Positions 1 through 64,000 of a stretch of DNA of 64,000 bases are shown here, one piece after another. The notes beneath the pieces are model-generated. The model was not told the origin of the DNA and did no database searches. It saw nothing but the letters and a program-made list of their open reading frames with translations. The stretch's first letter is position 1. The number at the start of each line of letters is the position of its first letter. The position numbers were made by a program, and so were the translations under genes. The DNA comes from Agitococcus sp. (GTDB lineage: Bacteria; Pseudomonadota; Gammaproteobacteria; Pseudomonadales; Moraxellaceae), in NCBI GenBank assembly GCA_030646715.1, contig JAUSLJ010000033.1, positions 1 to 64,000 of the forward strand. Direction: 5' to 3'.

Positions 1-68
1 GGTGTCCCTGCTTCAGCTTGTTTGAGAATAGCCATGATTTGGCTGTCACTAAATTTCGATGTTTTCAT
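1..68 (-). CDS. IS3-family transposase OrfA, N-terminal fragment (cut by window edge)
   Basis: The minus strand encodes 22 residues starting MKTSKFSDSQIMAILKQAEA, the typical N-terminal helix-turn-helix start of IS3-family OrfA proteins. The ATG lies at 66-68 and has a GGAGA ribosome site just upstream. The rest of the element lies outside the window, so an intact copy cannot be confirmed. The element's terminal inverted repeat should fall between about 69 and 160, but I could not define it without the other end. It places a mobile element next to the defence operon on its right. Confidence 0.85.
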   Translation of the reverse strand, partial: MKTSKFSDSQIMAILKQAEAGT

Positions 69-192
69 GCAAAATCTCCTGCGTTTATCTTACGAGAAAA
101 TTCTACTTTTCAAAGAGGTTATTTATAGGGACGATTACCCAATGAGGTGAGGCTTTTCGCAAAAAGTACGATAAAAAAGCTTATAGGCTAGT

Positions 193-450
193 TTATTTTC
201 CATCCGCCGCCAATAACGCCTTGACCTTAGCAATGTATCGCGCTTCTGCTTCGGTTTTGCTAATACCTTTTAGCTTTGCCCAAGTATCAAATTTCATTCG
301 TCCAATCACATCCAACATACTCGGGCGAGTGCCTGAAACATCGCCTGTAGTAGCTTGTTTGTAATGGGCGTACAGAAAAAGAAGGATGTCTTTATTCGGT
401 TTTTGGCTCAGTGTATTTACATCTTGTTGAGCTTGTTCTAACGTGGTCAT
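193..450 (-). CDS. Acyl-CoA-binding protein (ACBP family)
   Basis: This 85-residue protein has the full length of the ACBP four-helix bundle. It carries the family signature around residues 27-75: LYAHYKQATTGDV, then a GRMKFDTWAKLKG segment and a conserved Tyr-Ile near the end. These supply the Tyr and Lys residues that hold the CoA phosphate and adenine. It is predicted to be a soluble cytosolic carrier of long-chain acyl-CoA esters. GGAG sits five bases before the ATG. It follows the ABC-3C operon by 33 bases on the same strand and might be co-transcribed, but a functional link is not evident. Confidence 0.9.
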   Translation of the reverse strand: MTTLEQAQQDVNTLSQKPNKDILLFLYAHYKQATTGDVSGTRPSMLDVIGRMKFDTWAKLKGISKTEAEARYIAKVKALLAADGK

Positions 451-483
451 AAAAACTCCATTTGTTTTTATAGGTAATAGTTT

Positions 484-2223
484 TTATCTTTGATATTGCA
501 TATCAATTTGCATCCCTAATAATTTACTTTCGGCTCCATCATCTTGTAATGTTAGTACAATATTAGACATTGAGAATAAGTTTTCATACTCAGATTCGGT
601 AAATTCTGTTTTCATAGCCTCTAGCTGATCTTGATTAACAGATGCAATATATTGTTTACCAGTAGCAGCGGTTAGTTCTTGAGCTATTCTAAAAAGAACA
701 GCACGTTGTCTAGGATCAATGTCACTAAATAGGCGACTATCATGCCAGATAAAGTTAATACGATGATTACGTTCTAGTAATAAAACAGTTAGATCATAAC
801 AAAATATTTTGACAGCGTTAATGCCATCTGAGCCATCTGCTTCAATCCGTACATCAAAGTCATACCGTATTGTATTGTCTCCCACGTTATTACTAAGAGT
901 AATACCTGCGGGTGCATTAGGATAAAATCGTTTAGAGAGCGTTGTAAACAATGATAAAACAGACTCTCGTTCAGTTAGTGTTTCTTGTAAATAATGACTC
1001 GTTTTAATAGTTTCACTAGCCAAGCGCTCTTGAATTCGAGCGATATCATCACGGCTTTTTTGAATAAGCTGTTGGTAGTCTTGGAGTTTTTGCAACTTTC
1101 CAATGAGCTCGGCTCGTTCAGAGCTAACGGCAATATATTGATCTAATGCTCTTTTATCAGATAAGTAGGAGAGTTTACTATCCAGCTCCAAACTTAATTG
1201 ATGAATATTTTTTTCAATGTGCGCAAGTTCTGTAGAGAATCTGATTTTTTCTTGTGTTAAACGAGAAAATCTATTTTTTAGTAAGTTGTGATGAAACGCT
1301 TCAATTTCATCCAAGCGTTTAAGGGCTTCTTCTTTAAAAGCTAAAGTTATTTCATGATAGATATCAAGAATTTTTTGTTTCGGAATATCTGCTTTAGTCG
1401 TTAGGCTTTTATCAATATTAGCCAGCGTATTTTGTAGGATAAATTTTTTGTTTTTAATATTGTTTAATTCGGCGGCAATACGATTAGCTTCTTTTTCAAT
1501 ATCATAATAATCTTCTGCTATTTGAAAGCTCGAAAGATTAGTCTCAAGCTTGAAAATTTGCTCTTCTAAGTGTTTTGCTTGTAAGGATGCGTCTTTGTTG
1601 CCTGTATAATATTCTCGAATATAAGGATCTTTTTTGAAGTTTTTCTCAAAGGTGGTGACTCTAGTTTGCTCCACTCTTAGGTTATGCTTAGTTTCGGGAA
1701 GGCTGATATCAATACCAAGTAAAAACAGATTTCTAACGAGTTCTGTATAGGCTTCTTTGTCACTATTCGTATTTTTTGGATTGTTGTAGTCGGCATTACC
1801 TCTACGGACAAAACGAGGTATTAAGGAGCGAAAAGAAAGCGCGCTCGATTGCCAAGCAGGGATGTCGAATGCGATTTTCTCAAGCTCATCTGTACAGCTT
1901 TTAAGCTTGAGTATTTCATTGTTAAACGTGATTTGTTTTTGATTGTTCGTTTCTCTTGTAATGGTGAAGTGTTTGCCAAGGTGCTCGAACTCAAGTGTAA
2001 AAGACCACTCAGGAAGAAATTCTTTGAAGGCTGTGTTACTGCTTGAACCCAAGCAAAAATGTATTATTTCAACCAATAGAGATTTCCCCACACCATTATA
2101 AGATAGGTTATTGGTTCTTTCTTCAGGTGTGGTTCTTATGCCAATGATCAAAGATAGGCCTTGTTGATTGAAAGACACACTTTTAAAGCTGGGTTGATTA
2201 GCCGTTAGGCTGATAAGACGCAT
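484..2223 (-). CDS. DUF2326-type SMC/RecN-like ABC ATPase of an ABC-three-component system
   Basis: This 579-residue protein has a P-loop at residues 41-48 (SYNGVGKS). A long charged helical region, probably coiled coil, spans about 180-430. A C-terminal ATPase half holds the IWHDSRLFSDIDPRQ segment near 493, a Walker-B/D-loop equivalent. This split-head plan with an internal coiled coil is that of SMC/Rad50-like ABC ATPases, and the end of the protein matches DUF2326. It is the last gene of a three-gene operon and overlaps the middle gene by 19 bases, so translation is probably coupled. By analogy with ABC-3C and Lamassu systems it is likely the DNA- or invasion-sensing ATPase that controls the nuclease-like partner. 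The region is visibly AT-rich, consistent with transfer. Confidence 0.8.
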   Translation of the reverse strand: MRLISLTANQPSFKSVSFNQQGLSLIIGIRTTPEERTNNLSYNGVGKSLLVEIIHFCLGSSSNTAFKEFLPEWSFTLEFEHLGKHFTITRETNNQKQITFNNEILKLKSCTDELEKIAFDIPAWQSSALSFRSLIPRFVRRGNADYNNPKNTNSDKEAYTELVRNLFLLGIDISLPETKHNLRVEQTRVTTFEKNFKKDPYIREYYTGNKDASLQAKHLEEQIFKLETNLSSFQIAEDYYDIEKEANRIAAELNNIKNKKFILQNTLANIDKSLTTKADIPKQKILDIYHEITLAFKEEALKRLDEIEAFHHNLLKNRFSRLTQEKIRFSTELAHIEKNIHQLSLELDSKLSYLSDKRALDQYIAVSSERAELIGKLQKLQDYQQLIQKSRDDIARIQERLASETIKTSHYLQETLTERESVLSLFTTLSKRFYPNAPAGITLSNNVGDNTIRYDFDVRIEADGSDGINAVKIFCYDLTVLLLERNHRINFIWHDSRLFSDIDPRQRAVLFRIAQELTAATGKQYIASVNQDQLEAMKTEFTESEYENLFSMSNIVLTLQDDGAESKLLGMQIDMQYQR

Positions 2224-2477
2224 GATGTTCTCGCGGAGTTACGTTTTTCTAAATTACCATTGGCATTTTCATAAATTAAATCAATAGCAAATAAAACATC
2301 TGTGGCAAGAATTAAATTATCAAATGAATGATAAGCAGGGTAGCGAGAGCCGCGCTCCTTCTCAAATTTTCGCCAAATATTGTCAATCGTTTGGGGCGTA
2401 TCTAATTGCTCAATAATAAAAGAGCCCAACCCAAGCAGAGACTCAGCGAAAGAAATATGTTTATCAGGAAGTAGCAT
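2205..2477 (-). CDS. ABC-three-component system middle component (small)
   Basis: The ATG at 2475-2477 has a strong GAGGAG eight bases upstream and gives a 90-residue protein starting MLLPDKHISFAESLLGLG, the typical opening of the short middle-component family found between DUF2326 ATPases and their effector genes. A longer in-frame start at 2510 has no better ribosome site and would lengthen the overlap with the upstream gene. With the chosen start, the two genes overlap by 14 bases. The protein looks like a small winged-helix-type adaptor (inference) that probably bridges ATPase and effector. Confidence 0.72.
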   Translation of the reverse strand: MLLPDKHISFAESLLGLGSFIIEQLDTPQTIDNIWRKFEKERGSRYPAYHSFDNLILATDVLFAIDLIYENANGNLEKRNSARTSCVLSA

Positions 2478-3423
2478 TTTGAGGCTCCTCAAAAATATCG
2501 CAGGATTCAAAATATTTAGCCATGACGACTAATGCAGCATCTTTGAGTAGTCTATCATGAAGGTTTTTGCCTGTACTGGGTGCAATTTTATTCAGAATGA
2601 ATGCAAATCGTAAGTCGCCACGAGATTCGGCATCAGCCTGATTGATATCTACTTGAGTGAGGCTTTCAGCATAATAACCAGCCAAATAATCTCGTAAGGT
2701 TTGTTTGTCGTAGTTACTGTTTTTTGAGAAGTAATCGTCAATGTGCCATGCTTCTCTTGCTTTGCTTCTAAGATAGTGTCCTGTTTGTGATAGGCTATTG
2801 AATATGATTTTTTCTTCAAAGTCAGGTGCAACAGGTATGCCTAAATTTATGAGCTGCGGAGGAGAGTCAAGAATGTGGTTAATGACCTCGCTAAGTATAC
2901 TATAGTCTACTGCTTGGATAGACTCCATATTAGGAATGCCGCCTAGAATCATAATAATGTATTCATCATCTAAACGCATAAACTCGCTTTCAAGATCTTT
3001 TGCATAAAAGACTGTTGCAGCCTGTAGATGAAACTTAGTCTTTATTACACGTAGCTGCTTTTCGAGTTCAAGAAAAGTACTATGATATTTATCATTAAAA
3101 ACAAAAAAATATTCTTTGACTTCACAAACTGCTTGCCAATGGGGAATTAGTTTTTCTTCGAAGTCTTCGGCTGCTTTCTTAATCGCATTATATTCACTGA
3201 ATTGGGGATTTTTCGGTGAGAAAACTTGGAAGTAACGACCATGCGCGCTTTCATAGCCGTCATTACCCCCATCACCTTGATTGCCATAGGGACGGATTTT
3301 CCTAAAAGTAGGTCTAGAGTATTCCATAATTTCGGCAAATAAGTTTTCAAACTGAAATCCCATACTTTGGTAAATTTTTAGTTTAAACAACACTCGCGCT
3401 ATTTGTTTTTCTTCGGGTGACAT
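2464..3423 (-). CDS. ABC-three-component system effector: restriction-endonuclease-like N-terminus plus C-terminal domain
   Basis: This 319-residue protein is the first gene of the operon. Residues 20-70 hold a nuclease-fold pattern: an early Glu (QFENLFAEIM, E26), then GNQGDGGNDGYE (D51, D55), then YFQVFSP. This resembles PD-(D/E)XK enzymes with Gln in place of the usual Lys position, as seen in several conflict-system nucleases. The C-terminal half (about 165-319) is the ABC-3C effector-associated region. In this system class the protein is expected to be the toxic effector, released or activated by the SMC-like ATPase. Only a weak ribosome site precedes the ATG. Nuclease activity is inferred and not certain because the Lys is missing. 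Confidence 0.72.
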   Translation of the reverse strand: MSPEEKQIARVLFKLKIYQSMGFQFENLFAEIMEYSRPTFRKIRPYGNQGDGGNDGYESAHGRYFQVFSPKNPQFSEYNAIKKAAEDFEEKLIPHWQAVCEVKEYFFVFNDKYHSTFLELEKQLRVIKTKFHLQAATVFYAKDLESEFMRLDDEYIIMILGGIPNMESIQAVDYSILSEVINHILDSPPQLINLGIPVAPDFEEKIIFNSLSQTGHYLRSKAREAWHIDDYFSKNSNYDKQTLRDYLAGYYAESLTQVDINQADAESRGDLRFAFILNKIAPSTGKNLHDRLLKDAALVVMAKYFESCDIFEEPQNATS

Positions 3424-3580
3424 GATTTTCTGCTAGTCCATTTGCGAATAAGAAATCTTAAGCTACAAAAGTATTTAAAACACGGTTTTATAGAGTATTT
3501 AGCGACACAAGTCGTCTCATTGTAATCTAACAATATCAGTAAGTGGTGTTGTGTTTATCACGAGTGTAGGCTCTTTCGAA

Positions 3581-4912
3581 CTAAAACCACCACCTCACTC
3601 GCCCTTGCCATAAATCTTCAGTCCGCTCTGCTGCTTGGCCAAGCAAAATGGCGCGGGCATCACGATCGCTCCGTTGTCGTAACCATTCAGTCGAAATGTC
3701 CATATCTTTACGCAGATTCCATTTCCAGCCAATTGCTAAGCCATCACCCTGTTCTTGATTGGGGTCGGCTGCTTTGTGGTCTTGGTCATATAACCAAAAT
3801 TTATCATAACGGATATTCAATTGATGTGTACCCATTTGTTGACTGAGTAGTACATACCAAGAACGATAATCGACAATCAAATCGTGAAAAGGCACATAAC
3901 CCATAATAGTCTGACCTGTCATATATTGCGCGAGTAAAGTTGTCTTTTGATAATGGCTACGCACCGCCAGATGATTAAAGGTGGTGTCCCATGCCCACTG
4001 ACCTGCAACAAAGGCTTTAGGATCGCCACGATTATCGTAACGCATGGCGGAAATACTGACTAAGTCAAGGTACTGATAAGAAAGATTAGCGTAATAACCT
4101 GTTTTATTATCAATTTCTCTAAATGGTTTAATGCCTTGGATTTGACCCTTCCAATAGCCATTGACATCAAAAATAGCCAATTCAGGAAAAGGCACTTGCT
4201 CCCAACTACCTGTCACACGGTCGCCAATGCTCCAGCCGCGCCACGTTAATAAGCCTCCTGCTGGGTCATTCCAGCGAAAAGCGGCGGCACTGGCGCGCCA
4301 ATCATGTGCGCTACCGACACGTGCGCCATCATAATGAACACCGACTTCTGTACCTAAAGTACGAAGTTCCTCGCCGACCCACGTATTAATGGCAGAGCTA
4401 CTGATGAGGTAATCCGAAGTCCAACCTAAGCCTGAGTTTTCTAACGAGAGTTCAGGAAAAAACATCCCAATTTTACTTTGCCAACGCCACGCACTGGTGG
4501 GAATGGGTCGCCATTTGACATAGCCTTCACCTAAAGCCACGCCCTTATCACGGCGGTCATAACCATTGAGCCAAATATGACTATTGACGGTGTCGGTGAG
4601 TTCGGCATGATAATCCAAGATTGCTTGGCCTAATTGAATGGGGCTATCGTTATCATCAAAGCGTTGTTTATCCAGTCCGTCATTCAGCCAACTGTGTTCG
4701 CTATTGCTGTCAAGCAAACGAATATCTATCAGTCCATGCCATTCATCTTCGTAAGCAAAGCAGTTTAATGACAGAGATGACAGTAGTAGAGATACAAGTA
4801 AGTGCCTATATAAAAATTTCCCCGTTCGTGGTGAGCCTGTCGAACCACCCTTCGACAAGCTCAGGGCAAACGGGGAATACAAACACACTTCTGAGGGGGG
4901 ACTTATTTTCAT
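3581..4912 (-). CDS. Outer-membrane beta-barrel/porin-like protein with repeat-extended signal peptide
   Basis: This 443-residue protein has alternating short aromatic-rich strands throughout and ends in WWF, which fits an outer-membrane barrel. I do not recognise a specific porin family. The hydrophobic signal segment (LLVSLLLSSLSL, about residues 38-49) lies far from the start. The first 33 residues are encoded largely by a dispersed palindromic repeat (4821-4875) that yields the PFALSLSKG peptide. No ATG, GTG or TTG lies between repeat and signal segment, so translation must start upstream of the repeat. It is third in an operon after the cupredoxin and GGDEF/EAL genes, 12 bases behind the latter. 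The grouping suggests a surface or transport role tied to c-di-GMP signalling (inference). Confidence 0.6.
   Translation of the reverse strand: MKISPPSEVCLYSPFALSLSKGGSTGSPRTGKFLYRHLLVSLLLSSLSLNCFAYEDEWHGLIDIRLLDSNSEHSWLNDGLDKQRFDDNDSPIQLGQAILDYHAELTDTVNSHIWLNGYDRRDKGVALGEGYVKWRPIPTSAWRWQSKIGMFFPELSLENSGLGWTSDYLISSSAINTWVGEELRTLGTEVGVHYDGARVGSAHDWRASAAAFRWNDPAGGLLTWRGWSIGDRVTGSWEQVPFPELAIFDVNGYWKGQIQGIKPFREIDNKTGYYANLSYQYLDLVSISAMRYDNRGDPKAFVAGQWAWDTTFNHLAVRSHYQKTTLLAQYMTGQTIMGYVPFHDLIVDYRSWYVLLSQQMGTHQLNIRYDKFWLYDQDHKAADPNQEQGDGLAIGWKWNLRKDMDISTEWLRQRSDRDARAILLGQAAERTEDLWQGRVRWWF
4821..4875. repeat. Dispersed palindromic repeat, copy A (inside a signal-peptide region)
   Basis: The arms are GAGCCTGTCGAA and TTCGACAAGCTC with flanking CCGTT/AACGG. 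It is one of three related copies here (others at 17790-17857 and 54954-55022) and belongs to the widespread REP-like family whose translation gives ALSLSKG peptides. This copy is translated as the start of the porin-like gene. Confidence 0.85.
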
Positions 4913-4924
4913 TATGATGAACTC

Positions 4925-7279
4925 TTAAACGATGGACTGATCGTTTGTCCGTGAGTGATATTGTTGCCACCAATGTTGAAATTTATCGACAGGCATTGGG
5001 CGGCCAATGCCATAACCTTGGGCGATATCACAGCCATATTGTCTTAAAATGCGTAATATTTCTTCATTTTCTACGCCTTCAGCAATCAATATCAAGCCCA
5101 TATTGTGGCCTAATTCAATGGTCGAACGGACAATAATGGCATCATCCTGATTATGATGTAAGCCGATAACAAAGGATTTATCGATTTTCATTTCATGAAT
5201 GGGTAAGCGTTTGAGTTGCGCCATCGACGAATAACCCGTGCCGTAATCATCCATCGCTAAACGAATACCCAGTTGCCTTAATGCGGTTAATAATTCTACG
5301 GCTTTTTCAATATCGTACATTACGGCACTTTCGGTAACTTCCAGAGATAAGCATTGGGCAGGCAATTGATGCGTGTTGAGTGCTTGTTGAATTTGTTGAA
5401 CAAATTGCGGGTCTTGAAGATCAACCGATGAAATATTCACCGCCACTTCGAGTTCAATGCCTTGTTGCTGCCAACGTAAACATTGCGCTAGCGCGGTATC
5501 AATCGCCCATGAGGTTAAGAAACGAATATTACCTGTTTGCTCGGCTAAAGGAATAAAGTCATCAGGAAAAATTAGGCCATGTAAGGGATGTTGCCAGCGT
5601 ACTAAACATTCGACACTGGTAATTTTGTCTGCGCTAATATCCAATTTCGGTTGATAGTACAACACTAATTCGTTGCGTGAGATTGCCCCTCGCAATTCAC
5701 TCATTAACGATAAGCGCAGCAAACTATAACGATTTTGTTGCTGGCTATATAAAGCACAGGGCAAGCGTTTTTCTTTGGCCACGTACATCGCAATTTCGGC
5801 GCGTTGTAACAAGGTACTCGCTGCTTCGGCGTGTTCAGGATACAGCGCGATACCCATCGCGGCATTGACAGACATGGCGATATTTTCAATGACAAAAGCA
5901 TCATCTAAAATCTGTTTGTAATACATGGCTAAAGCTAAGACTTCGTGCCGTTCGATGGCTGTTAAAAGCACGACAAAGGCATCACCCGAAAAACGGGCAA
6001 TGGTATCTTGCTCGCGGCGCATGGCACTTAATCGTTGTGCGACTTGTTGCAACAGTAAATCACCACTGAGATGGCCAAGCGTGTCGTTAATATCTTTAAA
6101 ATGATTCAGCCCTAAAACAATAATGGCCGTTGCATGATTAGCGTGTGTATTAATGTGTTCTTGCAGTAATTGTTGAAAGCGTAAACGATTAGGCAGTTCG
6201 GTTAAAGGGTCGTGGTAGGCGGCATAGGCTATTTGCGCTTCACGTTCGGCAATCGCGCCACGCATGGTGTCAAACTCAGAAAACAACACCTCTACTTCAC
6301 CTTGGGTGTGCGGCGGTGGCGTGGCGGCATAATCTCCCGCACCAATTTTGCGGACATACTGGGTCAAGGCTAATAAGGGTTTACTGACCGTGCTGGCAAT
6401 AAAAAAAGCACTGATAATGGTTAACATTAAGGTGATAAAAGCGATGAGTACCAGTTGCCAAAATAACGGTTGATAACCTTGCATCGCTTCTGACAGTGAG
6501 CGTTGGAGAACCACTTGCAAATCGCCTTTAATTGGACTATTGAGATGATTCAGATAAAAAAGTTGGTCATTAGCGGCCTGTAGCTTGGTTGGGTTAGCGA
6601 AGGCAGACCAATCAATGGTATTTAAAACGGCACGATTTTTAATCTCTAAACTACTGGCCAAAATCGTCGTTTGTTGTGCGGTGCGATAGACAAAAGAAAC
6701 TTCTAAATCGGTTAACTCGGCTAAATGCCGTGCGGTTGTATCATTTAAAGCATAACCCAGCACAAACCAACCGACTAAATTGGGTGCGGGCGCATAGATG
6801 GGGGTGACAAAAAAATGATAAAGCTGACCGTTTTCAATTAACAGTGCGTCCCCATGTTCAGTGGTGTTGTGGCTGGTCATCATTGGTAGTAGTTGATGAT
6901 TACTCAAGGTGAAATGGCTATCGGTGGCGGCCAGTAAGTGTCCATTACCATCAACGGCCATGGCTAAATCGGCAGCACTGCGATGACGAAAATTGTCTAA
7001 AACGACGCGTAAAGACTCGACGTTTTCTTGTTCAGAAAAATTGGCTATTTCCGAGCGTAGGCCGAAATCTTGGGTAATCAATGAGGCGATAGCCGCTTGT
7101 GTTTTACGACGTGCATCTAATTCATTACTAAAGACTTGCCAGCCTGAACGTAACTGTTGTTCAACTTGTTGGCGGGTATGTTGATAGGTGGTGCGATAAA
7201 CCAATGCGAAGTTAATACACAGCGCAATCAATAATAAGCCGACAAAAAAGAAGAAAATAGTGCTTCGTAGGCTACGCAT
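4925..7279 (-). CDS. Membrane GGDEF/EAL protein, probable c-di-GMP phosphodiesterase
   Basis: This 784-residue receptor has a TM helix at 7-29, a periplasmic sensor domain to about 270 (Cache-like size), TM2 at about 273-296, a HAMP linker at 297-345, GGDEF at 355-505 and EAL at 525-775. The GGDEF active motif is degenerate (SGDAF, 431-435), although an RxxD I-site-like REQD precedes it, so cyclase activity is unlikely. The EAL domain keeps its signature residues: ECL at 557, NIS near 614, EVTES near 646, DDYGTGYSS at 676, Lys in KIDKS near 697, AEGVE near 732. It should hydrolyse c-di-GMP in response to a periplasmic signal. It lies eight bases after the cupredoxin gene in an operon. Confidence 0.88.
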   Translation of the reverse strand: MRSLRSTIFFFFVGLLLIALCINFALVYRTTYQHTRQQVEQQLRSGWQVFSNELDARRKTQAAIASLITQDFGLRSEIANFSEQENVESLRVVLDNFRHRSAADLAMAVDGNGHLLAATDSHFTLSNHQLLPMMTSHNTTEHGDALLIENGQLYHFFVTPIYAPAPNLVGWFVLGYALNDTTARHLAELTDLEVSFVYRTAQQTTILASSLEIKNRAVLNTIDWSAFANPTKLQAANDQLFYLNHLNSPIKGDLQVVLQRSLSEAMQGYQPLFWQLVLIAFITLMLTIISAFFIASTVSKPLLALTQYVRKIGAGDYAATPPPHTQGEVEVLFSEFDTMRGAIAEREAQIAYAAYHDPLTELPNRLRFQQLLQEHINTHANHATAIIVLGLNHFKDINDTLGHLSGDLLLQQVAQRLSAMRREQDTIARFSGDAFVVLLTAIERHEVLALAMYYKQILDDAFVIENIAMSVNAAMGIALYPEHAEAASTLLQRAEIAMYVAKEKRLPCALYSQQQNRYSLLRLSLMSELRGAISRNELVLYYQPKLDISADKITSVECLVRWQHPLHGLIFPDDFIPLAEQTGNIRFLTSWAIDTALAQCLRWQQQGIELEVAVNISSVDLQDPQFVQQIQQALNTHQLPAQCLSLEVTESAVMYDIEKAVELLTALRQLGIRLAMDDYGTGYSSMAQLKRLPIHEMKIDKSFVIGLHHNQDDAIIVRSTIELGHNMGLILIAEGVENEEILRILRQYGCDIAQGYGIGRPMPVDKFQHWWQQYHSRTNDQSIV

Positions 7280-7287
7280 AGTGAACC

Positions 7288-7920
7288 TCAGTAACCGTGT
7301 GCGCTGCGGCGCAAATCAGGTTTTAACGGTTTTTTTAGCGTTAACGTCATCTCGTTATTATTGATGGGAAAGGCTAGGTTTTCTGGCTTATCGTTAATCT
7401 GCGGATGCCACAGGTGAACTTGTTTTGCTCCACCTTCAGGCTCTTTAATCCGAGCAAAACCTTTCGTATCAGTTTGACTAAAATAAGGAGTTTCTAGCAC
7501 CACGACATAGGCCAGCATCCAATCATGGATATTACAACCCAGTGTTACGATGCCTGATTTATCAAAAAGCATGGTGTGATTGGTTTGGCTTGATGGCGAG
7601 AGTTTTAATTCAAAGCGTTTTGCGGCAGAAAAGGAATAAACGTGATGGTTAATGGAGTCAGAATTCGGAAAATCGACAATCGTACCGACTTGGACAGGCA
7701 AAATATAAGGCACAAAGGTTTTGTGAAGCTGATCCATCACCGCATTGTGTTTGTTGTTATCGGCAATGTTGGGGGTTAACCAAACAACGGCTTCGCTTAA
7801 TGGTTTATTGTCTGCGGTTAATACACGAAATGATAAATCTTTGGCCTGAGCATTGTTGCAACATGCTGCCAGTACTGCGTATTGCAAGCCCAAATAACAA
7901 CGACGCAGAGGAGAAGGCAT
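7288..7920 (-). CDS. Cupredoxin-like periplasmic protein ('methylamine utilization protein' type)
   Basis: The ATG at 7918-7920 follows AGGAAG and gives 210 residues. A TTG 18 bases further out has no such site. An N-terminal hydrophobic segment ends in AQA, a likely signal peptidase site. The plastocyanin-like core has a type-1 copper ligand pattern: His in SINHHVYSF, then Cys-Asn-Ile-His-Asp-Trp-Met (GCNIHDWM), giving Cys, His and Met. The family is usually annotated methylamine utilization protein, but nothing else here supports methylamine metabolism. It is first in an operon with the c-di-GMP phosphodiesterase and the barrel protein. A role as a copper-binding periplasmic partner of that receptor is a guess. 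Confidence 0.7.
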   Translation of the reverse strand: MPSPLRRCYLGLQYAVLAACCNNAQAKDLSFRVLTADNKPLSEAVVWLTPNIADNNKHNAVMDQLHKTFVPYILPVQVGTIVDFPNSDSINHHVYSFSAAKRFELKLSPSSQTNHTMLFDKSGIVTLGCNIHDWMLAYVVVLETPYFSQTDTKGFARIKEPEGGAKQVHLWHPQINDKPENLAFPINNNEMTLTLKKPLKPDLRRSAHGY

Positions 7921-8022
7921 CTTGCTCTTCCTGCACAAAATAATAGCTAACTATTAGTCTGATTAGGTCAACACGTCAAGCTAAGTACAGGGAATTATGA
8001 GGATTATTTCGTTTGCTTTGGC

Positions 8023-8754
8023 TTACTCAGAATCCAACTGCCGTTTAAAATTAAACAGCGCGCATTCAGGCTTGAGCGTATATAAAGCCGCAGGACGCCC
8101 CGCACCTTCTTGTTTGCTTTGACCTGTTGCCGTTAACACTTGCTCGCGCTCTAAACGACGGCGAAACGACTTTTTCTCAATCTCATAACCCATAATAATT
8201 TCGTAAGCGTGTTGCAATTCGGTCAAGGTGAAGGGCGCGGGAATGAGATTGGCAGGAATCAAACTATATAACACTTTGGCGCGAATACGGGCTAATGCCA
8301 TGGCCAATAACTGTTGATGGTCAAAAGCTAAATTAAGATTTAAAGCGAGATTAATATCTTGCCACTGGCTTTGTTCCGAGCCTGTTTGCGGTAAAGCGAC
8401 ATAAGGAATCAGTGCGAAATATACGGCAGTCATCGACCAACCACGCGGGTCGCGGCTGTTATTGCCGATGGTGACTAATTGTTCTAAATAGGGAGTGGTA
8501 ATACCCGTTTTTTTGGCCAGCACTCTTAATGCAGTTGCTTCTAAGTTGGCATCACCTCGAATATCAACAAAACCACCTGCCAATGCCCAACGATCTTTAT
8601 GCGGATGGTCGCTACGTTTGACACATAAGACTTTAAGATGGTCTTCATGCAAGGTGAAAATTGCCACATCTACAGAAGCTAAAGGAATAGGGTAGTCGTG
8701 GATATTGTACGCAGCGAGAAAATCGGTTTCGGTGGTGTGGGTTGGCTGTGGCAT
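8023..8754 (-). CDS. nrtR: NrtR, Nudix-related transcriptional regulator of NAD metabolism
   Basis: This 243-residue protein has an N-terminal Nudix-like domain (residues 15-150: LASVDVAIFTL, RWALAGGFVDI) and a C-terminal winged helix (about 165-225: LTELQHAYEIIMGYEIEKKSFRRRL). The Nudix box is degenerate, as expected for NrtR, which senses ADP-ribose-type ligands and represses NAD-biosynthesis genes. nadV and a macro-domain gene lie about 0.9 kb away on the opposite strand, fitting the known NrtR-NadV pairing. A toxin-antitoxin pair now separates the two. Confidence 0.88.
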   Translation of the reverse strand: MPQPTHTTETDFLAAYNIHDYPIPLASVDVAIFTLHEDHLKVLCVKRSDHPHKDRWALAGGFVDIRGDANLEATALRVLAKKTGITTPYLEQLVTIGNNSRDPRGWSMTAVYFALIPYVALPQTGSEQSQWQDINLALNLNLAFDHQQLLAMALARIRAKVLYSLIPANLIPAPFTLTELQHAYEIIMGYEIEKKSFRRRLEREQVLTATGQSKQEGAGRPAALYTLKPECALFNFKRQLDSE

Positions 8755-8790
8755 GATTCGCTTTCTATAATAAGAGCTGTCATTATAACG

Positions 8791-8822
8791 TGATAGATCA
8801 GGATTTAGACATTATCCTATCA
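8791..8822. promoter_or_regulatory. Imperfect palindrome in the nrtR/antitoxin divergent promoter
   Basis: TGATAG at 8791-8796 faces CTATCA at 8817-8822, with AGGAT/ATCCT-like inner matches. It lies in the about 100-base divergent region between nrtR and the DUF433 gene. It could be an autoregulatory site for either protein. No binding is shown. Confidence 0.35.
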
Positions 8823-8854
8823 TTAGAGGTGTAAGCTGTGGTTTGGAGTTTATG

Positions 8855-9097
8855 ATGGAAAAATCAATGTTTTTTGATGGTCGTATCATCATTGATGCGG
8901 ATGTTTGTAATGGTCGTCCAACCATTAGAGGCCAACGCATTACCGTGCAAAGTATTTTAGAGTATTTGAGTGCGGGTGACTCCGAAGCGGATATTTTGAC
9001 AGAGTATCCTAGCTTAGAGTCGGCGGATATTCGTGCCTGTTTGGCTTTTGCGGGTCAGTTAATGGCACAACGTTATGATATTTTGAAGGTGGCTTAA
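8855..9097 (+). CDS. DUF433 antitoxin
   Basis: The ATG at 8855 follows GGAG with six-base spacing. An ATG one codon earlier and a TTG further out are alternatives. The 80-residue product matches DUF433: IDADVCNGRPTIRGQRITVQ, an HTH-type core, then SILEYLSAGDSEADILTEYP. DUF433 proteins are the DNA-binding antitoxins of type II pairs with DUF5615 PIN-like toxins. The toxin gene follows after two bases, supporting coupled expression and autoregulation. Confidence 0.85.
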   Translation: MEKSMFFDGRIIIDADVCNGRPTIRGQRITVQSILEYLSAGDSEADILTEYPSLESADIRACLAFAGQLMAQRYDILKVA

Positions 9098-9099
9098 GC

Positions 9100-9441
9100 G
9101 TGGCGCGGTTTTTAATTGATGCCAATTTACCAAGTCGCTTAGTTTTATGGCATCACGCCGATTTTGAGCTGGTTGCTAATCTTGGTGAAGATTGGCCAGA
9201 TAGTCAGGTGTGGGATTACGCCCAAAAAAATAATCTCACAATTGTTACTAAAGATGCCGATTTTTCGGAAAGAATCATGTTGTCATCACCACCGCCAAGA
9301 GTGGTATTGCTTAAAATAGGCAATCTTCGCATTGTAGAGCTAAGAGCTTTTTTACTCAGGGTCTGGCCGCAAATAGACCAACTATCAGCACAGTATAAAC
9401 TATTGATTGTTAAGCAAGCGACAATTGAAGGTATTGTCTAG
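9100..9441 (+). CDS. DUF5615 PIN-like ribonuclease toxin
   Basis: The GTG start lies two bases after the antitoxin stop. The 113-residue product has the DUF5615/Mut7-C-type PIN fold signature: FLIDANLP (Asp 7), DSQVWDYAQ (Asp) and TIVTKDADFSE (two Asp). These acidic residues would bind Mg in an RNase active site. The size and operon match the DUF433/DUF5615 toxin-antitoxin class. The pair sits between nrtR and its presumed target nadV. Confidence 0.82.
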   Translation: MARFLIDANLPSRLVLWHHADFELVANLGEDWPDSQVWDYAQKNNLTIVTKDADFSERIMLSSPPPRVVLLKIGNLRIVELRAFLLRVWPQIDQLSAQYKLLIVKQATIEGIV

Positions 9442-9512
9442 CGTGATGATCGAATCAACATAAAAGCAATGATATTTAGAAATCAAAAAATATTGCAGAA
9501 AGTTCTTGCTTA

Positions 9513-9535
9513 ATTAGTGTCTCTAGGACAATATA
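9513..9535. promoter_or_regulatory. Candidate NrtR operator upstream of nadV
   Basis: The inverted repeat TGTC-tctag-GACA (9518-9530) lies in the nadV leader, with partly matching AT-rich outer arms (ATTAG left, ATATA right). NrtR sites are palindromes of this kind. The assignment rests on position and symmetry only. Confidence 0.4.
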
Positions 9536-9638
9536 TAAACATGCAACGCGGTAGGTGTTCTACCGTGTTGGTGAACAGCGAAAGAGGATAGACCAACTTC
9601 GCTATCAAATACTCAACAAAATGACTGGGGATTCCATC

Positions 9639-11015
9639 ATGAGCAACATTCTTCTTAATGCCGATTCGTACAAAGCCTCTCACTTCTTGCAATATCCACA
9701 AAACACCTCGACTGTTTCTAGCTACATTGAATCTCGTGGTGGCTTGTTTGAGGCGACGTTATTTTTTGGTTTACAGGCTTTTATCAAACAAACACTACTC
9801 AAGCCGTTTAACCAAGCCGATATTGATGAAGCAGACGAATTATTAACTGCTCATGGTGTGCCATTTAATCGCGCGGGTTGGCAATATATTTTGGATAACT
9901 ATAACGGCTTTTTACCCTTAGAAATCCAAGCCGTGCCAGAGGGTTCAGTCGTTGCCACGCACAAGGTTTTAGTGCAAGTACAAAACACCGATGCGAATTG
10001 TGCTTGGTTAACCAGTTATATCGAAACAGCATTATTGCGCGCTGTGTGGTATCCAACAACGGTTGCGACGGTTTCTTACCAATGCAAACAAGTGATTGCC
10101 CGTTATCTGGCCGCGACAGCAGACAGCATGGACGGCTTACTTTTTAAGCTTCACGACTTCGGTGCAAGGGGCGCAAGCAGCGAAGAGACCGCCGCACTTG
10201 GTGGCATGGCGCACTTAGTTAATTTTATGGGTAGCGATACCGTCAATGCGATCGTTGCCGCACGTCGTTATTACCAAGAGCCAATGGCAGGTTTTTCCAT
10301 TCCTGCCGCTGAACACAGCACGATTACTAGCTGGGGACGTGATGGCGAAAAAGACGCTTACGCTAATATGCTCAAGCAATTTGGTGGCGAGGGTAAATTA
10401 GTGGCGGTGGTGAGTGATTCTTATGACTTATGGAATGCCATTGATAATCTTTGGGGCGATGAATTACGTGATGCGGTAATCAATAGCGGTGGTACATTGG
10501 TGATTCGACCTGACAGTGGCGACCCTGTGCAAATTGTCAGTACCACCATTGAAAAGTTGATGGCGAAGTTTGGCTATAGCGTCAATAGCAAAGGCTATAA
10601 AGTATTACCTGCTTGTGTGCGTGTGATTCAAGGCGATGGTATTTGCTTGGCAACCATTGAAGCGATTTTGGTTGAAATGCAACAACGAGAATTGTCTGCC
10701 GATAATATTGCTTTTGGTATGGGTGGTGAGTTATTGCAAAAAGTGAATCGGGATACGCAAAAATTTGCCATGAAAGCCTCGGCGGCTTGTGTGAATGGTG
10801 ACTGGCGTGATGTTTATAAAGACCCCATTACTGACAGTGGCAAACGCAGCAAACGCGGTCGTTTAGCGTTGATTCGTACTGAAGATGGCCAAGTTGCAAC
10901 CGTGCGTGAAGATGAGTTAGCAGGCCGTGAAAACGTATTGCGGGTAGTGTATCGCAATGGTGAGTTGTTAGTGAATGAGTGTTTTGCTGAGATTAGAGCG
11001 AGAGTGACAGCATGA
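9639..11015 (+). CDS. nadV: Nicotinamide phosphoribosyltransferase NadV
   Basis: This 458-residue protein starts MSNILLNADSYKASHFLQYP, characteristic of bacterial Nampt. The ATG at 9639 follows GGGG with eight-base spacing. In-frame GTG (9555) and ATG (9621) codons upstream lack good sites and would add a non-conserved tail. Other landmarks are LLFKLHDFGARG, IPAAEHSTITSWG and VIRPDSGDP, which form the PRPP and nicotinamide pocket. The enzyme makes nicotinamide mononucleotide from nicotinamide and PRPP in one-step NAD salvage. The macro-domain gene overlaps its stop by four bases, and nrtR upstream probably represses it. Confidence 0.94.
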   Translation: MSNILLNADSYKASHFLQYPQNTSTVSSYIESRGGLFEATLFFGLQAFIKQTLLKPFNQADIDEADELLTAHGVPFNRAGWQYILDNYNGFLPLEIQAVPEGSVVATHKVLVQVQNTDANCAWLTSYIETALLRAVWYPTTVATVSYQCKQVIARYLAATADSMDGLLFKLHDFGARGASSEETAALGGMAHLVNFMGSDTVNAIVAARRYYQEPMAGFSIPAAEHSTITSWGRDGEKDAYANMLKQFGGEGKLVAVVSDSYDLWNAIDNLWGDELRDAVINSGGTLVIRPDSGDPVQIVSTTIEKLMAKFGYSVNSKGYKVLPACVRVIQGDGICLATIEAILVEMQQRELSADNIAFGMGGELLQKVNRDTQKFAMKASAACVNGDWRDVYKDPITDSGKRSKRGRLALIRTEDGQVATVREDELAGRENVLRVVYRNGELLVNECFAEIRARVTA

Positions 11016-11467
11016 AAACAAGACAAGGCGACTTGATTCAATTAGCTTTAGCAGGTGAGTTTGATGTAATTGTTCATGGTTGTAACTGTCATTGTCAGAT
11101 GGGGCGAGGTATTGCTTTAACCATTAAAGAGCAATTACCTGAAGCGTATTTGGCCGACTGTCAAACGCCTAAAAGTGATAAGTCGAAACTGGGCACAATG
11201 TCGATGGCTGAGATTAAGCGCGGTGAAACGCAATTTACGGTTGTAAATGCCTATACCCAATTCGATTGGGCAGGAAATGGTGTTAATGCGGATTATCATG
11301 CGATTAGACAAGTGATGAAAGCCATTAAAGTAGCGTTTTCAGGTAAAAGGATTGGCTATCCTAAAATTGGCGCAGGTTTAGCTGGTGGTGATTGGGATAT
11401 TATTTATCCTATCATTTGCGAAGAGTTAGCAGGGGAGCATCATACTTATGTGGAATATGGCTTATAA
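11012..11467 (+). CDS. Macro-domain protein (ADP-ribose/deacylase-like)
   Basis: This 151-residue macro domain begins in an ATGA overlap with nadV. The pocket signatures are VIVHGCNCHCQMGRGIA (residues 18-34) and the glycine loop YPKIGAGLAGGDW near 110-122. This pattern resembles the ALC1/TARG1-type or Poa1-like macro proteins that bind ADP-ribose or its derivatives. Being in one transcript with NadV and under a regulator that senses ADP-ribose-type ligands suggests recycling of ADP-ribosyl products of NAD turnover. The exact substrate cannot be set from sequence. Confidence 0.85.
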   Translation: MKTRQGDLIQLALAGEFDVIVHGCNCHCQMGRGIALTIKEQLPEAYLADCQTPKSDKSKLGTMSMAEIKRGETQFTVVNAYTQFDWAGNGVNADYHAIRQVMKAIKVAFSGKRIGYPKIGAGLAGGDWDIIYPIICEELAGEHHTYVEYGL

Positions 11468-11607
11468 AGCCAACCGTTCAGTCTATTTTTTGCACCATTT
11501 GTCGTAAATGCCTCACCAGTTGTTCGACAAGCAGTCAGCTTTTCGCTGGATTGCAACATAACATTTATATGCTCTTCCTGCATCGCATCTTCTCAGGATG
11601 AACGCTT

Positions 11608-12306
11608 ATGAATATTCAAAAGTACTCGGCCGCATTGTTACTCGCCTGTTCGTTTAATGTCTGTCATGCCGACAAAGAAGACGTACAAGGACTACAACCC
11701 GCTGTCGATCATGATTGGTATATCGTTAAAAAAGATGACACTCGTCATATTACCACCTACGCCAAAAATGAAGATGGCAAAAGTATTCGCTCCTTTAAAA
11801 TAGAAGCGCGTATTGATGCTTCTTTAGCTACCTTAGCGGGCGTGCATTTTGACGTTGCTAATATCAAAAAATGGTATTGGGAAACGTTGGAGTCCAAACT
11901 CATGAGTAAAGTATCCGATACCGAATACATTTATTACATGAAATTTAATACACCTCTCGCACCAGACCGTGATGTGGTTATTCATGCGACGATTGAGCCA
12001 TTTCAAGATGGCCATAAATATATGCTGCTGCGTCTGCGTGGTGAGCCATCAATAATGCCTGTTCCCGACGGCGTGACGCGATTAACGGCATTTGATATTG
12101 ATATTAAATTGACACCCTTAGTCAATGGCGAAACGCAAATAGATATTCAGGGTTATATTGATCCGTCAGGCGGTCTGCCTGCATGGACGGTGAATATGTT
12201 TCAACGACAAGCTCCATACGCCACGATGCTGGGTTTATATCGCATGGTGCAGAAACCTGAATATTCACGGATGAAAATGCCATTGGCGTTTCGATATACG
12301 CAATAA
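11608..12306 (+). CDS. START-domain lipid-binding protein, exported
   Basis: This 232-residue protein has a signal peptide (hydrophobic residues 8-20, CHA before the mature start). It then shows a START/SRPBCC-type helix-grip fold with KWYWETLESKLMSKVSDTEYIYYMKFNTPLAPDRDVV, written here as a domain region at about 90-130. Such proteins bind lipids or sterol-like ligands in the periplasm. An AGGATG site precedes the ATG. It stands alone between the NAD operon and the tetR-type gene, which converges from the right. Its ligand is unknown. Confidence 0.75.
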   Translation: MNIQKYSAALLLACSFNVCHADKEDVQGLQPAVDHDWYIVKKDDTRHITTYAKNEDGKSIRSFKIEARIDASLATLAGVHFDVANIKKWYWETLESKLMSKVSDTEYIYYMKFNTPLAPDRDVVIHATIEPFQDGHKYMLLRLRGEPSIMPVPDGVTRLTAFDIDIKLTPLVNGETQIDIQGYIDPSGGLPAWTVNMFQRQAPYATMLGLYRMVQKPEYSRMKMPLAFRYTQ

Positions 12307-12348
12307 TATTTAGTTAGGCTAAGGTGGGAAGTTTCGTATAGCCCCACC

Positions 12349-12945
12349 TTAACCCTGCTCCAAATAACCTACAATCATATTCACCAAACCATCACGCACA
12401 GCCTTTTCTGATAATAAACTTTCATGTTGCTGGCTCGCTAAACGCACCATCGTAAATAGCGTGCTATTAATAATAATAAATAAGCGTACCTGTAAATCGA
12501 CAATCGGGTATTGGTGATAATGTTTAATAAAATACATCCGCGCGGTTTCTGAAAAATGCTGTTGTAAAACATCTGCGACTTGTTCTGTTGGCAATCTGTG
12601 CCAATTACGGACTAACTCTAAATATAAGCCATCGCTACTATTCAACAAGCTAAAACCCATATCAATGGCTTGTTCTATCAATGTTCGCAGAGTCACACCT
12701 TCACGCGCAGGAATGTGTTTTAAGGTCGTGCCGACATCTAAAGCCAATTTATTGAGTAACCCCGTCAATAAAGCTTCTTTACTATCAAAATATTGATATA
12801 ACGAGCCGACACTGACACCTGCAATTTCAGCAATGGCAGGTGTACTAGTGTTATCGAGTCCACGCAAAGCAATACATTTGGCGGTTGCTTCCAACAAGGT
12901 ATTAACCATTTGTTTGGAACGTTGTTGCTGTGGTGACTTACGCAT
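12349..12945 (-). CDS. TetR-family repressor of the divergent DUF2236/Lva-like operon
   Basis: The ATG at 12943-12945 follows GGAAA and gives 198 residues. A TTG five codons out is less likely. An N-terminal TetR HTH lies at about residues 8-52 (ATAKCIALRGLDNTSTPAIA, then GVSVGSLYQYFDSKEALL). The C-terminal ligand domain is family-variable. It is divergent from the oxygenase operon, and the 129-base gap holds two overlapping perfect palindromes (13013-13048), the probable operator for both directions. The inducer is probably an acyl or hydroxyacyl metabolite of the operon (inference). Confidence 0.88.
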   Translation of the reverse strand: MRKSPQQQRSKQMVNTLLEATAKCIALRGLDNTSTPAIAEIAGVSVGSLYQYFDSKEALLTGLLNKLALDVGTTLKHIPAREGVTLRTLIEQAIDMGFSLLNSSDGLYLELVRNWHRLPTEQVADVLQQHFSETARMYFIKHYHQYPIVDLQVRLFIIINSTLFTMVRLASQQHESLLSEKAVRDGLVNMIVGYLEQG

Positions 12946-13012
12946 AACACGATTTTCCAAAAAACGAGAACTTAGGCAGAGAATAAGTTAAAAAAGGGCT
13001 AAACGCGAATTG

Positions 13013-13048
13013 AATGCGAATATAGTTTCGCATTATTGTCGAAACTAT
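13013..13048. promoter_or_regulatory. Two overlapping palindromic operators for the TetR-type regulator
   Basis: Palindrome 1 is AATGCGA (13013-13019), an 8-base spacer, TCGCATT (13028-13034). Palindrome 2 is ATAGTTTCG (13022-13030), a 9-base spacer, CGAAACTAT (13040-13048). All arms are perfect and the two share ATAGTTTCGCATT. They lie between divergent tetR and oxygenase starts, 26 bases before the latter's ATG. Confidence 0.75.
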
Positions 13049-13074
13049 CCTAGTCACGATTGTGAGAAAGCATC

Positions 13075-14313
13075 ATGAATTCTGCATCCGTTGAACGCCG
13101 TCCCGTGCCGAAACGGGCAAGACCTTTTGCTAAAGCCCATAAACATACGCCCAAATTACTAAAATTGTTTCTTGGCCGTGATTTAACGCCAAGTCGTGAT
13201 GAATATGATCGTGTGGTTGATGCGTTATGGGACGGCGATTTAGAAATGGATGCGTTAGTAGAGTGGATGTATGACTCCGACACCACCGCCGCACGCAAAA
13301 TGTTTAAGCAAGCGATGGAGCAGGGCGTTGACAGCATTCCAAATGCGCCAGAACCATTACGCCATTTTTTCAACACCATCGAAAAAACACCTACATGGCT
13401 AGACAAAGATTTACTTAATGAAGGTATGTTATTTATTCATGGGACGGGTTTAGCTTCAACCTATGTGTTGCGTGATTTGGCGTTAATGGGTGGCTATTTG
13501 CTGTCGGGTTTTAATCAATCGTTGGTGATGACGGGGGCATTAAATCGAGGCACTAAACAACGAGTCGCAGAAACAGGTAAATGGTGGATGAACTGCACCA
13601 CTCCCAACGGGTTAGAGCGTTTTGGCGAAGGTTTTAAAACAACGATTCATGTGCGTATGGTTCATGCCTTAGTGAGACGCAATCTCGCCGCTCGACCTGA
13701 TTGGGATAGCAGTCAATGGGCATTGCCGATTAGCCAAATTGATATGGTTGCCACTTATTTAGGTTTTAGCGTGGTGATGTTGGGTGGTTTGCGGATGTTG
13801 GGCATTCCTATCACTCCGCGTGAGTCAAAAGCCGTGATGCATCTATGGAGTTATGCTTGTTGGTTGATGGGCGTAGAGGAAAAATGGCTAGTCTTTACTG
13901 AACGTGAAGCGATGGTGCTGTTGTATCACACGTTTATGACACAAAGTAAACCCGATGCCAGTAGTCGAGAGTTGGCGCAAGCTTTAGCGCAAGAACCATT
14001 AGAGCGTAGTTTTCCTGCGATGCAGTCGTTGCGTCGTAAATTGTATTACCACCAACATCTCAGCATTAGCCAGTATTTTTTAGGCACTGAAAAAATGGCG
14101 CAACTGGGTTTGCCTGAACATATTTTACCGTGGTTTCCTGCACTGACGTTTGCGCCGCGATTGGCACAATACAGCTTACAACATTGGCTACCGAATCAAC
14201 GGCAGAAGCAACAGCAAGAAGGCCGAAAGCTACAACAAGAGGCGTTGGATTCGTTGTTTGGTGATAAAGAGCAACAGGTGATTCAGCCCAATGCAAGTCA
14301 TCCCGCGCATTAA
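13075..14313 (+). CDS. DUF2236 (MpaB/Lcp-like) oxygenase
   Basis: This 412-residue protein is of the DUF2236 family, which includes the haem-containing latex-clearing protein Lcp and the fungal MpaB oxygenase. It shows the family-like helical core with LRHFFNTIEKTPTWLD, GTGLASTYVLRDLALMGGYL, RVAETGKWWMNC and a His-rich FKTTIHVRMVHALVRR segment (near residues 190-205). These supply candidate haem ligand and catalytic residues. There is no signal peptide. It is the first gene of the TetR-controlled operon and could cleave or oxidise an unsaturated chain, feeding 4-oxo or 4-hydroxy acids to the LvaABCD-like enzymes behind it. The substrate is unknown. Confidence 0.78.
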   Translation: MNSASVERRPVPKRARPFAKAHKHTPKLLKLFLGRDLTPSRDEYDRVVDALWDGDLEMDALVEWMYDSDTTAARKMFKQAMEQGVDSIPNAPEPLRHFFNTIEKTPTWLDKDLLNEGMLFIHGTGLASTYVLRDLALMGGYLLSGFNQSLVMTGALNRGTKQRVAETGKWWMNCTTPNGLERFGEGFKTTIHVRMVHALVRRNLAARPDWDSSQWALPISQIDMVATYLGFSVVMLGGLRMLGIPITPRESKAVMHLWSYACWLMGVEEKWLVFTEREAMVLLYHTFMTQSKPDASSRELAQALAQEPLERSFPAMQSLRRKLYYHQHLSISQYFLGTEKMAQLGLPEHILPWFPALTFAPRLAQYSLQHWLPNQRQKQQQEGRKLQQEALDSLFGDKEQQVIQPNASHPAH

Positions 14314-14325
14314 GGAGAGCCTAAC

Positions 14326-14376
14326 GTGATTTTAATATTAATTTGGCTATATAAACGTTACGGTGGTATTCGCTAA
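14326..14376 (+). CDS. Candidate 16-codon ORF between oxygenase and SDR
   Basis: A GTG at 14326 follows AAGGAG with good spacing and runs 16 codons to a TAA that shares its last base with the ATG of the SDR gene. The peptide begins MILILIWLYKRYGGIR: a short hydrophobic stretch and then basic residues. The SDR has no strong ribosome site of its own, so this may be a coupling leader or a tiny membrane peptide. Not established as expressed. Confidence 0.4.
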   Translation: MILILIWLYKRYGGIR

Positions 14377-15155
14377 TGGTAAATTTACCTTCGTTCGGTT
14401 TAGATGGCCAAATCGTGATGGTGACAGGTGCATCAAGCGGTTTGGGCTTGTATTTTGTGCATTTATTAGCGGCTGCGGGTGCGGAAGTTGTATTAGCTGC
14501 ACGAAGTTTAGATAAATTACAAGTGACGGTAGATGAACTACACAGCGCAGGACATCGTGCTTATGCGGTGGCGATGGATGTCAGCAATAAAGCCTCTGTA
14601 CAACATGCTTTTGTCGAAGCAGAACAATTATTAGGTGGTCGAACTATTCAATTATTGGTCAACAATGCAGGCTGGTGTGGTCGCAGTTTTTTTCTTAATG
14701 TGGAAGAAGAAGAGTGGGAGACGGTGATTGATACCAGTCTCAAAGGCTCATTTTTAGTGGCGCAAGAGATGTCTCGTCGTTTAGTGGCCGCTAAACAGGC
14801 AGGTAGTATAGTTAATATTGCTTCGATTTTAGGACTACGAGTGACCAGTGCCGTATCGCCATATTGTGCTGCCAAAGCAGGTTTGATTCACTTTAGTCAA
14901 GCAATGGCATTGGAGTTAGCGCGCTATCAAATTCGCGTTAACGTATTAGCACCAGGTTATATTGAAACCGATATGAATCGTGATTTTTGGTTGACTGATG
15001 CAGGCCAACAAATGTTAAAACGTATTCCTCAACGTCGTTTAGGCCAAACGGATGATTTAGCCGCGCCATTGCTATTATTGCTATCAGACGCAGGGCGTTA
15101 TCTTACAGGCAGTACCCTTACCGTTGATGGCGGCCATATTTGTAATAGTATCTAA
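14376..15155 (+). CDS. Short-chain dehydrogenase/reductase, LvaD-like position
   Basis: This 259-residue classical SDR has TGASSGLG (NAD(P)-binding, residues 18-25), NNAG near 92, a Ser in NIASILG near 147 and the catalytic YCAAK near 163-167. By position next to LvaC-, LvaA- and LvaB-like genes it is a candidate for interconversion of 4-oxoacyl-CoA and 4-hydroxyacyl-CoA, as LvaD does in levulinate catabolism. It could instead act on a 3-hydroxyacyl-CoA. It begins on the stop codon of the 16-codon ORF. Confidence 0.8.
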   Translation: MVNLPSFGLDGQIVMVTGASSGLGLYFVHLLAAAGAEVVLAARSLDKLQVTVDELHSAGHRAYAVAMDVSNKASVQHAFVEAEQLLGGRTIQLLVNNAGWCGRSFFLNVEEEEWETVIDTSLKGSFLVAQEMSRRLVAAKQAGSIVNIASILGLRVTSAVSPYCAAKAGLIHFSQAMALELARYQIRVNVLAPGYIETDMNRDFWLTDAGQQMLKRIPQRRLGQTDDLAAPLLLLLSDAGRYLTGSTLTVDGGHICNSI

Positions 15156-15179
15156 TCCTATCTTTGAGGAATCACGCGC

Positions 15180-16379
15180 ATGGATTTTTCCCTATCCCCC
15201 GAAATTAATGATTACCGTTTGCGCGTTCGTGCTTTTGTCGAACAGCACGTCATGCCCTTAGAAAAAGATCCAACCGCGTTTGATGCCCATGAAAATATTC
15301 AAGAGTCGCGGGTCGCAGAAATTCGGGCATTGGCTAAAGCTCAAGGTTTGTGGGCATTTCAAATGCCGAAAGAACGCGGTGGCGCGGGTTTAGGCGTGAT
15401 GGGTATGGCGGCTGTCTATGAAGAAGCGGCACGTTCCCCCTTTGGCCCTGTGATGTTTAATGCGGCACCACCCGATGATGGTAATATGATCGTCTTAAAT
15501 AAAATTTTAGCCACCGAAGAACTCAAGCAACGCTGGTTACAACCGATTATCGACGGTACAGTTCGCTCTGCGTTTGCCATGACCGAACCGCAAGGCTGTG
15601 GCTCTGACCCTTCGTTGACCTATACCACCGCGACCAAACAAGGCAATAAGTGGATTATCAACGGTCGCAAATGGTTTATTACAGGCGCAGAAGGCGCGCA
15701 GCATTTTATTTTGTTAGCCCGTACCAGCGACGACGAGCGTAAAGGCTTAACCGCGTTTTTGTTTGATGCCAAGCAAACAGGTTGGCGTATTGAGCGTCGT
15801 ATTCCCATCATGGGGCCAGAAGAGCATGGCGGCCATTGTGAGTTAGTTTTTGAAGGTCTAGAAATTCCTGATGAAAACCGTTTGCTCGGTGTCGGTGATG
15901 GTTTGAAAGTCACGCAAATCCGTTTAGGCACAGCACGATTAACACACTGTATGCGTTGGTTAGGATTAAGCAAACGCTGTTTAGAAGAAGCTTCGGCCTA
16001 TGTCGCCCATCGAATGAGCTTCGGCCAAACATTAGCGGCACATGAAGGCGTGCAATGGATGTTGGGTGATGTCGCCAAAGATATTCAAATTGGCCGACTG
16101 TTAACCATGCAAGCGGCATGGAAGTTAGATCAAGGCGATTTTGCCCGTAGCGATATTTCCATCGCCAAAATTCATGCTGCCGATACATTACATAAAGCAG
16201 CCGATACCGCAATTCAATTATTGGGTGCGCGCGGTTATTCCAAAGACACGATTGTCGAATGGATTTATCGTTATGCCCGTCAAGCGCGTTTGGTTGATGG
16301 CGCTAGCGAAATTCATAAAATGGTGTTATCGCGTGCCTATTTAAGTGAAGGTCAGGACTTCTTTCGTTGGGGAGTATGA
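15180..16379 (+). CDS. Acyl-CoA dehydrogenase, ACAD10/11 (LvaC) type
   Basis: This 399-residue FAD flavoprotein has FAMTEPQGCGSDPS (flavin/substrate loop, near 122), WFITGAEGA and a C-terminal LLGARGYSKD segment. The catalytic-Glu region reads VDGASEIHKM (Glu 377), the DG-x-x-E-(I/V)-H form found in ACAD10/11 and LvaC rather than the usual EGT form of fatty-acid enzymes. In LvaC and ACAD11 the enzyme removes phosphate from 4-phosphoacyl-CoA, forming an enoyl-CoA. The adjoining APH-like kinase gene overlaps by four bases, matching the fused kinase-dehydrogenase arrangement of ACAD10/11. Confidence 0.86.
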   Translation: MDFSLSPEINDYRLRVRAFVEQHVMPLEKDPTAFDAHENIQESRVAEIRALAKAQGLWAFQMPKERGGAGLGVMGMAAVYEEAARSPFGPVMFNAAPPDDGNMIVLNKILATEELKQRWLQPIIDGTVRSAFAMTEPQGCGSDPSLTYTTATKQGNKWIINGRKWFITGAEGAQHFILLARTSDDERKGLTAFLFDAKQTGWRIERRIPIMGPEEHGGHCELVFEGLEIPDENRLLGVGDGLKVTQIRLGTARLTHCMRWLGLSKRCLEEASAYVAHRMSFGQTLAAHEGVQWMLGDVAKDIQIGRLLTMQAAWKLDQGDFARSDISIAKIHAADTLHKAADTAIQLLGARGYSKDTIVEWIYRYARQARLVDGASEIHKMVLSRAYLSEGQDFFRWGV

Positions 16380-17419
16380 CCTTTATGTCGGCCATATCAG
16401 TGACTATGCCTTTACCGCAACAGCAAGCCATTGTTGAATTTATCCGCCGTGTTGCAGAGGCGCAAGATGTGCAACTGCAAACGGTAAAGTTACTCACAGG
16501 TGGCGCAATTCAAGAAAATTGGCTACTGGAGTTAGAGGTGACAGGCGGAAATTACGCAGGTCATTTGGCAGTAGTTTTACGCTCGGATGCGGCATCAGCC
16601 GTTTCCTCTTCTCATTCACGAGCTCAAGAATTTGCTTTATTACAAGCAGCTTTTGCGGTGGGTGTCACTGTACCCGAGCCTTTATGGTTAGGAGAGAAAA
16701 GCGTCTTTGGCCGTGATTTTTTTATCATGCGTAAAGCCAATGGTATCGCGGCAGGGCATCGTATAGTTAAAGACTTGGGCTTAGGTGGCGACCGTGAATT
16801 ATTGACCGAGCGTATGGGCGAGGAAATGGCACGGCTGCATCGTATTCAACCACCTCATGAGCGTTTAGCTTTTTTGCCTATGCCTCAATTGTCGCCTGCA
16901 CTACAAGGCATACAAAGCTTCCGCCAGTTTTTAGACCAACATCATACGCCATTCCCTGCTTTAGAATGGGGAATCCGTTGGCTAGAACGTTATGCGCCAC
17001 AGACAACAGAATTAGTATTGGCGCACCGTGACTGGCGTACAGGAAATTACATGTTAGATGAGCATGGTCTAACGGCGGTATTAGATTGGGAGTTTGCCGC
17101 GTGGTCAGACCGTTTGGAAGATATTGGTTGGTTTTGCGCGCGTTGTTGGCGCTTTGGCCAGTTTAACAACGAGGCGGGCGGTATTGGTTCTCGGGCAGCG
17201 TTATATCGCGGTTATGAACGTATTTATGGTCAACCATTAGAGTGGCAAAACGTTTACTACTGGGAGGTCAATGCTCACGTCCGTTGGGCGATTATTGCCA
17301 TTCAGCAGGGTGAACGCCATGTGTCAGGACAAGAGCCATCATTAGAGTTAGCGTTAACGGCGCATATTGTTCCAGAATTAGAACTAGAAATTTTAAGGAT
17401 GACGTTAAATCATGCGTGA
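16376..17419 (+). CDS. APH/ChoK-like kinase of 4-hydroxyacyl-CoA (LvaA-like)
   Basis: The ATG at 16376 overlaps the dehydrogenase stop (ATGA). An ATG at 16385, ten bases after GGGGAG, is an equally good start. About 348 residues show the aminoglycoside-phosphotransferase fold: GGAIQENWLLEL (ATP loop, near 40), LVLAHRDWRTGNYMLD (catalytic HxDxxxxN, near 220) and AVLDWEFAAWSD (Mg-binding DWE). In the Lva pathway LvaA with LvaB phosphorylates the 4-hydroxyl group of 4-hydroxyacyl-CoA. The adjacent LvaC-like and LvaB-like genes support that reaction here. Confidence 0.84.
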   Translation: MTFMSAISVTMPLPQQQAIVEFIRRVAEAQDVQLQTVKLLTGGAIQENWLLELEVTGGNYAGHLAVVLRSDAASAVSSSHSRAQEFALLQAAFAVGVTVPEPLWLGEKSVFGRDFFIMRKANGIAAGHRIVKDLGLGGDRELLTERMGEEMARLHRIQPPHERLAFLPMPQLSPALQGIQSFRQFLDQHHTPFPALEWGIRWLERYAPQTTELVLAHRDWRTGNYMLDEHGLTAVLDWEFAAWSDRLEDIGWFCARCWRFGQFNNEAGGIGSRAALYRGYERIYGQPLEWQNVYYWEVNAHVRWAIIAIQQGERHVSGQEPSLELALTAHIVPELELEILRMTLNHA

Positions 17420-17768
17420 ACAACCTGATGGTCGAGCTTTATTAGCGATTGCGCGGACAGTACTGCGCGAACAGTTATTGCCTTTATTGCCAAAAGAGCA
17501 ACATTACAGCGCGTTAATGATTGCCAACGCCATGAGCATAGCCGAACGACAATTACAGTACGGTGATGCGCCGCAACAAGCCGAGCGTCAAGCCTTGGTG
17601 GCCTTGCTGCAACAAGAGGGTGATTTAGTATTATTACAGCGCGAGTTAGTCCGTCGAATACGTTTGGGTTGGCTCGATGAGCAAACGGAAGCTCAACAAT
17701 TATTGTGGAATATGACTGAGCAACGAGTAAAAGAAAGTGCGCCTAAAAGTTTGTTGCGTGGTGAGTGA
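17412..17768 (+). CDS. DUF6285 small protein (LvaB-like kinase partner)
   Basis: This 118-residue helical protein starts eight bases inside the kinase gene. The pattern PDGRALLAIARTVLREQLLP, then MIANAMSIAERQL, matches DUF6285, the LvaB family. LvaB is needed for activity of LvaA and is found next to APH-like kinases of this group. It has no catalytic motif of its own. It ends the operon, followed by a palindromic repeat. Confidence 0.8.
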   Translation: MREQPDGRALLAIARTVLREQLLPLLPKEQHYSALMIANAMSIAERQLQYGDAPQQAERQALVALLQQEGDLVLLQRELVRRIRLGWLDEQTEAQQLLWNMTEQRVKESAPKSLLRGE

Positions 17769-17789
17769 ATAGGGACGAATAAAATCCAA

Positions 17790-17857
17790 CCGCTCGCCCT
17801 GAGCTTGTCGAAGGGTGATTCGATTCTTCGACAGGCTCAGAGTTACCATAACGGCGA
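17790..17857. repeat. Dispersed palindromic repeat, copy B
   Basis: Arms CCCTGAGCTTGTCGAAG and CTTCGACAGGCTCAGAG surround a short loop. It is the same family as 4821-4875 and 54954-55022. It lies between convergent ends of the Lva-like operon and the desaturase and may act as a bidirectional terminator. Confidence 0.85.
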
Positions 17858-17872
17858 AACTTTTTTAGATAC

Positions 17873-18748
17873 TTAACGCGGCTCTTTCGCCTGTAAACTA
17901 AACGCATCTACCCGCGCGGGATTGTTTGACTCATGAAATGCTTCCCGCGCATACCATGCTTTTTTCAACCGATAAAACGGAATCGTCGGATACAAATGAT
18001 GCACTAAATGCCAGTTTTGACCCATCATTAACGGTGTCAATAACCATTCCCAACCGTCACGCAACATCGTCGCACCATAAAAATCATCTTTTTGCAAAAT
18101 GGTATGCGGATGATGCGGTAAATAAACAAACACCAGCACAATCAATGCCAAACCCATACGAGATGCCAAAAACCAAAAAACAAATAACTGCCAACCGCAA
18201 AACCAAAACAATATCGCTAATGCCGCTACGCCTAAGGGCAGTTGTAAGATGATTTGCCGTACTTCACTTTTGGGGCGTTGTTTAGCAACACGAAAATAAG
18301 CAGGCAAATACGACAATTCAAAAAAAGGCCATAGAAAATAACTATACCAACGATGTGTCAGCGAGGCATCGGGGTCTTTACCGACTTCATTGGTAAAGCG
18401 GTGATGTTGCATGTGTCCCCAGCGTAAGGCTTTAGGCGAAATATAGGGCAATAATAAGTTAATGGTTAACATCGCTAATAAATCGTTAATTTTCTCGTCG
18501 TTAGATGCCGAACGATGCACCGCTTCATGGATAGGCGTAAACAGATAATAGCCAATAATTGCACCAGGGATTGCGGCTAAGACGGGATTAATCCATTCGC
18601 AGGTCACAGCAACAATTAAAAATAACGCCAACGGTAAGGTGACGGCCAAAATAGCAACGACAGGCCACGAAATCTTGGGCTTGATGTGCAGACGTTTTAA
18701 TAATTCTGGGTCGTCATCCGTGGTGGTGAAGGTTGGGGTCTGGTTCAT
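17873..18748 (-). CDS. Membrane fatty-acid desaturase / hydroxylase
   Basis: The 291-residue integral membrane protein has three histidine boxes: HEAVH near 80, HMQHH near 118 and HLVHH near 250. These are the di-iron ligands of desaturases and beta-carotene-hydroxylase-like enzymes. About four TM helices flank them. The ATG at 18746-18748 is chosen over a GTG four codons upstream; neither has a strong ribosome site. No cytochrome-b5 or ferredoxin domain is fused. The substrate (fatty acid or carotenoid-like) is not decided by sequence. Its promoter lies in copy 1 of the 79-bp repeat. Confidence 0.8.
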   Translation of the reverse strand: MNQTPTFTTTDDDPELLKRLHIKPKISWPVVAILAVTLPLALFLIVAVTCEWINPVLAAIPGAIIGYYLFTPIHEAVHRSASNDEKINDLLAMLTINLLLPYISPKALRWGHMQHHRFTNEVGKDPDASLTHRWYSYFLWPFFELSYLPAYFRVAKQRPKSEVRQIILQLPLGVAALAILFWFCGWQLFVFWFLASRMGLALIVLVFVYLPHHPHTILQKDDFYGATMLRDGWEWLLTPLMMGQNWHLVHHLYPTIPFYRLKKAWYAREAFHESNNPARVDAFSLQAKEPR

Positions 18749-18771
18749 AGCAAGACACACGCGATAGATAA

Positions 18772-18850
18772 CTGGGGAGTTTGACTATTGCGCAGTAGGG
18801 ATGTTTACGAAAGGGTTAACGCTGCCAGTTGGTGGGATAATGCTGCCAAT
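18772..18850 (+). repeat. 79-bp direct repeat, copy 1 (left border of the PKS region)
   Basis: It aligns without gaps to 23957-24035 with about 10 mismatches over 79 bases. A core from TTAACGCTG to ATAATGCTG is identical. Flanks outside the 79 bases differ, so these are element borders. The sequence has no clear inverted repeats and its origin is unknown. Confidence 0.8.
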
Positions 18851-18979
18851 CGTCCGCATCCATCGCCAAACACTGACAAAGGTGTAGTAGCAAGTATTCG
18901 CCGTTGGTTAGAAAGCAATGACATCTCCCCTGAATTGATGAAGGAGCAAACTGATGATGAACAATCAAATGACGATTAA
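18788..18979 (+). CDS. Uncertain ORF, probable remnant ahead of truncated hicB
   Basis: This open frame starts only with TTG inside the 79-bp repeat and has no ribosome site. Its C-terminal part (ASIRRWLESNDISPELMKEQ, then acidic residues) looks like real protein and overlaps the hicB start by 26 bases. It is not HicA by any motif I can see. It may be the tail of a gene whose 5' part was replaced by the repeat. Function unknown. Confidence 0.25.
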   Translation: MRSRDVYERVNAASWWDNAANRPHPSPNTDKGVVASIRRWLESNDISPELMKEQTDDEQSNDD

Positions 18980-19067
18980 CGGTCATATTGCCGTGATTAG
19001 CTTTGACCCTGATATGGATTTATTTCGAGGTGAGTTTGTTGGCTTAAATGGCGGGGCGTCATGCTGA
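18954..19067 (+). pseudogene. Truncated HicB antitoxin N-terminus
   Basis: AAGGAG precedes ATGATG. The frame encodes MTINGHIAVISFDPDMDLFR (from residue 6) and GEFVGLNGGA, the start of the HicB RNase-H-like domain, then stops after 37 residues. Normal HicB is about 110 residues and continues after the GLNGGA motif. The break falls where the 3' end of the PKS cluster begins (hydrolase stop at 19059). No hicA and no hicB remainder were seen at the other end of the cluster. Confidence 0.75.
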
Positions 19068-19898
19068 TTTTGCCGAATTCGCCAGAAAAGTGTTAATTCG
19101 TGATGCCAGTGCTAATGGCTGTTCAAGTGAAAGATCGTGTCCTGCTTTTGGCATAATTTCCATGATGGCATTAGGCAAATGTTCGCTCAAGTCCAGCCGA
19201 GCGGCACGGCCTGCCAACTTGTCGTATTCACCAAATAACAGCAGTGTTGGATGTGTAATTTGAATCAATGGTTTCTCTAATGAGTGTCGCAAGGCCATAG
19301 ACATCAGCAGAAACAAATTGCGGCGCGTCGAGGGTATTTCACGCACCTCTCGCTCAATGTTTCGTACACGTTCAGGATGGGCGGCGATGAACTCGGATGA
19401 TAGAACTTGGTGAACAAGACAGACTTCAAATGCGACCTTAGCTTTGCTCAAGCAGTGAGTAAATGATAATACCCTCGTTAATGTCCGCCAAGAAATAGCG
19501 TCTGGCCCTGGCAAGGTCGAGGCTAAAATAAGGCAGCCTGTGCGGGCGGGTGCATCAATAGCCAACCAAGTGGCAACCATCCCCCCTAACGACAAACCAA
19601 AAATATGCGCCCGTTCAATCTGTAAATAATCCAGTAGATATAAGGCATCGGCGGCCATAGCGCGTGTCGAATGGCGTAGAGGTACGTCACTGGAGCGGCC
19701 AACACCACGCGAATCAAACATGATAACGGGATGTAATAGCGATAACTGTTGAGCAAAACTGCCCCACAACGTCATGGAGCCGCCTAAGGGCCGATTGAGC
19801 AAAATAGGCAGCCCTACGTTCTGTTGCCCCAAGAGTTTGTAAGCAATATAACCGCCATCTGGCAACGGAGCAAAGCAGATTTCCGCAGGTGCGTTCAC
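19059..19898 (-). CDS. Alpha/beta hydrolase of the type III PKS cluster
   Basis: This 279-residue hydrolase has oxyanion-side NRPLGG near 35, FDSRGVGRSSD near 62, the nucleophile elbow GLSLGG near 102 and a C-terminal KAGHDLSLEQP carrying the catalytic His. The acid is likely Asp in GEYDKLAGR. No signal peptide. It overlaps the acyltransferase gene by four bases and is last in the five-gene operon. It could release or lactonise a polyketide intermediate, or cleave a thioester or ester (inference). Confidence 0.82.
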   Translation of the reverse strand: MNAPAEICFAPLPDGGYIAYKLLGQQNVGLPILLNRPLGGSMTLWGSFAQQLSLLHPVIMFDSRGVGRSSDVPLRHSTRAMAADALYLLDYLQIERAHIFGLSLGGMVATWLAIDAPARTGCLILASTLPGPDAISWRTLTRVLSFTHCLSKAKVAFEVCLVHQVLSSEFIAAHPERVRNIEREVREIPSTRRNLFLLMSMALRHSLEKPLIQITHPTLLLFGEYDKLAGRAARLDLSEHLPNAIMEIMPKAGHDLSLEQPLALASRINTFLANSAKSA

Positions 19899-20671
19899 AA
19901 TGCTGCCATCTCGTCGAGAGCCTGCTGCATTAGCATTTGTACTTGCCGAGCAGCCTGTAGCGAGTCGGCATCAGGGGCAATATGCACGGGCGGCAAAATA
20001 CGCAAGCGTAGCGGGAATGGGAGTGGCAGATAAGGCAGCCATGGCCCCAGTGCAACTCCCCAAGGTAGGGCAATGGCGATAGGAAAACGCTCAAGTCGAG
20101 CCCAATGCCTTAGGCACAAAAACTGAGCAATCGCTTTGCCTTCGGTGAAAATATAAGCACTACGGTGTGCGCCCTGTACCACGACAGGCACAATCGGCAC
20201 TCCATTGGCGCGAGCCACGTCAATAAAGCCTGTGCGCGGTAAAATGACGATTTCGTTGCGGCGACGAGAATGACGGTAGGCTTCCAAATCACCCCCAGGA
20301 TAAACCAGCACTTGACCGCCTGCCGCAAGGATACGATTGGCATTAGCGCGACACGCAGAGACAGCTCCAATCTGTTGTAGTAGCCGACCTAGCGGCGTAA
20401 ATTGGCGCATCGCAAAATCATGGGTTAAGGCAAATAAAGGATTATCCGAGCCAAGGGCGCGCCATAAGACGGGCAGGGTACACAGTAAATCAGGGCCAAA
20501 AATACCGCCATTATGATTGGCTACAAAGAGTACGGGGCCTTTGGGCAGATGCTCCAGTCCCTCAGTTTTTAAGCGTAAATAGTGAGTGTTGATGATTTCC
20601 ATCACAGGCAAAAGCGTGGCGATGAGTGCGGGGCTACGCTGGTCGAGAGCGTCAGCGTGATAGCGTTTCAT
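19895..20671 (-). CDS. PlsC-like lysophospholipid/MGAT-type acyltransferase
   Basis: This 258-residue protein has the acyltransferase block NHNGGIFGPD near 52, the H-(x)7-D form seen in the LPLAT/MGAT-like subgroup, followed by YPGGDLEAYR near 125 and PIVPVVVQGAH near 160. AAGGGG lies six bases before the ATG. It probably transfers an acyl group onto a lipid hydroxyl. Within a type III PKS operon it may acylate the phenolic lipid or quinol product. It lies ten bases after the FAD gene. Confidence 0.83.
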   Translation of the reverse strand: MKRYHADALDQRSPALIATLLPVMEIINTHYLRLKTEGLEHLPKGPVLFVANHNGGIFGPDLLCTLPVLWRALGSDNPLFALTHDFAMRQFTPLGRLLQQIGAVSACRANANRILAAGGQVLVYPGGDLEAYRHSRRRNEIVILPRTGFIDVARANGVPIVPVVVQGAHRSAYIFTEGKAIAQFLCLRHWARLERFPIAIALPWGVALGPWLPYLPLPFPLRLRILPPVHIAPDADSLQAARQVQMLMQQALDEMAAL

Positions 20672-20681
20672 TATTTTCCCC

Positions 20682-21863
20682 TTAAGACATTAGCCGCATG
20701 GCCTGCGTCACGGCAGAAGAAGGTATTCGCGTCAGGCTGGCGGCGAGCCTCAGACTACGAGGCATCAAACCTGCCCAACCCATCAGTAAACGCTGGCTTG
20801 GCAGCCAACGGCTAGCACGATAGAGGAGACCCGCGCGCCAGATTTGGCTGGCAATATCCTGACGAATTTGATGATGATAACTACCCGCGTCTAAGCCCGC
20901 GAGATATTGGTTGGCAGCCAATACCCCACTATGAAGAGCGATACCCATACCATCGCCTGTAAACGAAGAAATCACCCCAACTTGATCGCCTATGCGATAA
21001 ATATTGTCCGCATCATCAGTAGGTGGGTTATAGACAAAACCATAGGGTACGCGATAAATAGATAGGGGCTGTGCTAGCAGAGGGATGGCATTAGATAAGC
21101 GTCGCTGCAAGTGTGGGCAGATACGCAACAGTTCTTCTAGTAAACCTGCCCATGTACCACCACAGGCTTTTAGCCAGTTACGTTCTGCCAATAGACAGAG
21201 GTTGATTCGGCCATCCTCTACCCGTTGCAGGCCTGCATAACCATGCGCGAATAAAACCAACTCAACATGATTGGCGAGTGCCTGACGCTGCGCATTATCA
21301 ACGTCGAAATACATCTTAAAGCCAACGAGGTCTTCGGGAGGGCTATCGGGATTACGTCGTAACTCACGCAGATCATGCTTGCCTGTGGCTAGAAATAAGG
21401 TGTTGGTTCGTACGGTGCCTATGCTATGAAAGTTGAGGTCAATAGCGTCGGTGATGTTGGTAATACTGGCACGTTGGCCACGCCAAAGTAGCGCGCCACA
21501 CTGGCGAGCATGATTCAGTAGTGCTTCATCCAAACGATAACGCGAAAGACCTAAGCCATTAAACGGCAGGGTGGTTTCGACAACTTTTTTCTGGCAGACG
21601 AGACGCAGGCGGGAGGTGGTGTGACCACCGAGTGCCTCTAAATCTAGCCCAAGTCGTCGGAGATAGCCTTGGGTTTCTGTACTCAGAAATTCGCCGCAGA
21701 TTTTGTGCGTGGCAGAAGCTTCACGCTCTAATATCAACACCTCACGACCAGCCTTTGCCAATACACAAGCCGCGCTAGCCCCTGCCAAGCCACCACCCAC
21801 GACCACCACTTCGGCTGTCGTGGGCAGATATTTTGGCAAAAAATTGTTGTGCATGGCCGTCAT
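20682..21863 (-). CDS. FAD-dependent oxidoreductase (UbiH/geranylgeranyl-reductase-like)
   Basis: The start ATG at 21861-21863 overlaps the methyltransferase stop (ATGA) and follows AGGA with eight-base spacing. The product is 393 residues. It has the dinucleotide fold VVVVGGGLAGASAA near residue 18, CGEFLS near 56 and the second FAD motif YRIGDQVGVISSFTGDGMG near 285. The family covers aromatic-ring hydroxylases and geranylgeranyl reductases. After a type III PKS and a methyltransferase, ring hydroxylation toward a methoxyquinone lipid is plausible, as with SrsC in the Streptomyces srs pathway (analogy only). Confidence 0.84.
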   Translation of the reverse strand: MTAMHNNFLPKYLPTTAEVVVVGGGLAGASAACVLAKAGREVLILEREASATHKICGEFLSTETQGYLRRLGLDLEALGGHTTSRLRLVCQKKVVETTLPFNGLGLSRYRLDEALLNHARQCGALLWRGQRASITNITDAIDLNFHSIGTVRTNTLFLATGKHDLRELRRNPDSPPEDLVGFKMYFDVDNAQRQALANHVELVLFAHGYAGLQRVEDGRINLCLLAERNWLKACGGTWAGLLEELLRICPHLQRRLSNAIPLLAQPLSIYRVPYGFVYNPPTDDADNIYRIGDQVGVISSFTGDGMGIALHSGVLAANQYLAGLDAGSYHHQIRQDIASQIWRAGLLYRASRWLPSQRLLMGWAGLMPRSLRLAASLTRIPSSAVTQAMRLMS

Positions 21864-22561
21864 TTTAATCGTCCTACACACAGACGAAACGGTATATGCC
21901 AGCTTATATTCGCCAAAATACCTGCTTGTGCTAATAAAGCCTGCCAGTCTGCACGACGAAAACTACGAGCAACAGAGACTGCTCCGTCATGGCGAACAAT
22001 AGGATGCCAGCGAGCCAAGCCCGCTAAAAGTGAATAGCCATAATAGGCCAGTGGATGACGCTGTAGATCAGCAATAAACCAACCGCGGCGCGCATACTGT
22101 TCCATCCATTGCAGAAAACTCACAATCTGACTATCCGTGAGGTGATGAGTGAACTGCGAGCTGACGATAAAGTCTGGAGGCGTTGCAGGTATAAACGTGA
22201 AGACATTGCCTGTGCAATAGTCGATATTCATCTCCGACGGGGTGGCCTGCCGAGCGGCTATCGCGCTGTTCGGATTCATGTCGATGCCTTGCAGCGTCAC
22301 CTTAAAACCACGTTGAGCGGCAAAGCGATGAATCATCCGCAATAAATCACCTTGTCCACAGGCAACATCCAGTATGGTGATGGCTGTACCCGCAGGTAAA
22401 CAGCGTATCGCTTGCTCCAGCCAGTGCAATGTCGCTTGATGAGTTCGAGTAACACGATTGACGGCGGCTAGATCGTTTAAGCATTGGTTGTAATCGGTGT
22501 TGCTAATATCATCATTATCCATTAACTCGGGCAGAGTACTGCGCTCTTTGAGCAATTTCAT
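21860..22561 (-). CDS. SAM-dependent class I methyltransferase of the PKS cluster
   Basis: This 233-residue Rossmann methyltransferase has motif I ITILDVACGQGDLL near 62-75, an acidic end of beta-2 in LQGIDMN near 92 and SSQFTHHLTD near 132. It starts two bases after the PKS gene. It likely O-methylates the polyketide ring, as in comparable phenolic-lipid clusters. The C-terminal substrate region shows nothing that fixes the substrate. Confidence 0.84.
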   Translation of the reverse strand: MKLLKERSTLPELMDNDDISNTDYNQCLNDLAAVNRVTRTHQATLHWLEQAIRCLPAGTAITILDVACGQGDLLRMIHRFAAQRGFKVTLQGIDMNPNSAIAARQATPSEMNIDYCTGNVFTFIPATPPDFIVSSQFTHHLTDSQIVSFLQWMEQYARRGWFIADLQRHPLAYYGYSLLAGLARWHPIVRHDGAVSVARSFRRADWQALLAQAGILANISWHIPFRLCVGRLK

Positions 22562-22563
22562 GA

Positions 22564-23658
22564 TTAGCTTGCCATCTGAAAGCGAAACGTTTCTGCGACC
22601 ATACCTGGGCCAAAAGCCATTGCCAAACCACGTGCTTCGTGTTGCTGTTGATGCAGGAAGTCCTGCAATACAAACATGACGGTTGCCGAGGACATATTGC
22701 CAAAGTTATTCAGTATGCGGCGAGAGCTACTAAGGTCATTAGTACTAAGCCCTAGTCCATTTTGCACAGCATCCAGTACTGAGCGACCGCCAGGGTGTAT
22801 CGCCCATAAGTCAAAGTCTTTAACCTGCTGTCCGCGCAATATTCTATTGGCTCCCGCTCGTTTCATATCCTCACGCAGGGTTTGATTAATCCGCTGCGGA
22901 ACTTGACCAGAAAGGTGCATATTGAAACCTTGGTCACCAATATGCCACGTAATGAGGTCGTTGCTGTCGGGAATGATGATCGCTAAGAAATCCAGCATGG
23001 CGATGCCCGTCGGCTGCGCTGTCACTAATGCCGCACTGGCACCATCACCAAACAACATCAGCGATAATAGGCAATTTAAGTCTGGGGTTTCTTGTAGATG
23101 CAGTGAGCACAACTCTAAATTAACGACTAAAACACGCGCAGCTGGATTGGCATGAACCGCTTGGTAAGCAACACGGAGAGCGGGTACAGCCGCAGAACAA
23201 CCCATAAAGCCAATCAGCGTCCGTTGAACATCAGGTCGAAGACCGAGAGCCGTCACTAGTTGTAGATCTAAGCCTGGTGCGGTAAAGCCAGTACACGATA
23301 CGACCACCAAGTGCGTAATACTTTCTAGCATAGCCATTGGGACTTCAAGTTGCAGTGCTGCCACGGCACGTGTTGCCAAACGTAGTGCTTCTATTTCGTA
23401 AAGTTCCATACGTGCACGGGTACTGGGGAAATTACCACGCGGATAGAAGCCACTTGCATCTATATCTTGTTCATTGACGATTTCGTCTGCATGCATAAAA
23501 GAATAACGATGTCCAATACCTGAACGTTCCGCCATGCGGTCGAATACTTGACGTGTGCGCTGGTCAGGGATCATGTTGCGCATCACCGCATTAATGGGAT
23601 GATGAATATCGTGCTCAGGTACTGCTGTACCGATGCCGTTGATGTGGGCTACTGCCAT
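22564..23658 (-). CDS. Type III polyketide synthase (chalcone-synthase superfamily)
   Basis: This 364-residue thiolase-fold enzyme has the complete type III triad: Cys 154 (GFMGCSAAVPALR), His 288 (WAIHPGGRS) and Asn 321 (NNFGNMSSAT). The CTGFTAPGLD and LMLFGDGASAALV motifs also match. Bacterial relatives condense a fatty acyl-CoA with malonyl-CoA units into alkylresorcinols or alkylpyrones. The adjacent methyltransferase, FAD enzyme and acyltransferase suggest a modified phenolic or quinone lipid. It is first in the operon. The cluster is visibly richer in G+C than its surroundings, suggesting transfer. Confidence 0.92.
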   Translation of the reverse strand: MAVAHINGIGTAVPEHDIHHPINAVMRNMIPDQRTRQVFDRMAERSGIGHRYSFMHADEIVNEQDIDASGFYPRGNFPSTRARMELYEIEALRLATRAVAALQLEVPMAMLESITHLVVVSCTGFTAPGLDLQLVTALGLRPDVQRTLIGFMGCSAAVPALRVAYQAVHANPAARVLVVNLELCSLHLQETPDLNCLLSLMLFGDGASAALVTAQPTGIAMLDFLAIIIPDSNDLITWHIGDQGFNMHLSGQVPQRINQTLREDMKRAGANRILRGQQVKDFDLWAIHPGGRSVLDAVQNGLGLSTNDLSSSRRILNNFGNMSSATVMFVLQDFLHQQQHEARGLAMAFGPGMVAETFRFQMAS

Positions 23659-23818
23659 GCCATTCTCGCAAAGTAATTTTAACCAACAGCTTTGCTAAAG
23701 GCGTGAGCTGTACTGACAATGGCGGGAGGATTATCCATTTAAAAACACAGTTTGTATGAGTAGAAATGGCGGTCAGATGACATGAGGGTAAACTTAAACC
23801 AAAGAGTCGTATGTGCGG

Positions 23819-23953
23819 TTACAGACATTGTCGTTGCAGCCAAGCTAATAATTTACTGAAACCTTTGGCATTATTTTCAGTTGTTTTCTTTTTACGTTTG
23901 AGGGTTTGGGTGTCGATTAACAAATAGCAGTCGAGTTTTGCTTTGGCGACATC
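23819..23953 (-). pseudogene. IS110-family transposase remnant (N-terminal piece)
   Basis: The minus strand reads DVAKAKLDCYLLID, then a basic KRKKKTTENN stretch, AKGFSKLLAWLQRQ and a stop. DVAK-x-KLD is the first catalytic block of IS110 (DEDD) transposases. The start codon and its preceding residues are missing, because the frame is joined directly to copy 2 of the 79-bp repeat at 23957. Only 44 residues of a transposase normally above 300 residues remain. Confidence 0.72.
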
Positions 23954-23956
23954 ATT

Positions 23957-24035
23957 CTGGGGAGTTTTACTATTATGTAGTGGGTGTGTTTATGAAAGGA
24001 TTAACGCTGCCAGTTGGTGGGATAATGCTGTCAAT
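23957..24035 (+). repeat. 79-bp direct repeat, copy 2 (right border of the PKS region)
   Basis: It matches 18772-18850 in the same orientation, about 87 percent by eye. It sits directly against the IS110 remnant. The 526-base gap 23659-24184 otherwise holds the PKS promoter region and no intact gene. Confidence 0.8.
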
Positions 24036-24184
24036 TCCTGAAAGGCAGAGTAACAATGGGTTTAATAGCTCTACCCATTTTGCGTTGACAGTGAGGGTAT
24101 TCACTTTACTGAACGAGCGCGGAGTTTAGTCCCGCGCTGCCTTGTTAACGCCATAGCTGTTGCCAGCTATAGTTAGGCTCTGTA

Positions 24185-24259
24185 TTAGTGCATAAACAAA
24201 GCAATCAGAATGATGATCGGGATAGGAATACCGAGCATAAATAATAAAATTGAACGCAT
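24185..24259 (-). CDS. 24-residue hydrophobic membrane peptide
   Basis: An ATG at 24257-24259 follows a very good GAGGTGA site with six-base spacing and encodes 24 residues, starting MRSILLFMLGIPIPIIILIA and ending at a TAA. It is a single TM helix with a PIP kink. Similar tiny proteins of this pattern are known in other proteobacteria. It lies 21 bases behind the membrane-protein gene at 24281-25162 and is probably its operon partner. Confidence 0.65.
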   Translation of the reverse strand: MRSILLFMLGIPIPIIILIALFMH

Positions 24260-24280
24260 GATAATCACCTCAGTAAAAAA

Positions 24281-25162
24281 TTAAGCCAAGCCGTCACGTT
24301 GTTTACCACCAAAAGTGGCCGCCCAGCTTGCGGTAAAAGCACCAGCCAATAAGGCGACAAACATCCATAAAGCGGAATAGGCTGCGGCCTTACGCGCCTT
24401 ATCGGCAGTTTCCCTAGCACTGATTTCGGTATCTTTAAGCGTCTTACTGGTTCGGTTATAGACATCGCTAACCCGAGCTTCCGCTTCAGCCTGCGTGATG
24501 CCGTTACGCCGTGCTAGCATCTGCCCCAAATACTGCCGATTCTCGCTACTTAACTGCCCAGTCCGTAAATCATTGGCAAAAATGCGCGCTGCTTCAGCAC
24601 GGGCATTACTGTCATTGACTTCAGGCGCTGGTTGAGCCGAACGGAACAGTGAGTCAACAAAATACGTCATCGGGCTATCTACCGAGTCATGGCGGTCTTT
24701 GTCCGAATTGTTGCCTACAGCAACAGTGGCCGCATTGGTTACTCCAGCCGCTACGGTAGCACCCGCTTGGAATAAACCGCCGACAATGGTACTAGCAGCA
24801 ACACTGACCAGTGCCACCACTAACAATGAGGCGACTGCCCACGTTAAAAATCCATGAGCGGTATCGCGGAAATAGACTTCATCTGTATGGACATTGACCC
24901 ATTTAACCCGCAGGCGGCCAGCCAAATAGCCACCCATCGCCGAAGCGATAATCTGGGTAAAAACTAACCATAGAATAGTAGAAATACCGAGTGCCTGAGC
25001 ACTAAGACCGTCGTTAGCCCACGGTGAAATGGCGGAAAAACCCAAACCGAAGCCTAGAATAATCAAAATCAGCGATAATGCCGCCGCCGCCGCCGCACCC
25101 GCCAAAATGGCAGCCCATGTGACACTTGATAGGTTTGAACTGTTTTCTTGAGTTTCGTTCAT
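24281..25162 (-). CDS. Conserved membrane protein of unknown function
   Basis: The ATG at 25160-25162 follows AGGGTGA and gives 293 residues. A start eight codons upstream has no better site. It has an N-terminal Ala-rich TM helix (about 15-45), TM helices at about 60-90 and 105-135, a long polar region (140-250) with an EAEARVSDVYNRT segment, and a C-terminal TM helix (about 255-280). The loop resembles YMC-type membrane stress proteins only loosely. I do not recognise a defined function. The 24-residue peptide follows it. Confidence 0.6.
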   Translation of the reverse strand: MNETQENSSNLSSVTWAAILAGAAAAAALSLILIILGFGLGFSAISPWANDGLSAQALGISTILWLVFTQIIASAMGGYLAGRLRVKWVNVHTDEVYFRDTAHGFLTWAVASLLVVALVSVAASTIVGGLFQAGATVAAGVTNAATVAVGNNSDKDRHDSVDSPMTYFVDSLFRSAQPAPEVNDSNARAEAARIFANDLRTGQLSSENRQYLGQMLARRNGITQAEAEARVSDVYNRTSKTLKDTEISARETADKARKAAAYSALWMFVALLAGAFTASWAATFGGKQRDGLA

Positions 25163-25440
25163 ATGATCACCCTTATTATTTATCAATGTTCAGCGTCAGT
25201 AGTACAACAGCCTGCGCCGTGAACACTCAGAGTGATTGAAAACAAAGGTATCGTCTGTACGAAAGCAGACATAAACGCGGGTATAACGCAGGGGTATCAA
25301 AAAGAGCTAGAAATCGCCTACCGATTAGGTTGAAGACAGGCTCTAGGCAGGAAAGTGGGGTGTTTTTGGGTGTGTATCACGCATCATCATTTTAAAATGG
25401 TTGTGTCCAATGCGCACTCTACGTGACTATTCAACTAAAG

Positions 25441-26436
25441 TTAGGACTCTCGCCGTAAATACTCCCCCAACGACATCCCAAACCACCGTTGAAAAGCCCG
25501 TCTAAACCCCGACGTATCGCTATAGCCCAATGCCGCCGCCAACGACTCCGAAGTGTGACGTTTATCATTAAGATAAATCTCCGTTTGTCGATGTAGCTCG
25601 GCATCATGCAAAGTTTGATAACGTAAACCTTCATCTTTTAAACGGCGCATCAAGGTACGCTCAGACAAATGTAAGGCGTTTGCTACTTCGGGCAATGTCC
25701 ATAATCGACCAGTATGAGTGCGTAATAATGCCGTCACTTGCGCAGCAATCGACGGTTGATATTGCAAGTCTCGAAACTGCTGTTCGCACTGTTGTTCTGC
25801 TTGCAATTTAGCAACGGGGTCGGCAAATAATGACGGTAAACACAGTAATTGAATCGGTAAAATCACTGCGGTTTGTGCTTGGTTAAACTCAACAGGCATA
25901 TGAAAGTAATGGTAATACTGTTCGGCATGGGCAGGTGGGGCATAAGCCAACTGTAAACGCGCCTGCTGTATAGGCATGCCTGTTATAAATTCTATGGCTG
26001 TTTGTGCGCTGGCAAGAAAAGCCTCTAATAAAAACATCCCTACGTCATTACATTCGGTGCGTAACAATAGCTTGATAATAATGTCGTCGGCAGTGCTCTC
26101 AAGCTGAATATCAATAAATTGACCCCGAATACTGTAATAACGAGCAATGGTCGAAATCGCCTCGCCTAAAGTACTACTGGTATAAGCCGCCACGCCAATC
26201 GCGCCATGCGTGGCAATTTGAAGCTGACTACCAATATACAAACCAAAAGCAGGGTTATTACTTAAGGATAAGGTTTTACTGAGTAAGGTGACATGTTGGT
26301 CTAATGGCAAATAGCCATTCAATTGAAATAAATCGTGGTGATTGATGCCACTGTCTTCAAGCAAGCTTTGCACTTGTTGTTCGTCTAAGGCTAAAGCACG
26401 AAGTAACAGTCGTAGATAGGCGGTGGCTACTAGCAT
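25441..26436 (-). CDS. AraC-family regulator (OruR/arabinose-binding-like N-terminus)
   Basis: This 331-residue protein has an N-terminal ligand/dimer domain (about 15-205) of the type found in OruR-like regulators and a C-terminal AraC HTH (about 230-328): LPEVANALHLSERTLMRRLK, then a second helix pair GYSDTSGFRRAFQRWFG. It stands alone, so its target cannot be inferred. The 184-base gap to polA contains only a palindrome at 26582-26598. Confidence 0.86.
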   Translation of the reverse strand: MLVATAYLRLLLRALALDEQQVQSLLEDSGINHHDLFQLNGYLPLDQHVTLLSKTLSLSNNPAFGLYIGSQLQIATHGAIGVAAYTSSTLGEAISTIARYYSIRGQFIDIQLESTADDIIIKLLLRTECNDVGMFLLEAFLASAQTAIEFITGMPIQQARLQLAYAPPAHAEQYYHYFHMPVEFNQAQTAVILPIQLLCLPSLFADPVAKLQAEQQCEQQFRDLQYQPSIAAQVTALLRTHTGRLWTLPEVANALHLSERTLMRRLKDEGLRYQTLHDAELHRQTEIYLNDKRHTSESLAAALGYSDTSGFRRAFQRWFGMSLGEYLRRES

Positions 26437-26581
26437 GGGCTGTTATCCCAATAAAGAATCATTGGATGATGAGCGTTGGCTTGTTGACAGATTATTTTCA
26501 CCCACTTGGTATCCCATAGCAGTAAATGCGAATTTATATTCGTTTATAAATGCTAGGAGTGCAAGTGCTTCTTCTTTGTAA

Positions 26582-26598
26582 CCCGTGTTCCACACGGG
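26582..26598. repeat. Short palindrome (CCCGTGT-tcc-ACACGGG)
   Basis: A perfect seven-base stem with three-base loop, of the kind dispersed in many proteobacterial genomes (GTAGCCCGTGT type). It lies 22 bases beyond the polA stop and may serve as its terminator or be a REP-like copy. Confidence 0.6.
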
Positions 26599-26620
26599 CT
26601 ACGACTAATGATGAAGACGA

Positions 26621-29323
26621 TTAATGCGCCTCATCCCAATTCATCCCCACACCTACCTCAACCAATAACGGCACGGACAATTCAGCAACGCCACTCATCG
26701 CAACTTTCAACATTTCCGTGACCGCAGGCACTTGTTCGGCGCGAACTTCCAATACCAATTCATCATGCACTTGTAATAATAAATAGGCATCAAAACCTTG
26801 ATGTTTTAGTTCAGCATCAACAGCAATCATCGCTCGTTTGATAATGTCCGCAGCAGAACCTTGTAACGGTGCATTAATCGCAGCTCGTTCAGCGGCTTGG
26901 CGTAAGGTCGGGTTTTTCGAGTGAATCTCACGCACAGGTAGTTTACGGCCATATAACGTTTCGACAAAACCGTTATCACCCGCAACATGGCGTGTTTGTT
27001 CCATATAGCGTTTTACGCCTGTATAACGGCTAAAATATAAGTCGATGTACGTTTGTGCTTCGCTGCGTGAAGCATTGATTTGCTTGGCTAAACCAAAAGC
27101 CGACATACCATATAACAGGCCGAAATTAATGGCTTTGGCGTTACGGCGTTGGTCGTGAGTGACTTCGGCTAAGGGAATACCAAAGACTTCGGCGGCGGTG
27201 GCTTTATGAATATCTTCACCTTGTTTAAATGCTTCTAATAAACGCTCATCTTGCGATAAATGCGCCATCAACCGTAATTCAATTTGTGAGTAATCGGCAG
27301 CTACTAATTGATAACCGTCAGCCGCAATAAATGCTTGGCGAATTTGCCGACCTTCAGCACTACGAATAGGAATATTTTGCAGATTCGGATCGGAGGACGA
27401 TAAACGCCCTGTTGCAGCAACCGCTTGATGATAAGAGGTGTGTACCCGTTTACTGAGTGGGTCGGCAAGCTGCGGTAACTTGTCGGTATACGTGCCTTTA
27501 AGTTTACTTAACGCCCGATGTTCTAACAGTAGTGTCGCTAAAGGATGATCTATCTGTTCCAAGACGGCTTCGCCTGTACCGTATTGACCCGAAGCCGTTT
27601 TTTTGCCGCCAGCAATCGCCAGTTTTTCAAATAAAACTTCACCTAATTGTTTCGGCGACGCTAAATTAAAGGCTTGCCCTGCAATGTCATGGGCTTGTTT
27701 TTCTAATACTAGCAAACGCTCGCCCATATTCTGACTGAGTTTTTGCAATTGGTTAAAATCGAGCAAAATACCGCGCGCTTCCATCTGTTGCAAAATTGGG
27801 GCAACGGGCATTTCTAAATCATGAAATAAATGATGTAACGCAGGTTGTGCCAATAACATCGGCATAAACACTTCTTTTAAACGCAGCGTAATATCGGCAT
27901 CTTCACAGGCGTAATGACTGGCTGCTTCAATGTCAATTTCATCAAAACACAGTTGTTTAACGCCTTTGCCTGCTAAGTCTTCAAAGGTCGTGGTTTGATA
28001 ATTGAGATAATATTTGGCTAAATCATCCATATTATGACGAGTGGCGGTTGAATCTAAGACATAAGAAGCGAGCATGGTATCAAAGACAATGCCTTGTAAA
28101 TCAATACCATGATTAGCTAAAACATGAGTGTCGTATTTAAGATGTTGGCCGATTTTACCAATATGCGGGTTTTCTAATAAGGGTTTGAGTTCGGCTAAAG
28201 TTTTGATGCGGTCTAGTTGCTCAGGTGCGCCTAAATAATTATGCGCTAAGGGCACGTAATAGGCTTCACCAACGACGATACACACCGAAAAGCCCACGAT
28301 TTTGGCTTCTTTATAATTCAAGCTGGTGGTTTCGGTATCAAAGGCAAAGGCGCGTGCTTCGGTCATGCGCTCTAATAGTTGTTGCCACGCCGCTTCGGTA
28401 GTAACGGTGTGATATTTAGTGGCGATGGGTGGTGGTGTGGGTGCTTCGTCGGCTTCAACCACAGGCAGGGCAGAGGCATCAATTGAGGCTAATAATCCAT
28501 TAAATTCTAGGCGTTGATATAGTTCGGATAATGTCGCTTTATCGGCGGGCTGACGAATTAAGGCATCAGGATGAACTTTTAACGCTAATTGGCAATCAAT
28601 GGTGGCGAGTTGTTGGCTGAGTGCCACTTGCGGCAAGCTGTTTCTAAAGGTTTCGCCAACTTTGCCTGTAATTTTGTCGGCATTGGCAATCAGATTGGCG
28701 ATAGTGCCATATTGTTGCAACCATTTCACCGCCGTTTTTGGCCCTACACCTTGCACACCTGCAATGCCGTCTGAGGCATCACCGACTAACGCTAAATAAT
28801 CAATAATTTGTGACGGTTTAACGCCGAATTTAGCTTCGACACCTGCGTCATCTAAAATGGTATCCATAAACGGATTGACGATGGTAATACGGTCGTTAAC
28901 CAATTGCGTCATGTCTTTATCACCTGTCGAGATAATGACATCCCAACCGTGATTAGCCGCTTCTACCGCTAAAGTGCCAAGAATATCATCACCTTCAATA
29001 CCGCGTTCTAAAATAACGGGTAAACCCAAGCCGCGAACAATGTCTTGTAAGGGGGCAAATTGGGCTTTGAGGTCGTCAGGTGTCGGTGGACGATGGGCTT
29101 TGTAATCGGCGGATAGCTCATGTCTAAACGTTGCGCCACCTGCGTCAAAAATAACGGCTGCGTGCGTGGGTTGATATTGTTTGAGTAATTTATTAAGGGC
29201 GTTTAATGCGCCTTTAATTGCGCCTGTCGGTTGACCGTCTTTGGTGGATAACGGCGGTAAGGCAAAAAATGAGCGATAGATATAAAACGAGCCATCTACC
29301 AAGACGAGGGGTTTGCGCGACAT
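26621..29323 (-). CDS. polA: DNA polymerase I
   Basis: The ATG at 29321-29323, which begins MSRKPLVLVDGS and follows GGAA, gives 900 residues. A TTG five codons out is not needed. Three domains are present: 5'-3' exonuclease (about 1-290: VDGSFYIYRSFF, GDDILGTLA, STGDKDMTQLV), 3'-5' exonuclease (about 310-500, with FAFDTETTSLNY keeping Asp and Glu, so proofreading is likely active) and polymerase (about 520-900: VAADYSQIELRLMAHLS, NAKAINFGLLYGMSAFGLA, LLLQVHDELVLE). It fills gaps in repair and removes Okazaki primers. Confidence 0.97.
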   Translation of the reverse strand: MSRKPLVLVDGSFYIYRSFFALPPLSTKDGQPTGAIKGALNALNKLLKQYQPTHAAVIFDAGGATFRHELSADYKAHRPPTPDDLKAQFAPLQDIVRGLGLPVILERGIEGDDILGTLAVEAANHGWDVIISTGDKDMTQLVNDRITIVNPFMDTILDDAGVEAKFGVKPSQIIDYLALVGDASDGIAGVQGVGPKTAVKWLQQYGTIANLIANADKITGKVGETFRNSLPQVALSQQLATIDCQLALKVHPDALIRQPADKATLSELYQRLEFNGLLASIDASALPVVEADEAPTPPPIATKYHTVTTEAAWQQLLERMTEARAFAFDTETTSLNYKEAKIVGFSVCIVVGEAYYVPLAHNYLGAPEQLDRIKTLAELKPLLENPHIGKIGQHLKYDTHVLANHGIDLQGIVFDTMLASYVLDSTATRHNMDDLAKYYLNYQTTTFEDLAGKGVKQLCFDEIDIEAASHYACEDADITLRLKEVFMPMLLAQPALHHLFHDLEMPVAPILQQMEARGILLDFNQLQKLSQNMGERLLVLEKQAHDIAGQAFNLASPKQLGEVLFEKLAIAGGKKTASGQYGTGEAVLEQIDHPLATLLLEHRALSKLKGTYTDKLPQLADPLSKRVHTSYHQAVAATGRLSSSDPNLQNIPIRSAEGRQIRQAFIAADGYQLVAADYSQIELRLMAHLSQDERLLEAFKQGEDIHKATAAEVFGIPLAEVTHDQRRNAKAINFGLLYGMSAFGLAKQINASRSEAQTYIDLYFSRYTGVKRYMEQTRHVAGDNGFVETLYGRKLPVREIHSKNPTLRQAAERAAINAPLQGSAADIIKRAMIAVDAELKHQGFDAYLLLQVHDELVLEVRAEQVPAVTEMLKVAMSGVAELSVPLLVEVGVGMNWDEAH

Positions 29324-29406
29324 GAAGGCGTTCCACAAAAAGCGAGTGATTGTGGGGGATTATAGCGTAGTCTGGGTGATTGTTCGCCTGTGGGGTGGGC
29401 TTGGGG

Positions 29407-30837
29407 TTAGCAGGTACACATATAAATTAAGTCATCAATATCTAGTAAATACCATTGACCGCCTGCATTAGTAAAAATCATTCTAAGGTTTAACTCTGGT
29501 TTGTTAGCTTCGAAAGTACTGCGTTTACCTTCCCATAATGCAAAGTCTGGTATGCCATCGTCATTGATATCAAAAAGAGTTTCTAGGCCGTGAGTAAAAA
29601 CTTCATGTGGTTGTCCCCATTTTGCAGCTTCATCTGTTTTTAGAGGATGCCAAGAGCCTTTTATAACTTTGCTTTTTGTGATGGGCAGTGGAGTCTTTGT
29701 ATAAAAGAAAAATAAAGATTCATTATTTTGGGAGCTACTCAAGTTTTGGACGATAGAAGTAGTGATGGGTGTGTTAAGTTGAAAGCCTTCATGACAATTC
29801 TCACCCTCTTCGTTATCAATTCTAAAGCCATTAGGAACATGACTGACTTCACTTTTAATTAGGCTTTTTTTACTGAGTGTATGAACATAGATTGACTCCT
29901 TTAAGAAAAAATCTGCTTCGCCCATGTCCCATGATCCAAATAAATAGATACCATTGTAATGAGCATTTTGCCAGCTTGCTCCATTTATAATTTTGATGGC
30001 ATAGGGGATTTTAAATTGTGCACTGATTTCCTCTGTTCCAGCAGAGGGTCGTCCAATATCATTTATATTTTTAAAATAGGACGTGCTAATAGCAGGAAGT
30101 TCAATTTGTTGTAGCATAAAGATAGTACTGAGCGAGTCTGGAAAGAAGGGATTTAATTGACGAATAGCAGAAGATGCTTTGTTTAAGTCTAGTTTTTTGG
30201 CATGAATAACTTTTTTTAGGTCTTTCCACATAGCAGGCGGTTGTCTGTCTTGTGGTGTTGACGCAATAATGCCGTTTTTAAGCAAGTCTTTCATCGCTTC
30301 AAATTCAGGGATAGGAAAGCGCCGAAGAGTTGGGCGATTTTCCCATTTAAAGTCTCTGTTTCCATTTTCTTGTACTGTTTCTAAGGCTTTTTGTTCGGGG
30401 GTTAGCATTGTTTTCCAAAAATGCTGTCCTGCGGCTTGTAGACGTATAAAGCTGGGTTCAAGCCAAAAAGCGCGTGTTGGTGAATAATGTGGATTTAGCT
30501 TTTCATCATCAAAAAACTCAACACCGATCTCTTTTATTTTTAAAGGCTCACTGCCTAATAAATTGCACGAAATAAAGCCATGTGTTTCTGATGCTTGCCA
30601 AGTGATTTCACAAAATTTACTGTTTGCTACTTTTGCGATGAGTGTGACTGGGGTATTTACGATAAGACGAGTTAATACAGGAGCATCAGGAGCGGGGGCT
30701 AAACGAATATTGACCCATGAGCCGTTTATCCATTGTGTTAATGGCGCTTGATTCGAAGAACTCTCAGAGTGACTAAGCCCGCTAGACAACAAAGCAAATG
30801 TCAAAAATACCCATGAGAAGATACTTGAATTTTTCAT
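29407..30837 (-). CDS. Exported SH3b-domain-like protein of unknown function
   Basis: This 476-residue protein has a signal peptide (residues 1-25). An SH3b-like segment follows at about 35-100 (WINGSWVNIRLAPAPDAPVL). The middle is unassigned, and a C-terminal DINDDGIPDFALWEG block near 440 resembles a Ca-binding FG-GAP/VCBS-like turn. No enzyme motif is visible. Its codon usage is AT-rich. Role unknown; a cell-envelope or environmental-sensing role is only a guess. Confidence 0.5.
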   Translation of the reverse strand: MKNSSIFSWVFLTFALLSSGLSHSESSSNQAPLTQWINGSWVNIRLAPAPDAPVLTRLIVNTPVTLIAKVANSKFCEITWQASETHGFISCNLLGSEPLKIKEIGVEFFDDEKLNPHYSPTRAFWLEPSFIRLQAAGQHFWKTMLTPEQKALETVQENGNRDFKWENRPTLRRFPIPEFEAMKDLLKNGIIASTPQDRQPPAMWKDLKKVIHAKKLDLNKASSAIRQLNPFFPDSLSTIFMLQQIELPAISTSYFKNINDIGRPSAGTEEISAQFKIPYAIKIINGASWQNAHYNGIYLFGSWDMGEADFFLKESIYVHTLSKKSLIKSEVSHVPNGFRIDNEEGENCHEGFQLNTPITTSIVQNLSSSQNNESLFFFYTKTPLPITKSKVIKGSWHPLKTDEAAKWGQPHEVFTHGLETLFDINDDGIPDFALWEGKRSTFEANKPELNLRMIFTNAGGQWYLLDIDDLIYMCTC

Positions 30838-30916
30838 ACCCGTCCTTGTTATAACGCTTTTTAGCTATGTTAATCGAAAAAGAGTTTACACCCAAACAAT
30901 AGCCTGAGTATTAAAT

Positions 30917-31078
30917 CTATTGATCGGCCGACTTTAATTCTTCCCGCAGCTTTTGACGAATAATCGCTTCAATATCCTCTGGTTGTTTAGTTGCATCAAT
31001 AAACTGAAGGCATCCAGCAACTTCGTCTAAGGTGCTGGCTGTGAAAGGATTTAATTTATTTTCTTCGATATTAGTCAT
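30917..31078 (-). CDS. Small hypothetical protein (53 residues)
   Basis: An ATG at 31076-31078 starts a 53-residue acidic helical protein with LDEVAGCLQFIDATKQPEDI and a charged tail. The ribosome site is weak. An extended TTG start at 31114 would add 12 residues. No family recognised. The compositional bias fits a coding frame but expression is unproven. Confidence 0.4.
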   Translation of the reverse strand: MTNIEENKLNPFTASTLDEVAGCLQFIDATKQPEDIEAIIRQKLREELKSADQ

Positions 31079-31210
31079 GGTATTAATGCCAAAGATTACA
31101 AGTTGAGAGATCAAGATTAGCCAAGAAAACGCTTGGCTCTTATAGTTTAAGACAATTGCCCCGTTATATGTGTCTGAATAAGCATGGTTTTGTTGACACT
31201 ATTCACCAAA

Positions 31211-31239
31211 CCGTCACATATCTGTCATTTTTTTGTCGA
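31211..31239 (+). promoter_or_regulatory. Triple PhoB half-site array (Pho box)
   Basis: Three direct repeats occur at 11-base steps: CCGTCAC (31211-31217), ATAT, CTGTCAT (31222-31228), TTTT, TTGTCGA (31233-31239). The E. coli Pho box is two CTGTCAT-type repeats with a 4-base AT-rich spacer. The array ends 54 bases before the phytase-like gene. Confidence 0.78.
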
Positions 31240-31293
31240 TAAACCACGCCTACCTTACCGCTAACTTTTCATAGCTGTTTAGGGGCTTATCTC

Positions 31294-33201
31294 ATGTATA
31301 AAAAAAGCGTATTAGCGATTCTTATTTGTAGTGCACTTGCCGCCTGTAACAATAACGACCATGACAGCGTTGCCGCCCCTACTATTCAAACTGGTGTGTT
31401 ATTAGACTCAGCGGTGGCAGGTATTCATTATAAAACCGCTACTCAACAAGGTGTCACCAACGCACAAGGCGAGTTTAATTATGTGGCAGGCGAAAGTGTC
31501 GTATTTAGCATCGGAGGCATCGTTTTAGGGGATAGCCAAGGCGCTAACAAATTACTGTTAAAACAATTAAACAAAGGCATGGACAATAACGGTAAACTCA
31601 GTCAGCGTAGCATCAATCGTGCGGTATTATTGCAGTCGTTGGATAGTGATGCCGATGCTCATAATGGCATTCAACTTAGCCCAGCTCTGCTAGAAGCCTT
31701 AAAAAATAAAACGCTAACAGAGGGTGAGTTTGATGCCGCAAACTTTAACAGTGCCACTCTGACTGCGCTGGTGACTGAATTACAAGGCAAGGGATTAACC
31801 GTAGCGATGATTGACGATAAAATTGCGCTTGACCATCTATTGCAAACAGAAGCCAATACCAAGGGTCATGTCACACAAACGATTAACGATGCGCTGATTA
31901 GTAGCATTCAGCGTTTTATTGTGCCTAACCGTTATGTGGACTACAAAGGTGTGGACAGCACCATCAAAGCTCAGTTTCCCCAAGGCTTTTTATTGGCCGT
32001 GGGTTCGGGCTTATATTTTAACGGTAAAGAAGGCGATGCCTTAACATTTTATGCCATTACTGACCGTGGTCCTAATGGTGACTCACCCAAGTATAAAAAT
32101 GGCGACGCAACAGCCGTGGCGACCAAAACCTTTCCTGCACCCCATTTTACCCCAACATTGGCTAAAATCAGCATCACCGATAAAGCAGAAATCACTAGTT
32201 TAAAACCACTGAATAATAACGGTGTCAATATTTCGGGTTTGCCTATTCCTAACGGTACAATAGGTAGCAGTGGTGAAACGCCCTTAAACGAAAAACTCGT
32301 GCCGATCACTACGGATATCAATGGCTTAGATAGCGAAGCCATTGCTAAAGATAGCGCAGGCAATTTGTGGACGTGTGATGAATATGGCCCATTTATCGTC
32401 AAAATGGATACTAACGGTAAAATTCTGAAAAAATACAGTCCTAGCATCGAGTTGCCTGCGATTTTAGCGCAACGTCAAGCGAATCGTGGTTGCGAAGGGT
32501 TGACGATTACGCCGAACGGTAATGTTTACGCGCTGATTCAAAGTACGCTAGATGTGGACGGTAAAACAAAAGCCAAAGCATTATTTACCCGTATTGTTGA
32601 GTTAAATCCGACCACAGGCGCAACCAAAATGTTTGGTTATCCGATTGTGGCCGCTGATTACGCTACCGATGTCAGCAAGCCTAAAAATAACAAAGCAAAA
32701 TTGGGCGATATCGTCGCCTTAAATAACACCCAGTTTTTAGTGATTGAACAAGGCGAGTTTGCTGATGGTAAAATTCACAATTATGTTTATTTGCTGGATT
32801 TAGCCAACGCCACTGACTTAAGCGCGAAAAAAGTGGACGCTAAAGAGTTGGAGTATGTGACTAAATTGAGCGATTTAACCAATGCTCAAATTGTCCTCGG
32901 CAGCAAAAAGCGTTTGTTTGACCTGAAAGATTATGGTTGGTTAGCCGAAAAAGCCGAAGGCTTGGCGTTAATTGACAGTAAAACCATTGCCATTATTAAC
33001 GATAATGATTTTGGCTTGGGTGTGAAGTTAAGCAATACCACCGAAACTGACCCTACGGCGTTAACGGTAGATAACAATGTCGTGATGACACCTGCCGAAG
33101 CCAATAAAGTCGTTGGTTATCAGTTGGTGAAAGGGAAGGTTGAAGAGCGCGCTACGCAGCTTTGGATTATTAAAACCAAAACTGATTTGAGCAAAATGTA
33201 A
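31294..33201 (+). CDS. Phytase-like esterase lipoprotein, phosphate-starvation regulated
   Basis: This 635-residue protein starts with a lipoprotein signal whose lipobox LAAC sits at residues 14-17, so it is anchored in the envelope. Residues 30-200 are an adhesion-like extension (GVLLDSAVAGIHYKTATQQG). The C-terminal half, from about 215, matches the esterase-like-activity-of-phytase domain: YAITDRGPNGDSP, GLDSEAIAKDSAGNLWTCDE, GCEGLTITPNGNVYALIQS and EKAEGLALIDSKTIAIIND. It probably hydrolyses phosphoesters outside the cytoplasm. The Pho box upstream points to control by phosphate starvation, and the partner regulator PhoB is not in the window. Confidence 0.83.
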   Translation: MYKKSVLAILICSALAACNNNDHDSVAAPTIQTGVLLDSAVAGIHYKTATQQGVTNAQGEFNYVAGESVVFSIGGIVLGDSQGANKLLLKQLNKGMDNNGKLSQRSINRAVLLQSLDSDADAHNGIQLSPALLEALKNKTLTEGEFDAANFNSATLTALVTELQGKGLTVAMIDDKIALDHLLQTEANTKGHVTQTINDALISSIQRFIVPNRYVDYKGVDSTIKAQFPQGFLLAVGSGLYFNGKEGDALTFYAITDRGPNGDSPKYKNGDATAVATKTFPAPHFTPTLAKISITDKAEITSLKPLNNNGVNISGLPIPNGTIGSSGETPLNEKLVPITTDINGLDSEAIAKDSAGNLWTCDEYGPFIVKMDTNGKILKKYSPSIELPAILAQRQANRGCEGLTITPNGNVYALIQSTLDVDGKTKAKALFTRIVELNPTTGATKMFGYPIVAADYATDVSKPKNNKAKLGDIVALNNTQFLVIEQGEFADGKIHNYVYLLDLANATDLSAKKVDAKELEYVTKLSDLTNAQIVLGSKKRLFDLKDYGWLAEKAEGLALIDSKTIAIINDNDFGLGVKLSNTTETDPTALTVDNNVVMTPAEANKVVGYQLVKGKVEERATQLWIIKTKTDLSKM

Positions 33202-33285
33202 AATAACTCGTATGAGTTTTGGTAAGAAGCCCATCGTTGGTGTGTTTGACAGCGATGGGTTTCGCGCTAATCATTAAATGTTGTC

Positions 33286-33831
33286 TTAACCCGCCCGTTG
33301 CCAAAACACAGGATTAATCTCCGCGCTTTTATCATCCATCGACAACCAAATTTGTCCTTGTTCGATGGTGCATTGGAGCTGCATTGTTCGCTCAACCATA
33401 TTGGCAAATAGCTCAGTTTCTGCTTGGGCAATGCTAATCACCGTTAAGTTATCAAAACGGGTGAGTTTATCGCTGATTTTTTTCCACCAAATATCCGCAC
33501 TGCTACCACCATACGTAAACAACACTACTTGTTGAGCACGACCACAAGCTTTACGAATGCGTTTTTCGTCGGGTTGGCCTAAGTCAATCCATAGTTCGAT
33601 TTCGTCGCGCAGGTTTTTTTGCCAAATATCAGGTTCATCATCGGCACTTAGCCCTTTAGTGAATTGCAGGGATTCACTGGCATAAATGGCAAAAGCCAAG
33701 ACCCGCACCATCATCCGTTCATTGGTTTCGGAGGGGTGTTGAGCAATGGTCAGCGCATGATTTTGATAATAGTTTCTGTCCATGTCTGTAATTTGCAATT
33801 CGGCTTTAAAAATGGTGGACTTGAGAGCCAT
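33286..33831 (-). CDS. yaeQ: YaeQ family protein
   Basis: The ATG at 33829-33831, starting MALKSTIFKAELQITDMDRN, gives 181 residues, the family's usual length. An upstream TTG-type extension is not conserved sequence. YaeQ has a PD-(D/E)XK-like fold; signature parts are RNYYQNHALTIAQHPSETN, EPDIWQKNLRDEIELWIDLG and VVLFTYG. Its cellular role is not well defined, though some members are linked to haemolysin or RNA-polymerase functions. It is divergent from the DEAD-box helicase gene, so the 124-base gap must hold both promoters. Confidence 0.9.
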   Translation of the reverse strand: MALKSTIFKAELQITDMDRNYYQNHALTIAQHPSETNERMMVRVLAFAIYASESLQFTKGLSADDEPDIWQKNLRDEIELWIDLGQPDEKRIRKACGRAQQVVLFTYGGSSADIWWKKISDKLTRFDNLTVISIAQAETELFANMVERTMQLQCTIEQGQIWLSMDDKSAEINPVFWQRAG

Positions 33832-33955
33832 GCACTGTACCTGTCGAAAATAAGGGGTATATAAAGTCGGCGTAAAATAGCAGAAAAACGGCAGCTTCAC
33901 GTCAATTAAGTTAAACTGTGAACTTATCATCTGCATTTTAATCGGCCAATTTTTA

Positions 33956-35173
33956 ATGACTGAACCTTTAAGCACCTCTCCCGAAACCCTTGCAGCCGAA
34001 GCTACGACGACATTTAATGACTTAGGTTTACAAACTTTGTTATTAACGGCTATTCATGCTTTAGGTTATCAGCAACCCACACCCATTCAATTGGCGGCTA
34101 TTCCTGCGATATTGCAAGGTCGAGATGTGGTGGCAGGGGCAGAGACAGGTTCGGGTAAAACTGCTGCCTTTGCCTTGCCTTTGTTGCAGCGTTTAAGTAC
34201 TACGCCCAATACCGCCACACGGTCAATGGGTAATCAAGTTCGAGCCTTAATTATTGCGCCGACGCGTGAGTTAGCGGTGCAAATTGGTGAGGCGATTGCC
34301 GCTTACGGCCAATATCAGCAACCTGCATTAAAAGTGTGTACTGTGTTTGGTGGTGTTGGCTTAAATCCGCAGTTATTAGCGTTGCGTGGCGGTGCGGATA
34401 TTGTTGTGGCAACCACAGGCCGTTTATTAGATATCGTTCAGCATAACGGTATAAAGTTTGATATTTTAGAAACGCTAGTCTTAGATGAAGCCGATAAAAT
34501 GCTAGGTTTAGGTTTTAGTGATGAGCTCAATCAGATTTTAGCGTTATTACCGAAAAAACGGCAAAATCTGTTGTTTTCGGCGACGTTCCCTCCTGAGTTA
34601 AGCTTTTTAATTGCTAAGTTATTAAAAAATCCCGTCGAAATTAATATTGCCAAGCGCGATGACTCGTTGATTGAACAGCACGTTTATACCGTCGATGCCG
34701 AACGTAAAAATGCCTTATTGATTCATTTGATTGAAACAGGTGATTGGCAACAAGTGTTGGTGTTTGCCAGTGCGAAAAACACCTGTAATCGTTTGGTTTT
34801 AAAGTTAGAAAAAGCAGGCATTCAAGCAGCGGCATTTCATGGTGATTTAAGCCAAAGTGCGCGTAACAATGCCTTGCGCGACTTTAAAGCACGGCAGATT
34901 CGGGTATTAATTGCTACCGATGTTGCCTCGCGCGGTATTGATATTGAACAATTGCCGTATGTGGTCAATTTTGATTTACCGCGTTCGCCAAATGATTATA
35001 TTCACCGTATTGGTCGTACAGGACGGGCGGGACAGCAAGGGCAAGCGATTGCCTTAATTTGTCCTGATGAATACGCGCATTTTCAATTGATTGAAAAACG
35101 AATGAAAAAACGTTTGCCGCGAGAGCAAGTGGCAGGGTTTGAAGTGAGTGAAACTGGGGTTTTAGGAGAATAA
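33956..35173 (+). CDS. DEAD-box RNA helicase (RhlE-like)
   Basis: This 405-residue helicase has all core motifs: Q-motif PTPIQ, motif I AETGSGKT near 63, PTRELA near 103, DEAD near 178, SAT near 209, and HRIGRTGRAG near 347. There is only a short basic tail (EKRMKKRLPREQ), so it is a minimal member. It unwinds short RNA duplexes in ribosome assembly or RNA decay. No clear ribosome site precedes the ATG. The homoserine kinase gene starts one base after its stop. Confidence 0.9.
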   Translation: MTEPLSTSPETLAAEATTTFNDLGLQTLLLTAIHALGYQQPTPIQLAAIPAILQGRDVVAGAETGSGKTAAFALPLLQRLSTTPNTATRSMGNQVRALIIAPTRELAVQIGEAIAAYGQYQQPALKVCTVFGGVGLNPQLLALRGGADIVVATTGRLLDIVQHNGIKFDILETLVLDEADKMLGLGFSDELNQILALLPKKRQNLLFSATFPPELSFLIAKLLKNPVEINIAKRDDSLIEQHVYTVDAERKNALLIHLIETGDWQQVLVFASAKNTCNRLVLKLEKAGIQAAAFHGDLSQSARNNALRDFKARQIRVLIATDVASRGIDIEQLPYVVNFDLPRSPNDYIHRIGRTGRAGQQGQAIALICPDEYAHFQLIEKRMKKRLPREQVAGFEVSETGVLGE

Positions 35174-35174
35174 T

Positions 35175-36116
35175 ATGTCCGTTTATACCCAATTATCTTT
35201 AATCGATATTCAACGTTTCGCCCAACAATACAACTTAGAGATTGTCAGTTGCCAACCTATTCAAAGCGGCATAGAAAACAGTAATTATTTTGTGCAAAAC
35301 ACCGATGGCCGTGAATTCGTGTTAACGCTGTTTGAAGAATTAAATGCTGAAGAAGCAGCCTTTTTAGCTCCTTTATTACAGCATTTACAACAAGCAGGCG
35401 TATCCGTTGCCGCGCCGCTCACCGCAAATAATGGCCAAAGCTTGTTAACGCTAAATGATAAACCCGCACAACTTGCCCCGCGTATCATCGGTACTCATCC
35501 GCAGCCTGTGACAATGGCGCAATGTACAGCGATGGGTAAAGCTTTGGCGACTCTACATTTGGCGTTAAAAAAATATCCGCTTAAACGCCTTAATGCACAC
35601 GGACAAAAATGGTGGCAAGCGGAAGCGAAAAAAGCCCGCGCTAAAATGACGGCCATTGAGCAATTATTATTAGATACGGTCATAGATGATTTTGAAGAAA
35701 CCATTGAAGACTTTGATGATTTGCCCAAAGGCTTAATTCACGGCGATTTATTTAGAGATAACACCTTATTTGACTGCGATAAATTAACGGCGATTTTAGA
35801 TTTTTCCGAAGCAGGTAAAGACTATTGGCTGTTAGATATCGCCATTACAGTGAACGATTTTTGCAGCGACTGGCCAAATGTCAGCCTCAATACAGACTTA
35901 TATCACGCATTTTTAGCGGCTTATCAGCAAGTACGGCCATTAACGGATGACGAGCAAGAAGTATTACCGACGTTTTTAGCAATGGCAGCAACCCGCTTTT
36001 GGCTATCGCGCCTCAGTGTTGCCCGTCGCAATGCCGAAGAAGGGCGGATTGGTGACGATGTATTGCAAAAAGACCCACAAGAAATGCTCAATATGGTGAA
36101 AGCGCGGTTGGCTTGA
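35175..36116 (+). CDS. thrB: Homoserine kinase, choline-kinase-like (type II ThrB)
   Basis: This 313-residue protein starts MSVYTQLSLIDIQRFAQQYN, a signature of the proteobacterial ThrB2 type. The active-site blocks are GLIHGDLFRDNTLF near 197 (catalytic Asp) and AILDFSEAGKDY near 212 (Mg-binding). It phosphorylates homoserine in threonine biosynthesis. An AGGAG-like element precedes the ATG, which lies directly behind the helicase stop, so the two are translationally coupled. Confidence 0.88.
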   Translation: MSVYTQLSLIDIQRFAQQYNLEIVSCQPIQSGIENSNYFVQNTDGREFVLTLFEELNAEEAAFLAPLLQHLQQAGVSVAAPLTANNGQSLLTLNDKPAQLAPRIIGTHPQPVTMAQCTAMGKALATLHLALKKYPLKRLNAHGQKWWQAEAKKARAKMTAIEQLLLDTVIDDFEETIEDFDDLPKGLIHGDLFRDNTLFDCDKLTAILDFSEAGKDYWLLDIAITVNDFCSDWPNVSLNTDLYHAFLAAYQQVRPLTDDEQEVLPTFLAMAATRFWLSRLSVARRNAEEGRIGDDVLQKDPQEMLNMVKARLA

Positions 36117-36143
36117 GGAAAATCGGCTAAAATAGCTCAGCCT

Positions 36144-36218
36144 TGAAATCCCCCCAGCCCCCTTTGATAAAGGGGGAGAGTTCCCCTCTTTTTAAAAGAG
36201 GGGTTAGGGGAGATTTCT
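36144..36218. repeat. Dispersed double-hairpin repeat (CCCCCTTT/AAAGGGGG type)
   Basis: It has stem CCCCCTTT-gat-AAAGGGGG (36158-36176) and then CCCCTCTTTTTAAAAGAGGGG (36183-36203), flanked by AAATCCCC and GGGGAGATTT. Related pieces occur at 44047-44080 and 52401-52475. It lies between thrB and the CvfB-like gene. Confidence 0.75.
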
Positions 36219-36247
36219 TTAATTAATTCTCGTTTGGAAAATCCCTC

Positions 36248-37078
36248 ATGGTCAACATCGGTCAACTCAACAGCCTTGAAGTGGTGGGTCAATTTAAACA
36301 AGAATGGCTTTTAGAAGGCGGCAAGTTTGGCGACATTCCCCTCGCCAAAAAAAATGCTCAACCTGACATTCGTATCGGTGAAATGGTTGACGTCTTTATT
36401 TATATTGATGGTGAAGGCTATTTAGCGGCAACGACTCATAAGCCAAAAGCACAAGTCGGCGAAATCGCATGGTTACAAGTCATTGATGCCAATGCCGAAG
36501 GCGCATGGCTAGATTGGGGTCTGGACGAAGATTTATTTTTACCGCGCAGTGAGCAACAAAGCCCTGTTGACCTCAATCGTTATTGCATGGTGCGTGTACT
36601 ATTTGATGAGAAGAAAGGTTTATATGCTTCGTCTTATCTCAATGACTTCTTAAAAGATGAGGCCGCTGAGTTTGAGCAAGGTCAACAAGTGTCAATCATG
36701 ATCGGTAATGCCACGGACTTAGGTTACAAAGTGGTCATTAATCACACATATTGGGGTTTGTTGTACGCCAGTGAAGTCTTCCAGCCGATTTACAAAGGCC
36801 AAGTGATGGCAGGTTACATCAAAAAGCTGCGTGAAGACCAACGTTTAGATGTGTCACTGGCTCCCTTTGGTTTTGCGAAAGTAACCAGCATTACTGACAC
36901 TATTTTGGCGAAATTAGCCGAACATAACGGCTTTATTGCCCTGAGTGATAAAAGTAGCCCCGGCGATATTTACGATGTTTTTGGTGTTAGTAAAAAAGTC
37001 TTTAAGCAAGCGATTGGCATTTTGTTTAAACAGCGCAGTATTGTCATCGAACCCACAGGTATTCGTTTAGTTTCATAA
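36248..37078 (+). CDS. S1-type RNA-binding protein, CvfB/YitL-like
   Basis: This 276-residue protein has tandem OB/S1-like domains (about 1-65, 66-135, 140-215) and a C-terminal winged-helix (about 220-275: DIYDVFGVSKKVFKQAIGIL). The layout and length match CvfB/YitL proteins. It opens MVNIGQLNSLEVVGQFKQEW. It probably binds RNA and affects translation or virulence gene expression. No operon partner. Confidence 0.8.
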   Translation: MVNIGQLNSLEVVGQFKQEWLLEGGKFGDIPLAKKNAQPDIRIGEMVDVFIYIDGEGYLAATTHKPKAQVGEIAWLQVIDANAEGAWLDWGLDEDLFLPRSEQQSPVDLNRYCMVRVLFDEKKGLYASSYLNDFLKDEAAEFEQGQQVSIMIGNATDLGYKVVINHTYWGLLYASEVFQPIYKGQVMAGYIKKLREDQRLDVSLAPFGFAKVTSITDTILAKLAEHNGFIALSDKSSPGDIYDVFGVSKKVFKQAIGILFKQRSIVIEPTGIRLVS

Positions 37079-37160
37079 AATCATACTTGCCTAGCGGCGA
37101 GCAATTCGGCACATTACAGGGCTGGCTGAAAACGACGATTTAACGGATTTTTGGCTTTAT

Positions 37161-37260
37161 TAGGACTTACGTGGTTATCGCTTATTTGTACTCTAAAAAA
37201 TCGTTTCTAACGATTTTAGTTCACAAAACGCGCTAATTTCGATGAAATGCGTCAGTCCTG
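37161..37260. mobile_element. Possible 100-bp MITE-like element
   Basis: Terminal segments TAGGACTTACG (37161-37171) and GCGTCAGTCCTG (37249-37260) are inverted copies with one mismatch in the core AGGACT[T/G]ACG. The centre holds a hairpin AATCGTT-tct-AACGATT. TTTA occurs at both flanks. Terminal GGACTTACG resembles IS-type ends. It fills most of the 226-base gap before the GTPase gene. Confidence 0.4.
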
Positions 37261-37304
37261 TTTAATCATTCGAATTATTTAAGAATTTCTAGGCTTTAGA
37301 CAGC

Positions 37305-38450
37305 ATGGCCAAAAACAATAAACCCCAGCAAACCTTGAAAGTGGCCTTTTTAGGCGGTCGAGGCAGTGGGAAAACAACATTAATGGCCAGTTATTTAGGT
37401 CATATGGCCAGTCATCGCTGGCAAAAAGAACATAAGTATTATTTAAGCTCGCCCGATTCCGCCGACTCCAAACGACTTAATGGTCAATTTCAAGGTTTAT
37501 GCGACGGCTATTTTCCTGAAGCTACCGTTAAGCGTTCAACCGCTTACCGTTTTCATATGCACGTTGAAGATTGCGAAGGCGTTCCCTTAGAAATTCAATG
37601 GATGGATTACCCCGGTGAATGGTGGGAACGAGAGCCAATGGATGCCAAAGAGCGCAAGCAGCGTAACGAAGCGTTAAAAAATATGATGCAAAGTCAAGTC
37701 TGTTTTTTGGTGATTGACGGTGCGGAGCTTAAAAAACACGGCGAGAAGTATTTGCGTTCGTACCTCGCGCACATGACCAATGAAATCGCCAATTTATTAC
37801 GGCAAAACAATAGCAAAAAACGTAGCAAGCAATTACGCGATATGGTGTGGATATTGGCGTTGAGTAAAGCCGATTTATTAGAAAAAAATGTCACCGCAGG
37901 TGATTTCGCCGATTTTGTTAATCGTTATGCTTCCGACCAAATTCATACCTTACGTCAGCGTCTAGGCGAAGTGGGCTGTCCTTCGTTGGGCATGAATTAT
38001 CTGTTGTTCTCTTCGGTGTTGGGGACAGGGCAAAAAATTGTCGATATTCATCAAACCATTGGTTTAGATTTAATAGCGCCTTTAGCACTGCGGACGATTT
38101 TAGAAAAAGAACTACAAAATTTTGAGCAATCCGCCATTCTTAAACGTATTTTTGCGGGTAGTGCCGATAGAGGTGCGTTACCTGCGGTATTTGGACTGTT
38201 GCGACAATGGTTGGCGAAATGGCCTGAGCGTTCTACGCGTGAGTTGGCTGATTTATTGTTTAATCGTGCCGAAACGTGGCTCAATAGTCGAGCGGGTGAT
38301 TTGCAAAAAGAATTGAGTGTTCAACAGCAAGCGGGTCACTCCTTGCAGGCGGCCGAAGCTTTATTAAAAATTGCGCTGCGCAAACCAGACAATCAAAAAT
38401 ACTACTATGTTCCTTTGTTACGAGTGAGTAGCCATGAGTCCGCGGCCTGA
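37305..38450 (+). CDS. P-loop GTPase of unknown function (double-GTPase-like)
   Basis: This 381-residue protein has a P-loop LGGRGSGKTT (16-25), a Walker B/switch-2-like QWMDYPGEWWERE around Asp 101, and a G4-like LSKAD at 186-190 in place of NKxD. The pattern recalls the GTPases of ternary conflict systems and YcjX-like proteins, though no such family can be confirmed. A C-terminal helical region follows (about 255-381). The next gene overlaps by 17 bases and encodes a tail-anchored partner. It may be a membrane-recruited switch; function unknown. Confidence 0.6.
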   Translation: MAKNNKPQQTLKVAFLGGRGSGKTTLMASYLGHMASHRWQKEHKYYLSSPDSADSKRLNGQFQGLCDGYFPEATVKRSTAYRFHMHVEDCEGVPLEIQWMDYPGEWWEREPMDAKERKQRNEALKNMMQSQVCFLVIDGAELKKHGEKYLRSYLAHMTNEIANLLRQNNSKKRSKQLRDMVWILALSKADLLEKNVTAGDFADFVNRYASDQIHTLRQRLGEVGCPSLGMNYLLFSSVLGTGQKIVDIHQTIGLDLIAPLALRTILEKELQNFEQSAILKRIFAGSADRGALPAVFGLLRQWLAKWPERSTRELADLLFNRAETWLNSRAGDLQKELSVQQQAGHSLQAAEALLKIALRKPDNQKYYYVPLLRVSSHESAA

Positions 38451-39102
38451 AAGCATCATTTTTATTGATAAACAACTGGTGTGGATGACTTGTGGCGTTG
38501 AAGTCGGTTATCAGGTTTTACTCGCGCCTAGAACCTCGGGTATTGTTTGGTTAGATGTCATTGAACAAGCTTTCCCGCATTTTGAAATTGGTGGCCAGCA
38601 ATTACGCGCGGTTGAAGTAACCTATGAAAATGGCCGCGCGATGGCCGTCGCTTTTTTTGACCCGACGCATTGCGATAGCAGTTCGCGCCCCATTAAACAT
38701 TTTATGCTCTGGCTAGATGCTGACCCGATTGTTTTTGATAAAGCGACTGCAGTGCTTATTCCTGAATTAATGCGCCAGTTAGCACCTGCCTTTTCGGTGA
38801 TTTTAACCGCATCGCGTTATATTTCGGAGTCTGATATTTGCCGCCAAGCATGGGAAAAGCAAAAAGAGCGCAGTCTACGGTTGGATTTTTCAGGTAAGGT
38901 CACGCCAGTCAAAAACACCACAACCAAAACATCGGCAAGTAAAACTTCCGTGCTTAAAAATAATAGCCTACAGCTTGATCAGCTCAGTGATGACGGTGAA
39001 GAAGAGGCTTTAGCGTTTCCGAAAAAATTTGTGGTGATGGCGATTATCATGGTGGTATTAGCGATTATTGCGGCGTTATTTGAGGTGTTTGGTTTGGCGT
39101 GA
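38434..39102 (+). CDS. Tail-anchored membrane protein paired with the GTPase
   Basis: This 222-residue protein has a soluble part (about 1-150) with no known motif, a low-complexity Thr/Lys/Ser linker (about 155-185), an acidic patch (LSDDGEEEA) and a single C-terminal TM helix (about 198-218: VVMAIIMVVLAIIAALF). It starts 17 bases inside the GTPase gene, so they are surely coupled. It could anchor the GTPase to the inner membrane. Its 3' end overlaps the convergent diguanylate cyclase gene by 38 bases. Confidence 0.55.
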   Translation: MSPRPESIIFIDKQLVWMTCGVEVGYQVLLAPRTSGIVWLDVIEQAFPHFEIGGQQLRAVEVTYENGRAMAVAFFDPTHCDSSSRPIKHFMLWLDADPIVFDKATAVLIPELMRQLAPAFSVILTASRYISESDICRQAWEKQKERSLRLDFSGKVTPVKNTTTKTSASKTSVLKNNSLQLDQLSDDGEEEALAFPKKFVVMAIIMVVLAIIAALFEVFGLA

Positions 39103-40159
39103 AGGTGGTTCGGCTAAACTCGGTCACCGTTGCCACTTCCACACGATTACGTCCTTTTTCTTTTGCTTGATAGAGTAAGTTATCGGCGGTGCGGATCAGT
39201 TTTTGTGGTGTCATTAGCATTTTAGCCGACGCAGTGGCAACCCCAATACTGACACTTAAAATATGATTGTCAGCCGCAGAATGAGCAATCGCTAATGCCA
39301 ATACCCGTTGGCGAATGCGCTCTGCAACCTGTTTTGCGCCATCACTATCGGTCTCGGGTAAAATCACCACAAATTCTTCGCCGCCATAACGGGCAACAAC
39401 ATCGGTAGGGCGTTGTACGGCATCAGCAATAGCTTGTGCGACTTGTTGTAGACATTTATCACCGCGTTGATGACCATAAATATCATTATATTGCTTAAAA
39501 AAATCGACATCTAACAGTAAAACCGACAAATATTCGCCTGTACGTATCGCTCGTTTCCATTCTTGTTCTAAGCGCTCATCAAAGCAACGACGGTTGGCAA
39601 TACCTGTTAGCCCATCTTCTAAACTTTGCCGTTGTAGTTCTTGATTGGCGAGTTGTAAGGCTTGTTCAATATGTTCGCGTTCAATAATCTCGTGTTTGAG
39701 TTTTTTATTGATGGTTTCCACAGCCACCATGCGTTCTTCAATCATTTCCTCAAGAATAAGATTAAAGGTTTTTAGTTCTTCTTGCTGGCGACTCCAACTT
39801 GCGACAAGTTCGGTCAGTTGACGGGTTAATTGTGCGACTTCATCGCGACCTGTAGTTTGTGGAATCGTTACTGTTTCCCCTCGCTGCATTAGTTCAATGG
39901 CTTTTCCCAAGGCTAATAATGGTTGAGTTAATTGACGCGCAGATAGCCATGTCAACAACCAGCAGCAGCTCGCTATGCCAATGCTCCAGAGTTCTAGCAT
40001 CAATAATTGATGGCTAAGGAATGTTGGCAAAGACGTGAGCATGAAGATTAATAATTGAATGGCAATAAATACCGTGATAGCGACGATAATCCCTAGTCGT
40101 TGACGAAAGCTGCCCGTAATGGTTTGTTTTAGTAAACTCATCAGCCATTGTAAAAGCAC
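39065..40159 (-). CDS. Membrane diguanylate cyclase (GGDEF)
   Basis: This 364-residue protein has two TM helices (about 23-42 and 52-72), a HAMP-like linker (75-120), a coiled coil (120-175) and a GGDEF domain (176-340) with GGEEF at 259-263, an active-site variant. The inhibitory site RPTD lies five residues before it (250-253), so product inhibition is expected. It makes c-di-GMP. The C-terminal end overlaps the convergent tail-anchored gene by 38 bases. There is no extended periplasmic sensor. Confidence 0.9.
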   Translation of the reverse strand: MLLQWLMSLLKQTITGSFRQRLGIIVAITVFIAIQLLIFMLTSLPTFLSHQLLMLELWSIGIASCCWLLTWLSARQLTQPLLALGKAIELMQRGETVTIPQTTGRDEVAQLTRQLTELVASWSRQQEELKTFNLILEEMIEERMVAVETINKKLKHEIIEREHIEQALQLANQELQRQSLEDGLTGIANRRCFDERLEQEWKRAIRTGEYLSVLLLDVDFFKQYNDIYGHQRGDKCLQQVAQAIADAVQRPTDVVARYGGEEFVVILPETDSDGAKQVAERIRQRVLALAIAHSAADNHILSVSIGVATASAKMLMTPQKLIRTADNLLYQAKEKGRNRVEVATVTEFSRTTFTPNQTPQITPQ

Positions 40160-40239
40160 GGTTACGCCTGTCTATGTTAGATTTAATCTGTTTATTATCT
40201 GCGCGAATTCTTTAGGCTTGATGACAAGATGATTTTCTT

Positions 40240-41085
40240 TTACTTCACACATCCATAAATCGCTTCAGCCATTTGGACTAAACCCGCGCTATAACTGGTG
40301 GCACGCGTAAACGACTCATCGACCATCACATAACGCCCCGCATCGCCAAAAATTTGATTAGCTAAACCCTCATCAAATTGTGGCTCGGCCAATAAGCAGC
40401 GTAATTGCTGTTGTTGCACCTGTTTTTTTAAGCTCAGTAAATGTTTTAGTCCTGATTTTTGCTCTGGACTAATGCTAATACTGCCTCGATATTGCAAGCC
40501 GAAACTGGCTTCTAAATACTGATAAGCATCGTGATAAGCAATATATTGCCGATGAGGTAATTGGGCAAATTTGGCTTGAATAGGTTGTAAGCTTGCTTTT
40601 AAGTTTTTGGCGAAATTGAGCGCATTTTGTTGATACTTAGCCGCATCTTTCGGGCGTTGTTTGCCGCGAACATTGGCAATCGCATAAGCCATAGCAATGG
40701 CATTATCGGGCGATAACCATAAATGAGAGTCTAAAGTATTGGCTTGTGCTAAATTCGTTTCTAAATTACGCCATGTTAAACGCTTGCTGGTAGGCAAGCT
40801 TTCTAAGCTCAAATTTTTGCGATTATTTTTTAATAGCGAGCGCAAAAAAGTCTCATGTGAGCCACCGACCCAAATCACTAATTCCGCTTGTTGTATGCGT
40901 AAACGCTCCGAAGGACGTAGCGCATAATCGTGTGCCGAAATACCATCCGCCAATAACTGTTGCGGTTGTTCAATACCACGAGTGACTTCGTTGGCAATTA
41001 AAGTTAAGGGTTTGATGGTGGTAATCATGGCGGCGGGAGATACCGCGTGAAAGCACAGCAACAACGTAAACAAAAAGAATTTCAT
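40240..41085 (-). CDS. znuA: Zinc ABC transporter substrate-binding protein ZnuA
   Basis: This 281-residue protein has a signal peptide (1-19). Zinc ligands lie in ISAHDYALRPSE (His near 52), DSHLWLSPDNA (His near 121) and YIAYHDAYQYLEASFG (His near 185). Two Cys residues, in RCLLAEPQFD and IYGCVK, match the disulfide of E. coli ZnuA. It captures Zn in the periplasm for ZnuBC. It is divergent from zur, and the Zur operator lies between them. Confidence 0.9.
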   Translation of the reverse strand: MKFFLFTLLLCFHAVSPAAMITTIKPLTLIANEVTRGIEQPQQLLADGISAHDYALRPSERLRIQQAELVIWVGGSHETFLRSLLKNNRKNLSLESLPTSKRLTWRNLETNLAQANTLDSHLWLSPDNAIAMAYAIANVRGKQRPKDAAKYQQNALNFAKNLKASLQPIQAKFAQLPHRQYIAYHDAYQYLEASFGLQYRGSISISPEQKSGLKHLLSLKKQVQQQQLRCLLAEPQFDEGLANQIFGDAGRYVMVDESFTRATSYSAGLVQMAEAIYGCVK

Positions 41086-41122
41086 AGGGGCAAACGACTA
41101 CAAGCGCGTAGGAGTAGATAAT

Positions 41123-41148
41123 ATGTTATATTGTTACATTATTAACAT
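41123..41148. promoter_or_regulatory. Zur operator between znuA and zur-znuCB
   Basis: The outer arms ATGTTA (41123-41128) and TAACAT (41143-41148) are exact inverted copies, with the AT-rich TGTTATATTGTTACATTA core typical of gammaproteobacterial Zur boxes. It lies 18 bases before the zur ATG and 37 bases after the znuA start. Confidence 0.75.
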
Positions 41149-41166
41149 GATTTACCAAGTGTCTTT

Positions 41167-41652
41167 ATGAAACAAGATGCCTTTAATCCTCATCGCCATG
41201 AACATTGTATTCATGATGCCCTCCATTCGGCTGAAGCCTTATGCTCCGAACGAGGAGTGCGTTTAACCGCCATTCGTAAAAGGGTCTTAGAGTTGGTGTG
41301 GGCAAGTCATCAACCGTTGGGTGCGTATGCTATTTTAGACAAACTGACCGCCGAAGGTCACAAACCTGCACCACCGACCGTGTATCGCGCTTTAGAGTTT
41401 TTATTAGAACAGGGTTTGATTCATCGCATTGCTTCACTCAATGCCTTTTTAGGGTGTGTGCATCCGACGCAACAACATTTGGCCTGTTTTTTCTTGTGTC
41501 AACAGTGTGGTAATGCCGAAGAGTTGGATGATAGCAGCACCTTACAGCAAGAAATTACAGCCCATGCGCAGCGTTTAGGTTTTAGTGTGCGCCAGCCGAT
41601 TTTAGAAGTCACAGGCTTATGTAAACACTGTCAAACTCTGCCGAATAATTAG
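41167..41652 (+). CDS. zur: Zinc uptake regulator Zur (Fur family)
   Basis: This 161-residue Fur-family protein has an N-terminal winged helix (RGVRLTAIRKRVLELVWASH, HKPAPPTVYRALEFLLEQGL) and a metal-binding end with two CxxC pairs: FFLCQQCGNAEE near 117 and GLCKHCQ near 153. The N-terminal HRHEHCIHDALHSAE is His-rich. Adjacency to znuCB and znuA identifies it as Zur rather than Fur. It represses zinc uptake when Zn is sufficient. znuC begins 11 bases after its stop. Confidence 0.93.
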   Translation: MKQDAFNPHRHEHCIHDALHSAEALCSERGVRLTAIRKRVLELVWASHQPLGAYAILDKLTAEGHKPAPPTVYRALEFLLEQGLIHRIASLNAFLGCVHPTQQHLACFFLCQQCGNAEELDDSSTLQQEITAHAQRLGFSVRQPILEVTGLCKHCQTLPNN

Positions 41653-41662
41653 GGTTCGTGTG

Positions 41663-42406
41663 ATGAGTGATATTCTGCTAACGCTTGATAATATTGATTT
41701 AGTTCGTGACGAACGGGCGATTCTGAGTCGTATTCAATTAACGGTGGCGCGTGGCGAAATCGTCACCCTGATTGGTCCTAATGGTTCAGGTAAATCCTCT
41801 TTAGTCAAAATTGCCGTTGGATTGCTCCGTCCTAATACGGGTACACGCCAATTATTGCCCAATATCAACATTGGCTATATGCCACAAGCTCTTAAGTTAG
41901 ATAAATCCTTGCCTATCTCGGTTCAGCACTTTTTGCAGTTGACGGCACATCGTCCCAAAACTCCGCAAATTGTCACGGCTTTAGCGGAAGTGGGCGTTGA
42001 GCGATTATTAAAGAGTTCGGTGCATTCCTTATCGGGCGGTGAATGGCAACGGGTATTATTAGCGCGGGCGTTATTGCAACAACCTGATTTACTGGTACTT
42101 GACGAACCGATGCAAGGTGTTGATTTAACGGGGCAAGAAGAGCTTTATAATTTATTAGCTGATGTACCTAAACGTCATGGTTGTGGCATTTTGATGGTGT
42201 CGCACGATTTACATTTAGTCATGGCGGCTACCGATAAAGTCATTTGCTTAAATGGTCATATTTGTTGCGAAGGCCATCCTGAAGCGGTGAGTACACATCC
42301 TGAATATTTGCGCTTGTTTGGTTGGCAGGGCAGTAAAGGCTTGGCGGTTTATAGTCATCATCATGACCATCAACACGATGCCAATGGCTGCGTCAAAGCA
42401 CATTAA
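41663..42406 (+). CDS. znuC: Zinc ABC transporter ATPase ZnuC
   Basis: The ATG at 41663 (a GTG one codon earlier is less likely) has AGGG upstream and gives 247 residues. Walker A GPNGSGKSS near 36, signature LSGGEWQRV near 118, Walker B LLVLDEP near 138 and the H-loop VSHDLHLV are all present. A His-rich tail (YSHHHDHQHD) is common in ZnuC. It energises zinc import with ZnuA/ZnuB. Confidence 0.94.
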   Translation: MSDILLTLDNIDLVRDERAILSRIQLTVARGEIVTLIGPNGSGKSSLVKIAVGLLRPNTGTRQLLPNINIGYMPQALKLDKSLPISVQHFLQLTAHRPKTPQIVTALAEVGVERLLKSSVHSLSGGEWQRVLLARALLQQPDLLVLDEPMQGVDLTGQEELYNLLADVPKRHGCGILMVSHDLHLVMAATDKVICLNGHICCEGHPEAVSTHPEYLRLFGWQGSKGLAVYSHHHDHQHDANGCVKAH

Positions 42407-42421
42407 CTCCTGAGAAAAAAT

Positions 42422-43219
42422 ATGTGGGAATTGTTATGGCCTGCGTGGTTGGGCGGCAGCCTAGTGGCGTTGGTCGCTGCGCCATTAGGGTGTTTATTAG
42501 TGTGGCGACGCTTAGCTTATTTTGGCGATAGCTTATCGCATGCCACTTTATTGGGTGTCGGTTTAAGTATTTGGCTGCATGTACCTGTCTGGGGCGGTAT
42601 TGTCACCGTTTGTGTGTTATTGGCGTTGTTATTGGCAAGTGTTTTGGGGCGGCCACAATTACCGTCTGATGCCTTGCTATCATTATTGTCAGCATCAACA
42701 CTCAGTGCGGGTTTGGTAGTGATTAGCCAACAACAAGGCGTGCGTGTTGATTTATTGAGCTTTTTGTTTGGTGATTTACTCAGTCTCAATAGCCATGATT
42801 TACCGTTATTAGTGCTGGTCTTAATTGGCGTTTTAGGGGTATTGGCCTTTTGTTGGCGCGATTTCGTATTAACCGCCATTGATGAAGATTTAGCGGCGGT
42901 TGAAGGCTTACCCGTCCTACGTTTACGCGTGTTATTGTTGTTATTATTAGCCTTAGTGATTACCGTGGCGATGAAAGTCGTGGGTAGCTTATTAATTACC
43001 GCATTGTTAGTCATTCCGTCATTAGTGGCGCGACCTTTAGCCAGTAATCCACATGGCATGGCATTATTGGCAGCATTTACGGGCATGGTAGCGGTCAGTG
43101 GTGGTTTGCTGAGTAGTTTTTATTGGGATACTCCCGTCGGGCCAAGTATTGTCTTAGTTGCTGCGTTATTATTTATCTTTGTACAGTTAGCAACAGTGAT
43201 AAAATCACGCAGGGCATGA
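42422..43219 (+). CDS. znuB: Zinc ABC transporter permease ZnuB
   Basis: This 265-residue very hydrophobic protein is an ABC-3-family permease with about eight TM helices. It includes APLGCLLVWRRLAYFGDSLSHA near the start (the coupling region), GDLLSLNSHDLPLL and AMKVVGSLLITALLVIPSL near 180. It starts 15 bases after znuC in the zur-znuC-znuB operon. Confidence 0.94.
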   Translation: MWELLWPAWLGGSLVALVAAPLGCLLVWRRLAYFGDSLSHATLLGVGLSIWLHVPVWGGIVTVCVLLALLLASVLGRPQLPSDALLSLLSASTLSAGLVVISQQQGVRVDLLSFLFGDLLSLNSHDLPLLVLVLIGVLGVLAFCWRDFVLTAIDEDLAAVEGLPVLRLRVLLLLLLALVITVAMKVVGSLLITALLVIPSLVARPLASNPHGMALLAAFTGMVAVSGGLLSSFYWDTPVGPSIVLVAALLFIFVQLATVIKSRRA

Positions 43220-43263
43220 TTGAATCCGATGGATGAATAAACAAAATTTAAAAGAGAACAGAT

Positions 43264-43959
43264 ATGGGCGCACAGTGGAAAGCAAAACATAAAGAAGTAG
43301 CCGCCAACGCCAAAGGGCGTATTTTTGGCAAATTATCGAAAGAAATCATGGTAGCTGCGCGTGCGGGTGCAGACCCGAGCATGAATCCCCGTTTACGTTT
43401 GGCGGTTGAACAAGCGAAAAAAGCGTCGATGCCGCGTGAAACTTTAGAACGTGCCATTAAAAAAGGTGCAGGTTTGGTTGATGGTGGTGTGAACTTTGAG
43501 AAGCTGACGTATGAAGGCTTTGCTCCACATCGTGTACCTGTGATTGTCGAATGTTTGACTGATAATATCAATCGAACAATTTCCAGTATTCGCGTGTTAT
43601 TTCGCAAAGGACAATTGGGTGCTGCGGGTTCGGTATCGTGGGATTTTGATCATTTAGGCATGATTGAGGCTTCACCAACATCCGCAGATGCAGACGCAGA
43701 AATTGCGGCCATCGAAGCGGGTGCTGAAGATTTTGAGCCAGCCGAAAATGGCGCAACCTTATTTTTTACCGCCTTAACGGATATGGATGCAGTGAGCCAT
43801 GCTTTGCCAAATTATGGCTTTGTTGTCAACTCGGCACAATTTGGCTATCGTCCCAAAAATCCTGTCACGCTAACAGATGCCGAGCGTGATGAAGTCGAAG
43901 CCTTTTTAGATGCTATTGATGGCGACGACGACGTTCAGCATGTGTATGTTGGCTTGTAG
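43264..43959 (+). CDS. YebC/PmpR-family protein
   Basis: This 231-residue protein opens [20 protein letters not shown] and continues [22 protein letters not shown], the family signature. It then shows [10 protein letters not shown] and [18 protein letters not shown]. Members bind DNA or act on stalled ribosomes at polyproline sequences. The length is slightly short of the usual 240-250 residues. It starts 45 bases after znuB, preceded by AAGAG, and is probably transcribed alone. Confidence 0.9.
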
Positions 43960-44046
43960 GGGTGAATTTATTCGCCCATCGCAAACAAAAGGCGGATATA
44001 TGTGCCTATGCACAGGTTAAACTTACGTTGTTTTCTCGTTTTGAAA

Positions 44047-44080
44047 TCCCCCTCTTTAGTAAAGAGGGGTTAGGGGAGAT
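44047..44080. repeat. Dispersed hairpin repeat (CCCCTCTTTA family)
   Basis: CCCCTCTTTA-g-TAAAGAGGGG is flanked by AAATCC and GGGGAGATT. It is the same family as 36144-36218. It lies just before the NTF2-like gene and may affect its mRNA. Confidence 0.7.
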
Positions 44081-44115
44081 TCTGGTGCACTGCGTAAGTT
44101 ATGAGGTATGAAAAA

Positions 44116-44475
44116 ATGTCAGATTTTCACGCAATAGAAGCTGTCGTTAATATCTATTTTAAAGCCTTACATGAAGGCAAAATTGAGTTATTACCGCAGG
44201 TTTTTTCACCTCACGCTGAGATTTTTGGTTATTACGAAGGTGAGTTGGTGACGCTCAAACTGTCGGAGTATCTCAATATCTTAAAAAGGATGTCACCACC
44301 GAATACCATTGGTGAAGATTTTGATATGAAAATCACCCATATTGATGTTGTGGGCGATATTGCCCACGTTAAAACGCAATATTTATATCAGGCATTAAAC
44401 TACGTCGATTATTTGTCGTTGTTGAAAATTAATGATGAATGGAAAGTAGTTAATAAAACCTTCCATCATGATTGA
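44116..44475 (+). CDS. NTF2-like/SnoaL-type small protein (lumazine-binding-like)
   Basis: An ATG at 44116 with GAGG nine bases upstream gives 119 residues. An ATG at 44101 is an alternative. The cone-shaped alpha+beta fold pattern is evident: IEAVVNIYFKALHEGKIELLPQVFSPHAEIFGYYEG, quoted here as the segment near residues 4-40, and VKTQYLYQALNYVDYLSLLKINDEWKVVNKTF near the end. Such proteins often bind or turn over small ligands. Function not fixed. Confidence 0.7.
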   Translation: MSDFHAIEAVVNIYFKALHEGKIELLPQVFSPHAEIFGYYEGELVTLKLSEYLNILKRMSPPNTIGEDFDMKITHIDVVGDIAHVKTQYLYQALNYVDYLSLLKINDEWKVVNKTFHHD

Positions 44476-44550
44476 ACTGTGGAATTGACAGCATAAAACC
44501 CTGAATTAGCTATTGACCAATAGTTATTTGTTAGACATTATCAAGCCACT

Positions 44551-44697
44551 ATGAACTTATTTATTTTCTCCTCCGTCCGAGTCAAGTGTGTGCTGCGAAT
44601 TGCGGCAGTATGGCACTCGTCTCTATTCTGGCGGTCGGGATAGTTGATTTAAGCCATATACCCTTCAAAGGCCGCTAATAGCGGCCTTTTTTGTTTT
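44551..44697 (+). promoter_or_regulatory. Candidate attenuator leader or sRNA ahead of the EamA gene
   Basis: A 30-codon frame (44551-44643, starting MNLFIFSSVRVKC) is followed by an intrinsic terminator: stem AAAGGCCGC/GCGGCCTTT (44667-44689) and a T-run to 44697. GCGGTC at 44631-44636 could pair with the GGCCGC arm at 44670-44675 as an antiterminator. The ribosome site before the leader ATG is weak. It could equally be a stand-alone small RNA. Forty bases separate the T-run from the GTG of the transporter. Confidence 0.38.
44667..44697 (+). terminator. Intrinsic terminator ahead of the EamA transporter
   Basis: A nine-base stem AAAGGCCGC-TAATA-GCGGCCTTT is followed by TTTGTTTTT. It is a strong rho-independent terminator and ends transcription from the NTF2-like gene or the candidate leader. 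Confidence 0.85.
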
Positions 44698-44737
44698 TAT
44701 TGTTTGATGTAAAGCATCAATGAGAGGAGAAATTAAG

Positions 44738-45646
44738 GTGGACACTGAACCCCCCCAGAGTCGATTAGTGAGTCGGTATTTATTATTGGTTTTTATTTGG
44801 TCAACGACACCGTTAGCGGTGGTATTGAGCATTCGTGAGTTGCATCCGATGTGGTCGTTGGCGATTCGGTTTGCCTTATCTGCACCCTTTGCAGGCTTGT
44901 GTTTATGGTTAATGAAAGAGTCTTTACCCCTAACACGTGCCGCGTTTAGAAGTTATTTAGCAGGGACATTAAGTTTATTTGGCGCGATGATTTTTACCTA
45001 TTTAGGCGCGGCTTATTTGCCGTCCAGTTTGATTTCTTTATTGTTTGGTTTAGCCCCGTTAATTGTAGGCTTATTGGCACACGCGGTATTTCGCACGCAA
45101 TTATTACGTGCCGAGCAATGGCTTGGTTTGTGTGTTGCATTTACAGGTTTATTAGTGATTTTTGGTCATAGTAATAATGAAGCCCATCCACAAGGTTTAG
45201 GTATTTTGTATGTGATGATTGGCGTAAGTTGTTATGTCGGTTCGGTTTTTTGGTTAAAACATCAGGATTCAGGCATTCATCCTTTGGCGCAAACCACAGG
45301 GGCTCTGATTTTATCGGCACTGGCGATGGCATTCGTCTTGCCTTTTTATTGGGACAAAATGCCAACGCAGATGCCTAATATCGTCACCATTAGCGCGATT
45401 GTATATAGCGTGATGATGGCTTCAGTGGTGGCGATGTTCTGCTATTTTTATTTGGTTCAACATCTTCGTCCTGCGACAGTTTCGTTGACCACCATGCTAA
45501 CGCCTGTCTTGGCATTGATTTGGGGTTTTTGGCTGAATAACGAACGATTCACGCAATTTACGTGGATGGGTATGAGCGCAATTATGATTGGCTTAGTGGC
45601 GTATTTTGCTAAGGATATTAAAGCGTTGATGCTGACGGCAAACTAA
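44738..45646 (+). CDS. EamA/DMT-family transporter
   Basis: The GTG at 44738 has AGGAG eight bases upstream; an in-frame ATG at 44720 precedes that site. The protein is 302 residues with about ten TM helices in two EamA repeats (about 15-140 and 155-295). FIWSTTPLAVVLSIREL opens the first, and FLNNERF-type WGFWLNNERFTQFTWMG closes the second. It is a drug/metabolite exporter of unknown substrate, possibly controlled by the attenuator upstream. Confidence 0.88.
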   Translation: MDTEPPQSRLVSRYLLLVFIWSTTPLAVVLSIRELHPMWSLAIRFALSAPFAGLCLWLMKESLPLTRAAFRSYLAGTLSLFGAMIFTYLGAAYLPSSLISLLFGLAPLIVGLLAHAVFRTQLLRAEQWLGLCVAFTGLLVIFGHSNNEAHPQGLGILYVMIGVSCYVGSVFWLKHQDSGIHPLAQTTGALILSALAMAFVLPFYWDKMPTQMPNIVTISAIVYSVMMASVVAMFCYFYLVQHLRPATVSLTTMLTPVLALIWGFWLNNERFTQFTWMGMSAIMIGLVAYFAKDIKALMLTAN

Positions 45647-45656
45647 CAATCCGTCC

Positions 45657-45688
45657 AAGCCTCCCGATATTTAAGGGAGGCTTTTTCT
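45657..45688 (+). terminator. Intrinsic terminator after the EamA gene
   Basis: AAGCCTCCC-gatattta-GGGAGGCTT then TTTCTC forms a stable stem and T-rich tail 10 bases after the stop. Confidence 0.85.
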
Positions 45689-45782
45689 CACTAAGAAAAA
45701 ACGCTTAACCTTTAGGTAAAGCAAGAGCAAAACAAGGCATATAGCCATTCCGACGCTTTGCAGTTTACTTCAGGAGCTCACG

Positions 45783-45872
45783 ATGCTTATCCCAAGGCTG
45801 AAAGTTAAAAGAAAAAATACCACTCGTGCAAAAATATGTATTTTTAGACCGAATTTAGCAAAGATGAGCTGA
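45783..45872 (+). CDS. Candidate 29-residue basic ORF in a 319-base gap
   Basis: An ATG at 45783 has AGGAG about eight bases upstream and runs 29 codons (MLIPRLKVKRKNTTR, basic) to a TGA. It is the only feature seen between the EamA terminator and 46008. Many Lys/Arg codons and lack of a terminator leave it unproven. Confidence 0.3.
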   Translation: MLIPRLKVKRKNTTRAKICIFRPNLAKMS

Positions 45873-46007
45873 TTGCGCTTTAGTATGACCCTTTCACAAG
45901 TTCCGCTAAAATGTTAAAACTATCACAGTATCAGTAAAATCTATAAAAACATCGACACTAGATGTTCCTGTCATTGGGGCATTTGCTTTTTTAGTTGAAT
46001 AGCAATT

Positions 46008-47759
46008 ATGGCAACACGTTTTAATAGTATTGATTTGTCTCTGCCTCCCCGAGACAGAGTGCATTTGAGTTTGGTGAAGCATAACAAGGCACAAATGCAG
46101 TTATGGGTTAATGCTTTGCCTGTGATGAATGCGGCGGAGTGTGGTAAACAGCTGTATCAAACCATCAGTGAGTTGCTGAGTTTAGATATTGAAGAGAGTT
46201 TACGTTTTGAGTTATTAGAGGTTTTACAGCCCACCATTCATCATCTGATTACCACTTTAGAAAAACATACCATCAATCAACCCTTGTTATTGCCTGTTCA
46301 CGGACGGCGGGTATTCGCCCTGATTTTGGCATTGCGTCGGCAATTGGCGATGAATTACAAAGTTGTTGCCACAGAAACCATGCGTAAACTGCAAAGCCGT
46401 GTCGGTTTTATGGATTGGGGGCGACGTAACCTGCAGCAGTTAGCGGCAACGGCGATTCAGCGCACGATAGCGGAACTTCAGCGTTATCTTCTCGATGGTT
46501 TTCGCCAATATGAAGAGTCGCCATCTGGCTTTTGGGCAGATGTTCATGCACTGTGCCGTGTCGCGGAGGCGCAAGGTTTAATTGATCTTAAAGTAAAAAT
46601 GGGCGGCCATGGACAAGCGGATACTAGCGTTCGTCAGACCTATTTAGCGACTGTTATATTGGAAGCGAGTCAACCCAATAAATTACGTCAATCGGAAATG
46701 GAACAAGTTTATCAATATAGTCAAGAATGGGCGAGGTTGTTAGAGTTAAATAGTACAGCCAAACAAAGCTTATTGGTGTGTAATTTGGATGATACTCCTC
46801 CTTTATATCATCACCGTGTTAATACCAGTTATGAAAGTTGGTATGTCCATACTGCTGCTTTAGCATCCTATTTTGCAGAACAAATAACGCAGCCCACGAC
46901 CGCTTTACCATTAAGCCTATTTACCCATTTATACGAGACATGGCGGGTTGCAAGAGAGCGCATGTTTGAGCGAACTGAATGTTATAAAAAGATTTTGTTA
47001 TGTATAGGTATGTCTTCTGCGCATTATTATGCGGGAGGACAAACGGCTTTTAAAATAGTCGTTAAAGGCGAAGAGCAAGTTGAAGAAGTAAAACAGCCGA
47101 CGTTTTTATTTGGCTTAGAAGAAGAAAAAGTTATTGAGGAGCAGCCTGACGCTTGGCAAGTGTGTTATGGCACTGTTAAAGGCATTGACCAAGAAAGTGA
47201 CGATGACGCGCAAAAGCCTGAAGTTCCCTCAATGACGTATATGCCTTATCGGGTGACGGCGATTGATCGTTGTCCTGCGGGTTATCGCATTATTTGGTCA
47301 GAACCGCCACCTTATACTTTGCGCGTCGGTGAAATTATTGGCATGAGTGAAAAACGGGGTGATGGCTGGGGTGTAGGTGTATTGCATTGGCTGCGGCAAA
47401 CGTCCAATAAAACTTATGAGGCGGGTGTTGAGCTGTTAGATGCGCATCCTAAACCCTGTGGTGTCTGCTTAGTTAAAAATGGCAAGCCTACCAGTGATTA
47501 TATGCGCGGTTTTCTAATTCCTGAAATGGAAGCGTTAGAAAGACCTGCGACTTTAATCACCATTAACTCAGGATTAACCACCAATAGCATGGTGCAGATC
47601 AGTATTAATGGTCAGGAAGTAGTGGCGCAATTGACGAAACAAGTCATGGCAACTCAGAGCTTAAGCCAATTTGAGTTTGCTTTATTAAGCGATAAAACGC
47701 AGGATGACGATGATGATGATGAGTTTAATAGCACGGCAAAAATGTGGGCTAAATTATAA
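46008..47759 (+). CDS. Large cytoplasmic protein, possible c-di-GMP-binding (PilZ-like C-terminus)
   Basis: This 583-residue protein is mostly helical through about residue 350, with RRQLAMNYKVVATETMRKLQ and HTAALASYFAEQITQ. The C-terminal part (about 400-560) contains PYRVTAIDRCPAGYRIIWSE, then LRVGEIIGMSEK, GVGVLHWLRQ and AGVELLDAHP, like PilZ-type beta-barrels in Pseudomonas proteins annotated as c-di-GMP binding. The canonical RxxxR is not clear. An acidic DDDDDD run sits near the end. It ends adjacent to the convergent AraC gene (stop to stop). Confidence 0.5.
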   Translation: MATRFNSIDLSLPPRDRVHLSLVKHNKAQMQLWVNALPVMNAAECGKQLYQTISELLSLDIEESLRFELLEVLQPTIHHLITTLEKHTINQPLLLPVHGRRVFALILALRRQLAMNYKVVATETMRKLQSRVGFMDWGRRNLQQLAATAIQRTIAELQRYLLDGFRQYEESPSGFWADVHALCRVAEAQGLIDLKVKMGGHGQADTSVRQTYLATVILEASQPNKLRQSEMEQVYQYSQEWARLLELNSTAKQSLLVCNLDDTPPLYHHRVNTSYESWYVHTAALASYFAEQITQPTTALPLSLFTHLYETWRVARERMFERTECYKKILLCIGMSSAHYYAGGQTAFKIVVKGEEQVEEVKQPTFLFGLEEEKVIEEQPDAWQVCYGTVKGIDQESDDDAQKPEVPSMTYMPYRVTAIDRCPAGYRIIWSEPPPYTLRVGEIIGMSEKRGDGWGVGVLHWLRQTSNKTYEAGVELLDAHPKPCGVCLVKNGKPTSDYMRGFLIPEMEALERPATLITINSGLTTNSMVQISINGQEVVAQLTKQVMATQSLSQFEFALLSDKTQDDDDDDEFNSTAKMWAKL

Positions 47760-48779
47760 TTACTCTGCACTAAGCCGATAGTGGCTAGGCGTATCTCCCG
47801 TCCATTTCTTGAAGGCGCGGGTAAAGTTAGCAGCATCGGTATAACCTAAATGTTGCGCGACTTGTTCGATCGTTAAATTGGTATTTTGAATCAGCTTAAT
47901 TGCATCGCGCTTACGCGCTTCATCTAACAATTGCTGATAACCTAAACCGACTTGTTGTAGCCGACGTTTTAGCGTGCGCGAAGACATAAATAAACGTTCG
48001 GCAACGGCTTCTAAATGTAAATATTGCCCTTGACTCTGACTGAGTATCGCCCGAACTTGTGCCGCTAAATCATCATGTTTATCAAATAAGGCCAGTTCAC
48101 GTTCACATTGCTCAACGGCTAATTGTGCGGCAACAGGGTCGGCCATCACCAATGCTTGTTCTAAAAACGCTCGCGGAAAGCGTAATTGATTGGCGGCTCG
48201 ATTAAAGAAAATCGGCGGTAGGCGATCTTTAATCGCGGCGTAATAAGTGGGTTCAGGAAAGTCAAAATGGATTTCACCTGAGTCTAAGCCATTGCCTGTA
48301 ATAAAACTGCCTGCACGCGCTAAACTTAACAATAAACTTTCAAAAACAAATTGTCGTAAGATGCCAACCGGATGGTTTGTACTGGCTTCAACAATTGCAA
48401 AGTCGCCGTCAACGTATAATCGAAAACTCATTAACGCGGTACGTAACCGGACAAAACGCTCGGCAAGTTTAATGGCTTCGGCTAGGTTGGCGCAGCTCAT
48501 CGCGCCATAGCCTAAAAATCCGTGTGAAGTGACGGGAGTTCGTAAACCAACTTCGTAACCAAGAGCAGGGTCTTTACTCAAATAAAAGCTATTCATGAGA
48601 ATAAACAAAAATTGAGCGGGGGTAATGCGATGGTCTGGCTTGTCAAAGACACTATCGGCCAAACCTGAACCAGCTAATACTTCCGTACGACTAAAGCCTT
48701 TTTCCGCCATAATATTTAACAGCACACGCGGATAAGCGATGGGAATGGCGGGTTTGTTCGGGTCAAGGTCGTTTTTCAT
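47760..48779 (-). CDS. AraC-family transcriptional regulator
   Basis: The ATG at 48777-48779 gives 339 residues (a TTG precedes it). It has an OruR-type N-terminal domain (about 20-210: GSGLADSVFDKPDHRITPAQF, ADPVAAQLAVEQCERELA) and a C-terminal HTH (about 240-335: LEAVAERLFMSSRTLKRRLQ, GYTDAANFTRAFKKWTG). It resembles the AraC protein at 25441-26436 in domain plan. Target unknown. Confidence 0.86.
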   Translation of the reverse strand: MKNDLDPNKPAIPIAYPRVLLNIMAEKGFSRTEVLAGSGLADSVFDKPDHRITPAQFLFILMNSFYLSKDPALGYEVGLRTPVTSHGFLGYGAMSCANLAEAIKLAERFVRLRTALMSFRLYVDGDFAIVEASTNHPVGILRQFVFESLLLSLARAGSFITGNGLDSGEIHFDFPEPTYYAAIKDRLPPIFFNRAANQLRFPRAFLEQALVMADPVAAQLAVEQCERELALFDKHDDLAAQVRAILSQSQGQYLHLEAVAERLFMSSRTLKRRLQQVGLGYQQLLDEARKRDAIKLIQNTNLTIEQVAQHLGYTDAANFTRAFKKWTGDTPSHYRLSAE

Positions 48780-48852
48780 CAATGATTCTTTTGCGTCGTT
48801 TATGTGCGAGTAAACACCATAAAATAAAGGTATTTACTCGCAACAGTTTAAC

Positions 48853-49062
48853 TTACTTAAACTTCACCATCTGCACCATATCCGCAGGCTCAGTCTGTGG
48901 ATGCTCGGCCGCCATCACTTCATCAGGTTTATCTTCGTGGTAGCCGCAACTGACACACTCTACCCATTCCTGCTCGGTTTCGCTGTCTTTGCACCAACGA
49001 ATGACATCTTGTTGTTGGCATTTTTTACAGCTTGCCCCTGCAATAAAGCGTTTTTTTATCAT
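48853..49062 (-). CDS. yheV: YheV-type zinc-ribbon protein
   Basis: This 69-residue protein has two CxxC pairs, ASCKKCQQQD near 12 and CVSCGYHED near 36, forming a zinc ribbon. It matches the YheV family (TIGR02443 type) and is encoded directly after prlC, overlapping its stop by four bases, as in many gammaproteobacteria. Function unknown. Confidence 0.87.
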   Translation of the reverse strand: MIKKRFIAGASCKKCQQQDVIRWCKDSETEQEWVECVSCGYHEDKPDEVMAAEHPQTEPADMVQMVKFK

Positions 49063-51092
49063 GCGCTTGTCGTCTCTTCTAGGCCAGAATGACGTAGTAA
49101 GGCATCAATGTTCGGTTCACGACCTCTAAATGCCGTAAATAACGCTAATGCTGGCTCGCTACCACCTTTTGCCAATACTTGCTGACGGAAGTCTAAACCT
49201 GTGGCGCGATTAAAAATACCTTCATTTTCAAAACGCGAAAAAGCATCGCTTGATAACACTTCTGCCCATTTATAGCTGTAATAACCTGCGGCATAACCGC
49301 CTGCAAAAATATGACTAAAACCATGTTGAAAACGATTAAAGGCTGGCGGTGGCATCACACTCACGGCTTGGCGCACACGGTCGATTTCGGCTTGGATACC
49401 GTCAGTTTTGAGCGGTGCTTGACTATGAATCGCCATATCAAACAACGAAAACTCTAATTGGCGTAAGGTTTGTAAGCCCGATTGAAAGTTTTTGGCTGCC
49501 AACAAGCTGTCTAATAAATCTTGTGGTAAGGGTTCTTGGCTGTCGATATGAGCGGTCATTAAATTCAGTGCGTCATTTTCCCAGCACCAATGTTCCATAA
49601 ATTGACTCGGTAACTCAACGGCATCCCACGAGACACCATGAATCCCACCTACCGCACTAATATCAATTTGCGTTAGCATGTGGTGTAAGCCGTGGCCAAA
49701 CTCATGGAATAACGTCACGACTTCATCATGGGTTAGCAGGGCAGGTTGACTACCCACAGGCGGATTAAAATTACAGGTTAAAAAAGCAATTGGTAATTGT
49801 AGCGAACCATCGGCTAAATAACGACGCGAACGGCAATTACTCATCCATGCACCACCGCGTTTATTGGCGCGGGCATAGGGGTCTAAATAAAAACTCGCTA
49901 AGACTTGACCGTTTTCTTTGATTTCGTAATAGGTCACACCGTCTGCCCAAACTTCTGTATCAACCGCTTGAATCTCAATGCCGTAGAGTTTTTCGACAAT
50001 CGCAAACAAACCGCTAATCACTTTTGGTGCAGGAAAATAAGCGCGTAAAGTTTCTTGTGACAGGTTGTGTTTTTGCTGTTTCAGCTTTTCGGAAGCGTAA
50101 CTGCTATCCCACGGTTTTAAATCATCAATGCCTGAGGTTGCAGCAAAAGCGCGTAATTCAGCCAAGTCTTTTTCGGCGGCAGGTTTAGCGCGAACGGCGA
50201 GCTCTTGTAAAAACTGCATCACCACGTCAACAGACGAAGCCATTTTCGGTACTAAGGATAATTCGGCATAATGTTGATAGCCTAATAACTGCGCTTGCTC
50301 ATAACGTAAGGCTAAAATTTCTTCCATTAGTGCCGAGTTGTCAAACTTACCGTCGTTGCTGAGTTCTGAGGCGCGTGTGCAATAGGCGGTGTACACCGTT
50401 TCTCGCAGTTGACGGTTATCGGCATACATCATTACGGCTAAATAAGCAGGTGCGTCTAAGGTAACAATGTGGCCTGTTAAGCCTCGTTGTTGCGCTAATT
50501 GCGCCAATAAACCTTGATTGGCTTCGGGAATGCCTGCTAACTCTTCTGGTGATAGTTCTTTGTGCCATGCTTGAGTCGCATCCAGCAAGTTATCGGCAAA
50601 TTTGGCACAAATAGCCGATAATCGCTCCTCAATGGCGGCAAAGCGTTGTTTTTGTTCAGTCGGTAATGCCACTCCACTGAGTTTGAAATCGCGTAGCGCG
50701 TTGTTAATGGTTTGTTGTTGCGCTTGGTTTAGTTGGGCAAACTCGTTGCTATCGGCTAATGTTTGATAGCTGTTGTACAAATCACTATTTTGACCCAGTT
50801 CGGTATAGTAAGCCGAGATTTTCGCTAAACAGCCATTGTAGGCTTCGCGCCATGAAGGGCTATTGGTGACGGCATTTAAGTGACTGACAATCGACCATGC
50901 TTTGCTTAATGTATCATCCAACTCTTCTAATTGAGCAGGTAAGGACTGCCAAGTTGGCGCAGGCTGATGAGCGAGTGCGGCAATCGTTTCTCGATTTTGT
51001 GCCAATAGTTGTTCAATTGTTGGCGCAACTAATTCAGGCGTGATTTTTGAAAACTGCGGTAAAGATGAACTGTTTAACAACGGATTTAACAT
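49059..51092 (-). CDS. prlC: Oligopeptidase A (PrlC), M3 metallopeptidase
   Basis: The ATG at 51090-51092 follows GAGGAA with eight-base spacing (a TTG five codons out is rejected), giving 677 residues. The M3 zinc site HEFGHGLHHM sits near residue 460 with the third ligand Glu downstream. It is a cytosolic peptidase that degrades signal peptides and short oligopeptides. The yheV gene overlaps its stop, forming one transcript. Confidence 0.95.
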   Translation of the reverse strand: MLNPLLNSSSLPQFSKITPELVAPTIEQLLAQNRETIAALAHQPAPTWQSLPAQLEELDDTLSKAWSIVSHLNAVTNSPSWREAYNGCLAKISAYYTELGQNSDLYNSYQTLADSNEFAQLNQAQQQTINNALRDFKLSGVALPTEQKQRFAAIEERLSAICAKFADNLLDATQAWHKELSPEELAGIPEANQGLLAQLAQQRGLTGHIVTLDAPAYLAVMMYADNRQLRETVYTAYCTRASELSNDGKFDNSALMEEILALRYEQAQLLGYQHYAELSLVPKMASSVDVVMQFLQELAVRAKPAAEKDLAELRAFAATSGIDDLKPWDSSYASEKLKQQKHNLSQETLRAYFPAPKVISGLFAIVEKLYGIEIQAVDTEVWADGVTYYEIKENGQVLASFYLDPYARANKRGGAWMSNCRSRRYLADGSLQLPIAFLTCNFNPPVGSQPALLTHDEVVTLFHEFGHGLHHMLTQIDISAVGGIHGVSWDAVELPSQFMEHWCWENDALNLMTAHIDSQEPLPQDLLDSLLAAKNFQSGLQTLRQLEFSLFDMAIHSQAPLKTDGIQAEIDRVRQAVSVMPPPAFNRFQHGFSHIFAGGYAAGYYSYKWAEVLSSDAFSRFENEGIFNRATGLDFRQQVLAKGGSEPALALFTAFRGREPNIDALLRHSGLEETTSA

Positions 51093-51401
51093 ATAAATAT
51101 TCCTCAAAATATGTTCATAGCTTAACGCCTAAAGACTGATTCGCAAAGTGAGAGAGTTTTGTGATGTTTTTCATAATATTTGTATTTTTTCCTAACATTT
51201 ATTTTTATGTAGCATTGATTTGTAGTAAATTATCTGTGCAGAACGAGATTGAGAACCTCTGTTATGCAAGATAAAGGCAAGGGTTGCATTTAATAGTTTT
51301 AAGCACAGATCCTCGGGTGATGGTCGAGCTGATAATGTTAGATGCGCTCAAGCTGGCATCAACTTTAGACAGTTATCGTGCTTGGTGGCTGTTTAAATGA
51401 C

Positions 51402-51442
51402 ACTCCCCCATGGTCGTTATCGGCTGTGGGGAGTTCTTATTG
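51402..51442 (+). terminator. Terminator-like hairpin in the 511-base prlC-SDR gap
   Basis: ACTCCCC (51402-51408) and GGGGAGT (51428-51434) form a seven-base stem followed by TCTTATTGTTT. No annotated gene lies directly upstream. A weak 27-codon frame ends at about 51399. The interval 51200-51440 could be a small RNA gene, otherwise I see nothing in it. Confidence 0.5.
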
Positions 51443-51542
51443 TTTATTTGATTGCTGTAAAATCTAAACGTCCCCCGTTTAAAGCTATAAGTGTGGGTAC
51501 TTTCAGTCACACCATTCGTCGGATTATATATTTCTATAGTTT

Positions 51543-51567
51543 GATAATTGTCGAATTATCGTATAGT
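51543..51567 (+). promoter_or_regulatory. Palindromic operator and promoter upstream of the SDR gene
   Basis: GATAATT (51543-51549) -GTCG- AATTATC (51554-51560) is a perfect seven-base inverted repeat, directly before the -10-like TATAGT at 51562-51567, 37 bases before the gene. The site overlaps the -35 spacer region, so a repressor could act here. Confidence 0.5.
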
Positions 51568-51603
51568 CTATTTATCACTTACCCACATGATGAGATTTAG
51601 GTT

Positions 51604-52383
51604 ATGACACACACTTTAGCTACCGTAATTACAGGCGCATCGAGTGGTATTGGCGAAGCCTTAGCACGTCAATTAGCGGCGAAAGAAAAACAAGCCTTAG
51701 TCTTAGTCGCGCGTCGTCAAGATAAGTTAGAAAACTTGGCAGCAGAATTACGCACTAAACATGGTGTGCGTGTCGAAGTGATTGGTTTAGATTTAGAGCA
51801 AGTCGGTGCAGCAACACAACTGGTTGCAGCGGTTGATGCTTTAGGCTTGTCGATTGATATGCTGATTAACAACGCAGGCTTTGGTCTTAACGATAACTTT
51901 GGCGATATGGCTATTGATCGTGTTCAAGGCATGATGCAGTTAAACATGGTGGCATTAACGGAATTGACGCATGCGGTATTGCCTAAAATGCGCGAGCGTA
52001 AGCAAGGCCGTATTATGAATATTGCTTCGGTAGCGGCGTTTCAAGCCTGTCCGAGCTTTGCCGTGTATGGCGCGACTAAATCGTATGTCTTGATGTTCTC
52101 TGAAGCATTAGCGGCTGAAGAAAAGAAAAATGGCATTAAAGTGATAGCTGTTTGCCCCGGCGCAACTGCGACGGCATTTCATGATGTGGCAGGAAATCAT
52201 GGCACATTTTTGACGAAAATTATGGATACGCCTGAAACTGTCGCAAAAACCGCTTTGTGTGCGATGAAGTGCGGTTGCCCAATGGTGGTGACGGGTTTGT
52301 TGAATAAGCCTTTACCGTTTTTTATTCGTTTGATGCCGCGCCAGTGTGTGACTTGGATGGCGGGGAAGTTGGCAGCTCGTTAA
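51604..52383 (+). CDS. Short-chain dehydrogenase/reductase
   Basis: This 259-residue SDR has TGASSGIG near 10, NNAGFGLND near 88, Ser in NIASVAAFQ near 140 and YGATK near 158 (catalytic Tyr and Lys). The C-terminal extension (MVVTGLLNKPLPFFIRLMPR) is typical of the DltE/YqjQ-like SDR branch. The substrate is unknown. It is a monocistronic gene between a palindrome-bearing promoter and a hairpin repeat. Confidence 0.85.
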   Translation: MTHTLATVITGASSGIGEALARQLAAKEKQALVLVARRQDKLENLAAELRTKHGVRVEVIGLDLEQVGAATQLVAAVDALGLSIDMLINNAGFGLNDNFGDMAIDRVQGMMQLNMVALTELTHAVLPKMRERKQGRIMNIASVAAFQACPSFAVYGATKSYVLMFSEALAAEEKKNGIKVIAVCPGATATAFHDVAGNHGTFLTKIMDTPETVAKTALCAMKCGCPMVVTGLLNKPLPFFIRLMPRQCVTWMAGKLAAR

Positions 52384-52400
52384 ACGTAAATCCCTCCAAA

Positions 52401-52475
52401 CCTCCCTTTACAAAGGGAGGCTTATTCGTGCGTTAGCCAATGTCAGGAAGTCCTCCCCTTTGCCAAAGGAGAGTT
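52401..52475. repeat. Hairpin repeats after the SDR gene
   Basis: CCTCCCTTTacaAAAGGGAGG-type stem (52401-52420) and CTCCCCTTTGCCAAAGGAGAG near 52455-52475 belong to the CCC-TTT repeat family of 36144 and 44047. They lie between convergent SDR and tex genes and may terminate both. Confidence 0.7.
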
Positions 52476-52485
52476 AGAGAAGGAT

Positions 52486-54807
52486 TTACTTCTTCAATCC
52501 TGCTTTCGCAAACAAATCAGCCAACGTGCCTGTTTTAATCGGTGTTGAACCTTGCTGTTTTTGTGGGCTAGGGCTGTTATACGATTTTTTCGCGGGTGCA
52601 GAAGCGGCTCTAGGTTCATTTTTCGGTTGTGAACTTGGTGCAGGTTTTTCGGCCAAACGACGCGTTAACGCAATACGCTTACGTGCGACATCCACTTCAA
52701 TGACTTTGACTTTGATAATGTCGCCCGCTTTGACAATGGCGTGTGGGTCTTTGACAAAGGTATCGGCCAACATCGAAATATGGACTAAACCATCTTGATG
52801 GACACCAATATCAACAAATGCGCCAAAGTTAGTAACGTTAGTCACCACACCTTCCATCACCATACCGACGGTTAAGTCTTTAATATCGCTGACACCGTCC
52901 ATAAACTGCGGTGCAACAAACGCAGGACGTGGGTCACGCGCAGGTTTTTCTAACTCTTGCAAAATGTCTTGCACGGTCGGTAAACCAAAACGCTCATCAA
53001 TATAATCCGCCGCGTTCACTTTACGGAGAATTTCGCTATTACCCAGCAGTTCAGCGAGTGTAATACCTTGATTAGCGAGAATTTTTTCGACGACAGGATA
53101 GGCTTCAGGATGGACACTAGACGCATCTAAAGGATGACTACCGCCCGCAATACGCAAAAAACCTGCCGCTTGTTCAAAAGTTTTTGCGCCTAAACGTGGC
53201 ACTTTTTTCAGCGCATCACGATTAGCAAACACACCGTGTTCGTTACGGAAATTCACTAAGTTTTGCGCGATGGTTTTATTTAAACCAGCAATACGTGCGA
53301 GGAGGGCAACGGAGGCCATGTTGACATCGACACCGACGGAGTTCACACAATCCTCAACGACACCATCCAAACCACGCATTAAATGTGCTTGATTGACATC
53401 GTGTTGATATTGACCAACACCAATGGCTTTTGGTTCGATTTTGACTAATTCAGCCAGTGGGTCTTGTAAGCGACGAGCAATCGACACCGCACCACGATAA
53501 ACCACATCTAAAGTCGGGAATTCTTCCGCAGCAATGGCTGATGCGGAGTAAACCGATGCACCTGCTTCACTGACAACAATTTTTGTTAAGTTCAATTCAG
53601 GGTGTTTTTTCATTAACTCGGCAGCGAGTTGGTCAGTTTCACGCGAGGCCGTACCGTTACCAATGGCAATTAATTCCACCTGATGTTCAGCACATAATTT
53701 AGCGAGGGTGTCGAGGGATTGATCCCATTCTTTTTTCGGTTCATGCGGAAAAATAACCGTGTGGTTCACTAACTGGCCTGTCTTATCCATCACCGCGACT
53801 TTGACGCCTGTACGAATACCAGGGTCTAAACCCATGGTGGCGCGTTGACCTGCGGGGGCAGCCATTAATAGATTTTTTAAGTTATGACCAAAGACCCGAA
53901 TCGCTTCACCATCGGCATGAGTTTTTAATTCGGTTAACACGCTGCTTTCTAAATGCGGTTGCAGTTTGACACGCCATGTCCAACGTACCACTTCATTGAG
54001 CCACGCATCAGCCGCACGTTGTTGTTGGCTAATACCAAATTGTTGACCAATAATTCCTTCACATGGATGCGGCAAGGTACTGTCTAAATCGGGTAAATTG
54101 ACGCTGATACTGAGAAATTGTTCATTACGACCCCGAAAAGCGGCTAAAGCACGATGCGACGGCACGGTATGCAAGGCTTCGTGATAGTCAAAATAATCTC
54201 TAAATTTAGCGGCAGCTTCTTCTTTGCCAGCAATCACTTTGCTAAATAAATGGCCGTTTTCCATAAAGTAAGGGCGTAACTTCGCGAGTAAATCGGCATC
54301 TTCCGAAAAACGCTCCATCAAAATATATTTCGCGCCTTCTAATACCGCTTTAACGTCAGCATAGCCTTCACAAATAAACGCGGTGGCTTCTTGTTCTGGT
54401 GTTAAATCGGGATTGCTGAGTAAGTTATCGGCTAACGGTAATATGCCCGCAGCAATGGCTAATTGACCTTTGGTAACACGTTTTTGTTTGAAGGGGAGAT
54501 ACAGATCTTCGAGATGGGCTTTGGTATCGGCAGCAAGAATTTTTTCTTTTAATTCAGGATTCAGTTTGCCTTGCTCTTCAATGCTACTGAGGATGGTATT
54601 TCTTCGTTCATCCAATTCGCGTAAATACAATAATCGCTCTTCTAAAAACCGTAATTGCGTATCGTCTAAGCCATCGGTGACTTCTTTACGATATCGGGCA
54701 ATAAAAGGAACAGTTGCGCCACTGTCGAGGAGTTGAATGGTGGCTTCAACTTGCTCAGGTTTAACACTAAGTTCTTGAGCGATTTTGAGACTGAGAGAGT
54801 TCATCAT
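52486..54807 (-). CDS. tex: Transcription accessory protein Tex
   Basis: This 773-residue protein has the Tex layout: N-terminal helical/HTH region (1-200), YqgF-like nuclease fold near 330-450 ([19 protein letters not shown]), a helix-hairpin-helix region (about 505-590, [18 protein letters not shown]) and an S1 domain near 640-715 ([20 protein letters not shown]). A low-complexity basic tail follows. It binds RNA and acts in transcription quality control. Two tandem ATGs form the start; the ribosome site is weak. Confidence 0.95.
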
Positions 54808-54953
54808 GCAAGGCCGTACGGGTTAGCTTAAAATGTGCCGCATTATAACCATCCCACATGACCAAACTAGCCCTTAATTTGGCTATTTTCTTTGAGAGAT
54901 TGAATCTGTCGATAGCGCGTGTTAAGTATTACCGCAAAAGTGTGTCTATGTAT

Positions 54954-55022
54954 TCCGTTCGCACTGAGCTTGTCGAAGTGTTCTGTGCAAATGGTTCGAC
55001 AGGCTCACCATAAACGGTGAAA
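54954..55022. repeat. Dispersed palindromic repeat, copy C
   Basis: GAGCTTGTCGAAG (near 54966) and GGTTCGACAGGCTC (near 54993) form the arms, with CCGTT/AACGG ends. It is the same family as 4821-4875 and 17790-17857. It lies in the 282-base tex-frmA gap. Confidence 0.85.
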
Positions 55023-55089
55023 CTTCTACTTAGGAAATTAGGCGTAATTTAACAAACCCTCTTTATAAATTATTAACAAGGAATCCCCC

Positions 55090-56196
55090 ATGAAAACTCG
55101 TGCCGCCGTTGCTTGGCAAGCTGGTAAACCATTAACGATTGAAGAAGTTGAACTGCAAGGGCCAAAAGCAGGCGAAGTATTAGTCGAAATTAAAGCCACA
55201 GGTATTTGCCATACCGATTATTACACCCTGTCAGGCGCAGACCCAGAAGGTTTATTTCCTGCGATTTTAGGCCATGAAGGCGCGGGCGTGGTGGTGGATG
55301 TGGGTGCAGGTGTGAAGTCGCTGCGTAAAGGCGACCATGTGATTCCTTTATACACGCCCGAATGCCGTGAATGTAAGTTTTGTTTATCGCAAAAAACCAA
55401 TTTGTGCCAAGCAATTCGAAGCACGCAAGGTCGCGGTTTAATGCCCGATGCGACCAGCCGTTTCTCGCTAAATGGTCAGCCCTTATTACATTATATGGGT
55501 ACGTCCACGTTCTCTAATTACATCGTTGTCCCCGAAATTGCCTTAGCTAAAATTCGTGAAGACGCACCGTTTGATAAAGTTTGTTATATCGGTTGTGGCG
55601 TGACTACAGGTTTGGGCGCAGTGTTGTTTACGGCCAAAGTAGAAGCAGGCGCAAATGTCGTGGTGTTTGGTTTGGGTGGCATTGGTTTGAATGTCATTCA
55701 AGGGGCAAAAATGGTTGGTGCGGGCAAAATTATCGGTGTCGATATTAACCCTGCCCGTCAAGAACTTGCACGTCAATTTGGCATGACCCATTTTATCAAC
55801 CCCAACGAAGTTGAAAATGTGGTTGATGCCATTATTCAACTCACTGACGGCGGCGCAGATTACAGTTTTGAATGTATTGGTAATACCAAAGTCATGCGTC
55901 AGGCTTTGGAATGCTGTCATAAAGGCTGGGGACAAAGCATTATTATTGGTGTCGCAGAAGCAGGAGCAGAAATTAGCACCCGTCCTTTCCAATTAGTCAC
56001 AGGCAGAACATGGAAAGGCTCGGCGTTTGGTGGCGCGCGTGGTCGTACCGATGTGCCAAAAATCGTCGATTGGTATATGGAAGGCAAAATCAATATTGAT
56101 TCGCTGATTACTCACACTTTAAAACTCGAAGACATTAATGAAGGATTTAGACTGATGAAAGCAGGTGAGTCAATTCGCTCTGTGGTGGTGTTTTAA
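55090..56196 (+). CDS. frmA: S-(hydroxymethyl)glutathione dehydrogenase (class III ADH)
   Basis: This 368-residue enzyme has catalytic Zn ligands in ICHTDYYT near 40 and GHEGAGVV near 62, structural-Zn Cys in [15 protein letters not shown] near 95-109, and the NAD fold [13 protein letters not shown] near 195. It oxidises the glutathione-formaldehyde adduct to S-formylglutathione. fghA follows by two bases, completing formaldehyde detoxification. AAGGAATCC precedes the ATG. Confidence 0.96.
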
Positions 56197-56198
56197 TC

Positions 56199-57044
56199 AT
56201 GGCGGTCTTTGAAACTCGTAGCACACACGCCTGTTTTGGCGGTGTGCAAGGCTTTTATCAGCATCAATCGACGGTGATTGGTTTACCGATGCGTTTTGCT
56301 GTTTATCAACCACCGCAAGCGCAACAGGGCAAAGTGCCTGTGTTGTTTTATTTGGCAGGTTTAACCTGTACCGAAGAAACCTTTGCCATTAAAGCAGGCG
56401 CGCAACGCTTGGCGGCAGAATATGGTTTGATGGTGGTGACACTGGATACCAGTCCGCGCGGTGCAGGTATTGCAGGCGAAGCCGATTATTGGGATTTTGG
56501 TGTCGGCGCGGGCTTTTATTTAGATGCGACGCAAGAGCCGTGGTCTAAAAATTACTGTATGGAAAGTTATGTTACCCAAGAATTGCGCGCGTTAATTCTT
56601 AATCATTTTCCTGCCGATGCAAGCAAAGTTGGGATTTTTGGTCATTCGATGGGCGGACATGGCGCGTTGGTATTGGCCTTGCGTCATCCTGAGTTATATC
56701 AATCGGTGTCAGCATTTGCGCCGATTGCGGCTCCGAGTCAATGTCCGTGGGGGCAAAAAGCGTTTAGTCATTATTTGGGTGAAGATACGGCAACATGGCG
56801 TGCTTATGACGCCAGCGCATTAGTGGAAGACGGCAAACGCGTGCCGCCCATTTTGATAGACCAAGGATTAAGTGACCAATTTTTAGTGAATCAGCTTAAT
56901 CCTGATGTCTTTGAAGCGGTCTGTCAGCAACATAATCAGCCTTTAACCTTGCGTCGTCATGAGGGTTACGATCACGGTTATTATTTTATTAGTACGTTTA
57001 TGGCGGATCATTTTGCCCATCATGTGCGGTGTTTGGTGGGGTAG
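56199..57044 (+). CDS. fghA: S-formylglutathione hydrolase
   Basis: This 281-residue esterase has LAGLTCTEETFAIKAGAQR near 50, the nucleophile elbow GHSMGGHGAL near 148 and a catalytic His in EGYDHGYYFI near 262. It hydrolyses S-formylglutathione to formate and glutathione. It is coupled to frmA. Confidence 0.95.
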   Translation: MAVFETRSTHACFGGVQGFYQHQSTVIGLPMRFAVYQPPQAQQGKVPVLFYLAGLTCTEETFAIKAGAQRLAAEYGLMVVTLDTSPRGAGIAGEADYWDFGVGAGFYLDATQEPWSKNYCMESYVTQELRALILNHFPADASKVGIFGHSMGGHGALVLALRHPELYQSVSAFAPIAAPSQCPWGQKAFSHYLGEDTATWRAYDASALVEDGKRVPPILIDQGLSDQFLVNQLNPDVFEAVCQQHNQPLTLRRHEGYDHGYYFISTFMADHFAHHVRCLVG

Positions 57045-57059
57045 TTAAGATGTTTGTAG

Positions 57060-57084
57060 GATGGGTAGACGAAGGAAACCCATC
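57060..57084. repeat. Short inverted repeat (GATGGGT/ACCCATC)
   Basis: GATGGGT (57060-57066) and ACCCATC (57078-57084) form a stem 16 bases after fghA, a dispersed-repeat type that may terminate the operon. The rest of the 330-base gap to 57375 is AT-rich with no gene; it must carry the AAA gene's promoter. Confidence 0.6.
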
Positions 57085-57374
57085 ATTCACGGTTTGAAAA
57101 TGGCGGGCATAGGTCAATCCTCTATAAATTACCCCTATTTTCATATTGATTGAACTACTTACTTCGCGCATAGTTCCAGATATGCTTCATTAGTCCTCAG
57201 TCTGATCAAAAAAAATTTTACAACTTAGTTTTTTACTACAACAATAAAAGTTTGATTTGGTTAATATAGCGCCCCTAGAATGAGTTGGACTCTACGTTAA
57301 TCTTCGATTCAACAAACAAGGAATAAGCTACTTAGCAATCGAAATGACGATCTAAAAGGTAGCAGAGGTGTGAC

Positions 57375-58361
57375 ATGGCAAATGGGAAACTATTGCGGCA
57401 ATTGATCAGATCAGGTCTTCAAGGAGACATTGACAATTTCCGAGCAGCATCAGAAGCCGTAATTGCTGAAGAACGTGACAAAAAACACCACCTGTTGGCC
57501 AATGACCTTGAAAAGCTGCTTTACGGTACTCAACTCAACCAGACGTTACCATTAAATCATCTCAAGCTGGCTTCAAGCTTACCAGCAAGCAAAGACAGTG
57601 GCTTATCACTTCTCGAATTACGTCCAGTAGTTCGGGAGTCACAAGACATCGTACTTTCTGATGCATCTCAATCCATACTAGATGAAATACTGCTTGAACA
57701 CAATCGAGCTGATATTCTTCGTAGTTATGGTTTAAGGCCAGCTCAAAAACTTATCTTTTTCGGCCCGCCAGGTTGTGGCAAAACAATGGCTGCTGAAGTG
57801 TTAGCCAACTCCCTCAGTATGCCTCTTTTAATGGTACGACTAGACTCTGTAATCTCATCTTTTTTAGGTGAAACTGCCGCAAATCTTCGTAAGGTTTTTG
57901 ACTACGTTGCAGAGTTTCCATGCGTAGTACTTTTTGATGAGTTTGATGCATTAGCCAAAGATCGTGGAGACAGTGCAGACCACGGTGAGCTAAAGCGATC
58001 CGTCAATGCAGTATTACAGATGATTGATAGTTATCGTGGCGATAGCATTCTGATAGCGACCACAAATTATGAATCTCTCTTAGATAAGGCAGTATGGCGG
58101 CGGTTTGATGAGGCTGTGCCATTCGACATGCCCAATCTGGAGCAAATAAAGCGATTACTTAGCATCAAACTATCTGGAGTAAGGCGTCAATTCGACCCTA
58201 CAGATGCTAAAGTGGCTTCCTTATTTAAAGGAATGTCCCATGCTGATATCGAACGAGTCTTACGTCGTGCTATTAAAGACATGATTTTGTCTGGGAAAGA
58301 GTTCTTAGAAAAACAGCACCTTGATACAAGTTTGGCAAGAGAACACCGCGCTCATTTATAA
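57375..58361 (+). CDS. AAA+ ATPase paired with a subtilisin-like protease
   Basis: This 328-residue classic-clade AAA+ protein has a Walker A FFGPPGCGKT (128-137), a Walker B CVVLFDEFDA (Asp 188, Glu 189), sensor-1 Asn 231 in IATTNYES, arginine-finger-type Arg 242/243 in WRRFDE, and a helical lid (255-325). The N-terminal 1-100 is helical and unassigned. It lies 24 bases before the S8 protease gene. It is likely a chaperone or switch that controls the protease; the pair has been seen as a gene neighbourhood but its role is not certain to me. Confidence 0.82.
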   Translation: MANGKLLRQLIRSGLQGDIDNFRAASEAVIAEERDKKHHLLANDLEKLLYGTQLNQTLPLNHLKLASSLPASKDSGLSLLELRPVVRESQDIVLSDASQSILDEILLEHNRADILRSYGLRPAQKLIFFGPPGCGKTMAAEVLANSLSMPLLMVRLDSVISSFLGETAANLRKVFDYVAEFPCVVLFDEFDALAKDRGDSADHGELKRSVNAVLQMIDSYRGDSILIATTNYESLLDKAVWRRFDEAVPFDMPNLEQIKRLLSIKLSGVRRQFDPTDAKVASLFKGMSHADIERVLRRAIKDMILSGKEFLEKQHLDTSLAREHRAHL

Positions 58362-58384
58362 CAACTAATCAAAGAAAATAATAA

Positions 58385-60712
58385 ATGCCATACGCTCATT
58401 TACAACTGACTCGAGAAGAGCCAGTCAAAGATCGTCATCCACGGAAAGGATACGGATTGCCCCCTCCTGCAAATCCGCGAGCGTTTGGCAGCAATCTACA
58501 AACGAGGCTTGCTCGAGCAACTCGGGATATTCAAACACATGACGTGGGCGGCTTCGACAATCGCTTAATGATGCGTGTCAATTTAATAGAAGGTGCATCA
58601 ATTAGCGGATTTGCTAATATTGAAACGATTCTTGGAGTAACAATAATTAGCCAAGAAGAGTCTTCCGTCGTTATTACCATGGCAACTCCATCAGGTTTAG
58701 CTGAGTTTTCTCGGCGTGTAGACACTTTGGCAACAACTGGCACCGTGATTCGGAAAGAAACCCTCTTCGCAATTGACGATATTACTCGTTGGACACCAGA
58801 AGATCGCAAAGGTCGAGCATTACGAGAGCAAGGATTTTCACAAGAAGAAAACTTCGTACTTGATGTGGAGCTATTTCCATATGACAGCCCTCGGGAAAGA
58901 ACGGCCTGTATAAGAACTTTTCAAGAGTACTGTACGACAAATACCATAGAAATATTAGACCGCCTTGAACAACCGTCACTATTAATGTTGCGTATTAGGT
59001 TGAGTCGAGAACAAGCAGAATTACTTTTAAATTACCGTGATGTACGAACTCTTGATTTGCCACCCAAAATTGGCCTTTCCATGCAGACACTTTTGGCGGA
59101 TATCAATGACTTTCCTGATATTCCTGAACCAGATGAAGACGCGCCCCGACTAGTAGTACTCGATAGTGGCATCAACTCAGGACATCCTGTACTCGCCCCA
59201 GCAATGGGCGACTCCCAAGGGTTTGCAGACCATAGGAGAATCGCTACTGATGACAGTGGACATGGTACATTTGTTGCGGGTATTGCTTTGTACGGAGATG
59301 TTACTGCACGTATTCAGCAAGGTGCTTTCATACCCGAATTAAGAATAATGTCAGGCCGCGTATTTAATGATGACAATCAGGATCAAACCAAATTTGTTGA
59401 AAAGTCTGTAATCGAAGCCGTTCGTTATTTTCATTCAACGTATCAATGCCGCGTTTTCAATTTGAGCTACGGTGATCGAAATAAGATTTACGATGGGCGT
59501 CATGTAAGAGGTTTAGCATATACCCTAGACTGTCTGACACGTGAGCTTGATGTGCTATTTATCGTTCCAACCGGAAATTTATTGGCTGAAGAAGTTGTTG
59601 ACTATCCAACCGGGCTACTAAATTCCAACTGTCGTTTATTGGACCCAGCAACTTCCCTAAATGCAATTACAGTTGGTGGGCTTGCACATACTGAAAGATC
59701 ATTTGACGCTCAACGCCATCCTCTTCGAATTGAGGAAACTCCATTTGCCAGAGTAGGTCAACCCTCTCCAATTACGCGCTCCGGATTCTCAATTGGTAAC
59801 GCAATTAAGCCTGATTTAGTTGAAGCTGCGGGCAATTTAGCTCGTATGAGAACACAAGGCCATATTCGCTCAAGAAGTTTGGGGGTCGTCTCCTTAAATG
59901 CAGATTTTGCTGATAATCGGCCCTTTCGAGAGGAAATTGGAACTAGTTTTGCGGCACCTCGAATCGCCCATTGGGCTGCTAAACTCGCCAATCGTTTCGC
60001 TACAAACTCTGTGAATCTCGTGAGAGCCATTTTAGCATCTCATGCCAGATGGCCCTTACCAACAATTCAACTACTGAATCCTGGCAATACTGAAGAAGGT
60101 AAGGAGTCTTTGCTCCGAATTGCAGGATATGGACAGCTGGATGAAAATGCTGTTCTTGATTCAATAGAGCAGGTGGTCACCCTCTATGCTGAAGACCTCA
60201 TTCACAATGATCGATCCCATTTCTATGAATTACCAATTCCTGATGAAGTATGGTCAACAGGCAGGAGGGAGCGGCAAGTTTCAATCGCATTAGCGTATAG
60301 TCCTGAAGTCAAAACAACTCGCATGGAGTACCGTCACTGTAAGCTTTCGTTCACCTTAATTCGCGCTGACTCACTAGAGCAAGTTGCAACTGCATTTACA
60401 AGAGGGCGTGTAAATGGGATGAGTGAACTCAGTCTTGGCCGTACTGTTTCGAATCAAGCACGCAAAACCAGCACTCTCCAATCATCAACTTGGAATTTCC
60501 AACTCCCTCCCAGAAATCTTAATCAAAAGTTATTTGTGGTTGTCACTCGGCAGGACTCCCCATGGTCTACTTTAGACGCTGAAGCTGAGCAATATGCACT
60601 ATCTGTTGTTATCCGAGATAGAGAGAATACTACGGTTAATTTACATGCTAGAGTAGAAACAATTTTACAAGCTCGAGGTCAAGCAAGAGAACGTGCAAGA
60701 GCCAGATTGTAA
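58385..60712 (+). CDS. Subtilisin-like serine protease (S8 family) with extra domains
   Basis: This 775-residue protein has an unassigned N-terminal region (1-245) and then an S8 catalytic domain (about 254-555): Asp 260 in LVVLDSGINSGHP, His 293 in DDSGHGTFVAG, Ser 521 in GTSFAAPRI, and oxyanion Asn 398 in VPTGN. All triad residues are intact. A beta-rich C-terminal region (about 600-775) may bind substrate or partner. There is no signal peptide, so it acts in the cytoplasm, which fits control by the AAA+ protein next to it. Unusual in combining a cytosolic subtilase with an AAA+ partner. Confidence 0.82.
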   Translation: MPYAHLQLTREEPVKDRHPRKGYGLPPPANPRAFGSNLQTRLARATRDIQTHDVGGFDNRLMMRVNLIEGASISGFANIETILGVTIISQEESSVVITMATPSGLAEFSRRVDTLATTGTVIRKETLFAIDDITRWTPEDRKGRALREQGFSQEENFVLDVELFPYDSPRERTACIRTFQEYCTTNTIEILDRLEQPSLLMLRIRLSREQAELLLNYRDVRTLDLPPKIGLSMQTLLADINDFPDIPEPDEDAPRLVVLDSGINSGHPVLAPAMGDSQGFADHRRIATDDSGHGTFVAGIALYGDVTARIQQGAFIPELRIMSGRVFNDDNQDQTKFVEKSVIEAVRYFHSTYQCRVFNLSYGDRNKIYDGRHVRGLAYTLDCLTRELDVLFIVPTGNLLAEEVVDYPTGLLNSNCRLLDPATSLNAITVGGLAHTERSFDAQRHPLRIEETPFARVGQPSPITRSGFSIGNAIKPDLVEAAGNLARMRTQGHIRSRSLGVVSLNADFADNRPFREEIGTSFAAPRIAHWAAKLANRFATNSVNLVRAILASHARWPLPTIQLLNPGNTEEGKESLLRIAGYGQLDENAVLDSIEQVVTLYAEDLIHNDRSHFYELPIPDEVWSTGRRERQVSIALAYSPEVKTTRMEYRHCKLSFTLIRADSLEQVATAFTRGRVNGMSELSLGRTVSNQARKTSTLQSSTWNFQLPPRNLNQKLFVVVTRQDSPWSTLDAEAEQYALSVVIRDRENTTVNLHARVETILQARGQARERARARL

Positions 60713-60733
60713 GATTACACTTTAGAGGCGTAA

Positions 60734-60789
60734 GGTGCGTACCACGCACCATTATTGTCAATCAACTCATGTGGTGCGCCATGCGCACC
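60734..60789. repeat. Two adjacent palindromes of the GGTGCGT/ACGCACC family
   Basis: GGTGCGT-acc-ACGCACC at 60734-60750 and GGTGCGC-cat-GCGCACC at 60773-60789 are perfect seven-base stems. They lie in the 99-base gap between the protease and the convergent CBS gene and may act as terminators or REP-like repeats. Confidence 0.7.
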
Positions 60790-60811
60790 CAACAAAACTT
60801 ACGTGTGCTAC

Positions 60812-61249
60812 TTAATAACTTTCACCACGAATATATTGTTCGAGTTGTTGAATTAAATATTTTTGTTCTTGCATGGTGCATTCTAATAAATCACGGATTG
60901 AAATCATGGCGAGCAGCTTGCCGTTTTCGACCACAGGTAAATGGCGAATGCGTTTATCAGTCATTAACTGCATACAGGCTTCCATGTCAAAATTGGGTGA
61001 TACCGTGAAGGGGTTGGCCGTCATAATGTCGCTAACTGCGGTTGTTTGCGATGCGCGCCCCATCAGCTCAACTTTCTTTAAGTAATCGCGTTCACTCACG
61101 ATACCCACTAGAGCGTCATTCTCGGTGACTAGCAAAGCACCCACGCCTTTTTCGGTCATCAGCTTAATAGCATCCCAAACCGTGGCGCTAGGGATAATGC
61201 TAAAAGTGTCATGACCTTTGGCGTTTAAAACGTCCCTTACCTTTTTCAT
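60812..61249 (-). CDS. Two-CBS-domain protein
   Basis: The ATG at 61247-61249 follows AGGGTGAT with five-base spacing and gives 145 residues, the normal length for a lone CBS pair. A longer frame up to 61357 lacks that site and is rejected. It has CBS1 (about 15-65: ATVWDAIKLMTEKGVGALLV, GIVSERDYLKK) and CBS2 (about 80-130: FDMEACMQLMTDKRIRHLPV, MISIRDLL). CBS pairs bind adenosine nucleotides. The regulated partner is unknown. Confidence 0.9.
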   Translation of the reverse strand: MKKVRDVLNAKGHDTFSIIPSATVWDAIKLMTEKGVGALLVTENDALVGIVSERDYLKKVELMGRASQTTAVSDIMTANPFTVSPNFDMEACMQLMTDKRIRHLPVVENGKLLAMISIRDLLECTMQEQKYLIQQLEQYIRGESY

Positions 61250-61461
61250 AATATCACCCTGAATTTGTTGGTCTTGACTATTGGTGGCGATAACCTTGTA
61301 GAGCAGGCTACTGACGAATCTGAGATTACCTTCTCGCGGGTTATTTGACAACGCCATTAGAAAGCCACAGCCTACCTGTCAATAGCCATTTCCTTTAGAA
61401 TATATTTTCCCAGTAATCCGTGCGAGCTACAGAATGCTACGCCTAATTTTAGGATGTTTAC

Positions 61462-62775
61462 ATGTCAGCTCCCATCATGCCTAGTTTCTGGCAAACTATT
61501 ATCTTTTGGCTAAAAATGGGCTTGCTCAGTTTTGGCGGGCCTGCGGGACAAATTTCCCTCATGCACAAAGAGTTGGTTGAAGATAAACGCTGGATTTCCG
61601 AAAGCCGTTTTTTACACGCGCTCAATTACTGCATGATTCTTCCCGGCCCTGAAGCCCAACAATTGGCGACGTATATTGGTTGGTTGATGTATGGACGTTG
61701 GGGCGGAATTGTTGCGGGTGGCTTGTTTGTGTTGCCGTCACTGTTGTTGTTTTGGTTGTTGGGTTGGCTGTATATGCGTTTTGGCCAATTGCCATCATTA
61801 CAGGCCGTATTGTGGGGAATTAAGCCTGTTGTTGTGGCGTTGGTGTTGGCAGCAGCCTTTCGCTTAGGTATAAAAACACTAAAAAATCCCTATTTATGGG
61901 CAATTAGTGGCGCGTCATTACTGGCGATGCAAGTGGGTTTAGATTTTGCGCTGATTTTGGCGTTAGCGGCAGGGGTCGGCATTGCACTATCACATTGGCA
62001 ACCGCAATTGTTTGTTGGTGGCGGACATGGTGCAAGTCATAAAAGTTATGGCGCAGCGTTAATTGACGACCAATCTCCCATCCCCCCACACGCGCAATGG
62101 ACGAAAAAAAGCACATTTTCGGTGTTATTTGTCGGAGTCACTTTATGGTTGCTAGCGATAGGTGTTTTAGTTCAAGTTTTTGGTGCAGATAGTTTATTCA
62201 CGAATATTGGCGTATTTTTTAGTAAAGCGGCATTGTTGACGTTTGGCGGTGCGTATGCGGTTTTGCCCTATGTTAATCAAGCAGCGGTGGTGGATTATCA
62301 ATGGTTAACACAAGCACAAATGATGGACGGCTTGGCCTTAGGCGAAAGCACACCAGGCCCGTTGATTATGATTGTCGCCTTTGTCGGTTTTGTCGCAGGT
62401 TGGCAACAAACAATATTTGCTGACCCTTTATGCTCAGGTATGTTAGCGGCCTCTGTTGCCACGTTCTTTACTTTTTTACCGTCATTTATTTTTATTTTTT
62501 TAGGCGCACCATTGGTCGAAGCCAGTCGTCATATGCCCAAACTCAATGCGCCGTTAACGGCGATTAGTGCGGCCGTCGTGGGCGTAATTGTTAATTTGGG
62601 ATTATTCTTTGCCCAACACGTATTTTGGCCACAAGGTTTGACACAATCCCTTGATTTAATGGCAATATCATTAACCATCGCCTCATTAATTGCGCTGATA
62701 CGCTTTAATGTCAATGTCCTGTACTTATTGCCTGTATCAGCCTGTTTCGGTTTTGTGGTAAAACAACTTCTTTAG
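61462..62775 (+). CDS. chrA: Chromate transporter, ChrA family (two-domain)
   Basis: This 437-residue hydrophobic protein has two CHR domains (about 5-185 and 225-430). The first opens with KMGLLSFGGPAGQISLMHKE and contains ALNYCMILPGPEAQQLATYI; the second repeats FSKAALLTFGGAYAVLPYV and DGLALGESTPGPLIMIVAF. These are the CHR signature blocks. It exports chromate or takes up a related oxyanion. A regulator for it is not nearby. Confidence 0.9.
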   Translation: MSAPIMPSFWQTIIFWLKMGLLSFGGPAGQISLMHKELVEDKRWISESRFLHALNYCMILPGPEAQQLATYIGWLMYGRWGGIVAGGLFVLPSLLLFWLLGWLYMRFGQLPSLQAVLWGIKPVVVALVLAAAFRLGIKTLKNPYLWAISGASLLAMQVGLDFALILALAAGVGIALSHWQPQLFVGGGHGASHKSYGAALIDDQSPIPPHAQWTKKSTFSVLFVGVTLWLLAIGVLVQVFGADSLFTNIGVFFSKAALLTFGGAYAVLPYVNQAAVVDYQWLTQAQMMDGLALGESTPGPLIMIVAFVGFVAGWQQTIFADPLCSGMLAASVATFFTFLPSFIFIFLGAPLVEASRHMPKLNAPLTAISAAVVGVIVNLGLFFAQHVFWPQGLTQSLDLMAISLTIASLIALIRFNVNVLYLLPVSACFGFVVKQLL

Positions 62776-62805
62776 TTCATTATAATTTTGCCTTGAGAGA
62801 GACTC

Positions 62806-63543
62806 ATGGATACGCAAACCAACCTAGAAATACATAAAATTTTAGTTGTTGATGATGATGTTCGCTTACGCACCTTGTTGCAGCGATTTTTAGAAGAACA
62901 AGGTTATAGCGTCAAAGCCGTGCCTGATGCTTTACAAATGGACAGAGTTTTAGCGCGCGAATTGTTTTCCCTGATGGTGCTGGATTTTATGCTACCAGGT
63001 GAAGATGGTTTGTCGATTTGCCGTCGTTTGCGTGCGGCGAATAACCCGATGCCCATTATCATGCTCACTGCAAGAGGTGCTGATTCTGACCGTATCAGTG
63101 GTTTAGATGCAGGCGCAGACGACTATTTACCCAAGCCTTTTAACCCTCAAGAATTATTAGCGCGTATTAAAGCGGTGCTGCGTCGGCAAGTACGAGAGTT
63201 ACCGGGAGCGCCCTCACAAAACGCTGAAGTGGTTAATTTTGGTTCATGGGAATTGGATTTATCGACCCGTGAATTTAGAAAAGACGGTGAGTCTGTACCG
63301 TTAACCACGGGCGAGTTTGCGGTACTGAAAGCCTTGTTGCAACATCCTCGTGAACCCTTAACGCGTGACAAATTAATGAATTTAGCGCGTGGCCGTGAAT
63401 GGGGTGCAATGGAGCGTTCGATTGATGTACAAGTCTCTCGCTTACGCCGTTTGATTGAAGAAAATCCCGCTAAAGCGCGTTATATCCAAACGGTTTGGGG
63501 TGTAGGTTATGTCTTCGTACCCGATGGTAAAGCATCATCCTAA
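62806..63543 (+). CDS. ompR: Response regulator OmpR
   Basis: This 245-residue regulator has a receiver (residues 10-125) with Asp 16-18, phospho-acceptor Asp 60 (VLDFMLPGEDG) and Lys 110 (LPKPF), and a winged-helix output domain (about 145-240: LTTGEFAVLKALLQHP, MERSIDVQVSRLRRLIEE). It resembles OmpR closely, and an EnvZ-like kinase gene follows by 17 bases. It controls porin and osmotic responses in relatives. Confidence 0.92.
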   Translation: MDTQTNLEIHKILVVDDDVRLRTLLQRFLEEQGYSVKAVPDALQMDRVLARELFSLMVLDFMLPGEDGLSICRRLRAANNPMPIIMLTARGADSDRISGLDAGADDYLPKPFNPQELLARIKAVLRRQVRELPGAPSQNAEVVNFGSWELDLSTREFRKDGESVPLTTGEFAVLKALLQHPREPLTRDKLMNLARGREWGAMERSIDVQVSRLRRLIEENPAKARYIQTVWGVGYVFVPDGKASS

Positions 63544-63560
63544 TCTGCTGAGTGACGTGC

Positions 63561-64000
63561 GTGGACAAAAACATCAATATGCAAGATGTGTGGACAAAGC
63601 TCAAACCTAAAAGTGCTGTTTGGCGTACCACTATCGTGATTAGTTTTGTACTGGTGGTGAGTCAGTATTTGTCTTTGGCGTTTTTTTGGTGGAACTTATA
63701 TTTACCTGAAATGCGCCAACACGCACATTACGTTGCCGTCAATTTGACTTTATTGCGTGATGCCGAACAGCAAGCCGTCCAAAACCCTCAAGCTTTAGCG
63801 ATGCATGATTGGATTCAACACGCCACGGGTATTGAAGTGGTGCGTAATCCCGAAGAGTTTCCCTCACTTAAAGACAAGCCTTTAGCCGAGTTCTTTACTC
63901 AAGAATTGGAAAATCAACTGCGAACAGAGTTGCACGAAGATATCGATGTCTATTTTGAGTTTAAACCCAAACCGCGTTTATGGATTTACATTCCCTCGTT
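63561..64000 (+). CDS. envZ: Sensor histidine kinase EnvZ, N-terminal part (cut by window end)
   Basis: An open frame from GTG 63561 runs to the edge. An ATG at 63579 is an alternative start. The first part has a TM helix (about 25-45) beginning WRTTIVISFVLVVSQYLSLA, then the periplasmic sensor opening FFWWNLYLPEMRQHAHYVAV, like EnvZ. The kinase domains lie outside the window. Position after ompR supports the call. Confidence 0.85.
   Translation, partial: MDKNINMQDVWTKLKPKSAVWRTTIVISFVLVVSQYLSLAFFWWNLYLPEMRQHAHYVAVNLTLLRDAEQQAVQNPQALAMHDWIQHATGIEVVRNPEEFPSLKDKPLAEFFTQELENQLRTELHEDIDVYFEFKPKPRLWIYIPS

Follow-up and report, generated by a model that had tools for sequence, protein, structure and literature searches.

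A block of five genes in the genome of an Agitococcus-like member of the Moraxellaceae joins a DUF2236 oxygenase to a complete Lva-type module, composed of an SDR, an acyl-CoA dehydrogenase (ACAD), an APH-like kinase and a DUF6285 protein. Since relatives of this organism have joined the same two parts at least twice more, the operon probably represents a real pathway for the use of unsaturated, perhaps isoprenoid, lipids. We give about an even chance to the reading in which the block is a single TetR-repressed catabolic operon, in which an unsaturated lipid would be cut at a C=C bond and the 4-oxo fragments would then undergo lva-type processing. The second half of this scheme, the predicted conversion of 4-oxoacyl-CoA to 2-enoyl-CoA, is well supported by sequence comparison, and the first half, C=C cleavage, is inferred from the modelled fold, the haem ligands and the characterised relatives of the oxygenase.

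The novelty lies in an lva-type module that follows a DUF2236 oxygenase gene and comes under another class of regulator, a combination of which no description was found in the literature searched, a limited library. The joined operon ties two questions, what LvaABCD-type modules act on in nature and which natural substrates most DUF2236 oxygenases have, to one testable pathway. Moreover, a 31-bp operator, which is an addition to an earlier sequence-only reading of the window (the whole stretch of 64,000 nucleotides analysed here), marks out a regulon across several genera that degrade hydrocarbons and lipids, and provides a handle for finding the inducer and hence the substrate.

Layout and control of the operon

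The five genes lie on one strand between 13075 and 17768, where the sequence-only reading had placed them, and all five proteins exceed the curated cut-offs of the families which it had assigned (profile search). The block and its surroundings are composed as follows.

12349..12960, minus strand: TetR-family repressor, divergent from the operon (PF00440, E 2.9e-16)
13005..13035, plus strand: predicted 31-bp operator GCGAATTGAATGCGAATATAGTTTCGCATTA, from comparative genomics, between the repressor and oxygenase genes
13075..14313, plus strand: DUF2236/MpaB-Lcp-type b-haem oxygenase, predicted to cleave C=C bonds (MPAB_Lcp_cat, PF09995, E 2.8e-20)
14376..15155, plus strand: LvaD-like SDR, predicted 4-oxoacyl-CoA reductase (PF13561/PF00106, E 3e-55)
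15180..16379, plus strand: ACAD10/11-LvaC-type acyl-CoA dehydrogenase, predicted to convert 4-phosphoacyl-CoA to 2-enoyl-CoA (family match, E 2e-37)
16367..17419, plus strand: LvaA-like, APH-like kinase, predicted 4-hydroxyacyl-CoA kinase (PF01636, E 1.5e-26)
17412..17768, plus strand: DUF6285 protein, LvaB-like kinase partner (PF19802, E 9e-20)
17873..18760, minus strand: FA_desaturase-superfamily protein, convergent with the operon (PF00487, E 1.8e-31)

The gaps between oxygenase and SDR genes and between SDR and ACAD genes measure 62 bp and 24 bp, respectively, and the kinase and DUF6285 genes overlap by 8 bp. The ACAD-kinase junction is tight, with a TTG at 16367 that overlaps the end of the ACAD gene, and a kinase start at about 16406 is likelier than this TTG; the true start of the TetR gene is probably the ATG near 12942. 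The window is part of contig C43, in a genome of 4.2 Mb. The same five-gene operon is present in a second species (G003, loci L051/L089), with proteins 82-92% identical, and is thus not an assembly accident; dN/dS values of 0.04-0.13 between the two species indicate purifying selection in all five genes. Scans for sigma-70 promoters and terminators gave results no better than those obtained on shuffled sequences.

Control of the block by one repressor, as claimed in the sequence-only reading, was assessed over 81 oxygenase loci, i.e. the window and 80 others. A divergent TetR gene lies directly upstream of the oxygenase in 64 of them, and 57 of these loci carry, between the two genes, a 31-bp element with consensus GCGAATTGAATGCGAATACATATTCGCATTA, built of a palindrome, AATGCGAA-N6-TTCGCATT, and an upstream half-site. 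In the window the palindrome is perfect (13013-13034), and the element is the sole copy in the genome at up to 3 mismatches, with 0 hits for a reversed-pattern control. The repressor would bind at 13005-13035, and these data suggest that one repressor and one predicted operator govern the block, the only unit of the genome so controlled. A site at 26525, with 3 mismatches and located before an AraC gene, was rejected as an operator, being within chance expectation.

The Lva-type module and the oxygenase

The plasmid lva operon of P. aeruginosa p12939-PER, in which the second gene is annotated '4-hydroxypentanoyl-CoA kinase subunit LvaB' and genes for a ligase and a symporter are present, was used as a yardstick for the module. 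The four module genes, all adjacent in the window, pair one-to-one with it (SDR-LvaD 49.8%, ACAD-LvaC 43.2%, kinase-LvaA 49.9% and DUF6285-LvaB 44.3% identity), which bears out their earlier assignment to an LvaABCD-like set. The kinase carries the catalytic motifs HxDxxxxN and DxE, as HRDWRTGN and DWE in its translation, and the DUF6285 gene is present in a single copy in the genome. With the Pseudomonas operon for levulinate catabolism (lvaRABCDEFG) the module thus shares homologous SDR, ACAD, kinase and DUF6285 proteins, 43-50% identical, together with the ACAD10/11-LvaC signature described below, but the gene order is D-C-A-B instead of A-B-C-D, and a TetR repressor with its 31-bp operator stands in place of the PrpR-like regulator of the plasmid operon. 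Furthermore, a haem oxygenase is the first gene, and LvaE ligase and symporter genes are missing. The lack of a visible LvaE-like CoA ligase, already remarked from the sequence, holds for the whole block, the best LvaE-like protein of the genome being only 33% identical and located elsewhere; no LvaF/G transporter or LvaR regulator is linked in the block, TetR occupying the place of LvaR.

The closest solved structures to the window ACAD are human and mouse ACAD11, in which residues R626, H634, R637 and D753 hold the 4-phospho group and take part in catalysis (PMC12440821). The complete ACAD10/11-LvaC phosphate-pocket signature is found in the window protein as R248, HCMR at 256-259 and the catalytic D373. 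It is also found in LvaC and in other modules of the LvaDCAB kind, and it is missing from the ACADs beside other kinase-DUF6285 pairs (L081, L199 and L207), so that the predicted action on 4-hydroxyacyl-CoA has a broader basis than membership of the family. Mammalian ACAD10/ACAD11 share with the window a kinase and an ACAD with the HCMR motif, the upstream Arg and the catalytic Asp; in the window, however, kinase and ACAD are separate proteins, accompanied by an additional SDR and DUF6285 protein in an operon with an oxygenase.

The oxygenase scores 73.8 bits against MPAB_Lcp_cat, where the cut-off is 23, and matches the Lcp structure 5o1l with E 9e-16. Its AlphaFold model (pLDDT 92.6) has the all-helical Lcp/MpaB fold, with Lcp (5o1m) as the best match in VIA-align (Z 29.1 over 334 residues), then the t-anethole oxygenase of Stenotrophomonas (8s1j, Z 17.4), and a following match at Z 3.7 only. 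The Arg/Thr/His haem triad, R164/T168/H198 in LcpK30, is nearly invariant in the Lcp literature (PMC6311187). It corresponds to R163/T167/H197 in the window protein, and these three residues and R194 are invariant across 51 sequences. The protein encoded ahead of the module thus shares its fold and haem triad with enzymes that cleave C=C bonds, in agreement with its initial description as Lcp/MpaB-like. The distal haem ligand of Lcp, Lys167, is nevertheless replaced by Glu166, and Glu148 of Lcp by Gln, which places the protein among the DUF2236 haem oxygenases outside Lcp proper.

The rubber oxygenase LcpK30 has the fold, the haem His and the R/T/H triad in common with the window protein, which differs in being only 20% identical, in belonging to a separate DUF2236 group by sequence and in lacking a signal segment. 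The t-anethole oxygenase 8s1j shares domain family and fold, at a structural identity of 9%. Domain family and fold are also those of the nitrile rubber oxygenase Nro1, an MpaB-type enzyme cleaving C=C bonds, for which the available part of its description (PMC12724181) reports no Lva-type partner genes, unlike the window oxygenase. Inspection by eye of the N-terminus, MNSASVERRPVPKRARPF..., found no export signal segment; the oxygenase is probably intracellular, and a small intracellular substrate would for this reason be likelier than a polymer. The hosts of such oxygenases largely belong to hydrocarbon- and lipid-degrading genera, e.g. Alcanivorax, Alkanindiges, Solimonas and Acinetobacter. 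A second DUF2236 gene of the same genome (C31:17567) has a divergent TetR gene and a weaker copy of the operator (score 32).

Repeated joining of oxygenase and module

The module usually occupies the interval from rep to yifB, with no oxygenase present. Both genes flank it in L077, L084 and L200, and yifB alone in L071-L073 and L075. These stand-alone rep-DCAB-yifB modules of the Pseudomonadales are direct orthologues of the window module (ACAD up to 87% identical), from which they differ in having neither oxygenase nor operator. The sequence-only reading depends on conservation of the DUF2236 gene in the operon. This holds only in part, as a full module lies near the oxygenase in only 4 of the 80 other loci (L089, L095, L105 and L109), with the ACAD alone in L124, and no operator precedes the unlinked modules; the oxygenase therefore does not need the module. 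What stands is a linkage which recurs. Among 390 genomes of the order, 38 have the oxygenase, 70 have DUF6285 and 18 have both, where 6.8 were expected (Fisher p 9e-6, a value which ignores the kinship of the genomes), so that the co-occurrence proposed as a check on the earlier reading is indeed found.

Oxygenase and module were joined by at least three routes. In the window and G003, the module lies immediately 3' of the oxygenase, and yifB is found elsewhere in the window's genome, without the module. In Perlucidibaca (L095/L057), a MetHyd-TetR-oxygenase-P450-HSDL2 segment is placed between rep and the module, the kinase and DUF6285 protein being apparently fused, and Paraperlucidibaca (L124) has retained only the ACAD. 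In Alcanivorax limicola and PBR18 (L109 and L105), TetR and oxygenase genes lie between the module and yifB, and the module is convergent with TetR. The ACAD tree places the window pair alongside unlinked modules from UBA8513 and its relatives (98/97), and it unites the two Alcanivorax sequences with another unlinked module (99/99). AU tests on the ACADs reject both a single clade of all linked ACADs (p 9e-156) and a clade of window and Alcanivorax (p 2.5e-5); on the oxygenase tree alone, one origin of the linked oxygenases is not rejected (p 0.061).

The recurrence of the linkage favours a functional connection. The rep-yifB interval is possibly an insertion hotspot, as the Perlucidibaca and Alcanivorax events share this site; the Agitococcus-like event took place elsewhere. 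Two further neighbourhoods were not counted as joining events: in G324 (L197) unrelated genes fill the 5 kb that separate a 34% identical oxygenase from a module, and in G085 the oxygenase lies 21 kb from a DUF6285 gene that belongs to another kinase-DUF6285 type. Plasmid homologues of the oxygenase have no Lva-like genes in the annotated neighbourhood in Tsukamurella, nor adjoining ones by tblastn in Acinetobacter.

Proposed pathway and competing explanations

In the proposed pathway, the oxygenase, acting in the cytosol with a b-type haem, would split an unsaturated lipid at a C=C bond and so release carbonyl fragments; the most plausible lipid is an isoprenoid. Fragments ending as 4-oxo acids would be oxidised and activated with CoA by enzymes encoded elsewhere, the block holding no ligase. 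The LvaD-like SDR would reduce the 4-oxoacyl-CoA, the LvaAB-like kinase would phosphorylate the 4-hydroxyl, and the LvaC/ACAD10-11-like dehydrogenase would take off the phosphate, giving a 2-enoyl-CoA for beta-oxidation. The shared promoter and the repeated joining suggest that the oxygenase product is the substrate of the module. The operon itself contains no aldehyde dehydrogenase, CoA ligase or P450, which counts against the pathway.

The genes associated with the operator in relatives are informative in this respect. In UBA8513 (L090), further operators precede an Fpr-desaturase-thiolase set and an Fe-ADH-thioesterase-SSADH-type ALDH set; elsewhere, the operator is found before an HSDL2-type SDR gene (L091), a CYP120-like P450 (G003 and G038), an FMO (L237 and L238), a desaturase (L235) and, in A. 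lubricus (L236), a PF10118 protein. Among solved structures, the P450 is closest to cyanobacterial CYP120, a retinoid-type P450 of which CYP120A1 is named with retinoic acid (PMC6274249, PMC9501733); an orthologue is absent from the window's genome. Taken together, the P450, desaturase, thiolase, FMO and Fe-ADH/thioesterase/SSADH-type ALDH genes fit an oxidation of lipids to C4/C5 carbonyls.

Cleavage of isoprene-type double bonds yields 4-oxo fragments and, as the regulon of one relative includes an SSADH-type ALDH, an isoprenoid substrate would be attractive. The products of Lcp end in CHO and COCH3 (PMC5522427). A narrower form of the proposal, unlikely in our estimate, is a dedicated isoprenoid route, in which 1,5-diene (isoprene-type) bonds would be cut intracellularly to C4/C5 1,4-dicarbonyls such as 4-oxopentanal, the co-repressed module would send levulinate-type acids to beta-oxidation, and the SSADH/alcohol-dehydrogenase set of UBA8513 would take parallel aldehydes. 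If true, such a route would supply lva-type pathways with levulinyl-CoA in nature; an isoprenoid substrate would also explain the natural origin of levulinate-type acids and aid the enzymatic upcycling of rubber-like polymers.

The block might instead be a general lipid-oxidation unit, whose oxygenase adds oxygen to a hydrocarbon or fatty acid, by hydroxylation or peroxidation, without isoprenoid cleavage, and whose module handles 4-hydroxy and 4-oxo fatty acids and gamma-lactones derived from many lipids. The predominance of hydrocarbon- and lipid-degrading genera among the hosts, the P450, FMO, desaturase-like and SDR genes of the regulon, the replacement of Lys167 and Glu148 of Lcp, and the acceptance of longer 4-hydroxyacyl-CoAs by ACAD10/11 (PMC12440821) are all compatible with this explanation. 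We place it on the unlikely side, as both of the close solved folds are C=C-cleaving enzymes and the SSADH-type ALDH and Fe-ADH of the UBA8513 regulon fit carbonyl cleavage products.

A decidedly unlikely explanation is that two unrelated catabolic units merely share a promoter, the module being co-induced with the oxygenase by chance of position. Such an accident would suit the rarity of the linkage, the usual rep-DCAB-yifB arrangement without operator and the fact that two of the three joining events occurred at that site. Against it speak the different gene order and orientation of the three routes, the non-monophyly of the linked modules, purifying selection on the operon in two species and the departure of the window module from the rep-yifB site to its present position behind the oxygenase. 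A role in lipid biosynthesis, together with the desaturase and the adjacent type III polyketide synthase cluster (window 17873-23658), is very improbable. Genes for a type III PKS, a methyltransferase, a FAD enzyme, an acyltransferase and a hydrolase do follow directly past the desaturase, but the cluster is on the opposite strand and without operator, there is no sign of it among the oxygenase neighbourhoods with genes listed, and the Lva module is catabolic wherever tested. With regard to the desaturase, no operator of its own is present within the window; in relatives, desaturases 33-57% identical to it lie near the oxygenase, once behind their own operator, and the window protein may share the lipid theme of the preferred cleavage pathway.

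Operator copies at other loci

The 31-bp operator that lies between the divergent TetR gene and the oxygenase gene was also found before other genes. In the MAG UBA8513, the genes for an Fe-ADH, a thioesterase and an NADP-SSADH-like aldehyde dehydrogenase (L090:15912-19119) are preceded by the same element, and this set is an unexpected extension of the regulon. In two further loci (L237:7726-9230 and L238:3882-5386) the operator precedes a flavin-binding monooxygenase, which adjoins a long-chain acyl-CoA ligase-like gene. The Agitococcus genome itself carries another DUF2236 gene, which likewise has a divergent TetR gene of its own (G000:C31:17480-19096, equivalent to L070:7481-9096); the same operator is present there in a weaker version.

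Variants of the kinase-DUF6285 module

In Perlucidibaca, a single open frame (L057:12200-13915) seems to span both the kinase and the DUF6285 parts, which suggests a fused LvaAB. In Paraperlucidibaca, the HCMR-type ACAD (L059:2291-3487) is the sole module gene kept, behind an oxygenase-P450-SDR row, and DUF6285 was not found in that genome. Three loci (L081, L199 and L207) display a different kinase-DUF6285-ACAD arrangement, in which the ACAD has no HCMR signature and its catalytic residue is Glu; DUF6285 kinases of this arrangement may act on another class of substrates.

Other gene groups in the window

Two further groups were registered:

19059-23658, minus strand: consecutive genes for a type III polyketide synthase, a methyltransferase, an FAD-dependent enzyme, a PlsC-like acyltransferase and an alpha/beta hydrolase
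9555-11467, plus strand: a nicotinamide phosphoribosyltransferase-like gene and a macro-domain gene, overlapping by 4 bp

The former resembles a lipid cluster of the alkylresorcinol or pyrone type, and the latter is a possible NAD-salvage pair.
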